The notes under the pieces: model-generated
Seen by the model: the letters and a program-made list of their open reading frames with translations, nothing else
The model's database searches: none
What the model was told of the DNA's origin: nothing
Program-made: the position numbers and the translations under genes
Source: Nitrospirota bacterium
GTDB lineage: Bacteria; Nitrospirota; Thermodesulfovibrionia; Thermodesulfovibrionales; Magnetobacteriaceae
Direction: 5' to 3'
Length of the DNA: 45,542 bases
NCBI GenBank assembly: GCA_015233685.1
Contig: JADFXF010000007.1
Span: 1-45,542, forward strand
In this document: piece after piece, positions 1 to 45,542 of the stretch
Layout: every line of letters begins with the position of its first letter
Position numbering within the stretch: the first letter of the stretch is position 1

Positions 1-3000
1 AATCTCGATAAGAACGGCACGGCTAAGGCCGCTCTAAAGGATATTCCAGAAATAAGTATCCCGCACGACATCAGGGCGGAGCTTGAGTTTCCTGACCCTA
101 ACGGCGAGATTCAAACCGTTTCGTCAAACATTCCTGTCTATCCCTCGTCGCTGTTGGTGGGAATAGACCCGTCAGACTGGGCAGCGTCGAAAGACTCCCT
201 CAGGTATAAGGTAATTGTATTAGGCATTGACGGCAAGCCGCGGCCAAATACGCCTGTTGAGGTTGATATTTTTAAGAAGAAGACTTACTCCCACAGAAAA
301 CGTGTGGCGGGCGGGTTCTATTCTTACGAAAATGTTGATGAGATAAAGAAGATTGGACGCCACTGCACCGGCAAGACTGACGAAAAAGGCATTTTATTCT
401 GTGAGGCACCCTCACCGGCCGTTGGCAGGATAATTATCCAACCAGAGGTAAAAGACGAAAGCGGAAGATCGGCGTTTACTAACAGCGAGGTCTTTATTGC
501 GGGCAAAGAGGATGTGTGGTTTGAAGGTGGAAGTGATGACCGCATTGATATTCTTGCTGAGCAGAAAAGATATGAAGTCGGCGAAACGGCAAAGTTTCAG
601 GTAAGGATGCCCTTTAAGGAGGCCACAGCCTGGATAACCGTCGGGCGTGAAGGCGTCATGGACACATATGTAAAGACAATCACCAGAAACGCGCCGGTTA
701 TTGAGATACCTATAAAGAAAAACTATGCCCCAAATGTTTACGTATCCGCGCTTGTCATAAGGGGCCGCATTGATGACGCCAAACCAACGGCGATGTTTGA
801 CCCGGGAAAACCCGCGTTTAAATTGGGTATTACAGGGATTGATGTCGGCTGGCGGCCACATGAGCTTAAAGTCACTGTTACTACGGACAGGCAAGTTTAT
901 AAGGTGAGGCAGGAGGCCAGGACTAAAATAAAGGTGCTTGACTCCGACGGCAAGGCACCGCCCAAGGGCAGCTCAGTAATCATAGCGGCCGTTGACGAGG
1001 GGCTGTTGGAATTAAAGCCAAATCTAAGCTGGAAGCTGCTTGAGGCGATGATGAGCAAAAGGCCGTATGAACTAAAGACCTCGACCTCACAGGCGGTAGT
1101 CATAGGGAAGCGGCACTTCGGGCGTAAGTCACTCCCACAAGGCGGCGGTGGCGGCAAGAGCGTTACCCGCGAGCTGTTTGATACGCTCATACTTTGGAAG
1201 GCAACCGTTATGCTTGACGAACAGGGCGAGGCCTCAGTGAATGTTCCACTGAACGACTCGCTTACCGCTTTTAAGATTGTTGCCATTGCCACGGGCGGCC
1301 CAGGGTATTTCGGCACGGGTGACACGTCTGTCAGGACTTCTCAGGATTTGATGATATTTTCGGGTATTCCCCCGCTTGTGCGCACCGGCGACAGGTTTAT
1401 CGCTGGTTTTACGGTAAGAAACACCACCGAAAAGGCGATTGACGCCCTCGCCGAGCTATCAGTAAGGGGTAGCGACAACATCACGAGAAAGATGTCTCCA
1501 GTAAAAATTACTGTGTCGGCAGGACGTTCTGAGGTTTTTAACTGGCAGATAGATGTACCGCTTAACGTCAATTTGCTGGTATATGAAATGGCGGTAAAAG
1601 GTATCTCAGAAGACTCGCTGCGTGTACAACAAAAGGTAGTTAACGCCGTAGATGTGAGGACGTATCAGGCAGAGCTGCGGCAGATTGACGCGCCATATGC
1701 GGTTGCGGTTGAAAGACCGGCAGATGCCTTACCAAAGCTTGGCGGGATTGATGTATCGTTCAAGCCCAGGCTTGGTGAGGGTTTGACAGGTGTAGATTAT
1801 TATATGGCGCGCTATCCATACTCGTGTATGGAGCAAAAGGTCTCAAAGGCAATAGCCCTCAGAGACACAGTGATGTGGAATGGGATTAGGTCAGAGCTGC
1901 CGAACTATCTCGACAAAGACGGCCTCGTAAAATATTTCCACAATATGAGAACCGGAAGCGAGGTGTTGACGTCATATATCTTGTCAATCTCCAACGAAGC
2001 CGGATATGAAATACCCCAGGAGACAAAGGACAAGATGATAGCCGCTTTAATATCTTTTGTAAATGGGAAGATAACAAGGAGAACTCCCCTTCAGACAGCC
2101 GATTTAGTCGTAAGAAAACTCTCGGCCATCGAGGCCCTCTCACGCTACGGCGCGGCAGACCCGGCAATGTTGGCCTCAATAACCACTGACCCTGCTCTGC
2201 TTCCAACCTCGGCGCTTATTGATATTGTCAACATTCTGAGACGTGTCGCCGGTAAAGATAAGAGGCTGAAGGCGGCCATTGATACTCTGCGTACGAGGCT
2301 CAACCTGCAGGGTACGGTGATGAGCCTGTCAACAGAAAAGATGGATAATTTATGGTGGCTTATGGCCACGCCGGATACAAACGCTGTGCGCCTTCTGCTG
2401 ACATCCCTATCCATAGAGTCATGGAAATCAGATGCGCCTAAGATAGCCGCAGGGGCAATAGGCAGGATGCGGCACGGCCACTGGGACAGCACCGTGGCAA
2501 ACGCATGGGGTGTGCTGGGTGCCCTTCGCTTCTCAGCAAGATACGAATCAGTCCCTGTAAACGGCGTAAGTACCGCTCAATTGGACAACAAAACATTTAA
2601 CACCGACTGGAGAAAGACCCCAAAGGGCAGCGTTGGCAGGTTTGACTGGCCTGACAATAGGAAGGCGGCACTTAGTGTTTCTCATAACGGCATGGGGAAG
2701 CCCTGGGCTACGATTCAAAGTCTCGCGGCTATACCGCTGACAAAACCATTGAGAAGCGGATACAATATTGAAAAGACGATTACGCCCGTCTCGCAAAAGA
2801 CTAAGGGCAAGTGGACAAAGGGCGATGTGTTTACGGTTGATTTAAAAATAGATGCCCAGTCAGACATGACATGGGTTGTGGTAAATGACCCCGTCCCTGC
2901 AGGCTCAACGATTCTAAACAGGGGGCTTGGGCGGGATTCAACTCTGCTTACGAAAAAGAAGCAGCAATTTACTGGCGCGTGGGAGGCCTATAAAGAATTC

Positions 3001-3180
3001 ACCTTCGAGGGCGTAAAGGTGTACTATGAATATGTACCAAAGGGTAGCCTGTCAGTCTCATACACCGTAAGGCTGAATAACGACGGCGTATTTCAAATGC
3101 CAACCACAAGAGTGGAAGCACTGTATAATCCGGAAATGTTTGGCGAGATACCTAATGATAGGATGGAAGTGGTTAAGTAG
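1..3180 (+). CDS. Alpha-2-macroglobulin family protein (5' end outside window)
   Basis: The reading frame is open from base 1, so this is the C-terminal ~1059 residues of a larger protein; bacterial alpha-2-macroglobulins are usually 1,500-1,900 aa. Visible in order are MG-type beta domains, an A2M domain around window residues 395-440 (LFDTLILWKATVML and the following DSLTAFK), then the thioester domain with YPYSCMEQ. The thioester Cys is at bases 1825-1827 and the Gln at 1834-1836, so the CxEQ trap is intact. A long alpha-helical TED and C-terminal beta domains follow. Family members sit in the periplasm, usually lipid-anchored, and covalently trap attacking proteases. They often pair with pbpC, but here htpG is the next gene. 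The TTG at 154 is only an internal codon. A G-stem hairpin repeat follows the stop. Confidence 0.92.
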   Translation, partial: NLDKNGTAKAALKDIPEISIPHDIRAELEFPDPNGEIQTVSSNIPVYPSSLLVGIDPSDWAASKDSLRYKVIVLGIDGKPRPNTPVEVDIFKKKTYSHRKRVAGGFYSYENVDEIKKIGRHCTGKTDEKGILFCEAPSPAVGRIIIQPEVKDESGRSAFTNSEVFIAGKEDVWFEGGSDDRIDILAEQKRYEVGETAKFQVRMPFKEATAWITVGREGVMDTYVKTITRNAPVIEIPIKKNYAPNVYVSALVIRGRIDDAKPTAMFDPGKPAFKLGITGIDVGWRPHELKVTVTTDRQVYKVRQEARTKIKVLDSDGKAPPKGSSVIIAAVDEGLLELKPNLSWKLLEAMMSKRPYELKTSTSQAVVIGKRHFGRKSLPQGGGGGKSVTRELFDTLILWKATVMLDEQGEASVNVPLNDSLTAFKIVAIATGGPGYFGTGDTSVRTSQDLMIFSGIPPLVRTGDRFIAGFTVRNTTEKAIDALAELSVRGSDNITRKMSPVKITVSAGRSEVFNWQIDVPLNVNLLVYEMAVKGISEDSLRVQQKVVNAVDVRTYQAELRQIDAPYAVAVERPADALPKLGGIDVSFKPRLGEGLTGVDYYMARYPYSCMEQKVSKAIALRDTVMWNGIRSELPNYLDKDGLVKYFHNMRTGSEVLTSYILSISNEAGYEIPQETKDKMIAALISFVNGKITRRTPLQTADLVVRKLSAIEALSRYGAADPAMLASITTDPALLPTSALIDIVNILRRVAGKDKRLKAAIDTLRTRLNLQGTVMSLSTEKMDNLWWLMATPDTNAVRLLLTSLSIESWKSDAPKIAAGAIGRMRHGHWDSTVANAWGVLGALRFSARYESVPVNGVSTAQLDNKTFNTDWRKTPKGSVGRFDWPDNRKAALSVSHNGMGKPWATIQSLAAIPLTKPLRSGYNIEKTITPVSQKTKGKWTKGDVFTVDLKIDAQSDMTWVVVNDPVPAGSTILNRGLGRDSTLLTKKKQQFTGAWEAYKEFTFEGVKVYYEYVPKGSLSVSYTVRLNNDGVFQMPTTRVEALYNPEMFGEIPNDRMEVVK

Positions 3181-3210
3181 AAGAGTAAAAAAGGCCAAAA
3201 CAACGGCAAC

Positions 3211-3293
3211 GACGAAGGGGGGGTAACCCCCCCTTCACCCCGTAAATCTCGCCACGTTTTGTCTATTGCGTTTGGGCTGCCGCCGTTGGCGGC
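3211..3293. repeat. Interspersed hairpin repeat, copy 1
   Basis: About 83 bp that aligns with 13612-13691. It holds a G-rich hairpin (stem GAAGGGGGGG, loop TAA, perfect complement) and, about 45 bp on, a second hairpin CCGCC-GTT-GGCGG. The linker is also recognisable in both copies (gcca.cgtttt...ttg.gttt..). Just downstream GCCTCAG/CTGAGGC (3292-3313) can form another 7-bp stem. It follows the A2M stop codon and could stop transcription, but no T-run follows the first stem, so I call it a repeat rather than a terminator. Confidence 0.75.
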
Positions 3294-3386
3294 CTCAGAA
3301 CTCCGGCTGAGGCTAGGTTGATTTTTTTAGGGTGGATGGGTTAGTATAGTTGTTGAGTGTATTAACTATTAGGAGGTCAATTACAT

Positions 3387-5291
3387 ATGCCTGTTGAGAA
3401 TCTTGAGTTTAAAACAGAGATAAACCAGCTCCTCAATCTTATGATTCACTCCTTGTATTCTCACAAGGAGATATTCCTCAGAGAACTGCTCTCAAACGCC
3501 TCTGACGCCATTGACAAGGCCAGGTACGAATCCCTCGTTAACAGCGAGGCCATTACGGATACGGGTGATTGGTCAATTAAAATCATTGCTGATAAAGACT
3601 CTAATACGCTTACCATCAGCGACAATGGTATCGGCATGACCAAAGAGGAAATCATCGCGGAGCTTGGCACTATTGCCCACTCCGGGACGCTTGACTTTAT
3701 GCGCGCCCTAAAAGAAAAGGGCGACATGAACCTCATCGGGCAGTTCGGCGTCGGTTTCTACTCGTCTTTCATGGTTGCCGACAAGGTTACTGTGATAACC
3801 AAAAGCGTAAAGGCGGCCACCGCCGTCAAATGGGAATCAGAGGCTAAGGGCACGTTTACTGTCGAAGACGCCGAAAGACCGTCACGCGGCACAGACGTTA
3901 TCCTGCATATTAAGGATGACGATAAAAAGTATCTTAATCACTGGGAAATCAGCACCGTAGTTAAAAAATACTCCGACTACATTGAATACCCGATAGTTAT
4001 GGATGTCGAGCGCGAAGAGGACAGCGCCCTTGATAAGGGTACAAAGGTGAAGCTGACAAAAGAAGAGACTCTGAACTCCCAAAAGGCCATATGGCTGAAA
4101 GATAAATCAGAGATAACCCAAGAGCAGTATAACGAGTTCTACAAGCATGTCTCTCACGATTTTACCGACCCGTTGACTGTTATACATTTTAAGGCCGAGG
4201 GCACTTCCGAGTTTACCGCCCTGATATACATCCCGTCGCATGTGCCGATGGATATTTTTTATGAACAATTTAAGATAGGCCCGGTGCTCTATGTAAAGAG
4301 GGTTCAGATTATGGACCACTGCGAAGAGCTTGTGCCGAAATATCTGCGATTTATTAAGGGTGTTGTGGACTCCTCGGATTTGCCGTTAAACGTATCAAGA
4401 GAGATACTGCAAAACAACCCGCACGTCAGCGTAATTAACAAAAATATCACAAAAAAAGTCCTCGACACGCTGTCTGATATGGAACAGAAGGACTTCGAAA
4501 AGTACAAGAAATTCTACGAGGAACTCGGCAAGGTACTCAAAGAGGGTGTCCACTTTGACTTCCAGAGGCGGGAGGCGATAGCCGATTTGTTGCTCTTCCG
4601 GTCCACCAAAACGGGCAAAGAGGCCTACACTACGCTGAAAGAATATGTTGACACCATGAGAGAGGGCCAGGAAGAGATTTACTACATCACCGGCTCATCC
4701 TATGACGAGGTGTCACAATCGCCTCACCTGGAGAGCTTTAATGAACAGGGATATGAGGTCCTCTTCATGCTTGATGAGGTGGATGACATCATATTCGGTT
4801 ATTTCGAGTACAAGGGCAAGCGCATGAAGTCCGTCATCAAGGGCAGCGTTGACCTTGATAAGAAAGACGATAAGAAGAAAGAGGAAGAGGGACATAAATA
4901 TGAAAAGCTGCTCGCCCAGATAACGAGTCGCCTGAAGGACGACGTAAAAGAGGTGCGCCTCTCAGGAAGGCTGAAGCAGTCGCCCTGCTGTCTCGTCTCA
5001 GACGAGGGCGCCATTGACCCCGCAATGGAACGGATGCTGCGCTCAATGGGCAAAGACGTCCCCAAAAATATGCGAATCCTGGAGATAAATCCCAACCACC
5101 CACTGATAGAGGCCCTGAGTGGTGCAGTAGAAAAGGGCGAACGTGGTGCGGTAGAAAAGGGCGAAGGCGCAGAGGCCTTGATTGACTTGCTCTATGAACA
5201 GGCCCTTGTGCTTGATGGCAATAAGCCAAAAGACCCGGCAGCGTTCGCTAAGAGGATAACAGAGCTGATGCTTGAGTCGCTGAGGCGTTAG
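3387..5291 (+). CDS. htpG: Molecular chaperone HtpG (Hsp90 family)
   Basis: 634 aa, full length for bacterial Hsp90. ATP-driven cytosolic chaperone that acts as a dimer on late folding clients. The N-terminal GHKL ATPase domain shows the catalytic Glu33 and Asn37 (RELLSNASDAIDKARY), Asp79 in DNGIGM and the glycine-rich lid motif GQFGVGFYSSFM. The middle domain carries the conserved NVSREILQ stretch, and the C-terminal dimerisation domain ends near residue 634. The ATG start is set by AGGAGG at 3371-3376. Near the C terminus (codons 579-594) an 8-residue unit is duplicated in frame, which is not usual for the family. The stop is followed in the same frame, two codons later, by the TTG start of the glycosyltransferase gene. 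Confidence 0.97.
   Translation: MPVENLEFKTEINQLLNLMIHSLYSHKEIFLRELLSNASDAIDKARYESLVNSEAITDTGDWSIKIIADKDSNTLTISDNGIGMTKEEIIAELGTIAHSGTLDFMRALKEKGDMNLIGQFGVGFYSSFMVADKVTVITKSVKAATAVKWESEAKGTFTVEDAERPSRGTDVILHIKDDDKKYLNHWEISTVVKKYSDYIEYPIVMDVEREEDSALDKGTKVKLTKEETLNSQKAIWLKDKSEITQEQYNEFYKHVSHDFTDPLTVIHFKAEGTSEFTALIYIPSHVPMDIFYEQFKIGPVLYVKRVQIMDHCEELVPKYLRFIKGVVDSSDLPLNVSREILQNNPHVSVINKNITKKVLDTLSDMEQKDFEKYKKFYEELGKVLKEGVHFDFQRREAIADLLLFRSTKTGKEAYTTLKEYVDTMREGQEEIYYITGSSYDEVSQSPHLESFNEQGYEVLFMLDEVDDIIFGYFEYKGKRMKSVIKGSVDLDKKDDKKKEEEGHKYEKLLAQITSRLKDDVKEVRLSGRLKQSPCCLVSDEGAIDPAMERMLRSMGKDVPKNMRILEINPNHPLIEALSGAVEKGERGAVEKGEGAEALIDLLYEQALVLDGNKPKDPAAFAKRITELMLESLRR
5121..5168 (+). repeat. 24-bp in-frame tandem duplication within htpG
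   Basis: Two adjacent 24-bp units, 5121-5144 and 5145-5168, encode GAVEKGER then GAVEKGEG. They differ at three bases, one synonymous and two in the last codon. The unit lies in the loop before the last helices of the C-terminal dimerisation domain. Confidence 0.85.
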
Positions 5292-5297
5292 GTTAAT

Positions 5298-6308
5298 TTG
5301 AACTCAGGGGCGATTGCTCAGGGTACAGCCTCATTCAGCGTTTGCGCCGTTGTGGTAACATACAACAGAAAGGTGCTGCTGTGTGAGTGTCTAAGCGCCC
5401 TGATGAGACAGACAAGGAGCCTTGACGCCGTATGGTTGATAGACAATTCCTCCAGCGACGACACCCCCACAGAACTCCTGAATCAGGGATTTATTGATAC
5501 ACTGCCGCCCACCACCCTGAGCGCCCCGCATGAGATAATAAAAAGGCACGAGGAAAGCGGCACTGTGCTGCATTACATCAGAATGCACGCAAACACGGGA
5601 GGCACGGGGGGGTATTATGAGGGGATGCAGCGGGCATACGAAGGCGGATTCCACTGGATATGGACAATGGACGACGATGTGGAGCCTAAACTCCATGCCC
5701 TGGAGACACTCCTGTCTTATGCAGGCCTCGGCGAATGTATCCAGGCGACGAGGGTATATCCCGATGGACATGTGTTTGAGGACAATAAGTACATTGACCT
5801 TGCCACGGGAAGACAAAAGGTCTTAAAAGACGCCGTGTTTGCGAAATATCAGACATTCTCCAGCAAGAATTTTGTCTCCTTCGAGGGACTTCTCATCAGC
5901 CGCAATATTATAAAGGAGATAGGTTATCCCGACAGGAGGTTTTACTGCTGGTGCGATGACTTCGCCTACGGCCTGATGGCCTCACTGTATACAAACATTA
6001 TTATGGTCAAGGAGGGCCTGATAATAAAAAAGCTCAAGCCCGGCGGAAATAAAATAGTACTTGGCAGAAAAAGCCTTCGCCTCAGGGACAAGGAGCTTTA
6101 CTATATGATAAGAAACCAGTTTATTATATTTGAGTACCTGAAACGGCTTGGAACTTTTTCCAGACTCGCATATCTCTCTCTGGGCGCGACGGTCATAAGG
6201 ATTGCCATAGGTACGATAGTGTACGAGAGAAGCCCGGGGAAACTGTTGTTGCTGCTTAAAGGATTTATGGACGGCCTGCTAAAAAGATATAACAAACCCG
6301 TAACGTAG
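5298..6308 (+). CDS. Family 2 glycosyltransferase (GlfT2/rhamnosyltransferase-like)
   Basis: 336 aa, GT-A fold. The nucleotide-sugar binding strand reads VCAVVVTYNRK. The metal-binding motif is Asp125-Asp127 in WTMDDDVEP, and a second acidic motif WCDDF lies near residue 217, where inverting GT2 enzymes carry the catalytic base. The family resembles galactofuranosyl- and rhamnosyltransferases that extend surface polysaccharide. The start is TTG, the first usable codon after the htpG stop (6 nt between), with no good Shine-Dalgarno, so translation may be coupled to htpG. The following gene is a polysaccharide flippase, which fits cell-surface glycan assembly. The sugar and acceptor cannot be read from the sequence. 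Confidence 0.88.
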   Translation: MNSGAIAQGTASFSVCAVVVTYNRKVLLCECLSALMRQTRSLDAVWLIDNSSSDDTPTELLNQGFIDTLPPTTLSAPHEIIKRHEESGTVLHYIRMHANTGGTGGYYEGMQRAYEGGFHWIWTMDDDVEPKLHALETLLSYAGLGECIQATRVYPDGHVFEDNKYIDLATGRQKVLKDAVFAKYQTFSSKNFVSFEGLLISRNIIKEIGYPDRRFYCWCDDFAYGLMASLYTNIIMVKEGLIIKKLKPGGNKIVLGRKSLRLRDKELYYMIRNQFIIFEYLKRLGTFSRLAYLSLGATVIRIAIGTIVYERSPGKLLLLLKGFMDGLLKRYNKPVT

Positions 6309-6357
6309 TGACCCCACTTTGTTGCACAGTACCGCTGTTGAGAAACATTGAAAACTT

Positions 6358-7797
6358 ATGGATCATGCTAAGCGAATAAAGAGGATAGCGTCGAATACGG
6401 TCTGGTTTTTTACCTCCCGGATGGCTGAGGTGGTAAACTCGCTGCTGTTGATAGCGCTTGTGGCGCGTTATCTGGGGGTAAAAGAGTTTGGCGTCTATTC
6501 GTTTTTAGTGGTTGTGTGCTGGGCTGTCCTGCCGCTTTTTTTTGTCCTCCAAAGGATATTGGTAAGGGATATTGCCGTTGACAAGGGGCGCGCCTCTGAA
6601 ATCGTTGGAACCGGCCTGACATTAATCGGCCTGTCAGCCCCGCCCATACTCATTTTTGCCATGCTGATTCTTTTGATTTTCAGGGTGGATACTATTTACT
6701 TTGTTGCCCTTGCCATAAACGTGGTTGTCATCACCTTTGCGGCGCTCAACAGTGTGTGCACCTCCGCGTTCATTGGCTTTGAAAAGGTTAGATATGAGAC
6801 TTTGGTCTCGTTTGCGGTGTCATCTATGTCTGTGGTGTTTATGTTAGCGGCAATCCACTTTGACATGGGTATTAATGGCGCATTTACGGCCTTTATGTTG
6901 TCTAATATCATAGGGTTTTGTATATCGTTGCTTATCTTAGCGAAGTTAGGCGTGCGCCCTGTCATAAAGATAGATTTTGGCAGGATGCGTTATTTCTTAA
7001 AAGAGTGCGGCTATCTTGCCCTGAACATGATAATCATATCAATATATGCGTATATGGGGGTATTTTTCCTGAAGGAATTTGCAACAGACTACGATATAGG
7101 GATATTTCAGGCCCCGGCCCGACTGTTAAACAGGCTGAACATCATCCCCGCCTCCTTCAGCGTGGCGATGTATCCCGTACTTGCCGCCTTGACCTCAGTC
7201 ACTTATCAGAAGGAAAGGATAGACCACATGATAACGACGGCCTGTCGGCTCATACTTATTGCAACGATACCGATGTCACTTATTGGATTTGCTATGGCGG
7301 ACGAGCTGATGTTGTTGTTATTTGGGGCGAAGTTTGCCTACAGTGCCGTGTTGTTCAGAATAATGATATTGGGCATTAATTTCAATTTTTTGATATACAT
7401 GTTTGAGCCGCTACTCATAATACTTCATAAACAGAGGAGTATTTTCATATTAAACCTGATACTGATAATATTGTCCGCCGCAGTGTATTATCCGCTTACA
7501 AGATTCAGTGGCGCGTATGGGGCGAGCGTTGCATCCTTTGTGTCAACTGTCCTGTATTTAGGTATATATCTGTATTTTATATCTTCGATAGTCGGCCTTA
7601 TGCCGCTGCTTAAGGGGGCGTATTTACCCGTAGCAGGGGGGCTTTGTGCGTTTGGGCTTGTATATTTTCTGGCCGGATATTACCAGAAATTTATCGTGTT
7701 GGCGGCAGCGCTTGCCGTATATGCTTTATTTGCTATGAAGGCATTCAGCTTTGAGGAGATACTTTTTATGAAGGGCCTGCTAAAGAAAAAAGGGTAA
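6358..7797 (+). CDS. Wzx-type polysaccharide flippase (MVF/MATE superfamily)
   Basis: 479 aa, strongly hydrophobic, about 12-14 predicted membrane helices. The N terminus (IASNTVWFFTSRMAEVVNSL) and the YLGVKEFGVYSF segment are typical of polysaccharide biosynthesis/Wzx proteins, which flip undecaprenyl-linked glycan units across the inner membrane. The C-terminal third keeps the hydrophobic pattern and ends in a basic tail. The ATG at 6358 has no clear Shine-Dalgarno. It lies 49 nt after the glycosyltransferase and probably belongs to the same transcript. It ends 2 nt from the convergent oxidase-like gene. Confidence 0.87.
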   Translation: MDHAKRIKRIASNTVWFFTSRMAEVVNSLLLIALVARYLGVKEFGVYSFLVVVCWAVLPLFFVLQRILVRDIAVDKGRASEIVGTGLTLIGLSAPPILIFAMLILLIFRVDTIYFVALAINVVVITFAALNSVCTSAFIGFEKVRYETLVSFAVSSMSVVFMLAAIHFDMGINGAFTAFMLSNIIGFCISLLILAKLGVRPVIKIDFGRMRYFLKECGYLALNMIIISIYAYMGVFFLKEFATDYDIGIFQAPARLLNRLNIIPASFSVAMYPVLAALTSVTYQKERIDHMITTACRLILIATIPMSLIGFAMADELMLLLFGAKFAYSAVLFRIMILGINFNFLIYMFEPLLIILHKQRSIFILNLILIILSAAVYYPLTRFSGAYGASVASFVSTVLYLGIYLYFISSIVGLMPLLKGAYLPVAGGLCAFGLVYFLAGYYQKFIVLAAALAVYALFAMKAFSFEEILFMKGLLKKKG

Positions 7798-7799
7798 AC

Positions 7800-9176
7800 T
7801 TACGACTTCCTCCCCGACCGCATTGCCTTTAGCACCACTATCAAAAACAAAAATCCACCAATAATAGACACCATGCCCCCAGTGCCCATAAGCCCCATAC
7901 TTGCCGCCTTCTTAAAGGTGTCCAGTCCCTGTGCACTGCCCGTTACCTTGCGCGCAATGCCGTAACCACCCCCCCATGCCAGCCCGGTTATGTGAAGCAA
8001 CTGCCCCGCGCCGTAGATATATGCCTGCAGCCTTGCAAGTCTTACAGCGGGTTCGTTAAATCCAAACAGTGGCAGGAAATAATACGTTAGTCCCATAAAG
8101 GAAAGCGTTACCCCTACGATTACCCCGTGGTAGTGGGCTGGTATCGTCACATTTATGCCGCTTATCATAAAACCTATCGCCCCGCCCGCCCCGAACAGTA
8201 TTATAGAGCTTATCAGGGCCGCGCGCAGGTGGCTCTTATTATCCCCGATTTTTGATTTTAACAGCGCGGCCAGGATTAACAAGGCAAACCCGATAACCGG
8301 TGCGCCTATCCCCCACTCCATCAACCCGGTGAATTGATGGATGTACTGCCATGAGCCTGCCTGCTGCGTGAAAATTATTATTGGGGCATATAGCGATGCC
8401 ACCAGTAGCGTCGAAAAAAGGATTATGGATGTCTTTGGCGGGAGGTTTAGCGCAAGTCCCGCCCCCCTTGCAAGCCATACCCACGCGGTGAGCATTATCG
8501 CCGTATCAAGCATCTGAAGTAAATGCCCCCCGCCCCAAAACAGCAGCTCAAAGTACCTCAGCGCGTTGGCGTCATCAGGGATTGACAGGTATGTCCAAAG
8601 AAGCGTACACATCGCAAGCAATCCAATGACTGCCCCCACATAAAGGCCATACCTCTGTGCCCCTGCCCCGGTTGTTGCCGCGCCCACAAGCGGTATGCAC
8701 AGCAGTGAACGCAGTAATAAAAGGGTAAAGCCGGTGAAAAATATCACAATGCCATAGAGAAATATCTTATCGTCCAGCACTGGTACATAATTGTTCATCA
8801 GCGGGTGCCACGCCCCGAGAAATGGCGACAGCGCAATAACGACTGTCCCAAAGGCAGATACATACAAGGCAGCATACCCTAAGCCCATAAAAGACTCCCT
8901 GCCGTTTAATGTCCATAAAACCCCTGCAAATGCTATAAACCATATCGTGACGGACAAATCCACATGTACGACTAGGGCAACCTTAAAAAAATCAATTAAT
9001 GGAAATACGTCCTGAATCTTAGGAGTCCTAGATAACACAAGCAAAATAGCCAACAGCCCCGCTATAAGCAAAGAGGCAATGCCAAGAATCATCCACCCCG
9101 CGGCAAGCCTGCGGCGTTTCCCTTCCACGATTTCAAATACGTTCGATTGCTCATTCATTATGACTGGCTCACTCAT
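7800..9176 (-). CDS. Heme-copper oxidase/NO-reductase superfamily subunit I-like protein, atypical active site
   Basis: 458 aa from the ATG at 9176, about 12 membrane helices. Helix II has His71 (HVDLSVTIWF), helix VI has His218 (WGGGHLLQ) and helix X has His348 and His350 (PAHYHGVIVG), matching low-spin heme, one Cu/Fe-B and both heme ligands of the superfamily. Where other members have the helix-VII His-His pair, this protein reads FTQQ (Thr270, Gln271); the next His is His280 in WQYIH. Two of the three Cu-B ligands therefore appear absent, and I do not assign oxygen reduction. No subunit II, III or cytochrome c gene is adjacent. A GTG at 9242 gives 22 more residues but lies upstream of a good promoter, so the ATG at 9176 (or 9158) is preferred. 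Confidence 0.8.
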   Translation of the reverse strand: MSEPVIMNEQSNVFEIVEGKRRRLAAGWMILGIASLLIAGLLAILLVLSRTPKIQDVFPLIDFFKVALVVHVDLSVTIWFIAFAGVLWTLNGRESFMGLGYAALYVSAFGTVVIALSPFLGAWHPLMNNYVPVLDDKIFLYGIVIFFTGFTLLLLRSLLCIPLVGAATTGAGAQRYGLYVGAVIGLLAMCTLLWTYLSIPDDANALRYFELLFWGGGHLLQMLDTAIMLTAWVWLARGAGLALNLPPKTSIILFSTLLVASLYAPIIIFTQQAGSWQYIHQFTGLMEWGIGAPVIGFALLILAALLKSKIGDNKSHLRAALISSIILFGAGGAIGFMISGINVTIPAHYHGVIVGVTLSFMGLTYYFLPLFGFNEPAVRLARLQAYIYGAGQLLHITGLAWGGGYGIARKVTGSAQGLDTFKKAASMGLMGTGGMVSIIGGFLFLIVVLKAMRSGRKS

Positions 9177-9185
9177 TATTACTGT

Positions 9186-9214
9186 ATGATAAGGGAAACG
9201 CACGGCAAAGTCAA
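9186..9214 (-). promoter_or_regulatory. Predicted sigma70 promoter of the oxidase-like gene
   Basis: On the minus strand, -35 TTGACT (9214-9209), 17-bp spacer, -10 TATCAT (9191-9186). Transcription would start around 9179, only a few nt before the ATG at 9176. This argues against the longer GTG start at 9242. Confidence 0.6.
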
Positions 9215-9335
9215 TGGCACGATGGGCGGCTGTCAAGCCCACGCATTTAAAAAATATAATCGGGAACTTATTCTCTCTGCCGTTGTCTATATGAGTAACG
9301 AACTAAAATAAATAAACAAACGGAGGTAAGCAACT

Positions 9336-11672
9336 ATGAAAGGAAACAGGTGGTTAATGGCATTGGTAATGTTAATGGCAGGACTTTTCACAGCAGCGAT
9401 GGCGGCAGGAGCGCAGGTTGGCTCTGCCGATAAGACCCTCTCACCATACTTTTTCGTCAGGGGGCAGGACGACGGGATTGACAGGGTGGCGCTTAAGTCA
9501 ACGGTGGTTGACGCAAAAATCGCGGGCGTAATCGCCGATGTCACAGTGGCTCAGGTATATAAAAACGAGGGCGCTAAGCCCATTGAGGCGATTTACATAT
9601 TCCCCGCCTCCACACGCGCGGCCGTCTATGCCATGAAAATGACTATCGGAGACCGTGTCCTGCAAGCCGCGATAAAGCGGCGCGATGAGGCAAGAAAGGA
9701 CTATGAAAAGGCCAAAGAGGAGGGCAAGAGCGCCTCTTTACTTGAGCAGCAACGCCCCAACGTGTTTCAAATGAACGTGGCCAATATCCTGCCCGGCGAC
9801 GTCATAAAGATAGAGCTTAAATATACCGAGTTAATCGTGCCCACTGACGGGGTTTATGAGTTTGTATATCCCACGGTCGTCGGTCCCCGGTATTCAAACG
9901 CGTCAAAGGCCACTGCGTCGCCATCTGAACGGTGGGTGGAAAACCCATACCTGCACAAAGGCGAGGCGGCGATGTCAACCCTTGATATAACGGTAAAACT
10001 CTCGTCCCCCTTGCCTATTAGTGAACTCACCACCCCGTCACACAAGACGAGGGTGACATATAACGGCGCCGCGCTTGCCGATGTGCGTCTCGGCAACGAT
10101 GAAAGCCGTGGTGGGCTTGCTGATTTTATCCTGAAATACCGTCTTGCCGGAAAATCAATCAGTTCAGGCCTGATGCTCTATGACGACGGCGCTGATAAAT
10201 ATTTCCTCCTGATGGTAGAACCTCAAAAGGAAGTGAAGATAAATCAAATCCCACCCCGCCAGTACATGTTCATCGTTGATGTGTCCGGCTCCATGTTTGG
10301 CTTCCCTCTTGAGATTTCAAAAAAGCTCCTGAAAGATTTAATAGGCTCGCTAAGACCGACTGACACATTTAATGTGCTCCTGTTTTCTGGCAGCTCCTCT
10401 GTGATGGCGGAGAAGGCCGTACCGGCCACAACTGATAACATTCAACAGGCCTTAGCGCTCATAGAGCGGCAAAAAGGCGGCGGTGGTACTGAGCTATTGT
10501 CGGCCCTCAGACATGCCCTTTCGATGTTGTCACACGATGAGAGGGTCTCAAACACCGTTGTAATCGCCACAGACGGCTATGTTACAGTTGAAAAAGAGGC
10601 ATTTGATCTGATACGAAACAATCTTGGCAACACAAATATCTTTACGTTTGGCATTGGCACAAGCGTAAACCGCTATCTGCTTGAGGGCATGGCAAGGGTC
10701 GGCAATGGCGAACCTTTTGTGGTGTCGAAGGCCGACGAGGCTCCCGTCATGGCGGACAAGTTCAGAAGGATGATTGACACGCCAGCTCTGACAAGGATAA
10801 GCGTAGATTTCGGGCGTTTAGATACAAAGGATGTGGAGCCGGAGCATGTTGCCGATGTGCTGTCGAATCGGGCAATCGTCATATTTGGAAAGTACTCAGG
10901 GCAGCCGGAGGGTGTAATGACCGTAAAAGGTACCGCTGGAGACGGCCCTGTCACGCGGAAAATAGATGTCGGCAAGGTCCAGCCGCTAAAGGCCAACAGC
11001 GCCCTAAAATACCTGTGGGCAAGGGACCGCATAGCAAGGCTTGCTGATTACAACCGGCTTGGCCAGGACAGCGCCATTGTAAAAGAGGTTACAGATATTG
11101 GACTTAAATACAGCCTCCTGACAGACTATACATCGTTTGTTGCCGTGGATACTGAGGTCAGGCTCAAAGACGGCAAGGCCGTAACGGTTACTCAGCCGCT
11201 TCCACTTCCCGACGGGGTATCTGATTATGCGGTAGGCGGTAGCGCGGGAAGGGGCGAAATGGCGAGATATTATAAAAATGCCGCGCCTGCAGGGTCGGTA
11301 ACGCCGACTGCAGCGGTAAAGGCTCAGGTGAATGAACCAGCAACAGATGCCTTAAAACAGCCGGAGCCACCGTCGTCTGTGGAGATTATTAAACTGGTAA
11401 CCACCAGTGAAATTAACCGCGAACAGGTCAACACCGCCATTAAAGCCACCCTCTCCGCCCTCAACACGGCAGCCGCAGCCAATAGGCTCAATGGGACAGC
11501 GGTAATAAAAATAACCACCGCCCCTGACGGCAAGGTCATCAGTGCTGAAAGGATAAACGGCACTATAAGCGGCATTGACAGCCTGCTTGAGGTGCTCAAA
11601 CGGATAGTCTTTCCCCAGTCTCCAAAAGGGGCGGCAATAACTGTTACCCTGTCAATCAACAGCGGTACGTAA
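9336..11672 (+). CDS. VIT and vWA domain protein, exported
   Basis: 778 aa. An N-terminal signal peptide (hydrophobic residues 6-25, AMAAGAQ cleavage region) is followed by a VIT domain (about residues 35-170, including the LLEQQRPNVFQMNVANILPG stretch). Next comes a von Willebrand A domain from about residue 307 with a complete MIDAS: Asp315-x-Ser-x-Ser, then GGGGTELL and ATDGY. The C-terminal ~85 residues (VIKITTAPDGKVISAERING) resemble a TonB/AgmX-type C-terminal domain. Related proteins are envelope proteins similar to inter-alpha-trypsin inhibitor heavy chains, and some are sortase targets; no sorting signal is seen here. The start is fixed by GGAGGTAAG 8-16 nt upstream of the ATG. It ends at a shared bidirectional terminator. 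Confidence 0.88.
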   Translation: MKGNRWLMALVMLMAGLFTAAMAAGAQVGSADKTLSPYFFVRGQDDGIDRVALKSTVVDAKIAGVIADVTVAQVYKNEGAKPIEAIYIFPASTRAAVYAMKMTIGDRVLQAAIKRRDEARKDYEKAKEEGKSASLLEQQRPNVFQMNVANILPGDVIKIELKYTELIVPTDGVYEFVYPTVVGPRYSNASKATASPSERWVENPYLHKGEAAMSTLDITVKLSSPLPISELTTPSHKTRVTYNGAALADVRLGNDESRGGLADFILKYRLAGKSISSGLMLYDDGADKYFLLMVEPQKEVKINQIPPRQYMFIVDVSGSMFGFPLEISKKLLKDLIGSLRPTDTFNVLLFSGSSSVMAEKAVPATTDNIQQALALIERQKGGGGTELLSALRHALSMLSHDERVSNTVVIATDGYVTVEKEAFDLIRNNLGNTNIFTFGIGTSVNRYLLEGMARVGNGEPFVVSKADEAPVMADKFRRMIDTPALTRISVDFGRLDTKDVEPEHVADVLSNRAIVIFGKYSGQPEGVMTVKGTAGDGPVTRKIDVGKVQPLKANSALKYLWARDRIARLADYNRLGQDSAIVKEVTDIGLKYSLLTDYTSFVAVDTEVRLKDGKAVTVTQPLPLPDGVSDYAVGGSAGRGEMARYYKNAAPAGSVTPTAAVKAQVNEPATDALKQPEPPSSVEIIKLVTTSEINREQVNTAIKATLSALNTAAAANRLNGTAVIKITTAPDGKVISAERINGTISGIDSLLEVLKRIVFPQSPKGAAITVTLSINSGT

Positions 11673-11694
11673 ATACGGCAACGTCAAAAACCTT

Positions 11695-11723
11695 ACACCC
11701 CGCCGCTTGCGGCGGGGTGTTTT
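11695..11723. terminator. Bidirectional rho-independent terminator
   Basis: Perfect 12-bp stem ACACCCCGCCGC / GCGGCGGGGTGT with a TT loop (11695-11720). TTTT follows on the plus strand, and AAGGTTTTTG on the minus strand. It lies between the convergent VIT/vWA gene and the KimA-like permease gene and serves both. Confidence 0.88.
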
Positions 11724-13533
11724 AATCCCGTAAATGCAGTGGCACGCTTGTGGAGACCACACCCTGCTTAAACAGTATTATACCCTTTATGAATATAGCC
11801 GTTTGGTTATGGAGAAGGTGATGCCACCATTTCAGGGGGACAAACTCCGGAAGTACGACGGTGATGACGCCCTTTTGGTAACTGTTTCTGACATCGTCTA
11901 TGTAGTCCATCAGCGGTTCGATGATGGAGCGGAAAGGGGAATCAAGGATAACAAGCGGCACTCCCATACCAAATTTTGTCCATTGTGCCTTTAATTTCAT
12001 CGTAGCGGCCGGGTCAAGACACACATACACCGCAGATACGTCGTCAGATATTGCCTTGCCATACTTAATGGCGTTTAGTACTGCCATCTGGAGGCCGGAT
12101 ATGGGGATAATCACAGAGTGGTGCGCGTATTCAACTTCCGGTTCGGCGTTATCAATGGACAACTGTCTTGAGACCGATTGGTAGTGCCTGCTGATTTTCT
12201 TTGTGATTAACATTATGATTGGAATGGCTATGATAACCATCCATGCCCCGTGTATAAACTTTGTCCCGGCAATTACCACAGATACGACGCCGGTTGTCAG
12301 CGCTCCGGTGGCATTTATAATCAGGCTCTTGACCCATCCCTTGCCCTTATATTTCAGCCAGTGAACAACCATGCCCGACTGTGACAACGTAAAAGACAGA
12401 AATACGCCAACCGCGTAAAGCGGTATGAGGGCGTGTGTATCGCCGGAGAAGGCGACCATCAGGACGCCGGAAACTATGCTCAATATGATTACGCCGTTTG
12501 AGAATACGAGTTTATCGCCCCGGTTTGCCAACTGTCTTGGCAGAAAGCCGTCTTGCGCCATTATTGAGGAGAGCCGCGGGAAGTCCGCAAACGATGTATT
12601 GGCCGCAAGTATGAGTATGAGAAACGTGGTGCCCTGTATAAAGTAGTAAAAAAGTCCCTGGGAGAACACGGTCTTTGCCAGTTGAGACAGTATGGTTTCG
12701 CTCTCAGAGGGCATTATGCCGAAACGGTCTGTGAGCAGGGTTATTCCCATGAACATGACCCCAAGTATCAGGGCCATCCACGTCAGCGTGATACCGGCGT
12801 TCCTTGATTCGGGGGCTTTAAACGCCTTAATCCCGTTAGAGACAGCCTCTATACCAGTCATTGCCGTACAACCCGACGCAAACGCCCTCATAACGACAAA
12901 TATCATCATCAGGCCTGAATACGTCTGTACCTCTTTGGGGTGGGGGATGTGCGGCAGAGACGACATGCGAAACAACCCGACGCAGATAAGGACTATAATT
13001 GCGAAAATAAACATGTATGTCGGCAGTGAAAATATCTTGCCCGATTCCTTAACGCCGCGCAGATTGATGACGGTGATGACTAAGAGTGAGGCGATACATA
13101 GTATAACCGTGTAGTCATGCAAAAATGGTATCGCTGAGGTTATAGCGGCAACCCCTGAGCTGATACTAACCGCTACCGTGAGGACATAATCAATAAGCAG
13201 CGAGGACCCGGCCGCAAGCCCCGCGTTTTCGCCAAGGTTGTCCTTAGCCACAATATATGCCCCGCCCCCTGAGGGATACTCATGAATGGTCTGAAAATAC
13301 GAGATAGCCACTATCGCTATCAGGCTGGTTATGCCAATGGCGATGGGCATAGAAAAACGGAACATCCCTGACCCCGCAAGTACCAGAACAATCAGGATTT
13401 CCTCTGTTGCGTACGCCACAGAAGACAGTGCGTCCGACGAAAACACGGCGAGGCCGGTTAGCTTTGATACGCGCTCGTGTTTTTCCTTGACAGACTCAAT
13501 GGGGCTGCCGATGAGAAAAGTTTTAATAGACAT
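11722..13533 (-). CDS. KimA/YdaO-type APC-superfamily permease, probable K+ importer
   Basis: 603 aa, close to Bacillus KimA (607 aa) in length and collinear with it as I recall that sequence. Shared segments are SIKTFLIG at the N terminus, SSDALSSVAYATEEIL, GGGAYIVAKDNLGE, IPLYAVGVFLSFTLSQSGM and the C-terminal cytosolic domain ending in WWHHLLHNQTA. About 12 membrane helices precede a ~150-residue cytosolic domain. Asp34 and Tyr41 align with conserved polar residues of the KimA ion path. The known member is a high-affinity K+/H+ symporter; function here is by homology only. No c-di-AMP riboswitch is recognisable upstream. The start has no Shine-Dalgarno and sits 10 nt after a predicted -10 box. 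Transcription ends at the shared terminator. Confidence 0.85.
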   Translation of the reverse strand: MSIKTFLIGSPIESVKEKHERVSKLTGLAVFSSDALSSVAYATEEILIVLVLAGSGMFRFSMPIAIGITSLIAIVAISYFQTIHEYPSGGGAYIVAKDNLGENAGLAAGSSLLIDYVLTVAVSISSGVAAITSAIPFLHDYTVILCIASLLVITVINLRGVKESGKIFSLPTYMFIFAIIVLICVGLFRMSSLPHIPHPKEVQTYSGLMMIFVVMRAFASGCTAMTGIEAVSNGIKAFKAPESRNAGITLTWMALILGVMFMGITLLTDRFGIMPSESETILSQLAKTVFSQGLFYYFIQGTTFLILILAANTSFADFPRLSSIMAQDGFLPRQLANRGDKLVFSNGVIILSIVSGVLMVAFSGDTHALIPLYAVGVFLSFTLSQSGMVVHWLKYKGKGWVKSLIINATGALTTGVVSVVIAGTKFIHGAWMVIIAIPIIMLITKKISRHYQSVSRQLSIDNAEPEVEYAHHSVIIPISGLQMAVLNAIKYGKAISDDVSAVYVCLDPAATMKLKAQWTKFGMGVPLVILDSPFRSIIEPLMDYIDDVRNSYQKGVITVVLPEFVPLKWWHHLLHNQTAIFIKGIILFKQGVVSTSVPLHLRD

Positions 13534-13543
13534 TGCAACAGGG

Positions 13544-13573
13544 AAGATACCACAGAAGCAAAAACAAAATCAA
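13544..13573 (-). promoter_or_regulatory. Predicted promoter of the KimA-like gene
   Basis: Minus strand: -35 TTGATT (13573-13568), 18-bp spacer, -10 TATCTT (13549-13544), ATG 10 nt later. The leader would be only about 4 nt. Both boxes are imperfect (4/6 and 5/6). Confidence 0.45.
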
Positions 13574-13611
13574 GCAGGCGGGACAAACGCACCACGGTAC
13601 AAAGGATTAAA

Positions 13612-13691
13612 GACGAAGGGGGGTAACCCCCCTTCACCCGTATTTTTGCCAACGTTTTATCCCTTGATTTCCACCTGCCGCCGTTGGCGGC
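13612..13691. repeat. Interspersed hairpin repeat, copy 2
   Basis: Second copy of the element at 3211-3293: hairpin GAAGGGGGG/TAA/complement at 13615-13635, a conserved linker containing CGTTTT, and CCGCC-GTT-GGCGG at 13678-13690. It sits between the NifU-like gene and the KimA-like gene, both on the minus strand. Relative to the upstream gene its orientation is opposite to copy 1, so it behaves as an interspersed element rather than a dedicated terminator. Confidence 0.75.
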
Positions 13692-13699
13692 GTCGTAGA

Positions 13700-13927
13700 C
13701 TAAACGGCCTCTACGGCCTTCACCCCTGGCAGGTCGGCCTTGAGTTTTGCCTCAATACCGCCTTTCAGAGTCATCATAGACATCGGGCAAGACCCACATG
13801 CCCCCACCAGTTTTACCTTAACTATCCCGTCGCTTGTCACGTCAACCAACTCCACATTACCGCCGTCTCTTTGCAGGGCCGGCCTTATCTGATTCAACGA
13901 ATTTTCAACTTGCGCTCTTTCCAACAT
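13700..13927 (-). CDS. NifU C-terminal domain Fe-S scaffold protein
   Basis: 75 aa, corresponding to the stand-alone NifU C-terminal (Nfu) domain. The cluster-binding motif is GACGSCPMSMMTLKGGIE with the paired Cys of CxxC, preceded by RPALQRDGGNVELVDV. Such proteins bind and pass on 4Fe-4S clusters in the cytosol. The ATG is set by AAGGAGG on the minus strand (plus-strand 13936-13942). It is transcribed away from the endonuclease V gene, with a 50-bp divergent region between them. The neighbouring DUF362 gene encodes a 4Fe-4S protein, a possible client, but no link is proven. Confidence 0.93.
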   Translation of the reverse strand: MLERAQVENSLNQIRPALQRDGGNVELVDVTSDGIVKVKLVGACGSCPMSMMTLKGGIEAKLKADLPGVKAVEAV

Positions 13928-13940
13928 TTAGTTATCCTCC

Positions 13941-13971
13941 TTGCAGGTTTTCTGTAATTATATATTATAAT
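13941..13971 (+). promoter_or_regulatory. Predicted promoter of endonuclease V, leaderless
   Basis: -35-like TTGCAG (13941-13946), 19-bp spacer, perfect -10 TATAAT (13966-13971). The GTG start codon is 6 nt after the -10 box, where transcription would begin. The -35 overlaps the Shine-Dalgarno region of the divergent NifU-like gene. Confidence 0.55.
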
Positions 13972-13977
13972 ATAAAG

Positions 13978-14667
13978 GTGCGGGGAATAGCCAATTTTGC
14001 GGACATTATAAGCGAGGCTAAGGAAATCCAGAATTCACTGGCGGCAAAGGTAGAGATTGTAGCCCTCCACAGAGCAATAAAACTCGTGGCAGGCGTGGAT
14101 GCCTCCTTTTACGGCGATAGTGTGACAGGCAGCGCGTGTCTGTTCACATATCCTGCCCTCAATAAAGTCGGCGAGGTTTCAATAACTCAAAAGACTGCTT
14201 TCCCCTACATACCCGGGTTTTTATCCTTCAGAGAGGCCCCCGTGCTTATTGAGGCAATCAAGGCGCTAAGACACAGACCAGATGCGATAATTGTAGATGG
14301 ACAGGGAATCGCCCATCCAAGGCGAATAGGGCTTGCCTCTCACATAGGTATACTATTAAACACGGTAAGCATAGGGGCTGCAAAGTCAAGACTTATTGGC
14401 ACTTATGAAGAGCCGGGCAGGGAAAAAGGCAGCCGGAGTTATTTGTTTGACGCTGGCGACTGTGTCGGAGCCGTCTTGCGAAGCCGCACGGCGGTAAAAC
14501 CATTGTTTATTTCCCCCGGGCATCTTATTGACATTGATGGGGCGGTTGATCTGATATTAAGCTGCCTCAGCCGCTACAGGCTGCCGGAGCCGACACGCTG
14601 CGCCCACAACACCGCCGCAAGAGCCAGGTCTATCCTAAAGCGGCCATCAGTGCCGCTTTCTGAATGA
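13978..14667 (+). CDS. nfi: Endonuclease V (deoxyinosine 3'-endonuclease)
   Basis: 229 aa from GTG 13978. Cuts DNA (in some organisms RNA) one base 3' of deoxyinosine formed by adenine deamination. Conserved blocks match E. coli Nfi: GVDASF (metal-binding Asp), TAFPYIPGFLSFREAP (wedge motif and Glu), IIVDGQGIAHPRRIGLASHIG (catalytic Asp), IGAAKSRLIG and a C-terminal RLPEPTRCAH. A longer frame is open back to 13834, but that part overlaps the NifU-like gene and contains the -10 box, so the GTG directly after the promoter is the likely start; no Shine-Dalgarno is present. The last 21 nt overlap the 3' end of the convergent methyltransferase gene. Confidence 0.92.
   Translation: MRGIANFADIISEAKEIQNSLAAKVEIVALHRAIKLVAGVDASFYGDSVTGSACLFTYPALNKVGEVSITQKTAFPYIPGFLSFREAPVLIEAIKALRHRPDAIIVDGQGIAHPRRIGLASHIGILLNTVSIGAAKSRLIGTYEEPGREKGSRSYLFDAGDCVGAVLRSRTAVKPLFISPGHLIDIDGAVDLILSCLSRYRLPEPTRCAHNTAARARSILKRPSVPLSE
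14637..14659. terminator. Possible terminator hairpin in the overlapping gene ends
   Basis: Stem AAAGCGGC / GCCGCTTT with loop CATCAGT, lying inside the last codons of both convergent genes. On the minus strand TTTAGG follows, on the plus strand only CTGAATG, so any termination function is weak. Confidence 0.35.
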
Positions 14668-15438
14668 CTCATAGAGAAACACCGCCGCCGCCGCCGCCGC
14701 GTTCAGGCTGCCTGTCATGCCACACATCGGAATCGTGGCGGTTATTTCTGCCATGTTAATAATGTCAGGGGACGCGCCCACGGCCTCTTCACCAAAGACT
14801 ACGGCAAGGGGCGAGGCCATGTCTATGTCTCTGATGTCCATGCCGCCCTCCGGCACGGTTACTATGAGGCGTATGCCCCTGTCCTTGAGCCACGACGCCA
14901 GCTCCCGCTTTGCCCCCGCATACACCACTGCGATATTAAAAATCCCCCCTGCCGAGGCCCTGATGGCCTTTGGGGCGTAAGGATTGGATGTGTTTGGCAG
15001 GATAACAACCGTGTCAGTGGCAAACGCCTCCGCCGTGCGTATAATCGCGCCAAGATTGCCGGGGTCTTTAATCCCATCGCATATGACGATTTGAGGGTTG
15101 GCTGACGCAGCGATGTCCACGAAGGTGAAGTTCCTTCTTGCCCCTATGCCGGCTATACCCTGCGGGGTTTGCGTATCAGAGAGTTTTTCCATTACCTTTG
15201 GGGATACCTCCTCAGGGGTTACGCCAAGTTTATCTAATCTTTCTAAGACGGGGGTATTTGCTTCTTTGACGGCGAATTCATAGGTGAAGAAAACACTTTG
15301 AATCGCAACTCCGGCATCAAGGGCGGTGGTAAAGAGCCGCGTACCCTCAATAAAAAAGGCGTCGTTTCTATATCTGCCGTGATTGCTTTTGATGGCAACG
15401 GCATCTTTTATTTTTTCATTAGATAAAGAGGCTATCAT
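14647..15438 (-). CDS. TrmH/SpoU-family RNA 2'-O-methyltransferase
   Basis: 263 aa. The N-terminal SpoU substrate-binding domain (residues ~1-100, RNDAFFIEGTRL) and C-terminal SPOUT domain are both complete. Motif 1 is DPGNLGAIIRTAEAF, motif 2 VVFGEEAVGAS, motif 3 IPMCGMTGSLNAAAAAAVF, forming the knotted SAM site. The class methylates ribose 2'-OH of 23S rRNA or tRNA; the exact nucleotide cannot be told. In motif 3 the usual SLNVxxA reads SLNAAAAAA, encoded by a CGC/GCC trinucleotide run at 14681-14701. The start is ATG without a convincing Shine-Dalgarno. Transcribed divergently from the DUF362 gene, 75 bp apart. Confidence 0.9.
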   Translation of the reverse strand: MIASLSNEKIKDAVAIKSNHGRYRNDAFFIEGTRLFTTALDAGVAIQSVFFTYEFAVKEANTPVLERLDKLGVTPEEVSPKVMEKLSDTQTPQGIAGIGARRNFTFVDIAASANPQIVICDGIKDPGNLGAIIRTAEAFATDTVVILPNTSNPYAPKAIRASAGGIFNIAVVYAGAKRELASWLKDRGIRLIVTVPEGGMDIRDIDMASPLAVVFGEEAVGASPDIINMAEITATIPMCGMTGSLNAAAAAAVFLYESFRKRH

Positions 15439-15478
15439 TTTCTCATGCTATCGTTTTCTAATACGTCATTTTCTCGTA

Positions 15479-15508
15479 TAGACACAACCGTGTGTACTGG
15501 GTTACAAT
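15479..15508 (+). promoter_or_regulatory. Predicted promoter of the DUF362 gene, leaderless
   Basis: -35 TAGACA (15479-15484), 18-bp spacer, -10 TACAAT (15503-15508), both 5/6 matches. The ATG at 15514 is 5 nt beyond the -10 box, so the mRNA should begin at or next to the start codon. Confidence 0.65.
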
Positions 15509-15513
15509 AAACG

Positions 15514-16668
15514 ATGTTTAAGGTAATTGTCAAAGAGTCAACGTATGATTACGCCGTACTGAGGAAAGATATATTTGATATGATGGCGGCCATTGAGGAT
15601 TCCTCATCTGTCAGGATTAGTGCCGGGCAGCGGGTCATCGTCAAGCCCAATCTTCTTGCCGCCGCGCGTCCAGATAAGGCGGTGACGACCCATCCCCTGA
15701 TTATTAAAGCGGCGGTGGAGTATGTCCTGGAAAAAGGCGCGCTGCCTCAGGTCTCAGACAGCCATGCGACATTTACAAAGTTCCCTAAGTTAATCGAAGA
15801 CTGCGGTATTGCGGAGGCGCTGAAGGGCCTTCCCGTGGAGATTAAAGAGTTCACGGTATCAAAAAAAGTGTTCTCAGGCCGCGATGGAGAGGAATTCACG
15901 TCGGCGGCGCGGTATAATGCCCTTGAGCTATCAGAAGACGCCCTCGCCGCTGACATAATCATAAATCTACCAAAACTCAAGACCCATACGCAGATGGGCC
16001 TCACGCTGGCGGTTAAAAACCTCTTCGGATGTGTCGTAGGAAAGAGAAAACCTCAGTGGCATCTCAATCTTGGAGAAAACAAGGAGTTATTTGCCGGCCT
16101 TTTAGTGGAGATATACAGTGTGCTGCGGCCTGAAATCAATATTATTGACGGGATACTCGGCATGGAAGGCGATGGTCCGGGCACGTCCGGCATAGTCAGA
16201 CAAATGGGGGTTATCATGGGTAGTTCAAACGCCGTTGCCCTTGATATGGCCGTCTGCCGAATGCTTGGCGTCAGCGAGATGTCTCTGCCCACCAATAAGG
16301 CGGCAAGCGACAGGGGGCTTGCCGGAGAGTTCACGATAGATGGGGAAATGAAACATATAGAGAATTTTATCGTTCCAACTCTCACAGCCATAGTCTTTGG
16401 TCCGCCTTTTGCGAGGAAACTACTCAGAAATAATCTGACGTCCCATCCCCTGAACATCGAAGGGGCGTGTAAACTCTGTAACGAATGCGTAAAAATATGT
16501 CCTGCAAAGGCGATAGCCAACGACACAAAAAGGCTGAATTTCGACTACGATAAATGTATCAGATGCTACTGCTGTTTAGAGGTCTGCCCACACAAGGCAA
16601 TCAAGGTACATCAGCCGCTGGCGCTTCAGTCCATCAGGAAAATCGCTAAGTTGTTTAATTCCAGATAG
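15514..16668 (+). CDS. DUF362 domain protein with C-terminal 2x[4Fe-4S] ferredoxin domain
   Basis: 384 aa. DUF362 occupies residues ~1-300 (VIVKPNLLAAARPDKAVTTH; LPKLKTHTQMGLTLAVKNLFG; DGILGMEGDGPG). The C terminus has two ferredoxin motifs, CKLCNECVKICP and CIRCYCCLEVCP, each with four Cys and able to ligate a 4Fe-4S cluster. DUF362-ferredoxin proteins are widespread in anaerobes; their reaction is not established, though they are suspected cytosolic electron-transfer or metal-cofactor proteins. No Shine-Dalgarno; the start follows directly on a promoter. The aspartic protease gene lies convergently downstream. Confidence 0.9.
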   Translation: MFKVIVKESTYDYAVLRKDIFDMMAAIEDSSSVRISAGQRVIVKPNLLAAARPDKAVTTHPLIIKAAVEYVLEKGALPQVSDSHATFTKFPKLIEDCGIAEALKGLPVEIKEFTVSKKVFSGRDGEEFTSAARYNALELSEDALAADIIINLPKLKTHTQMGLTLAVKNLFGCVVGKRKPQWHLNLGENKELFAGLLVEIYSVLRPEINIIDGILGMEGDGPGTSGIVRQMGVIMGSSNAVALDMAVCRMLGVSEMSLPTNKAASDRGLAGEFTIDGEMKHIENFIVPTLTAIVFGPPFARKLLRNNLTSHPLNIEGACKLCNECVKICPAKAIANDTKRLNFDYDKCIRCYCCLEVCPHKAIKVHQPLALQSIRKIAKLFNSR

Positions 16669-16726
16669 CCGTTGCTGACAATGAGCTGGGGTTGTGCCTC
16701 AGTTTAAAGTATTTGACCGGGGTATT

Positions 16727-17185
16727 TTATAATGATAAAGAACAGCTGCCGGTTGTTCCATTATAGACAAAGACACAGTGCTTTAAAATATCACGCCCTA
16801 TCAATGCGATAAAGCCTTGTTCTTTTAGTGTGCTTCCAAATACTTTATAGACATTCACCTTTGTCAGGTTACTAAGGGTAATTCTTAGAGAGAATATATC
16901 CTGTTCTGCGCTTCCTTGAGGTGTGAGTACTTTCCCTCTGTCTATCGGTAATAACCCAAGAGATTTGATTATGGCATCATCAACGGCAGTTATTGTTGCC
17001 CCGGTGTCTATCAATCCCCATCCGGTAATAGCTGGTGGTATGACTGTTTCATTTTGCATCATAAACGTTTCCATACTGAAGGGTATTTCGATTTTTACGG
17101 GTATAACAGGGCCCCTAACCCACAACAAATCGGGTGGAGCAATGTTCACAAATGGTTCAATTGAAATAATATTATGAGTGGGCAC
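16727..17185 (-). CDS. Retropepsin-like aspartic protease
   Basis: 152 aa. The catalytic motif is Asp60-Thr-Gly-Ala-Thr in GLIDTGATITAVDD, and the second conserved hairpin reads ALIGRDILKHC, as in single-domain retropepsins that act as homodimers. No signal peptide or membrane segment is seen, so it is probably cytosolic; substrates are unknown. The start is GTG at 17185, inside the last codons of the DUF5678-like gene (14-nt overlap) with no Shine-Dalgarno, which points to coupled translation. No other membrane or peptidase gene is adjacent. Confidence 0.83.
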   Translation of the reverse strand: MPTHNIISIEPFVNIAPPDLLWVRGPVIPVKIEIPFSMETFMMQNETVIPPAITGWGLIDTGATITAVDDAIIKSLGLLPIDRGKVLTPQGSAEQDIFSLRITLSNLTKVNVYKVFGSTLKEQGFIALIGRDILKHCVFVYNGTTGSCSLSL

Positions 17186-17423
17186 GAATTAGACCAAGCG
17201 TTAATGCAGGCAACACGTAAGGAATTTCTTGTTTTACTATCTGTCTTACGAGAAACGACTGTCTGCCAAACCTTTTTACACCCTCATCGTACGCCTCTTC
17301 AAATGTTGTGAATGTATTGATTAACTGATTATCCTTGACAAGAGCGTGCTTTCCCTCATAGTATTTAAGCCACTCTTCAAGGTTTTCTTTAAAATATATC
17401 AATTCACAATCCAACATAGCCAT
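17172..17423 (-). CDS. DUF5678-like small protein, partner of the aspartic protease
   Basis: 83 aa from ATG 17423. Core segment: FKENLEEWLKYYEGKHALVK, then FEEAYDEGVKRFG and FLVRQIV. This is the pattern of DUF5678, a small cytosolic family often found just upstream of retropepsin-like proteases. Function unknown; the tight pairing suggests a partner or substrate of the protease. A longer frame to 17453 exists, but its extra ten codons contain a perfect TATAAT box, so they are promoter rather than protein. The start codon lies 6 nt after that box without Shine-Dalgarno. Confidence 0.72.
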   Translation of the reverse strand: MAMLDCELIYFKENLEEWLKYYEGKHALVKDNQLINTFTTFEEAYDEGVKRFGRQSFLVRQIVKQEIPYVLPALTLGLIRAHS

Positions 17424-17429
17424 ACGTTT

Positions 17430-17458
17430 ATTATAACTCAACCATGTCATCACGTCAA
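17430..17458 (-). promoter_or_regulatory. Strong predicted promoter of the DUF5678/protease pair, leaderless
   Basis: Minus strand: -35 TTGACG (17458-17453), 17-bp spacer, -10 TATAAT (17435-17430), 6 nt to ATG 17423. It is the closest match to consensus among the leaderless promoters here and decides the start of the downstream gene. Confidence 0.75.
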
Positions 17459-17604
17459 CCCCTGATCTGAAATATTTACGTAATAAATGATTTTGAGAAA
17501 AACAGATGCCAGATGAGCCGCCATTGACTTGAGTATTTAGTGAATGCTGTGATAGAATTCGTCAGTTGTTTTTATTTGCAGCTTAGTTGTTTTTGGGGGA
17601 TGTT

Positions 17605-18552
17605 ATGATAAAGGTGTGTTTTTGGGGTACAAGGGGGTCGCTTCCTGTCTCTATTACCGCCGATACTGTGAGGGCAAAGCTCCACAGGGCGTTGAAGACT
17701 GCCAGAAATTTTGACACCAGCACCGACGAGGCTATTGAGGCCTTTATAAACGGGCAATTGTCCTTTTCTGACTGGGGCAGCTACGGCGGCAACACATCAT
17801 GTGTCGAGATACGCGATGACGGTGAATATGTCCTTTGTGACGCGGGAAGCGGGCTGAGAGATTTCGGCAACTTCATCATGAAAAGCGGCAGAGGCAAAAA
17901 CCCGGGCGTCTATAATATCTTCATGTCGCACCTGCACTGGGACCACATACAAGGGTTTCCATTTTTTACACCCGCGTTTATCCCCGGCAATAAGATAAAT
18001 ATCTACGGATTTCACGAAGAACTCAGGGATACATTTATCAGACAACAGGCAGCCCCCAATTTTCCCGTCCCGTTAAATGTAATGAAGGCAAAAATAGACT
18101 TTCATGTCCTTGAGCCGGACAAGGAATACGAGATAGCAGGCTACAAGGTTATAGGAATCAGACAAACCCATCCCGGATTTTCCTATGGCTATAGTTTTGT
18201 AAAAGACGGCAAAAAGATAGTCTATTCCACTGACTCGGAACATAAGGATGACGCCAAAAAGCTGGGAAAATTCTTCGATGGTGCCGACTTGCTTATATTC
18301 GACGCCCAGTACTCTCTCTTCGACGCTATTGATACGAAAGAGAACTGGGGGCACTCAAGCAATGTGCTTGGCGTGGAGCTATCTGTAAACGCGGGCGTAA
18401 AGCGCCTCTGTCTGTTCCACCATGAGCCTGCCTACAGCGATGAGACCATTGAACAGCTTTACAGAGACACTGTGGAATACTGCCAAATCACCGCCCCTGA
18501 GCGCCCATTAAAAGTGGATATCGCATATGACGGCCTTGAGATAGATATTTAG
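17605..18552 (+). CDS. Metallo-beta-lactamase-fold hydrolase (cyclic phosphodiesterase-like)
   Basis: 315 aa from ATG 17605, which gives the typical N terminus MIKVCFWGTRGSLPVS; the in-frame TTG at 17587 adds six unlikely residues. The metal site His109-x-His111-x-Asp113-His114 (SHLHWDHIQGFP) is complete, followed by TDSEH (second-metal Asp) and a C-terminal FHHEP. The opening GTRGS and SYGGNTSCVEI segments resemble PhnP/phosphoribosyl cyclic phosphodiesterase-like members. Substrate not determinable. A G-run 6-10 nt before the ATG may serve as a weak ribosome site. It lies convergent to the SGNH hydrolase gene, 12 nt apart. Confidence 0.85.
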   Translation: MIKVCFWGTRGSLPVSITADTVRAKLHRALKTARNFDTSTDEAIEAFINGQLSFSDWGSYGGNTSCVEIRDDGEYVLCDAGSGLRDFGNFIMKSGRGKNPGVYNIFMSHLHWDHIQGFPFFTPAFIPGNKINIYGFHEELRDTFIRQQAAPNFPVPLNVMKAKIDFHVLEPDKEYEIAGYKVIGIRQTHPGFSYGYSFVKDGKKIVYSTDSEHKDDAKKLGKFFDGADLLIFDAQYSLFDAIDTKENWGHSSNVLGVELSVNAGVKRLCLFHHEPAYSDETIEQLYRDTVEYCQITAPERPLKVDIAYDGLEIDI

Positions 18553-18564
18553 AGAGGCTGCCTG

Positions 18565-19530
18565 TTATCGTTTGATAAAATTATCGTCAATCCATTCAGA
18601 GATACACCCGGCCCAATACTCGTGCAGTATGTGGTTTGGATGGCCCACACCACCGACACTCAGCCCTCCGCCTTTCCCATAGTCCGGATGGGCGCAGTTT
18701 ACGTATTCAATTCCCTGTTCTTTCATAAATGCGCTCATAGGCGGGTCATCAACGAGAATTGCCACGAGGAGTCTTGATTTCTCTTTGAGTGCGACAAAGT
18801 CTCTCATCTGTGTGATGACAGATTGAGTTACGAGGTGTTTCTGTTGCGGGCGTTTTCTGAGTGTAAAGGCAAGCCAGCCCTTGTGGAGAACTGCCATCAG
18901 CACGGAGTTATGCTCAAGTGGCCACGGCTCAATGGCGCTCAGGGGTTGAAACTCCACCTTGCCGTCTGTCACAACGGCGTGAGGAGAGAAGATGTTCTTG
19001 CCCTCTGAGTCTTTCAGTGCGGATGCCCATGAGGCCGAGGCAACGTTTCTGTCTTCGTGGGCGGGGATATAGCCGTAGATTGTCAAGTTGGGAACTGGCG
19101 GGGTGTTAAGCACGAGTTTTGCCATCAGCAGGGATTGAACCGTGCCATAGCCGCCCGTACCGTAGTTGTCGAAGACGATGTCGGGGTATTTTTTATCAAG
19201 GAGAAAGCTGAATGTCTCGTTGTCTCTTACGCCGTAGCCCTGAGTGAAACTGCATCCAATAAGTAGTACCCTGGTTTTTGCTGTTTTTATCTCTAATGGG
19301 CGGTTAGCCCTCCTGCCGTCGTTCCAAAATGTCATAGGGACATGGCCGGGTTCTGTGGAGTTATAAACGCCGCCCCTGTTTTTCCACCCAACAATGGGGT
19401 GGGGGGCTGCCCATGGCTTGCTGAATGTGGAGATATTATTAGACCTGAGGCCTATGGCCCTTGCGCCGCCCTCAACGATTAACACTGCCGCGGCTATTGA
19501 TAATAAAAGGAGAAGGATATTTTTTTTCAT
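18565..19530 (-). CDS. SGNH/GDSL-family hydrolase, membrane-anchored
   Basis: 321 aa from the ATG giving MKKNILLLLLSIAAAVL, a signal anchor or signal peptide. The block I serine is Ser94 in LLIGCSFTQGYG, block II Gly lies in DNYGTGGYGT, and a C-terminal GGVGHPNHILHEYWA supplies the expected catalytic His. Such enzymes are esterases or acyltransferases/deacetylases acting on glycans or lipids in the envelope. Substrate unknown. An upstream in-frame ATG adds MLFLD, but a TATTTT box 5 nt before the chosen ATG (19541-19536) would then be coding, so the shorter form is preferred with moderate certainty. Confidence 0.8.
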   Translation of the reverse strand: MKKNILLLLLSIAAAVLIVEGGARAIGLRSNNISTFSKPWAAPHPIVGWKNRGGVYNSTEPGHVPMTFWNDGRRANRPLEIKTAKTRVLLIGCSFTQGYGVRDNETFSFLLDKKYPDIVFDNYGTGGYGTVQSLLMAKLVLNTPPVPNLTIYGYIPAHEDRNVASASWASALKDSEGKNIFSPHAVVTDGKVEFQPLSAIEPWPLEHNSVLMAVLHKGWLAFTLRKRPQQKHLVTQSVITQMRDFVALKEKSRLLVAILVDDPPMSAFMKEQGIEYVNCAHPDYGKGGGLSVGGVGHPNHILHEYWAGCISEWIDDNFIKR

Positions 19531-19592
19531 ATCTAAAAATAACATGCCGCAAGCCCTCTGTGCAACCCAAACATTTTATAGTAGCCGGACGG

Positions 19593-19621
19593 TTGTCATT
19601 TTTATGATTTTGTAGTACAAT
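19593..19621 (+). promoter_or_regulatory. Predicted sigma70 promoter of the 313-aa protein/TMTC-like operon
   Basis: -35 TTGTCA (19593-19598), 17-bp spacer, -10 TACAAT (19616-19621), both 5/6. Here the leader is about 32 nt and carries a Shine-Dalgarno (AGAGGAG), unlike the leaderless genes nearby. Confidence 0.6.
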
Positions 19622-19659
19622 TCAACTGATGAGATTTCTATTAGAGGAGATGGCAATAA

Positions 19660-20601
19660 ATGTACGGTAATCTGTGGGCCCTTTTTATTATCTCGCTCAG
19701 GGCCTTGTGGCGCGGCTGGAAAAAGTCAGGCATCAAGAAGACCCTTGCGGATGTGCGCATGCTGCGAAGGCTATTTCCGGCTAAGGCGATTAAGATTAAA
19801 AAATCGGGCGCTTTGGTAATATCAGAATCCGGCAACGACATGGCGGCGGAAATCCACGGCAAGGAAATCACAGTATATGGCAGCATTACGATAAAAAACT
19901 GCGTCATACTCCTGAGAGACATGACGTTTAACGTGGAGAAAGTCGGGCAGAAGATATTGAGTGACGGCTCGCTCTGGATAGAAAATACACTGTTTCTTGG
20001 CAGCATGGGACATCTCTCCAACCTGAACATCGTATCAGGAGGCATAGTTCAGGGGGAAATATCAAAGGTCTCAATGGTCTATATACGCGATGGCAGGTAT
20101 AATGGGACAATCAGCGAGATAGAGAAATGGCTTCACATATCGAACTCCCGCGGTATCGTCAGGGGCAGCGTCGGCAGAATCGGCGAGGTACTCTATCTTG
20201 ACGCCGGCGAGTTCATAACAGACACATTGCCCTATATTGAAGGCGGCTATGCCGTTTTAAAAGAGGGTAAGGTAATGAGGACAGACGGGACACCGTGGCC
20301 GTGGGAGGCCATAATGGGCAGTATCGCGCCACTCATGGAAGACCATGAGATATTTCTCTTTGGCTCTGGTGGCAATGTCCTGCTTGGCGCGGGGGCGGCA
20401 CACGTCCTCTGTAAAGAGGGCACAGACCCGTACTCACGATATAAGACCGAGAACATCATCTCATCCAACAGGTTTTACCGGTTAATTGACGGCAAAATCA
20501 GGGAGGTCACACTTAAAAGCGCCCCAAACCAGCAGATAAGCGCTAATGCAAACAAATTCTACTCCTTTGTCCGCCTTGAGATAGTTGACAAGACACAGTG
20601 A
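19660..20601 (+). CDS. Protein of unknown function, beta-repeat rich
   Basis: 313 aa; I do not recognise the family. After a short basic amphipathic N terminus (residues 1-45), residues ~50-215 consist of short alternating strands with periodic Gly/Ser turns (GSITIKNCVILL, GSLWIENTLFLGSMGHLSNLN, GGIVQGEISKVSMVYIRDG, ISNSRGIVRGSVG). This suggests a beta-solenoid or stacked beta-sheet, somewhat like bactofilin or cell-surface beta-helix proteins. No signal peptide, Cys pair or obvious catalytic motif. The start is supported by AGAGGAG 11-17 nt upstream. It precedes the TMTC-like gene by 14 nt and very likely shares its transcript, so a role in envelope glycosylation is possible. Confidence 0.72.
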   Translation: MYGNLWALFIISLRALWRGWKKSGIKKTLADVRMLRRLFPAKAIKIKKSGALVISESGNDMAAEIHGKEITVYGSITIKNCVILLRDMTFNVEKVGQKILSDGSLWIENTLFLGSMGHLSNLNIVSGGIVQGEISKVSMVYIRDGRYNGTISEIEKWLHISNSRGIVRGSVGRIGEVLYLDAGEFITDTLPYIEGGYAVLKEGKVMRTDGTPWPWEAIMGSIAPLMEDHEIFLFGSGGNVLLGAGAAHVLCKEGTDPYSRYKTENIISSNRFYRLIDGKIREVTLKSAPNQQISANANKFYSFVRLEIVDKTQ

Positions 20602-20615
20602 CCCGGAAGATTTAG

Positions 20616-22409
20616 ATGCTGAAAACCCTTAGAAGGCTGCCTGATATGCCAATCGTTCACCTGTTGATTATCGCCGCGGTGTGTGTAATCATATACAGCA
20701 ATTCCTTCAAAGCGCCGTTCATGTTCGATGACTACACAAATATAATCGAAAAAAGTGTAATCAAAGATATTGGGCAGTACAAAGACAGCTACTCGTTAAT
20801 AAGCCCAAAGACAAACCGACGCTTTGTAGGGGTACTGACGTTTGCGCTTAACTACAAGCTCAACGGCATGGATGTCGCGGGCTATCATGTATTTAACCTG
20901 ATGGTGCATGTGTTGAGCGCACTGGCCGTGTACTGGCTTGTCATGCTCATATTTCGGACGCCTTTTTTTGAATCGTTTGATCCATTTTTTGGGCGCGGCC
21001 TGACTGCCCTTTTTACCGCACTGTTATTTGCCGTCCATCCAATTCAGACATCTGCCGTAACGTACATCGTGCAGCGCTATACGTCGCTTGCCACGTTGCT
21101 GTGTCTGGTTTCACTGTTGGCCTATGTAAAGTCGAGGCTCACGCGCTCATCGCCCATGCGCTATGGCCTTTACGCGGTTTCAATTATCGCTGCCGTTGCC
21201 GCCATGAGGACAAAGGAGATAGCCTTCACGCTTCCGGTTATAGCAGTGTTATTTGAGTTTCTGTTTCTTGATGGGAGGCTTAAAAAGAGGCTATTATATC
21301 TTCTTCCCCTTGTATCTACCATGTTAATCATACCGATTTCCATATTGGCAAATAAGGCCCCCGACGCGGCAAACGCGCTGACTATTGCATTGAACCCAAA
21401 ACTCATAGACTCGTCCATGAAGTTGGCCAGCGTTACAGATATAACCCGGACAGAGTACCTGTTCACGGAATTTCGCGTCATAGTGACGTATTTGAGGCTG
21501 TTATTTGTCCCCGTGTCGCTCAATCTTGATTATGATTACCCGGTGTTCAGGAGTTTTTTTAAGGCCGAGGTTGTGTTGTCGTTTTTGATAGTTGCCTCGC
21601 TTTTCGCCTCGGCTGTGTGTATGCTTTTTAAATCTTTTAGGGCGTATCGTCCAGCGGCGAGGTTGTATTGCTTCGGTATGCTGTGGTTTTTTATCGCCTT
21701 GTCAGTAGAATCATCTGTCATACCCATAAAAGACGTAATAAATGAATACAGATTGTACTATCCATCGGTGGGATTTTTTATCGCCGTGGTCGCCGTGGTT
21801 GTGTGGATAGTGCAAAAGAGGGGAAGACCGGCGAAGGTATATGCGATTTCGGTGTTGTCGTTAATAATTGTCGTATTTTCGGCCATGACTGTCATGAGAA
21901 ACGAGGTATGGGCGGACAGGGTGCGGTTATGGGAGGACACGGTGAGAAAAAGCCCAAACAAGGCGAGGCCGCATTATAATCTGGGCTATGATTACATAAG
22001 GCAGGGCCGGGTTGTGGATGCCTCGCGGGAATTTCAAACCGCTATCATGTTGAAGCCGGATTTTGCCGACGCATACAACAATCTTGGAGACATCTACGCG
22101 GCACAGGGGCGCATGGATGAGGCGATTGATGCGTTTAAGAAGGCGGTTCAATCTGACCCGAACTTTGCCGTGGCCTATAACAACCTCGGCACGATTTATG
22201 ATGAAAGGGGGCAGTTTGAGGAGGCGGCCACAGACTATCGAACTGCCATAAGATTGCGTCCCGACTACATAGACGCACGCCTGAACCTTGGGAATCTCCT
22301 CATAAAGGCAAAACAATTTAACGAGGCGGCCGCGGAGTTTCAGGGTGTGTTGCATCTTGCCCCATATAACGACGAGGCAGCACAGAAACTGCGGGCACTG
22401 CATCGTTAA
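20616..22409 (+). CDS. TMTC-like membrane glycosyltransferase (GT-C) with C-terminal TPR repeats
   Basis: 597 aa. The N-terminal ~430 residues hold about 10-11 membrane helices with the GT-C acidic signature FDDYTNI after the first helix, then YHVFNLMVHVLSALAVYW and LLFAVHPIQTSAVTYIVQR, typical of the TMTC/DUF1736-type group. Residues ~445-590 form four or so TPR units (ARPHYNLGYDYIRQGR; AYNNLGDIYAAQGRMDEAI; AYNNLGTIYDERGQFEEAA; ARLNLGNLLIKAKQFNEAA), presumably outside the membrane. GT-C enzymes use polyprenyl-phosphate sugars; eukaryotic TMTCs O-mannosylate proteins. The bacterial substrate is unknown. Follows the 313-aa gene by 14 nt. Confidence 0.85.
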   Translation: MLKTLRRLPDMPIVHLLIIAAVCVIIYSNSFKAPFMFDDYTNIIEKSVIKDIGQYKDSYSLISPKTNRRFVGVLTFALNYKLNGMDVAGYHVFNLMVHVLSALAVYWLVMLIFRTPFFESFDPFFGRGLTALFTALLFAVHPIQTSAVTYIVQRYTSLATLLCLVSLLAYVKSRLTRSSPMRYGLYAVSIIAAVAAMRTKEIAFTLPVIAVLFEFLFLDGRLKKRLLYLLPLVSTMLIIPISILANKAPDAANALTIALNPKLIDSSMKLASVTDITRTEYLFTEFRVIVTYLRLLFVPVSLNLDYDYPVFRSFFKAEVVLSFLIVASLFASAVCMLFKSFRAYRPAARLYCFGMLWFFIALSVESSVIPIKDVINEYRLYYPSVGFFIAVVAVVVWIVQKRGRPAKVYAISVLSLIIVVFSAMTVMRNEVWADRVRLWEDTVRKSPNKARPHYNLGYDYIRQGRVVDASREFQTAIMLKPDFADAYNNLGDIYAAQGRMDEAIDAFKKAVQSDPNFAVAYNNLGTIYDERGQFEEAATDYRTAIRLRPDYIDARLNLGNLLIKAKQFNEAAAEFQGVLHLAPYNDEAAQKLRALHR

Positions 22410-22455
22410 AACAGGACATTTTTGCTTCAGCGCAACAGGCTGCCTTCGCAATACA

Positions 22456-22485
22456 TTGACAATGTCCATGTGATGTTGTTATAGT
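22456..22485 (+). promoter_or_regulatory. Predicted promoter of the DUF2760/Hsp70 cluster, leaderless
   Basis: -35 TTGACA (perfect, 22456-22461), 18-bp spacer, -10 TATAGT (22480-22485). The GTG start of the first gene is at 22492, 6 nt downstream, where transcription is expected to begin. Confidence 0.72.
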
Positions 22486-22491
22486 ACTTTC

Positions 22492-23133
22492 GTGCTGGAC
22501 AAGAAAAAACTGTTTATAGTTATTGCGGCCATTACAACTGGTTCTGCGGCCATGATGGCGATGTTGACGATTGCCGCGATTAATATGAACACCCAAAGGA
22601 TGGTACTTGTGGGGATTTTTGTCGCTGCCGGGCTGATTACCTCGGTACTTATCTATGGCGCGGCAAGTGCTCTGATTACGAATTCCTCAGTTGATGCTTC
22701 TGATAAACATACCGCCGCGGACTCCACGGCTGAGGAACGGGTGGCACCTGTGTTCGACCCTAAAGCCGCCCAAACGCTCATGATATTACAGAAGAAAGGC
22801 CGTTTGATAGATTTCCTTCAGGAAGACATAAGCGGATACGATGATAAGCAAATCGGCCACGCCATAAGGGCAATTCACGCCGGATGCAGGGAGGCCCTGA
22901 TGGAATATATGAAAATCGAACCAGTCAGGCACGAACAGGAAGGCCATGAGGTAACGGTTGGGGCGGGCTTTGACCCATCCTCTGTTCGCCTTACAGGCAA
23001 CGTTACAGGGCAGCCGCCGTTTCGCGGCGTGCTGAGGCACTGCGGATGGCGCGTCGTTGCGACCTCTTTGCCTGAGACCTCAGAGGGCCATGACCTCAGC
23101 ATCGTAGAACCTGCCGAGGTAGAAATTCTTTAA
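22492..23133 (+). CDS. DUF2760 domain protein, membrane-anchored
   Basis: 213 aa from GTG 22492, leaderless. Two N-terminal hydrophobic segments (residues ~5-28 and ~38-60) should anchor it in the inner membrane. After a linker, residues ~80-213 form the DUF2760 domain: LMILQKKGRLIDFLQEDISG, AIRAIHAGCREAL, GFDPSSVRLTGNV, FRGVLRHCGWR and a closing IVEPAEVEIL. Its function is not known. It is first in a tight operon with two Hsp70-type genes, an arrangement I believe recurs in other genomes, so a role as membrane-bound partner or regulator of these Hsp70s is inferred. Confidence 0.85.
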   Translation: MLDKKKLFIVIAAITTGSAAMMAMLTIAAINMNTQRMVLVGIFVAAGLITSVLIYGAASALITNSSVDASDKHTAADSTAEERVAPVFDPKAAQTLMILQKKGRLIDFLQEDISGYDDKQIGHAIRAIHAGCREALMEYMKIEPVRHEQEGHEVTVGAGFDPSSVRLTGNVTGQPPFRGVLRHCGWRVVATSLPETSEGHDLSIVEPAEVEIL

Positions 23134-23135
23134 CG

Positions 23136-23167
23136 CGTTAATCGGGATAAACGTTAATTGGGATAAA
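23136..23167. repeat. Two 16-bp tandem repeats before the first Hsp70 gene
   Basis: CGTTAATCGGGATAAA (23136-23151) is directly followed by CGTTAATTGGGATAAA (23152-23167), one mismatch. They sit 2 bp after the DUF2760 stop and about 48 bp before the Hsp70 start, a position suited to a regulator or mRNA signal within the operon. Confidence 0.7.
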
Positions 23168-23214
23168 GATGTGTTGCCACCCGCCTTTTACTCTTAAAAC
23201 ATAAGGAGTTGCCA

Positions 23215-25035
23215 ATGAAAAATTCGCCGTTTATAGTTGGGATAGATTTAGGGACGACCAACTGTGTCGTTTCATATATAGATACGCAAAAGGACGATTT
23301 CCAGTGCAATCTCTTTGAGATACCGCAGGTTACAGATATTGGGGTTATTGAGAAACTACCGTCTTTGCCGTCGTTCTTATATATGCCGCTGGAGTCGGAA
23401 AGGCCGGAGATAAGTTATAAGCTGCCGTGGGACACTACTGAGACAGGAAAATATGTTGTCGGCAAGTATGCCCTTGCGCGCGGCGCACAGGCCCCGACGC
23501 GCGTCATTTCCTCGGCGAAGTCGTGGTTGTGCCACGAGGGGATTGACAGGCAGTCCGCCATACTGCCGTGGGGTGTGCAGGACGCGGGTGAGAAGATGTC
23601 TCCGGTTGCGGTATCCTCCGCATATTTAAACCACATCAGACAGGCGTGGAACCGGGTGATAGCCGAAGGGGCGGACGCGGCACGAAAATTAGAGGCACAG
23701 GACATCTATCTGACCGTCCCGGCGTCGTTTGACGCCGTTGCGCGCGACCTTACAGTGAAGGCCGCCGCTATGGCAGGCCTTCCCGATGTTAATCTGATTG
23801 AGGAGCCTCTTAGCGCCTTTTATGCGTGGGTAAACGGGAAGCCGGACGGCTGGAGGAAGGATGTTACGGTTGGGGATGTGGTTGTGGTCTGCGATATTGG
23901 GGGCGGCACGACTGATTTCAGCCTTATTGAGGTACGTGAGGAAGACGGCGAACTGCTCCTAAAGAGAATCGCCGTGGGAGACCATATACTGCTTGGCGGG
24001 GACAACATGGACCTTATGCTTGCCTATACCGTCAGGAAGAAATTTGCCGACGAAGGTACAACCATTGATTCATATCAAATGATGGGGCTTACTCATAGCT
24101 GCCGTGAGGCCAAAGAGAAAATTCTGAGTGACCCATCCTGCACTAAGGCCGACATAGTAGTGCTTGGGCGGGGACGGTCGGTTGTTGGAGGTACTATCAG
24201 GACAGTCCTTGAAAGACAGGAGGTAGAGCAAGCAATCGTGGAGGGCTTCTTCCCCAGATGCGCCATCAAAGACAATCCAACCGAGAGGCGTTTGTCAGGG
24301 TTTAAAGAACTTGGCCTTCAATATTCCTCAGACCCGGCGGTGACGAAATTCCTGTCGAAATTTCTGAAGCAGCACCTTGGGCAGAAAGAGACATCAAAGA
24401 CATTCATCCACCCCACGAAGATACTCTTTAACGGCGGCGTGACAAAGGGCCAATCTCTGAGGCAGCGTATCAGCGAGGTACTCAGCGGGTGGTTGGAGGC
24501 AGAGGGCGCTGAGGCGGTAACTGTCCTCGCTGGAGATGACCCCGATACGGCCGTTGCCATTGGGGCGGCCTACTATGGTTATACGAAAAGGGGAAAGGGC
24601 ATACGTGTAAGGGGTGGTGCGGGACGTACCTACTACATCGGGGTTGAGACCTCTATGCCGGCGGTGCCCGGTATGGCGGCACCGGTTAAGGCCGTCTGCG
24701 TGGTGCCGTTTGGGATGGAAGAGGGGACAGACACCACTATTGCCGGGCATGTGTTTGGCCTCGTTGTCAGTGAGCAGTCGGTGTTCAGGTTTTTTGGTTC
24801 AAACATCAGAAAGGAAGACACGCCCGGCCAGGTGCTTGACCAATGGGACGAGACAGAGCTTGCTGAGCTTGCCTCACTGGAGACCGCCCTGGAGTCGGAT
24901 GGCGATGAAGGCGCGGTAGTGCCCGTGAAGATTCACAGCTATCTGACTGAGATAGGTACGCTTGAGCTATGGTGTGAGGCCATTGAGGGCCAGAGGAAGT
25001 GGAAACTTGAGTTTAGTGTCCGGCAAGAGGCTTAG
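23215..25035 (+). CDS. Hsp70-family protein (DUF2760-associated, short form)
   Basis: 606 aa from ATG 23215; the TTG at 23209 is rejected because AAGGAG at 23203-23208 would abut it, whereas it is correctly spaced (6 nt) from the ATG. The nucleotide-binding domain has phosphate-1 GIDLGTTNCVVSYID, phosphate-2 VVCDIGGGTTDFSL and adenosine motif ILFNGGVTKG. It also carries SSAKSWLCH, which it shares with its neighbour but not with DnaK. The C-terminal ~130 residues form a short beta-rich domain; there is no DnaK-type lid or EEVD-like tail. No dnaJ or grpE is adjacent. Likely a specialised chaperone-like ATPase working with DUF2760 and the second Hsp70. Confidence 0.87.
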   Translation: MKNSPFIVGIDLGTTNCVVSYIDTQKDDFQCNLFEIPQVTDIGVIEKLPSLPSFLYMPLESERPEISYKLPWDTTETGKYVVGKYALARGAQAPTRVISSAKSWLCHEGIDRQSAILPWGVQDAGEKMSPVAVSSAYLNHIRQAWNRVIAEGADAARKLEAQDIYLTVPASFDAVARDLTVKAAAMAGLPDVNLIEEPLSAFYAWVNGKPDGWRKDVTVGDVVVVCDIGGGTTDFSLIEVREEDGELLLKRIAVGDHILLGGDNMDLMLAYTVRKKFADEGTTIDSYQMMGLTHSCREAKEKILSDPSCTKADIVVLGRGRSVVGGTIRTVLERQEVEQAIVEGFFPRCAIKDNPTERRLSGFKELGLQYSSDPAVTKFLSKFLKQHLGQKETSKTFIHPTKILFNGGVTKGQSLRQRISEVLSGWLEAEGAEAVTVLAGDDPDTAVAIGAAYYGYTKRGKGIRVRGGAGRTYYIGVETSMPAVPGMAAPVKAVCVVPFGMEEGTDTTIAGHVFGLVVSEQSVFRFFGSNIRKEDTPGQVLDQWDETELAELASLETALESDGDEGAVVPVKIHSYLTEIGTLELWCEAIEGQRKWKLEFSVRQEA

Positions 25036-27872
25036 TGTCTGGACACGCGCGATATATCATAGGCATAGACCTTGGCACTACAAACTCCTCTGCCGCATAT
25101 GTTGACACAGAGGCAGGGCAGGAGATTCATATATTTGAAATACCGCAGCTCACAGGCGAAGGACAGGTAGAGGGACGTTCTCAACTGCCGTCTTTTTTAT
25201 ATCTGCCAACCGAATACGAACGCGCGGCTAGCTGCGCCCTGCCGTGGTCGAAAGACGTGCCCTATATTGTGGGTGAGTATGCGAGGGTCAAAGGCGCAAC
25301 TGCCCCGTTAAACCTCGTATCATCGGCAAAATCTTGGCTTTGCCACAGTCGCGTTGGGCGCAAATCCCCGATTTTACCGTGGGGCAGGCAGGACTCAGAC
25401 GGCGGTGGAAAACTCTCCCCCGTTGAGGCGTCCTGCCGCTATTTACAGCACATCGCAGGGGCGTGGGATTATGTCATTGCCCGTGGAGATGCGAAGAAAA
25501 AATTTGAAAATCAAGCGGTAGTAATCACCATACCCGCGTCATTTGACGAATCGGCGAGGGAGCTGACCTCAGAGGCCGCACAAATGGCGGGCATTAAGAC
25601 CTTCACATTGCTTGAAGAACCTCAGGCGGCGTTTTACTCATGGCTTTCTGAACATGAGGACGACTGGCAGTCTATTATTAAACCAAACCAGTTGATTCTT
25701 GTCTTTGACGTTGGCGGTGGGACTACGGATTTTAACCTCATCACACTGAAGGGGCCTGGCGTGTGTCCGGTGTTTCAGAGAATGGCGGTTGGAGACCACC
25801 TGATGCTTGGCGGCGATAACATGGACCTGGCGCTGGCAATGGAGATGGAGGGCCGCATGTTGGGTGGAAGGCGCACGCTTGGCATTGCGGGATGGGTGTC
25901 GTTGTCTGAGCAGTGCAGGTCTGCCAAAGAGGGGCTTCTCTGTGATACCCCCGGCGCACAGGCCTTTGACATTGCCATACTTGGCACGGGGCGCAGCGTC
26001 ATAGGCGGCGCGCTGAAAGGACAACTCACCTACGACGACGTAAGGCGCGTAATCATTGAAGGATTTTTTCGGCAAGTTGATAAGGCAGAGGAGATAAATA
26101 AGGACAAGCGCTCAGGATTTCAGGAACTCGGCCTTCCATACGTAACAGACACGGCGGTGATGAGGCACCTTGCCTCGTTTTTAAAAAGACACGCGCTAAA
26201 CCCTGAGCTGCCCGTTGTCGGCGATGGCGGCGTTAACATCGTACAGCCGGATATTGTCCTGTTTAACGGCGGGGTCTTTAAGGCGTCGCTTATACGGCGG
26301 TGCGCGATTGATGGCTTGAGGCACTGGTTTGGAGGGCAGCCGGATTGGACGCTTGACGTACTTGAAAACAACAGGTTTGACCACGCGGTTTCTTTAGGGG
26401 CGGCGTACTATGGGCTTGTAAAGAGGCAAACGGCATCGGAGGCCGGTACAAAGAAGATAAAGATTTCAGGCGGGCTTGGCAAGGCCTACTACATAGCGGT
26501 CAAAACCGGCGAACCCTCTGATGACGGCCTCATTGCGGCGGCCTGCATAGTGCCGCGGGGGTTTGAAGAGGGTGGAGAGCTGCATATACTTGAGCCGGAG
26601 TTTCATGTTGCCGCCAATACGCCCGTCTCTTTTTCGGTATATTGCTCATCGTACAGGGCAGGTGACAGGCCGGGGGATATTATCAGCTGGCAGAGGGATT
26701 CCTTTGTTGAGCTTCCCCAGATAAAGACTATCCTGCATTACGGGAAGAAGGCCGTCGCCACCGTGCTTCCGGTGTCGCTTGGCATACGCCTCAACGAATA
26801 CGGCACGCTTGACGTGTGGTGCGAATCGAAAAACACAACCCATAAGTGGAAACTTGCCTTTGACATCAGAAAGTCGCCGGAGATGGCGCAGGGTGCGTCA
26901 ATCCACACCCTGAACGAATCCAATGTTGATGACGCCGTCAGACTTATAGAAAGCGCCTTTGCAGGCAACAGTACCGACGACCTCCCGAAGGCCTTGCCGG
27001 GGGCGCTTGGCATAAATAACAAGGCCGATTGGCCGGTGGCGGTTATCAGAAGGATGTGGGATGCGCTGATTGCACTCAGGCAGAGGCGTCTTGTTACGCC
27101 GGGGCATGAGGCGCGATGGCTTAATCTTGCGGGATTTTTGCTGAGACCCGGCTTTGGGCATCCACTGGATGACTGGAGGGTAAAGGAGTTGTGGAAGCAG
27201 TTTTCAGAGGGGGTGCGGTTTTCACGCGACGGGCAGTGCCGCAGCGAGTGGTGGATACTGTGGAGGCGTGTTGCCGGAGGGCTGAGCGCGCAACATCAGG
27301 ACATCATATATAAGCGCATAGCGCCACTGATAATGTCATCTAAGAAGAGGAAAGGCCCGCGCCTTCAGAGTTCGGAGTTAGTGGAGCTATGGATGCTTGC
27401 ATCAAGCCTTGAGCACCTTACGCCTCAGGTTAAGACTGAACTTGGGAATGAGCTTCTTCTTGTAATCAAAAAAGAAAAGGGCAGGGCGCTTGGAAGTCAC
27501 TTCTGGTCTTTATCACGAATAGGGGCAAGGGTGAGTTTTTACGGCCAGTTGGACAGGCAGGTCCCGGTGGATATAGTACAGGGGTGGATTAGGGAATGCC
27601 TTGATATGAGCTGGACAAGGCCGGAGGACACGGCGTATGCGGTTGCCCAACTTGCCAGAAAAACCGGAGACAGGGCAAGGGATATAGATGAGACCCTGCG
27701 GGGAGAAATAGTAAGAAGACTTCTGGCCTATGCCGAGGGGCAGCCACCGGCCAGATGGGCAAGGCGTTTTATAAGGCAGATAGAGGAGGCGACCCCGCTT
27801 GATGGTGCTGACGAAAACGAAATATTTGGGGAATCCCTCCCGATAGGACTTATAGTCAAGGCTGATTTGTAA
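25035..27872 (+). CDS. Hsp70-family protein with C-terminal DUF3731 (long form)
   Basis: 945 aa. GTG 25035 shares one base with the preceding stop (TAGTG), so translation is coupled. The Hsp70 ATPase region covers residues ~1-480 (GIDLGTTNSSAAYVD; SSAKSWLCH; LVFDVGGGTTDFNL; VLFNGGVFKA). A beta-rich region follows, and from ~residue 620 a mostly helical DUF3731 region (IRRMWDALIALRQRR; RWLNLAGFLLRPGFGHPLDDWR; SEWWILWRRVAGGL). The first ~600 residues parallel the upstream Hsp70, consistent with duplication followed by fusion. No obvious frameshift or lost nucleotide-binding motif. The two proteins probably act together. Confidence 0.87.
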   Translation: MSGHARYIIGIDLGTTNSSAAYVDTEAGQEIHIFEIPQLTGEGQVEGRSQLPSFLYLPTEYERAASCALPWSKDVPYIVGEYARVKGATAPLNLVSSAKSWLCHSRVGRKSPILPWGRQDSDGGGKLSPVEASCRYLQHIAGAWDYVIARGDAKKKFENQAVVITIPASFDESARELTSEAAQMAGIKTFTLLEEPQAAFYSWLSEHEDDWQSIIKPNQLILVFDVGGGTTDFNLITLKGPGVCPVFQRMAVGDHLMLGGDNMDLALAMEMEGRMLGGRRTLGIAGWVSLSEQCRSAKEGLLCDTPGAQAFDIAILGTGRSVIGGALKGQLTYDDVRRVIIEGFFRQVDKAEEINKDKRSGFQELGLPYVTDTAVMRHLASFLKRHALNPELPVVGDGGVNIVQPDIVLFNGGVFKASLIRRCAIDGLRHWFGGQPDWTLDVLENNRFDHAVSLGAAYYGLVKRQTASEAGTKKIKISGGLGKAYYIAVKTGEPSDDGLIAAACIVPRGFEEGGELHILEPEFHVAANTPVSFSVYCSSYRAGDRPGDIISWQRDSFVELPQIKTILHYGKKAVATVLPVSLGIRLNEYGTLDVWCESKNTTHKWKLAFDIRKSPEMAQGASIHTLNESNVDDAVRLIESAFAGNSTDDLPKALPGALGINNKADWPVAVIRRMWDALIALRQRRLVTPGHEARWLNLAGFLLRPGFGHPLDDWRVKELWKQFSEGVRFSRDGQCRSEWWILWRRVAGGLSAQHQDIIYKRIAPLIMSSKKRKGPRLQSSELVELWMLASSLEHLTPQVKTELGNELLLVIKKEKGRALGSHFWSLSRIGARVSFYGQLDRQVPVDIVQGWIRECLDMSWTRPEDTAYAVAQLARKTGDRARDIDETLRGEIVRRLLAYAEGQPPARWARRFIRQIEEATPLDGADENEIFGESLPIGLIVKADL

Positions 27873-27900
27873 TGGCGCGATGTGTCCCGATGCCTACGTA

Positions 27901-27930
27901 TTGACGTATACGGCTAAATGCCGTTACAAT
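27901..27930 (+). promoter_or_regulatory. Predicted promoter of the accessory cassette
   Basis: -35 TTGACG (27901-27906), 18-bp spacer, -10 TACAAT (27925-27930). It precedes GGAGGG (27941-27946) and ATG 27954. This gives the small-gene cassette transcription independent of the Hsp70 operon. Confidence 0.6.
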
Positions 27931-27953
27931 ATAGGATATAGGAGGGAAAGACC

Positions 27954-28145
27954 ATGCCATCAACGGAATTTGATCCGAAATACAAACGTCTGGAGGCAAG
28001 GGTCAGCAGTGAGCAAAATCATGATGAGGTCATGGCGCTGGATGAGCAAGACCGCAAAATCTTCGTCTCGGCGCTGCTGAACCCCGAATTACCATCTGGT
28101 CGGCTAAGGAAAGCGGTATCACATTATAAAAAGGGCGTTGATTGA
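27954..28145 (+). CDS. TacA/DUF1778-type antitoxin with apparent internal deletion
   Basis: 63 aa. The N terminus (MPST...KRLEARVSSEQ) matches the first strand of the ribbon-helix-helix domain of DUF1778 (TacA-like) antitoxins. The C terminus (LDEQDRKIFVSALLNPELPS, then RLRKAVSHYKK) matches their toxin-binding tail. Normal members are about 90 aa; here the two parts are joined directly, so roughly 30 residues holding the RHH helices seem to be missing without a frameshift. No GNAT toxin gene follows. It has its own promoter and a strong GGAGGG ribosome site, so it may still be expressed. DNA binding is doubtful. Confidence 0.62.
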   Translation: MPSTEFDPKYKRLEARVSSEQNHDEVMALDEQDRKIFVSALLNPELPSGRLRKAVSHYKKGVD

Positions 28146-28188
28146 CGTGTCGGCGTCGTTCCATTAAATATAAGAAGAGGGACGAGAC

Positions 28189-28386
28189 GTGAAAATAAAA
28201 GCAGTATTTGTTAAAGATGGTGATTGGTGGGTAGCGTGGACAGATGATGTGCCGGGGGCAATAACTCAGGGAAAAACAGTAGAAGAGGCAAGAGAAAACC
28301 TTCTTGACGCAATAAATGAAATGCAAAAACCTTATGATTTAGAATCATTGCCAACGGCGTTCCAACCTCCGCCTTGTCCAATATAA
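28189..28386 (+). CDS. HicB-like antitoxin family small protein
   Basis: 65 aa, GTG start with AGAGGGACGAG upstream. The sequence (MKIKAVFVKDGDWWVAWTDD; PGAITQGKTVEEARENLLDAI) is the partial RNase-H-like fold of HicB/UPF0150 proteins. It lacks the C-terminal HTH or RHH DNA-binding part found in many HicB antitoxins, and no hicA-type toxin gene lies next to it. Such orphan short HicB proteins are common; their function is unclear. Lies 43 nt after the TacA-like gene and 18 nt before the DUF2971 gene. Confidence 0.78.
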   Translation: MKIKAVFVKDGDWWVAWTDDVPGAITQGKTVEEARENLLDAINEMQKPYDLESLPTAFQPPPCPI

Positions 28387-28404
28387 CAACGGTGGATACA
28401 AAAT

Positions 28405-29184
28405 ATGAGTGAAGAAAAGCTAACTTTATACCGGTATCGTCATTTAGACGATAAACATCATGATCGGACGAAGAAAATCATCACTGACTCGGTCTTGTAC
28501 TTTGCAAGCCCGTCAGATTTTAATGACCCGTTCGACTGTAGGGTTCACTTTTCGAAGGATTATTCAAAAGAGGAACTCTCGGCTTACTTCATCGAAAAAG
28601 CAAAAGAATTCGAGCCTGAAATGAAAAGCGATGAGCTTAAGGAGCTGGCAGAAGCAATATTAAAACAAGATCGTCATGAGATGGTAAGTCAAATGAAAAA
28701 GAGCCTTCAAGACTGGATTAATAATTATGGCATTCTATCTCTATCAGCCAATAACAACAACATCTTGATGTGGTCTCATTATGCTGCCGGTCATAAGGGT
28801 ATATGTCTTATGTTTGAATTTACACTCCAGATATGTAATCAATTTCCCTATTTATGTCCAGCACCAGTTAAATACAAAGAATCTTATCCTGAAGTTGAAA
28901 TAACGGCGCCAGCCAAGGAACTATCTGACGCATTTCTTTTGACGAAAGCCTATGATTGGTGTTATGAGGCAGAGCGTAGAACTATAGATTTCACAAAAGG
29001 GCGTGGCGAAAAACCTTTTCCTCCTGAACTCCTGACGGGGGTAATATTAGGTGAGCGAATGACACGGGAAAACAAAAAGGAAGTTGCAGGATGGGTACGG
29101 GCACGAAAAACTCCAACGGAGCTGCTTGAAGCATCCATAAAAGAGGGGTCATTCTCGCTTGAAATTAAACCGTATAAGGATTAA
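28405..29184 (+). CDS. DUF2971 family protein
   Basis: 259 aa, cytosolic. Family marks: LYRYRHLDD at the N terminus, YFASPSDFNDPFDC, then ILSLSANNNNILMWSHYA and GICLMFEF, and YDWCYEAERR with a closing VILGERM. Function is unknown; the family turns up in accessory regions, sometimes beside toxin-antitoxin or defence genes. Base composition is visibly more AT-rich than in the flanking Hsp70 and pilB operons, which suggests acquisition together with the preceding small genes. A long inverted repeat lies directly after the stop. The start has only a weak GGTGG site. Confidence 0.82.
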   Translation: MSEEKLTLYRYRHLDDKHHDRTKKIITDSVLYFASPSDFNDPFDCRVHFSKDYSKEELSAYFIEKAKEFEPEMKSDELKELAEAILKQDRHEMVSQMKKSLQDWINNYGILSLSANNNNILMWSHYAAGHKGICLMFEFTLQICNQFPYLCPAPVKYKESYPEVEITAPAKELSDAFLLTKAYDWCYEAERRTIDFTKGRGEKPFPPELLTGVILGERMTRENKKEVAGWVRARKTPTELLEASIKEGSFSLEIKPYKD

Positions 29185-29201
29185 TGAATTTACCCTTAGT
29201 C

Positions 29202-29277
29202 CGTCATTCCGGCTTGTCCGGAATCTTCTTTGGCTTGAGACTGTGTAGAGACAGATTCCGGACAAGCCGGAATGACG
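29202..29277. repeat. MITE-like inverted repeat with 25-bp perfect arms
   Basis: Left arm 29202-29226 and right arm 29253-29277 are exact reverse complements (25 bp), separated by 26 bp. Each arm holds its own small palindrome, TTCCGG-cttgt-CCGGAA. Sequences beginning GTCATTCCGGCTTGTCCGGAAT are, to my knowledge, a frequent intergenic repeat type in many bacteria. It lies 17 bp after the DUF2971 stop and could also act as a transcription stop. Confidence 0.8.
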
Positions 29278-29369
29278 ACAAAAGAAGCCGGGTGAGATAG
29301 AGAATACAAAAACATGTTGCCGCCCGTTTGAATCAGAACTGGAATAACCTGCCTTTATGGCATCGCTGC

Positions 29370-31181
29370 TTATGTCATAAATATGACCTCTTCATATGTG
29401 GTCGTGCCTTCTAACATCTTGCGAATCGCCGCCTGGCGCAGGGTTGTCATCCCATCGGCCGCTGCCGCCGCGTATAAGGCGTTGAGGTCGGCCTTGTCCG
29501 TAAGCGCCCTTCTCACCCGCTCAGTAAACTCCATGACCTCAAATATCGCCGTCCTGCCACGATAGCCCGTGCCCCGGCATTCTATACATCCCTCCCCATA
29601 GCTTATTGTGTGAGTGGTGTTATTATCTAATTTAAGGTATCCCGTTTCGTCTTCTGTCAACACCCGCTCCCGCTTACAGTGGACACATATCTTTCTGACG
29701 AGCCGTTGGGCAATTATCCCTATGAGCGTGGAAGATATTAGAAACGATGGGACTCCGAGGTCCAAAAGCCGCGTAATGGAGGAAGGGGAGTCGTTCGTGT
29801 GCAGCGTAGAGAGGACGAGGTGCCCCGTAAGGGCGGATTGAATAGCGTTGTCGGCGGTTTCCTTGTCTCTTATCTCACCAACCATGATGATGTCCGGGTC
29901 CTGGCGCAGGATTGTGCGAAGCATGTTGGCAAATGTGACGCCGATTGCCTGCTGTACGCTGACCTGATTAAACTCCTCAATGACCATCTCAATAGGCTCT
30001 TCAAGCGTTACGATGTTTACCTCTGAGCTGGACAGCACCCTGAGGGTAGAGTACAGGGTCGTAGTCTTGCCGCTTCCCGTCGGGCCGGTGACTAATATTA
30101 TGCCGTTTGGCCTCCTGATAAATGAGTCATAAAGCTGGTACTCGCGGGGATAAAACCCCAGTTTTTCAATGTCCTGCATCAGCATATCAGGGTCGAATAT
30201 CCTTATGACGATCTTCTCGCCAAAGGCCGTCGGCAGGGTTGACACTCGCAGCTCAAGTTCCTTGTCCTTGTGAGTAGTCTTTATTCTGCCGTCTTGAGGG
30301 CGGCGTTTTTCGGTTATATCCATTCGTGAGAGCATCTTTATCCTTGAGGTGATCGGGGCATGGACGGCCTTAGGGGTTGAGTGTACTGTGTGAAGAATGC
30401 CGTCAATGCGCAGCCTTACGATGGATTTCTCGCGTTTTGGTTCGATGTGTATATCGCTTGCCCGCTGGTCGAAGGCGTATTGAAAGAGATACGACACCGC
30501 CCTGACTATGTGTGAGTCAGTGGCCTCGATTTCCCCCTGCCCCCTGAGTTTGACAAACTGCTCAAGATTTCCAAGGTCAACGCCCGGCTGCATCTCGGCC
30601 TGAGCGGCCGCTATCGAAGAGTGAAAGCCGAAAAACTCCCTTACAATTTTCAACACATCAGATTTTGAGCTTAACACGAGGCGAGTTTTCAGATTTTTTG
30701 CGTGTTTGAGGCTTTCCACAGCCTCCATATCATATGGGTCTATAACCGCAAGGGTAACCACCCCGTCAGTATTTTCAACCGGCACTATCATGTGTCTTAA
30801 TGCGAATGGGCGTGGAACATGCCCTGTTACCACATCAAGTTCGAGTTTGATGGGGTCAAGCTTCATGTATGGGATGCCTGTCTCCGCGGCGATTGCCTCA
30901 GTTATGGCGTCCTCGTTGAGGAGTTTGCCGTTTGCACCCGGTATCTCAAGTTCTAAGGCGGCGATTGCCTCAGCCGGCGTGACAACCGAGACGGCCTGTG
31001 AGGAACGTTTGGCGCCGCCCGCCTCGTTAAGCAGTTGGAGTCTAATCATCTGCTGTTCGCCCCTTGCCGTGATGTCCGAGAAACGCTCGCGCGTTATCAG
31101 CCCCTTTTTCAGAAGGAAGGCGGCGGTGGTTTCAATTGTCAGGCGTTTTTTTGATGGTCTATCGGTCTGCTTGGTAGTCAA
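29370..31181 (-). CDS. pilB: Type IV pilus/type II secretion assembly ATPase (PilB/GspE)
   Basis: 603 aa. The N-terminal MshEN-type domain (residues ~85-210, IAAETGIPYMKLDP), in some relatives a c-di-GMP sensor, is followed by the hexameric ATPase. This has DQRASDIHIEP, Walker A GPTGSGKTTTLYS (around residue 364), an Asp box, Walker B DPDIIMVGEIRD and His box LVLSTLHTND. The zinc-binding Cys pairs are CVHCKRERV and CIECRGTGYRG. All ATPase motifs are intact. It powers extension of type IV pili or a related system from the cytosolic face; pilus genes are not in the window, so PilB versus GspE cannot be settled. The TTG start overlaps the larB stop by 4 nt. Confidence 0.9.
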   Translation of the reverse strand: MTTKQTDRPSKKRLTIETTAAFLLKKGLITRERFSDITARGEQQMIRLQLLNEAGGAKRSSQAVSVVTPAEAIAALELEIPGANGKLLNEDAITEAIAAETGIPYMKLDPIKLELDVVTGHVPRPFALRHMIVPVENTDGVVTLAVIDPYDMEAVESLKHAKNLKTRLVLSSKSDVLKIVREFFGFHSSIAAAQAEMQPGVDLGNLEQFVKLRGQGEIEATDSHIVRAVSYLFQYAFDQRASDIHIEPKREKSIVRLRIDGILHTVHSTPKAVHAPITSRIKMLSRMDITEKRRPQDGRIKTTHKDKELELRVSTLPTAFGEKIVIRIFDPDMLMQDIEKLGFYPREYQLYDSFIRRPNGIILVTGPTGSGKTTTLYSTLRVLSSSEVNIVTLEEPIEMVIEEFNQVSVQQAIGVTFANMLRTILRQDPDIIMVGEIRDKETADNAIQSALTGHLVLSTLHTNDSPSSITRLLDLGVPSFLISSTLIGIIAQRLVRKICVHCKRERVLTEDETGYLKLDNNTTHTISYGEGCIECRGTGYRGRTAIFEVMEFTERVRRALTDKADLNALYAAAAADGMTTLRQAAIRKMLEGTTTYEEVIFMT

Positions 31182-31924
31182 TCGTGCACCGCAAGGATAT
31201 TGATTTTATGGGCAAGGCAGCCCGCCCCAAAACCATTATCTATATTCATAACCGCTATGCCGGGCACGCAGGAGTTAAGCATGGCAAACAGCGGCGTCAG
31301 GCCGCCTAAACTTGTGCCGTATCCCACAGAAGTCGGAACGGCTATGATGGGCTTGTCAATGAGCGAACCAACAACAGAAGGCAGCGCGCCCTCCATCCCC
31401 GCCGCTACAACTACCACATTGGCTCCTTCGAAAACGCCGACGTTACTTAACAGCCTGTGAAGCCCGGCAACCCCGACATCGTAGAGCGTCTCTACGCTGC
31501 TGGATAGAAAAGAGGCCGTTACAGCGGCCTCCTCAGAGACTGGTATATCCGCCGTACCCGCGCTGACGACAACTATGCGCCCTATCTTTTTTCGCCCCTC
31601 ACCGGCCTCAATTAGCCTCGATGTGGGATAGTACCTTGCGCCATCAATATTCAGGCCGTCGTATATTTCTTTTGACGCCCTTGTTATCAGCACCCGGCCG
31701 CTCATATTATAAATCCTGCGGGCTATCTCTATGGCGTCTTCGGTTTTCTTTCCCTCGCCAAATATAACCTCCGCGATGCCGCCTCTGAGTTGTCTGTGAT
31801 GGTCTATCTTTGCGAATTCAATATCCTCATATGGGAGGTGTTTTAGTTTATTTAGGGCCTCATCCACGCCGATTTGGCCGTTTTGCAGGGAGACGAGCAG
31901 TGTCTTAATTGCCTCTTTATCCAT
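31178..31924 (-). CDS. larB: LarB, nickel-pincer cofactor biosynthesis (AIR-carboxylase-like)
   Basis: 248 aa, full length. LarB carboxylates and hydrolyses nicotinic acid adenine dinucleotide to give pyridinium-3,5-biscarboxylate mononucleotide, the first step to the nickel-pincer cofactor. Seen here: the N-terminal DHHRQLRGGIAEVIFGEGK block specific to LarB, then a PurE-like domain with VVVSAGTADIPVSEEAA, AAGMEGALPSVVGSLI, and SVGYGTSLGGLTPLF. It overlaps gpsA by 8 nt upstream and pilB by 4 nt downstream, so the three are co-translated. larC and larE are not in the window. Confidence 0.93.
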   Translation of the reverse strand: MDKEAIKTLLVSLQNGQIGVDEALNKLKHLPYEDIEFAKIDHHRQLRGGIAEVIFGEGKKTEDAIEIARRIYNMSGRVLITRASKEIYDGLNIDGARYYPTSRLIEAGEGRKKIGRIVVVSAGTADIPVSEEAAVTASFLSSSVETLYDVGVAGLHRLLSNVGVFEGANVVVVAAGMEGALPSVVGSLIDKPIIAVPTSVGYGTSLGGLTPLFAMLNSCVPGIAVMNIDNGFGAGCLAHKINILAVHD

Positions 31925-32921
31925 GCCTGAATTCCCCCTTCAGCTCCCGTGACATGAGTTGCCGGACGGCCGATGCCGGGTCTTTGGATTTGTGAATTAC
32001 CGCATAGACTTGCTCGACAATTGGCATTTCCACGCCAGCACGGTTTGCAAGCTCAAAGGCCGACGCCGAGGTCTCAACGCCTTCGGCCACCGCCTTCATG
32101 TCGGAGAGGATTTCGGCGGGCGTCTCTCCCTTGCCCAGACGCAGACCCACCGTGTAGTTTCTTGATAGATTTCCGGTACATGTCAGGACGAGGTCGCCCA
32201 GTCCACTGAGACCAGAGAACGTGTTGTCCTTTGCCCCAAGGCTCACGCCAAGCCTGATTATCTCAGAAAGCCCCCGTGTTATCAATGCCGCACGGGCATT
32301 GAGGCCAAGCCCAAGGCCGTCGCATATGCCTGAGGCTATGGCAATGACATTTTTCAGCGCCCCGCCAAGCTCTACGCCGATTATGTCCTCGTGGGTATAG
32401 ACCCTGAAGTACTCAGTGAAAAACATCTCCTGAAGCGCATGTCCATGTGTGGAGTGGTTTGAGATGCCGAGGGTTACAGCGGTGGGTTTTCTCTTTGCCA
32501 CCTCATCGGCAAAACTTGGCCCGGAGAGCACCGCGATTTCATTGCCGATGAATTCCTGTATTATTGCCGATGCCGTTTTAAGAGTGCCGCGCTCTATTCC
32601 CTTTGCGGCGGTAACGACAACGGTGTTCGGGCTGATGGGGGCAGATACGGCCTTTGTTAAGATACCCCTGATAAATTGTGTCGGCACGACAAGTATGATG
32701 CACGAGGCCGCCCCCACCGCCTCTGCCAGATTATTCGTAGGTATGAGCCGGGGGGAGAGTTTCAGGCCGGGCATAAACGGCTTGTTTTCCCGCAGCTTTA
32801 TTATGGAGTCAACGGTGTCTTTTTCATATGCCCACAGACGAACCTCATGGCCTTTCAACGCCAGCATGTTTGCCAAAACCGTTCCCCAACTACCGGCTCC
32901 TATTACGCTTATGGAATTCAC
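31917..32921 (-). CDS. gpsA: NAD(P)H-dependent glycerol-3-phosphate dehydrogenase
   Basis: 334 aa, normal length. Converts dihydroxyacetone phosphate to sn-glycerol 3-phosphate for phospholipid synthesis. The N-terminal Rossmann motif is GAGSWGTVLANMLA. The conserved PTQFIR, AAKGIERGT, VLSGPSFADEV, GVELGGALKNVIAIASGI (catalytic Lys) and TFSGLSGLGDLVLTC are all present, as is NRAGVEMPIVEQVY. The start is GTG 32921, giving MNSISVIGAGSWG. Heads the gpsA-larB-pilB operon. TATA-rich sequence lies just upstream but no convincing -35 box. Confidence 0.95.
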   Translation of the reverse strand: MNSISVIGAGSWGTVLANMLALKGHEVRLWAYEKDTVDSIIKLRENKPFMPGLKLSPRLIPTNNLAEAVGAASCIILVVPTQFIRGILTKAVSAPISPNTVVVTAAKGIERGTLKTASAIIQEFIGNEIAVLSGPSFADEVAKRKPTAVTLGISNHSTHGHALQEMFFTEYFRVYTHEDIIGVELGGALKNVIAIASGICDGLGLGLNARAALITRGLSEIIRLGVSLGAKDNTFSGLSGLGDLVLTCTGNLSRNYTVGLRLGKGETPAEILSDMKAVAEGVETSASAFELANRAGVEMPIVEQVYAVIHKSKDPASAVRQLMSRELKGEFRHG

Positions 32922-32990
32922 TCTGTCTATATATTATAATTTATCCTTATAAAATTAAAACCATATAACAAAATAATCATGCACCAGTTC

Positions 32991-33020
32991 TCGACAAAAC
33001 TGTTATGACGGATATATAAT
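32991..33020 (+). promoter_or_regulatory. Predicted promoter of the DHA2 exporter, leaderless
   Basis: -35 TCGACA (32991-32996, 5/6), 18-bp spacer, perfect -10 TATAAT (33015-33020), then 7 nt to ATG 33028. No Shine-Dalgarno is possible if transcription starts at the usual distance. Confidence 0.7.
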
Positions 33021-33027
33021 CAGGCTT

Positions 33028-34593
33028 ATGAACACCGGTGAGACGAACACCGCCGCTGCCGCAAACAAGTGGATAGTTGCCGTGAGCGTAATGCTTCCCA
33101 CGCTCATAGAGATAATTGACACATCAGTCGTAAACGTGTCGTTAGACCACATCAGGGGGTCTCTCTCTGCCAGCATAGACGAGGCCACGTGGACAGTTAC
33201 GGCTTATCTCGTGTCCAACGCCATAATCATACCTCTTACAGGATGGCTCAGCAGGATGTTAGGCAGGAAGTTCTATTTGATTCTTTCCATAGTTATATTT
33301 ACTGTGAGTTCATTTCTGTGCGGATGTGCGTGGAGCCTCCAAAGTTTGATATTTTTTAGAATCATACAGGGAATAGGTGGCGGGGCGCTTCAGCCGCTTT
33401 CGCAGGCTATACTTCTGGAGGCATTCCCGCTGAAACAGCGCGGCACGGCTATGGCCCTGTTTGGCGTGGGTATACTGTTCGGACCTATCATAGGGCCGCT
33501 CATGGGCGGGTGGATAACTGACAACTGGAGCTGGCAGTGGATTTTCTATATAAACATACCCATTGGCATCATATCGGTGCTGATGTGCATGATATTCATC
33601 TCGGATCCTAGTTATATGAAGAAACAACAGATGAAGATCGATTACATGGGCCTGGCCCTGCTCACCCTGGGGCTTGCCACACTGCAGATAGTGCTTGATA
33701 AAGGACAGCAAGAGGACTGGTTTGCCTCTGGATTTATATTCTGGCTTTCCCTTATATCGGTATGTTCATTGCTGTCGTTTGTTGTGGTGGAGTGGTTTGC
33801 CAAAGACCCGATAGTGCATCTTTCCACGTTTAAAAACAGGTCTTTTACCACCGGCAGCATGATTGCCTTCTTTGTGTTTTTCAACCTGTTTGGAAGCATA
33901 GTGCTGCTGCCTATACTACTGCAGACACAACTAGGCTACACTGCTACTCTGGCCGGGCAGGTGCTTGGCCTTGGTGGCATAGCCACATTGATAACGATGC
34001 CCATTGTGGGTGTTCTTATGACTAAGGTAAACCCGAAATGGCTCATAGCGGTAGGCACCGTGATAGCCGCCTATTCGACCTTCCGGCTGTCTCAGTTTAA
34101 CCTGTATGTGGATTATATAAACGTCTTTCTTCCACGCGTATTTTTGGGCGTTGGCACAGGGCTGCTCTTTGTACCGCTTACGACTTTGACAATGTCAGGG
34201 ATAAGAAGGGAGGAGATGGGCAATGCCACGGCTATTTACAACCTGCTCAGAAACATTGGCGCCAGCATCGGGGTGGCCTTCGTTACGACTATGATTTCAC
34301 GCCACGCACAGGTACATCAGTTCCAGCTTACAGAACACCTCAGTCCATTTGACAGGAACTACCAGATGGCCTCATCGGCAGTAGCAAGGGTGTTTGGTTA
34401 CAACGGGCTCAGCCCTGATGTCTCCAAATTCGCCGCCGACAGTCTTATCTATGGCAATACGATAAAGCAGGCCTCTATGCTCGCCTTTAACGACACGTCC
34501 TTTATAATTTTCGTCATTCTCCTGTCAACCCTTCCCCTTGTCTTGCTGATAAAAGGGGGCAAAGGCGGGGCAACACCTCCGGGTGTACACTGA
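33028..34593 (+). CDS. DHA2 family (EmrB/QacA-type) MFS drug exporter
   Basis: 521 aa, about 14 membrane helices, proton-driven efflux at the inner membrane. Motif D1 in helix 1 (IDTSVVNVSLDHI), motif A in loop 2-3 (GWLSRMLGRKFYL) and motif C in helix 5 (GVGILFGPIIGPLMGGWITD) identify the 14-TM DHA2 group close to EmrB. No emrA-type membrane-fusion gene or TetR/MarR regulator is adjacent. It is divergent from gpsA and ends 6 nt from the convergent aldolase gene. Substrate unknown. Confidence 0.9.
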   Translation: MNTGETNTAAAANKWIVAVSVMLPTLIEIIDTSVVNVSLDHIRGSLSASIDEATWTVTAYLVSNAIIIPLTGWLSRMLGRKFYLILSIVIFTVSSFLCGCAWSLQSLIFFRIIQGIGGGALQPLSQAILLEAFPLKQRGTAMALFGVGILFGPIIGPLMGGWITDNWSWQWIFYINIPIGIISVLMCMIFISDPSYMKKQQMKIDYMGLALLTLGLATLQIVLDKGQQEDWFASGFIFWLSLISVCSLLSFVVVEWFAKDPIVHLSTFKNRSFTTGSMIAFFVFFNLFGSIVLLPILLQTQLGYTATLAGQVLGLGGIATLITMPIVGVLMTKVNPKWLIAVGTVIAAYSTFRLSQFNLYVDYINVFLPRVFLGVGTGLLFVPLTTLTMSGIRREEMGNATAIYNLLRNIGASIGVAFVTTMISRHAQVHQFQLTEHLSPFDRNYQMASSAVARVFGYNGLSPDVSKFAADSLIYGNTIKQASMLAFNDTSFIIFVILLSTLPLVLLIKGGKGGATPPGVH

Positions 34594-34599
34594 TGGGCA

Positions 34600-36711
34600 T
34601 CAGCGCGGCACGGCATCCGGCAGACCGCCGTCAACAGGGATTGTCGCACCGGTTGTCGGTGTCTGTCTCGCGGCAAAAAACAGCACCGCCCTTGCCACGT
34701 GTGAGGCCGTAACGCGGGACTTCAGAAGGTTGCGCCCCTTGTAGTAGTCCTCAAGCCCTTTTTCGTCAAGCCCGCGCGCACGCATCCTGTCCGGGCCAAT
34801 CTCCTCCCATAACCCCGACCTCCTCGCACCGTCTGAAAACACGCCGTCAGGGGCCACCATATTCACGCGCACCCCAATCCCGGCCAGCTCAAGCGAGGCT
34901 ATACGCGCCACCTGATGCGCCGCCGCCTTTGTAACGCTGTATGCCCCAAAATTAGCGCTCGGTGAAAACACGTTCTTCGTCGAAATCAATATAATATCCC
35001 CGCCCGTCCTCTGGAAGGCAAAGTGCCTCGCCGCCTCCGCAATGACAATCAGTGTGCCGTCTATGTTTACCCTCTCCAGCTTCCTGAACGCCTCTATGGA
35101 CATCTCCGAAAGGGACGCGACCATTGCTATCCCTGCGTTGACAATAACTATGTCAAGCCCGCCCCATCTCTCAACCACCTTGCCGCACGCCCCCGATACC
35201 GACACAGGGTCTGTAACGTCCATCGGGACGGCCATCACCCTGAGGCCGAATTGTATGTGCAATTCCTCATAGAGACTGTCAAGCCTCTGCCCGGGTAAAT
35301 CCGTAACAGCAACATGGCAGCCGTTTAGAAGCAGTTCCCTTGCAATAGCGCTGCCGATTGCCCCCGCTGCCCCTGTGATAATTGCCGTTTCGCGCGCAAG
35401 CGGCGGCTCATCTGACACGCCGAGTTTGGCGTGCTGGTATGTCCTGTATTCCATTGCGAAGATATCCTCTTCAGATATACCCTCGTAGTCGCGCCCCATT
35501 GCGGCAATCGCCGACTTTATCTCAATAGACTGACTCGTGATGTCTGCCGCTATTGTTGCTGATTCGATGTCCCTGCCAGAGCATACCACGCCAATGCCTT
35601 CGATATAGAGTACCCTTGGGATGGAATCAAATCGTGAAATCTCACCGCCCATCTTCTGGGCGTGTGTGGTCAAATACTCCTCATAGCGCATTTTATAGTC
35701 CCCGATAGCGCTGGATAGTTGAGCCCTCAGCACGTCCATGTCATCATAGTTCAGGGCGTCTATCCAGAGGGGATAGGCCTTTGTCCTGATAAGATAGTCG
35801 GACGTGACGGGGGGCGTAAGGGCAGTTTCTCTGCCAATGCCGCAGTCTGTATAATCAAGGGTATCGGAGTCAATAAGGGGTTTGATAATGACGCGGTTAA
35901 ATGGACTGTCCTCGCTGCCGGATGCCCCGGCAAGCAGTCCCCTGAGAATTGGGGCTATTTTTATATACCGCCGCCTTGCCTCATCGGGTGAAGTCGAAAC
36001 GTGGCGTTTCGGCTGAATCGCCGTGTGTTTTTTTATAAATTGCTCAGCAGCGGTGACAAGTTCTATCATAAGGCCGTAGGAGTCGCGCGCGGTGTCTCCC
36101 CATGTAACAATACCGTGATGAAGGAGGACAATGGCCTTGCAGTGGCGTCTCTTGTTAAAGGCGGCAAGGACGGCCTTCGCGAGTTTAAATCCCGGGGTCT
36201 GGTACTCAACCGTAAGGACATCTGGGCCAAGCGCCTCTTTAATCAATTTTTCGGAGTCGGCCTGATTTGCCAATGTTAATATCGCGTCCGCATGAGTGTG
36301 GTCAATGTATTTAAAGGGCAGAAATACGTGAAGCAGGGTCTCAACCGACGGCGTTGGGGCGTTTGAGCTAAACATGTGGGTGCGAAACTCGTTTATCATT
36401 GCCTCATCAGACATAGCTTCTATGGCGGCAAATTCCCTTAGATAGTTCAAGTCGAGGCCGACATGCCCTTCCGGGCCGATTTCAGCGATATCCGCTCCCG
36501 ACGCCTTTACGAACACCGCCTCAATGGCTTCACCGAGGATGTTTCTATGTTTGTCTTTTACTGAGGTATTGCCGCCGCCGTGCAGAACGAGGCGCCTGTC
36601 CGCGCCCAACAATCTGGCCGAGTAGGCCCTGAGGGCGAGTGCCCTGCCGCATTTCCCGTCATAGTCTGCGGCGAATTCCTCTGCGTCGGCGTCTGACCAT
36701 CGGTTTATCAT
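34600..36711 (-). CDS. Bifunctional class II aldolase/short-chain dehydrogenase
   Basis: 703 aa fusion, the RhaD/YuxG-like architecture. Residues ~1-430 form a class II aldolase with GGGNTSVK, zinc ligands in DHTHAD (around residue 138) and [10 protein letters not shown]. Residues ~435-703 form a classical SDR with [12 protein letters not shown] (NAD binding), VNAGIAM, ISTKN (catalytic Ser) and YSVTK (around residue 589). In characterised relatives the aldolase splits rhamnulose-1-phosphate to DHAP and lactaldehyde, and the SDR oxidises lactaldehyde. No rhamnose isomerase or kinase genes are nearby, so another deoxy-sugar phosphate is possible. The start overlaps the end of lsrF by 4 nt. Confidence 0.88.
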
Positions 36712-37607
36712 TTGGCCTTCTTCTTGTCGAGTTTGTTTTTCAGCGTCTGGTAGAATTCATAGGCGTGCTGGGGTTTCATGTTCTCGTGGACGACTTTTCT
36801 GACGGCCTGAATCATTGCCGTTGGGGAGTCTGACTGGAATATATTGCGCCCCATATCAACACCAAGGGCACCCTCATTGACGGCATTATATGACATAGTC
36901 AGGGCGTCAAGTTCGGGGAGTTTCTTACCGCCGGCCATCACAACAGGCACTGGGCATGAGGACGTGATAGTATCAAACCCCTCCGCCGTGTAATAGGTCT
37001 TTACGTATGTAGCGCCAAGTTCGGCACAAATCCTGCAGGCCAGACGAAAATACCGGGCGTCGCGCGCCATATCCTTGCCCACCGCTGTTACGGCCAGCAC
37101 GGGGATGCCGTAGCGGTTGGCTTTGTCTATCAGACTGGTCATATTGTGAATGGACTTCGTTTCGTATTCACCGCCGATAAAGACCTGAACGGCAAGGGCG
37201 GCGGCGTTTAAGCGAATCGCGTCCTCGATATTCATGGCAAGCTCTTCATTGGAGAGTTCCTTTAAGATACTTGGGCCGCCGCTGGCACGCAGCACTACGC
37301 CGCCCGTGTATGAAGGCGGGATGTTTGCCCGTAGTATCCCGCGTGTAAGCATGAGCGTATCTGTAAACGGTATCAGCGGGACGATATTAATGTCCACACG
37401 CTCAAGGCCAGTAGTAGGCCCTTGAAAATATCCATGGTCTATGGCCAGCATAACGGTCTTGCCGGTTGATGGATTAAATATATTGGAAAGCCTGTTTTTC
37501 ATCCCCCAATCAAGTGAGTTTGAGCCTTTTAAAAAGAACGGCGTGTTCTTTGCGGGCACATCGGTATAAAACATCTTCGCGTCTTTGACATTATCCAAAT
37601 CGGCCAC
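36708..37607 (-). CDS. lsrF: LsrF-like class I aldolase/thiolase
   Basis: 299 aa from GTG 37607. It aligns from its first residues with E. coli LsrF as I recall it: [56 protein letters not shown]-equivalent [10 protein letters not shown] and [11 protein letters not shown]. The last also keeps the Schiff-base Lys region. LsrF transfers an acetyl unit from the AI-2 breakdown product to CoA, releasing DHAP. No lsrK, lsrR, lsrG or lsr transporter lies nearby; the partner is the aldolase/dehydrogenase gene, so AI-2 catabolism is not assured. The GTG is chosen because GGGAGG precedes it by 6 nt; the longer frame to 37661 carries a TATAAT box in its first codons. Confidence 0.87.
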
Positions 37608-37649
37608 TGTTGTCCTCCCTGTGTCTAAAATTTGTCGTCGGTACAGGGT

Positions 37650-37655
37650 ATTATA
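37650..37655 (-). promoter_or_regulatory. Probable -10 box of the lsrF operon
   Basis: Perfect TATAAT on the minus strand at 37655-37650. Transcription from about 37643 would give a 36-nt leader with GGGAGG before the GTG at 37607. The matching -35 is weak (TGGAAT with an 18-bp spacer). Confidence 0.45.
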
Positions 37656-37775
37656 GTCCATACTCGCCTAAATATTCCAGAGCCGGATTACTCTTAAAAT
37701 GATATGCCCTTTGTTTATTTCCAGCTTACCCCCAAAGCGTACATGTACCATTGTGGCATTAGACAAACCTCTGTG

Positions 37776-38876
<1,101 letters not shown>

Positions 38877-39875
38877 TTAAGACATCGAGGGCGCTGCCCT
38901 CAAACTCCCGCAAGGAGGGTAACCCTCCTTGACCTCTAATTTTATTCTTTCGTACATAGTAATATATTTGGGTGATACGTGTGTTATTTCAACATTTATA
39001 ACATTGGCACAGCGGGCGATATGCCCGGTGTGCGCGGTTGTCAGGTGATTTCTCTTGTGGGCGCGCTCAACATCCTCCGCCAAAAAAAACGCCTCAATGT
39101 AGAGCGTGTCAGCGCCCGCGGCAAGGCCGATGGCCTTTTTGATATTTGCCTCAGACGGGGAAATGTCCGTTATATAGGCAATCTTCTGCCCCCGCGTTAT
39201 CATGGCAAGGCCGCATAGCTCTTCAATATGGTAATAATGGCCGTCAACCCTGAGCCGAAGGTCTTTTATATCATTTCTGATGGCAGCCTTCAGCTCGTTT
39301 AACCACGCGCCTGGCGTAAGGCCGCGCTCAAGCAGGAGGGCCTTGTTTATGTTTATCTGCGTATCCTCGTGAAGACTAAACCCAAGCACCTCGATGCCGT
39401 GGTCAAAAACGTCGGCCTCCACCGTTAGCCCCTCTTTTATCATAATTATTTTGTCAAACGCCGTTACCGGCCCGTCTATTTTATTAAAACCCTCGGTGGC
39501 ATAAAAACTGCCTCTGAGGATTACGTCTTTGTGAACTTCGCAGACCTCTATCTTTAGCGGGTATTCTTTGATTAAATTCCATGTATAACCTTTGAGCTTG
39601 TGTGCAACGGCGTTGATGATGCCCCTGGGGCCGTAGATATGAAGAGGCGCCTCCCTGTTTAACAGGCATCGCAGCACATTGTCAAAGCCGATAAAGTGGT
39701 CAACATGCATATGGGTGACAAAAATATCCGAGATTTTCTGTATCTCCCGCACAGAAAGGCCATAGACATCCCCGCAGTCAAACATAACGGCATCCTTCTC
39801 CCTCCTGAATCTTACGTACAGAATAGGGTCCTGAAAAGGATTATTTACTAATTTACTAAAAAATGTTGATTTCAT
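38877..39875 (-). CDS. RNase Z-like metallo-beta-lactamase-fold protein
   Basis: 332 aa from ATG 39875 (MKSTFFSKLVNNPFQDP), which starts at the conserved family N terminus; the longer frame adds 18 AT-rich codons. Zinc site His55-x-His57-x-Asp59-His60 in THMHVDHFIGFDN, later ITDISPS (bridging Asp) and TAHTGHIARC (third His region), as in the RNase Z/ElaC branch. The exosite arm of true tRNase Z is not obvious, so tRNA 3' processing is possible but not certain; its operon with tgt favours a tRNA link. The last ~17 residues are encoded by a palindromic repeat and are probably not part of the fold. Confidence 0.8.
   Translation of the reverse strand: MKSTFFSKLVNNPFQDPILYVRFRREKDAVMFDCGDVYGLSVREIQKISDIFVTHMHVDHFIGFDNVLRCLLNREAPLHIYGPRGIINAVAHKLKGYTWNLIKEYPLKIEVCEVHKDVILRGSFYATEGFNKIDGPVTAFDKIIMIKEGLTVEADVFDHGIEVLGFSLHEDTQININKALLLERGLTPGAWLNELKAAIRNDIKDLRLRVDGHYYHIEELCGLAMITRGQKIAYITDISPSEANIKKAIGLAAGADTLYIEAFFLAEDVERAHKRNHLTTAHTGHIARCANVINVEITHVSPKYITMYERIKLEVKEGYPPCGSLRAAPSMS
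38887..38931. repeat. Hairpin pair of the G-stem/TAA-loop family, inside the 3' end of a CDS
   Basis: Hairpin GAGGGC-GCT-GCCCTC (38887-38901), then CAAGGAGGG-TAA-CCCTCCTTG (38911-38931). The second shares the AAGG..GGG-TAA-CCC..CCTT core of the hairpins at 3213 and 13614. Both lie within the final codons of the RNase Z-like gene. Confidence 0.75.
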
Positions 39876-39895
39876 ATTTAAAAGTCTTAGTGCTC

Positions 39896-39930
39896 TATGA
39901 TACAATGTCCAAGTATTGTTATGATACAAT
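39896..39930. repeat. 11-bp direct repeats in the divergent RNase Z-like/galT region
   Basis: TATGATACAAT occurs at 39896-39906 and again at 39920-39930, a 24-bp offset (a little over two helical turns). Each contains TATGAT and TACAAT, so they could be duplicated -10 boxes or paired operator half-sites between the divergent genes. Confidence 0.6.
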
Positions 39931-39971
39931 AATAAAGTTGTGATTTGATAAAATAATGTTTAGGAGGACCA

Positions 39972-40967
39972 ATGTCTGAGCTAAGAAAGGACCCGATAAT
40001 AGGCAGGTGGGTTATCATCTCAACAGAAAGAGGGAAAAGGCCGTCAGATTTCATCTCTCCGTCCCACAAGAGAAAAAAGACTGTGGGGTTTTGTCCGTTT
40101 TGCAAGGGGCATGAGTTCACTACTCCAAACGAGATAATGGCCTTCCGGGGGCCGGATAGGATGGGGGCCTCGGACTGGACACTCAGGGTAGTGCCGAATA
40201 AATTCCCGGCACTTCAGATTGAAGGTGACCTTGACAGGTCAGGCGACGGTATTTTCGGCAGGATGAACGGCATCGGCGCCCACGAGGTAATAATCGAGAC
40301 CCCGCATCACGATTTGTCGCTGTCTTCAATGAGCAGAAAATCGGCCGCTGATGTCCTATGGGCATTCTACTCAAGGATGACCGACCTGCGTAAGGACAAG
40401 CGGTTTAAGTACGTCCTGATATTCAAAAATGAGGGAGAGGACGCGGGCGCAACGCTTGAGCACACGCACAGCCAGCTTATAGCCCTGCCCATCGTCCCCA
40501 AAAGGGTGCAGGAAGAGCTTGACGCGGCCAAAAAGTATCATAGCTTCATGGAGAAATGTATCTACTGCGACCTCATTGACCAGGAAACCAGCATCAACAA
40601 GAGGATAATCTATCAAAACACCTCGTACATAGCCATCTCGGCATATGCGCCGCGCGTGCCGTTTGAGACATGGATACTGCCCCGGCGCCATGAGTCGTCC
40701 TTTATGCCGGACAACAACGATTTTACATATCTGGCAGAGGCGCTTCAGACCGTGCTGAAGATGCTGGATAAGATTCTTGACGTGCCGCCATACAGCTTCA
40801 TAGTCCATACGACGCCGTTTACAGAGGAAGACAACAGCTACTTCCACTGGCATATAGAGATATTCCCCAAACTTACAAGGACTGCCGGTTTTGAGTGGGG
40901 CTCAGGCTTCTACATTAACCCAACGCCCCCGGAAGACGCCGCCAGATACATGAGGGAAGGCATATAG
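39972..40967 (+). CDS. galT: Galactose-1-phosphate uridylyltransferase family protein
   Basis: 331 aa, HIT superfamily. Exchanges UMP between UDP-glucose and galactose-1-phosphate (Leloir pathway) or a related hexose-1-phosphate. The catalytic motif is His164-Thr-His166-Ser-Gln (usually HPHGQ); His166 is the expected nucleophile. Other motifs: RKDPIIGRWVIISTERGKRP at the N terminus, zinc Cys pair CPFCKGHE, NKFPAL, and metal/stabilising FHWHIEIFPK with His292 and His294. It starts after TAGGAGG. No galK or galE nearby; the archaeal-like short form may act in glycan precursor supply. Confidence 0.9.
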   Translation: MSELRKDPIIGRWVIISTERGKRPSDFISPSHKRKKTVGFCPFCKGHEFTTPNEIMAFRGPDRMGASDWTLRVVPNKFPALQIEGDLDRSGDGIFGRMNGIGAHEVIIETPHHDLSLSSMSRKSAADVLWAFYSRMTDLRKDKRFKYVLIFKNEGEDAGATLEHTHSQLIALPIVPKRVQEELDAAKKYHSFMEKCIYCDLIDQETSINKRIIYQNTSYIAISAYAPRVPFETWILPRRHESSFMPDNNDFTYLAEALQTVLKMLDKILDVPPYSFIVHTTPFTEEDNSYFHWHIEIFPKLTRTAGFEWGSGFYINPTPPEDAARYMREGI

Positions 40968-41033
40968 AGGGACAGACACAGTGCGCGAGTTGATTCAGAT
41001 TAAAAATTCATAACTTATATAAGGAGGAATAGA

Positions 41034-41384
41034 ATGAAGGTTTTAATAGTAGATGATGACCCACACCTTAGGAAACTGTACAAGGAAGAGTTGGAGGATG
41101 AGCACTACGATGTTTACATCGCAAGTTCTGGCAAAGAGGCCCTTGAGATATTTGCGAGAGAGCTGCCGGACATTGTCACGCTTGATATACTTATGCCCGG
41201 CATGGACGGAATTGAAGTGCTGCGCAGGATGAAGGAGCAAAAGCCCAATCTGCCCGTGATAATGTCCACGGCGTACGATTACAGGGATGATTTCTCGGTA
41301 TGGGCGTCTGATGCCTATGTGGTAAAATCTGCCGACATGACGGAGTTGAAAAACACGATAAAAAATCTCCTGAGTAAAAAATGA
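41034..41384 (+). CDS. Single-domain response regulator (CheY-like)
   Basis: 116 aa, receiver domain only. Acidic pocket Asp7-Asp8-Asp9, phospho-acceptor Asp51 in IVTLDILMPGMDG, switch Ser/Thr in MSTAYDY and the conserved Lys in YVVKSADM. No output domain, so it must signal by protein contact or phosphotransfer. The sensor kinase is not adjacent. AAGGAGGAATAG precedes the ATG. It overlaps the following methyltransferase gene by 4 nt (ATGA), an unusual operon partner. Confidence 0.93.
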   Translation: MKVLIVDDDPHLRKLYKEELEDEHYDVYIASSGKEALEIFARELPDIVTLDILMPGMDGIEVLRRMKEQKPNLPVIMSTAYDYRDDFSVWASDAYVVKSADMTELKNTIKNLLSKK

Positions 41385-42634
41385 AGACCTTGGAGTTGGA
41401 CTCACTTGCCCCCATCTATGGAGGCATGTGCCTGTCGCGGCTTGATGGGGTTGTGTTTATAAAGGGCGCAATCCCCGGAGAAAAGGTGCTGGCAGAGGTA
41501 AAAGAAATCAGAAGGGATTATTCCATAGCCGAGGCTGTGGCGATTCTCAATGGTTCGACAGACAGGGTCACACCGCGTTGCCGCGTTTATGGCATGTGCG
41601 GGGGCTGCCACTACCAGCACATCTCATATGAGAGGCAGTTGTCATTAAAAGAGGAAATAGTTACCGACTGTCTCAGGAGAATCGCAAAGATAGATATTCC
41701 CATTGCCGGGACGATTTCGGGAGGCCAATGGAATTACAGGAGAAAGGTTCAGTTTAAGTTATCCTCCGTAAGCGGTGGAGCCGCCCCTTCGATAGGTTTT
41801 TACAGGGAGAATACCAGAGACATCGTAGCCGTTGATGAGTGCGCGCTGCTACACGGCACTTTAAACAGATTTCTTGTAAAATTAAAAGGGGCGCGCTTTC
41901 TCAATGGCGTCAGAGAGATACACATGCTTACGGGCGGCAACACGGTGGCCTTCCTCAAGGGGCCTGATGTGGATGAGGCAAAACTTGAGTTCCTGCTTGA
42001 TATAGGATTTGACGGGGCTGTTGCGGCGCTTGCCCCTGACTACCAGCGCACACACGCGGCCGGGGATTCCCATTGTCAGCTGTCAATAGGGGATAACGTT
42101 GGCGAAGGGATAAGCTATACCGTGTCGCCGCAGGGGTTTTTCCAATCCAATTGGGAGTTGAACCAGGTGTTGGTCGAAACTGTGAAGGAATTATTGGGGG
42201 ATGTCAGCGGCAAAAGGGTGATTGATGTCTATGGTGGGGCTGGCAACTTTTCCCTCGGTCTCTCAAAGACGGCCAAAGAGATAACCATCGTTGAGGATAA
42301 TCCATACTCGGCGGCGGACGGTGCACGCAACATAGCGCTGAACAACATACATAATATATCGTACATAACGAAATCGTTTGAGACAATAAGGGAAAATAGG
42401 ACATATGACGTAGTGATTGTTGATCCGCCAAGGATAGGTCTCACCAAGGCGGCGGTGGAAAGGCTGCTGTCCCTAAAGGCAGAGACGATTGCCTATATCT
42501 CATGCAACCCATCAACATTTGCCCGTGACGTGGCAAGGCTTCAGCCCAGATATACGCCATCCTCTGTAAGGCTGATAGACATGTTTCCAAACACATACCA
42601 CTGCGAAGTTCTGGGGATTTTCCACAGCACATAG
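41381..42634 (+). CDS. rlmD: 23S rRNA (uracil-C5)-methyltransferase, RlmD/RumA family
   Basis: 417 aa. The N-terminal TRAM domain (residues ~1-60, SLAPIYGGMCLSRLDGVVFI) is followed by Fe-S cysteines in CRVYGMCGGCHYQHISYERQ. The SAM-binding domain has VIDVYGGAGNFSL, VDPPRIGL and catalytic Cys in YISCNPSTFARDV. Methylates U1939 and/or U747 of 23S rRNA with SAM; RlmC, RlmD and RlmCD types cannot be separated by eye. The start overlaps the response-regulator stop. It ends 116 nt before the tRNA-Leu gene. Confidence 0.88.
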   Translation: MKTLELDSLAPIYGGMCLSRLDGVVFIKGAIPGEKVLAEVKEIRRDYSIAEAVAILNGSTDRVTPRCRVYGMCGGCHYQHISYERQLSLKEEIVTDCLRRIAKIDIPIAGTISGGQWNYRRKVQFKLSSVSGGAAPSIGFYRENTRDIVAVDECALLHGTLNRFLVKLKGARFLNGVREIHMLTGGNTVAFLKGPDVDEAKLEFLLDIGFDGAVAALAPDYQRTHAAGDSHCQLSIGDNVGEGISYTVSPQGFFQSNWELNQVLVETVKELLGDVSGKRVIDVYGGAGNFSLGLSKTAKEITIVEDNPYSAADGARNIALNNIHNISYITKSFETIRENRTYDVVIVDPPRIGLTKAAVERLLSLKAETIAYISCNPSTFARDVARLQPRYTPSSVRLIDMFPNTYHCEVLGIFHST

Positions 42635-42702
42635 GTTTTATAAAATACAGAGTAAGGACTGCCTCTGCCGACGTTGAGCCATGGCGGCGGTTTTTGGACG
42701 TA

Positions 42703-42732
42703 TTGACACCTGATGATAATTTGTGATATTGT
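42703..42732 (+). promoter_or_regulatory. Predicted promoter of tRNA-Leu
   Basis: Perfect -35 TTGACA (42703-42708), 18-bp spacer, weaker -10 TATTGT (42727-42732). Transcription would begin near 42739, 12 nt before the mature tRNA 5' end. Confidence 0.55.
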
Positions 42733-42750
42733 AGAGGAGGCCGCATTTGT

Positions 42751-42837
42751 GCCGAAGTGGTGGAATTGGCAGACACGCAAGGTTCAGGACCTTGTGGGGG
42801 CAACTTCGTGGGGGTTCGAGTCCCCCCTTCGGCACCA
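42751..42837 (+). tRNA. tRNA-Leu (anticodon CAG)
   Basis: Acceptor stem GCCGAAG / CTTCGGC, discriminator A and encoded CCA (42835-42837). Anticodon stem CAAGG/CCTTG with loop TTCAGGA, anticodon CAG at 42785-42787. A long class II variable arm and the T arm GGGGGTTCGAGTCCCCC follow. It marks the boundary between housekeeping DNA and the phage-like region; tRNA 3' ends are common integration sites, but no second copy of the 3' end is visible within the window. Confidence 0.97.
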
Positions 42838-42937
42838 CAAATATATAGCAATGTCAATGGGTTGTAAAGGTATTATGTAAAATATGCCGCATAGTTATAG
42901 CTGCACGCGTTAAATTGCTGGAAGTGCTGCTATATAT

Positions 42938-43028
42938 TATCAGGCAGTTTTGCAATTTTGGATTTCGGGGTAAGTATTTGTATTATATAGATAATATAGG
43001 GCTTAGAGGGTATCAGGCGGTTTTGCAA
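42938..43028. repeat. 18-bp direct repeats near the phage-like region edge
   Basis: TATCAGGCAGTTTTGCAA (42938-42955) and TATCAGGCGGTTTTGCAA (43011-43028), 17 of 18 identical, 73 bp apart. The position, between the tRNA and the leftward repressor module, resembles repeated transposase sites at the repressor end of Mu-like phages or arm-type integrase sites. Neither is proven. Confidence 0.6.
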
Positions 43029-43100
43029 AAAAGTATCGGAAATGCCTTTTTTTTAGCGTTTAACGGCCTTTTTATGACGAAGTCAAGGATTTTTCTTAGT

Positions 43101-43126
43101 CAAAGTGTCAAATATTTGACACTTTG
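43101..43126. promoter_or_regulatory. 26-bp perfect palindrome, possible operator
   Basis: Half-site CAAAGTGTCAAAT followed by its exact reverse complement. No T-run follows on either strand, so it does not look like a terminator. The palindrome contains TTTGACA on both strands and suits a dimeric DNA-binding protein. Confidence 0.6.
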
Positions 43127-43165
43127 GGGAATGTCGGGGGGAGGGGCTTGGATAGAATGCTCGCC

Positions 43166-43699
43166 CTATTTTTTGGTCGTTTCCCCAAGGATAATCATTC
43201 GTTTCTCTATTGATGATAGAATGTCATGCACACTAAAAGGCAGAATCAAAAACTCACAGAGTATCCGCCAAATCAAATTGAAAATAATCATCGCTGATAT
43301 TGTTGTAAGCCAATTTGACAAATAACCCTTCGGAAATAATATTGCCGATATACAACCTAATATGCTGCCTATAACCCCGACGACATATAGCAATTTTATT
43401 AGAGCTGTGCTGACCATAGATCGGAATGCTATGAAGCCCATAGGGCCATAGTCTACAGTATAGGGGTTTCCGCTAACCTTAGGCTGCATTTTGGTTTTTT
43501 GTGTCTTTGGTGGTAAAACGTTTGTGTCAGATTGATCCTGTTCAAGGTTTTCTTTTGATTGATTTGTCGGAGGTGGTATCGTCTCTGGTTGATTTAACCG
43601 CTGCCACCTATCCGGCTTTCCTTTGTCAGCCCCACATTTCGTACACTCAATATATATAGAACTTACCTTCGCCCCGCATTTCCCACACAACCACGCCAT
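43166..43699 (-). CDS. Zinc-ribbon and DUF4282-like membrane protein
   Basis: 177 aa. An N-terminal zinc ribbon (CGKCGAK...CTKCGADKG) is followed by a polar, Gln/Pro/Lys-rich linker (residues ~30-85) and two membrane helices (about 99-122 and 130-150). The helical segment, FRSMVSTALIKLLYVVG and LIWRILCEFLILPF, has the DUF4282 pattern. Probably an inner-membrane protein with a cytosolic zinc ribbon; function unknown. The ATG is set by AGGAGG upstream on the minus strand. It lies downstream of, and in the same direction as, the repressor gene, so it may be expressed from the integrated element. Confidence 0.75.
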   Translation of the reverse strand: MAWLCGKCGAKVSSIYIECTKCGADKGKPDRWQRLNQPETIPPPTNQSKENLEQDQSDTNVLPPKTQKTKMQPKVSGNPYTVDYGPMGFIAFRSMVSTALIKLLYVVGVIGSILGCISAILFPKGYLSNWLTTISAMIIFNLIWRILCEFLILPFSVHDILSSIEKRMIILGETTKK

Positions 43700-43846
43700 A
43701 ACCCTGACCTCCTATCGTTTTACTCAACCCTGTCTCAACACTAACAAAAACAATTATCCCATGTCAATATTTATTCCACGATTATAATTATTGCTTAGGC
43801 TGTAATAACTTGTTATTGCTTCATAATATGTTACGTAAAGGTAACG

Positions 43847-44404
43847 TTATTCCTTTTCTTTCTTTACACTATACGGCTTCTGCGTTTCGTTTACACTGAA
43901 ATCCGATGGCAACTCAGTCGAACTGCCATATCTTTTTTGCTGCTCCATTACGCACTGCTCATCAGGCACGTCATACTTGTGCGTTTCCAGCCACTCTATG
44001 TACTCTGGAAATGCCTTGCGAAACTGTATTTTCAGCCAAGTACGTTCCTCTTCATCGGCCTTTTCCCAATAAGAGCCTATAAATCGCTGCATTTTAACCA
44101 TGTCGATTTCGCCTTCAGGGATTTCTCTGCGGTAACCGTATATGCGCCGTGGGGCTTTGTCGTCTTTGTACATACTGCCCTCGCCGGTCAGGAGCCAAAA
44201 CGAATTAATATTGGTATTCCTAACTATCAATGATAACGTTTCGGCTGAAGGGTTTGTTTTTTGATTCTCAATTTCTGACAATGAACCTTGCGAGATACCG
44301 ATGACCTCTGCAAACTGATTAGCTTTCATGCCTTGAGCTACCCGGAACTGCTTTATACGTTCCCCAAAAAAAATATTCTTATGCGGATATTTTTTTGTTG
44401 ACAT
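43847..44404 (-). CDS. XRE-family repressor, phage CI-like
   Basis: 185 aa. An N-terminal helix-turn-helix (residues ~12-70: IKQFRVAQGMKANQFAEVIG, SQGSLSEIENQKTNPSAETL) is followed by an acidic helical C-terminal part (EEERTWLKIQFRKAFPEYIE) with no S24/LexA peptidase motif, so RecA-driven self-cleavage is unlikely. The gene is divergent from a Cro/Ner-like gene with only 29 bp between their start codons. Its start codon overlaps the -35 box of the rightward promoter, as in compact lysogeny switches. A TATAAT lies 15 nt before its own ATG on the minus strand. Confidence 0.85.
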   Translation of the reverse strand: MSTKKYPHKNIFFGERIKQFRVAQGMKANQFAEVIGISQGSLSEIENQKTNPSAETLSLIVRNTNINSFWLLTGEGSMYKDDKAPRRIYGYRREIPEGEIDMVKMQRFIGSYWEKADEEERTWLKIQFRKAFPEYIEWLETHKYDVPDEQCVMEQQKRYGSSTELPSDFSVNETQKPYSVKKEKE

Positions 44405-44427
44405 TTATTGGTATGCCGAATTATAGT
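44398..44427 (+). promoter_or_regulatory. Predicted rightward early promoter, leaderless
   Basis: Perfect -35 TTGACA (44398-44403), 18-bp spacer, -10 TATAGT (44422-44427), 6 nt to ATG 44434. The -35 covers the divergent repressor's start codon, so a repressor bound here would control both directions. Confidence 0.75.
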
Positions 44428-44433
44428 ATAGCT

Positions 44434-44688
44434 ATGTTGACGGCAAAGGACATAAAAAAAGCCCTGATTGACAAAGAGATCAGTATGAGGGAGATAGCAA
44501 GACGCATCGGTGTATCGTATTCATCGATAAGTCTGGTGATTAATCGCCGTGGTTTAAAGTCCGAGCGAGTGCGCAAGGGTATTGCTGAGTGTCTTGCCAT
44601 GCCGTATGACCTCCTGTGGGGTGTTAACCCCGCCTCTAACTGTACTGATAATAGTTTAGCCGATTGCGGGAGGCGTGTCAATGACTAA
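44434..44688 (+). CDS. Cro/Ner-like helix-turn-helix regulator
   Basis: 84 aa from ATG 44434. The HTH covers residues ~2-60 (LTAKDIKKALIDKEISMREI, ARRIGVSYSSISLVINRR) and AMPYDLLWG closes the domain; this is the size and pattern of phage Cro or Mu Ner-type proteins. An upstream in-frame ATG-like start at 44395 would add 13 residues, but those bases are the promoter, so the shorter leaderless form is preferred. It would antagonise the divergent XRE repressor. The stop overlaps a 28-codon frame (44681-44767) of doubtful value. Confidence 0.8.
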   Translation: MLTAKDIKKALIDKEISMREIARRIGVSYSSISLVINRRGLKSERVRKGIAECLAMPYDLLWGVNPASNCTDNSLADCGRRVND

Positions 44689-44710
44689 GTTGAGAAATGA
44701 TTTGTCGGAA

Positions 44711-44753
44711 GGCAACAACCCGTCCATCGAGGGTGGGATATTAATAGAAAGGA
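44711..44753 (+). ncRNA. Duplicated leader hairpin, copy 1
   Basis: RNA hairpin CCCGTCC-ATCGA-GGGTGGG (44719-44737; 7 pairs including two G-U), preceded by GGCAACAA and followed by AATAGAAAGGA. The same unit recurs at 44931. It lies just after the Cro-like gene and before a 49-aa gene. Confidence 0.55.
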
Positions 44754-44777
44754 ACACCAAAACGTAAGGAGGGTAGT

Positions 44778-44927
44778 ATGGCGAAGATAATAGTATATAG
44801 GGATGCTAACGGATTGCTTTTCCAATGCGCTAATTCTGATACAAACCGTAGGGTATTTGGGATAACTGAAGACATGATTGTGTGCTATCGCGATGAGCCG
44901 ATACCTCACACACCCGCACAACGTTAA
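44778..44927 (+). CDS. Small phage-like early protein (49 aa)
   Basis: MAKIIVYRDANGLLFQCANS..., ending in HTPAQR. Too short to classify; it may form a small beta-hairpin domain. Supported by the strong AAGGAGGG 7-14 nt before its ATG and its place in a run of closely spaced early genes. No homologue recognised. Confidence 0.6.
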   Translation: MAKIIVYRDANGLLFQCANSDTNRRVFGITEDMIVCYRDEPIPHTPAQR

Positions 44928-44930
44928 TAT

Positions 44931-44974
44931 GGCAGCAACCCGTCCATCGAGGCGGGATAACGAATAGAAAGGAG
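44931..44974 (+). ncRNA. Duplicated leader hairpin, copy 2
   Basis: CCCGTCC-ATCGA-GGCGGG (44939-44956) forms the same stem as copy 1, with a G-C pair replacing G-U and one bulged T. It is preceded by GGCAGCAA and followed by AATAGAAAGGAG, which here is the ribosome site of the next gene. 21 of 22 bases from GGCARCAACC to GAGG match copy 1. Confidence 0.55.
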
Positions 44975-44981
44975 ACATAAC

Positions 44982-45140
44982 ATGGCAGAGAACGACGAAA
45001 ACACCACCACCGAAGCCCCTGAAGACACAACCGGCGCAGGAGAATTGCCAGCCGCAGACGCACCCGGCACCGCAACAGAGAAAACACCGGCAGATGACGA
45101 CGGTGAGGACCCAGTTGACGATCCCGCTGTAGGGGACTGA
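44982..45140 (+). CDS. Acidic, low-complexity small protein (52 aa)
   Basis: Composed almost only of Ala, Asp, Glu, Thr, Pro and Gly (ENDENTTTEAPEDTTGAGEL, DDDGEDPVDDPAVGD), strongly negative and probably disordered. No Cys or hydrophobic core. Phages often encode small acidic proteins that mimic DNA or inhibit host proteins; that is only a possibility here. AAAGGAG precedes its ATG at a good distance. The stop overlaps the next small frame (TGATG). Confidence 0.6.
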   Translation: MAENDENTTTEAPEDTTGAGELPAADAPGTATEKTPADDDGEDPVDDPAVGD

Positions 45141-45208
45141 TGTCCGGCGTAACAACAATAATCACGGGCGGTCTGAAGTCAGGCCGCCTTACAAAACGGA
45201 GGAGGTAA
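45140..45208 (+). CDS. Possible 22-aa basic leader peptide
   Basis: Frame MSGVTTIITGGLKSGRLTKR plus two Arg, starting on the TGATG overlap and ending inside GGAGGAGG of the next gene. A stem-loop (45167-45188) lies within it, so translation could open or close the next ribosome site. Evidence for a true peptide is limited to this arrangement. Confidence 0.3.
   Translation: MSGVTTIITGGLKSGRLTKRRR
45167..45188 (+). promoter_or_regulatory. Stem-loop before the zinc-ribbon gene
   Basis: GGCGGTCT / AGGCCGCC pair over 8 bp (one G-U) with loop GAAGTC. It ends about 12 nt before the GGAGGAGG site of the next gene. No T-run, so not a standard terminator; possibly an attenuating leader structure. Confidence 0.45.
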
Positions 45209-45210
45209 TT

Positions 45211-45542
45211 ATGCAAAACGCCTTAAAAGACAGAAATCACAGACAAAACGTCGTCGCGGGGATAATCGCACTGCTTAACAGCGACGGCATTGAAGTGGAT
45301 GACATCTTATCTGCCGTAAACAGTGTCATTGATGACCACTCTATCACCTGCCCTGGGTGCGGGACACGTATAACCAACCCCGAATACCGCTATTGCACTA
45401 AGTGCAGAACGCATCTTGGCAAATACCTTACCTCATGCGGTGACTGCAAAGCAGAGTTTCACGGAACGCTGCCGCTTGTGTCGGAGAAGTCAAAGTTTTG
45501 TTCATTTTGTGGTTCTAAAAACCTTATTTATCCTGCTGATTA
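45211..45542 (+). CDS. Double zinc-ribbon protein (3' end outside window or at its edge)
   Basis: 110 residues visible. A helical N terminus (RQNVVAGIIALLNSDGIEVD, DILSAVNSV) is followed by two zinc ribbons: CPGC...CTKC (about residues 49-69) and CGDC...CSFC (about residues 79-104). The last two bases, TA, could begin a stop codon. It starts 2-10 nt after GGAGGAGG. Zinc ribbons suggest nucleic-acid or protein binding in the early region of the element; no family recognised. Confidence 0.7.
   Translation, partial: MQNALKDRNHRQNVVAGIIALLNSDGIEVDDILSAVNSVIDDHSITCPGCGTRITNPEYRYCTKCRTHLGKYLTSCGDCKAEFHGTLPLVSEKSKFCSFCGSKNLIYPAD

Follow-up and report, generated by a model that had tools for sequence, protein, structure and literature searches.

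Introduction

Three types of Hsp70 have been distinguished in prokaryotes, DnaK, HscA, and HscC, all of which work with J-domain proteins (PMC8215388), and GrpE is the only exchange factor known in bacteria (PMC4753570). In DnaK, the binding of DnaJ or stimulation by it has been linked to residues R167, N170, and T173 and to the linker D388-L392 (PMC4022485); R167 is bonded by D35 of DnaJ (PMC8215388), and changes in R167 or its partners weaken the stimulation of DnaK (PMC7289447). Less conventional members of the family are also on record, among them E. coli HscC, a specialized Hsp70 that gene neighborhood pairs with the membrane-anchored J-proteins DjlB and DjlC (PMC8215388), and the multiple noncanonical Hsp70s of Myxococcus xanthus, for example, the 925-residue MXAN_5323, which is dispensable for viability and of which a deletion mutant exists (PMC8265645).

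Two eukaryotic systems also bear on the comparison made here. Hsp110 and Grp170 are Hsp70 relatives that stimulate ADP release from a partner Hsp70, and in HspBP1 and Sil1 an armadillo (ARM)-repeat domain wraps subdomain IIB of the nucleotide-binding domain (NBD).

The operon described in this study lies in a 45,542-nucleotide stretch of DNA, called the window below, from a draft Nitrospirota genome (65% complete) near Candidatus Magnetominusculus. It encodes a DUF2760 protein and two dissimilar Hsp70-like ATPases, here called HspA and HspB, and, judged from sequence, it suggests an Hsp70 machine not described before that works without the usual DnaJ and GrpE helpers. Our literature search for DUF2760, DUF3731, PF10816, and PF12531, which had most subscription journals outside its reach, found no account of them, and an earlier description is possible. 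If the reading is true, a widespread Hsp70 pair without J-protein contacts and with its own cofactor would represent a second way to run the Hsp70 cycle, and two domains of unknown function that co-occur in many phyla would acquire a testable role.

Results

The operon consists of the following features (positions in the window).

22456-22485, + strand: sigma-70-like promoter, TTGACA-N18-TATAGT, with TG before the -10 element
22492-23133, + strand: DUF2760 gene, 213 aa, GTG start (PF10816, 4.8e-48); N-terminal transmembrane (TM) hairpin at residues about 4-65, putative cytosolic domain at about 90-213
23215-25035, + strand: HspA gene, 606-aa Hsp70-like ATPase, ATG start with AAGGAG upstream (HSP70, PF00012, 6.7e-20); NBD at residues about 1-460, then a C-terminal domain of about 140 aa, without lid
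25035-27872, + strand: HspB gene, 945-aa Hsp70-like ATPase, GTG start (PF00012, 8e-16; PF12531, 1.6e-79)
26943-27869, + strand: DUF3731-bearing C-terminal part of HspB, residues 637-945

Checking open reading frames and Pfam domains returned the positions, sizes, and domain calls that an earlier note on this DNA had given, including the one-base overlap of the hspA stop with the hspB start (TAGTG); against a gathering cutoff of 25 bits, DUF2760 scores 162.5 and DUF3731 scores 267.7, and PF00012 is over its cutoff as well. The promoter matches at 11 of 12 positions, the top score of its region, and the GTG start of the DUF2760 gene lies about 7 nucleotides past the end of the -10 element, so that a leaderless mRNA is predicted. 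This had been claimed in the note as well, and because the identical element and start-codon spacing recur in five relatives (L031, L032, L033, L034, and L035), the promoter is more than a chance match and the putative leaderless transcript gains comparative backing. Remoter relatives (L037 and L039) have a longer leader with a ribosome-binding site.

Both ATPases align with the DnaK NBD over its full length (hhalign, 5.9e-28 for HspA and 6.4e-30 for HspB) at an identity of about 25 to 27%. The equivalents of DnaK D8, T11, K70, E171, D194, T199, and D201 are invariant among 22 HspA and 16 HspB sequences, and the Lys of the SSAKSWLCH motif common to HspA and HspB is the equivalent of the catalytic K70, which bears out the shared motif and intact ATP sites first read from the sequence. 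The residues that connect DnaK to DnaJ are changed: the N170 position is Glu in all 38 sequences, the T173 position is Gln or Leu in these same 38 apart from one Ile, and the R167 position is never Arg in HspA and is Arg in 3 of the 16 HspB proteins. The VLLLD linker of DnaK is lost as well, being replaced by (I/V)(R/K)(G/A/S)Gx in the 22 HspA proteins, to which the linker comparison applies, as the HspB linker is not alignable. HspA and HspB thus keep all the DnaK catalytic residues checked but lack its J-contact residues.

The domain of about 140 residues that follows the NBD of HspA is the same as the middle domain of HspB (probability 100), while its probability of matching the substrate-binding subdomain SBD-beta of DnaK is only 0.3. 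Sequence thus gives no support to an SBD-beta in either protein, and no relationship of the shared domain to the substrate-binding domain of DnaK could be detected. Profile alignments agree that the DnaK-type lid is missing from both Hsp70s, as HspA stops after the C-terminal domain and DUF3731 gives no lid match. In a phylogenetic tree, HspA forms one clade with support of 100/100, and HspA and HspB are set apart from DnaK, HscA, and HscC by a branch 6.4 changes per site in length; the HspB sequences do not resolve into a single clade, and the branch of YegD is too long for it to be placed. An apparent HspA-HspB fusion in one genome (G672, an open frame of 1,515 aa) was dismissed as a GC-rich artifact upstream of a normal HspB start.

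The AF2 model of the DUF2760 protein (pLDDT 88) contains an N-terminal hairpin of helices 4-32 and 36-65, followed by a small alpha+beta domain. The two helices agree with hydropathy and with the two-helix membrane protein that had been described, and the Lys-rich MLDKKK start together with the even number of helices would, by the positive-inside rule, place the DUF2760 domain in the cytosol. Nine residues are invariant in the family (Q100, R104, L105, D107, F108, D112, D118, G122, and R126). Sequence and fold searches of the PDB and a search of a viral fold library gave no match to DUF2760, and no J-domain was found in it by Pfam or by the PDB sequence and fold searches. Among 68 members, two hydrophobic segments are present in 44, three in 2, one in 3, and none in 19, so that about 68% have an anchor of the TM-hairpin type and 28% have no TM segment; an amphipathic helix in place of the TM segments was significant against shuffled sequences in 2 of 13 TM-less members. 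Membrane anchoring is therefore common but not universal in the family, and the membrane link proposed in the earlier note holds for the protein of the source genome and the hairpin-bearing majority but fails for the 19 TM-less members. Tethering is for this reason not the invariant function; what stays constant in the family is the cytosolic domain.

The DUF3731 region is modeled by AF2 as an all-helical solenoid (pLDDT 84, pTM 0.84), which Foldseek matches to armadillo and HEAT proteins with a probability of 1.00 and a TMq of about 0.5; E values among the matches listed run from 2e-3 to 1e-1 (best, 2.3e-3). We regard DUF3731 as a predicted ARM/HEAT-like solenoid, a resemblance at the level of fold and not of family membership. 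As the predicted fold is of this kind, a binding arm is plausible, and clients, HspA, or something else may be what it binds; the earlier note had suggested a client or partner domain.

Searching 84,980 species genomes yielded 442 confirmed relatives of DUF2760, and the best 80 of these 442 were kept; they span Nitrospirota, Desulfobacterota and other "Deltaproteobacteria," Pseudomonadota, Planctomycetota, Verrucomicrobiota, Rhodothermota/Bacteroidota, Chloroflexota, and Myxococcota. HspA is encoded 3' of DUF2760 on the same strand in 73 of the 75 loci whose contig continues, and HspB is also seen in 43 of those 75; DUF2760 does not occur mostly without these Hsp70s, the outcome that the earlier note had named as refuting its view. 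The exceptions are one locus whose genome carries HspA and HspB elsewhere (L082) and one in which HspB and no HspA was found (L090). Where HspB was not seen beside DUF2760-HspA, 28 of 32 genomes encode DUF3731 elsewhere, and in the closed genome G083 of genus g2, HspB lies more than 600 kb from DUF2760-HspA.

Whole-genome occurrence gives the same picture. The 296 Nitrospirota genomes contain DUF2760, DUF3731, and HspA in exactly the same 12; among 249 Pseudomonadota genomes, DUF2760 occurs in 19, DUF3731 in 18, and both in 18, the contig of the lone exception stopping right after hspA; and among 148 Desulfobacterota genomes, the counts are 17, 16, and 15. Pooled over these three phyla (693 sampled genomes), both domains occur in 45, DUF2760 alone in 3, DUF3731 alone in 1, and neither in 644 (Fisher P of 6e-66, a value that ignores shared descent). 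Distance matrices are congruent (Mantel 0.96 for HspA-HspB, 0.82 for DUF2760-HspA, and 0.80 for DUF2760-HspB), and of 11 plasmid records with DUF2760, 10 also have a full-length HspB. The three genes are inherited as a unit across many phyla, even when they are unlinked, and linkage and genome co-occurrence agree with the view that a specialized Hsp70 pair is tied to DUF2760.

DUF3731 was not found in three Chromatiaceae (L063, L072, and L092) and one metagenome-assembled genome (L089), which keep DUF2760-HspA, and HspA was not found in two genomes that keep DUF2760 and HspB (G714 and G316). At L215 (5019-8645), hspB lies directly 3' of DUF2760, and the genome yielded no hspA. Some of these losses may reflect incomplete assemblies; if the losses are real, DUF2760 serves either ATPase, and it would be the constant member of the three-gene unit. 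Neither this constancy nor the unlinked co-occurrence nor the loss of the J contacts and linker figured in the earlier note.

In the vicinity of 95 related loci, we found no grpE and one J-domain gene, in accord with the lack of an adjoining dnaJ or grpE that had been noted for this operon; another contig of the same genome carries a C-terminal DnaK fragment followed by a DnaJ-like gene. In 11 loci, mostly of Desulfobacterota (L070, L075, L078, L079, L089, L090, L091, L096, L101, L104, and L106), the third gene, after DUF2760-hspA, encodes a separate HEAT/ARM-repeat protein about 290 residues long, often with a 4-bp overlap; in L090 it comes directly after DUF2760. A replacement of DUF3731 by this gene was considered and rejected, because nearly all of those genomes encode DUF3731 elsewhere, and it therefore represents an addition and not a substitute.

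Discussion

Chances are about even, in our view, that the three genes specify a dedicated, self-contained Hsp70-type machine, with DUF2760 in the role of the J-protein, to dock and trigger two paralogous ATPases. HspA and HspB would bind and hydrolyze ATP with the active site of DnaK and without the surfaces through which J-proteins act, and DUF2760 would dock onto them and trigger them in place of DnaJ. We infer that the three products may form a physical complex in which regulation would run from DUF2760 to the ATPases. The TM hairpin would keep DUF2760 on the cytosolic side of the membrane in most species, the solenoid arm of HspB (DUF3731) may grip a client or HspA, and the whole would likely use ATP to handle proteins at the membrane or close to it. 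The TM-less DUF2760 members, the inconsistent gene neighbors, and the shared C-terminal domain, which shows no discernible relationship to the substrate-binding domain of DnaK, were counted against this machine, and on account of the last of these, the chaperone activity of HspA and HspB stays conjectural.

Compared with DnaK-DnaJ-GrpE, the NBDs are homologous and catalytically alike, while the J contacts and the lid have gone, no SBD-beta is recognizable, and two dissimilar ATPases stand with a DUF2760 partner at loci that have no grpE nearby. The closest known arrangement in spirit is that of E. coli HscC with DjlB and DjlC (PMC8215388), with the differences that DUF2760 gives no J-domain match, that there are two Hsp70s here, and that HscC groups with DnaK and HscA in the tree, a long branch away from HspA and HspB. 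MXAN_5323 of M. xanthus (PMC8265645) can be likened to HspB by length and divergence, as a lead only. A more far-reaching proposal is that the operon represents a further type of bacterial Hsp70 machine, beside DnaK, HscA, and HscC, which has given up the J-protein mechanism. DUF2760 would then be a new, non-J cofactor that both stimulates and targets the ATPases, and HspB, with its ARM/HEAT arm, would partner HspA in exchange or client binding in the manner of Hsp110 or HspBP1; this seems to us possible and rather doubtful.

The closest mechanistic analogies for HspB are Hsp70-Hsp110 and HspBP1/Fes1, and they lead to a different division of labor, in which HspB would be the nucleotide exchange factor of HspA and open its NBD, and DUF2760 would only position the pair. 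HspB is, like Hsp110 and Grp170, a longer paralogue of a normal-length Hsp70 with a long helical C-terminal extension, although its extension is the ARM/HEAT-like DUF3731 and its gene sits in an operon with DUF2760; the likeness is one of architecture only. HspBP1 and Sil1 are armadillo proteins (PMC4753570), and together with Fes1 they offer an ARM-type solenoid that acts with Hsp70; this too is an analogy only. DUF3731 does not match them in sequence and forms one protein with an Hsp70 of its own, and HspBP1 is absent among the 50 fold matches listed. The lack of grpE near the loci, the close divergence of HspA and HspB in step (Mantel 0.96), and the separate HEAT/ARM gene in the 11 loci would fit an exchange factor, but a GrpE encoded elsewhere could serve, and HspB keeps a full catalytic set, for which a pure exchange factor would have no use. 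Moreover, the Chromatiaceae with DUF2760-HspA and no HspB found argue that HspA manages without HspB, and G316 and G714 keep HspB with no HspA found. Taken together, we consider an exchange-factor role of this kind unlikely.

Similarly improbable in our view is the proposal that HspA and HspB are not chaperones and act as Hsp70-fold ATP switches, with DUF2760 as membrane sensor or assembly factor in an envelope process. The missing lid and the lack of a detectable substrate-binding domain in both proteins, the absence of a DnaK-type linker in HspA, the long branch to DnaK, HscA, and HscC, and the TM segments of most DUF2760 members are what such switches might look like, but among named families the nearest are Hsp70 chaperones without exception, sensory or enzymatic domains are not attached, and the neighboring genes are inconsistent. 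A mobile fitness or anti-phage module is very unlikely indeed, as its patchy spread over many phyla and its plasmid copies, including one on a conjugative Bradyrhizobium plasmid and one among defense genes on a Thiodictyon plasmid, are set against mostly ordinary metabolic or housekeeping-like genes in the neighborhoods inspected, only weak PADLOC matches in the ATPase region, to one candidate model, and a search of phages that gave no match.

For the dedicated Hsp70-type machine that we prefer, the genes around the operon vary widely between species and therefore indicate no client. A hint at the process served may come from three Magnetominusculus relatives, in which hspB is directly adjoined or overlapped by a gene for a membrane M48 peptidase (L022, 7952-9205; L033, 14420-15670; and L035, 14319-15572); this gene was not found in the 65% complete source genome, and the link is limited to one genus.

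Several further neighbors were recorded. In the window, an Hsp90 gene, htpG (PF00183, 5.8e-133), lies at 3387-5291 (+), about 17 kb upstream of the operon, and two small open reading frames follow hspB at 27954-28145 and 28189-28386 (+), whose products, by eye, resemble a shortened DUF1778-type antitoxin and a HicB-type protein, respectively. On the Thiodictyon plasmid (L016, 1-10608), DUF2760-hspA lies directly downstream of an annotated run of anti-phage genes, and on a Bradyrhizobium plasmid (L019, 16231-18275), groES-groEL comes about 1 kb after DUF2760-hspA-hspB. Directly beside hspB, on the side that faces hspA, three Desulfobacterota genomes carry a gene for a product that begins with HLFYP..IAVVGAS and by eye is presumably CoA-ligase-like (L214, 5985-7433; L216, 8810-10243; and L217, 778-2247).
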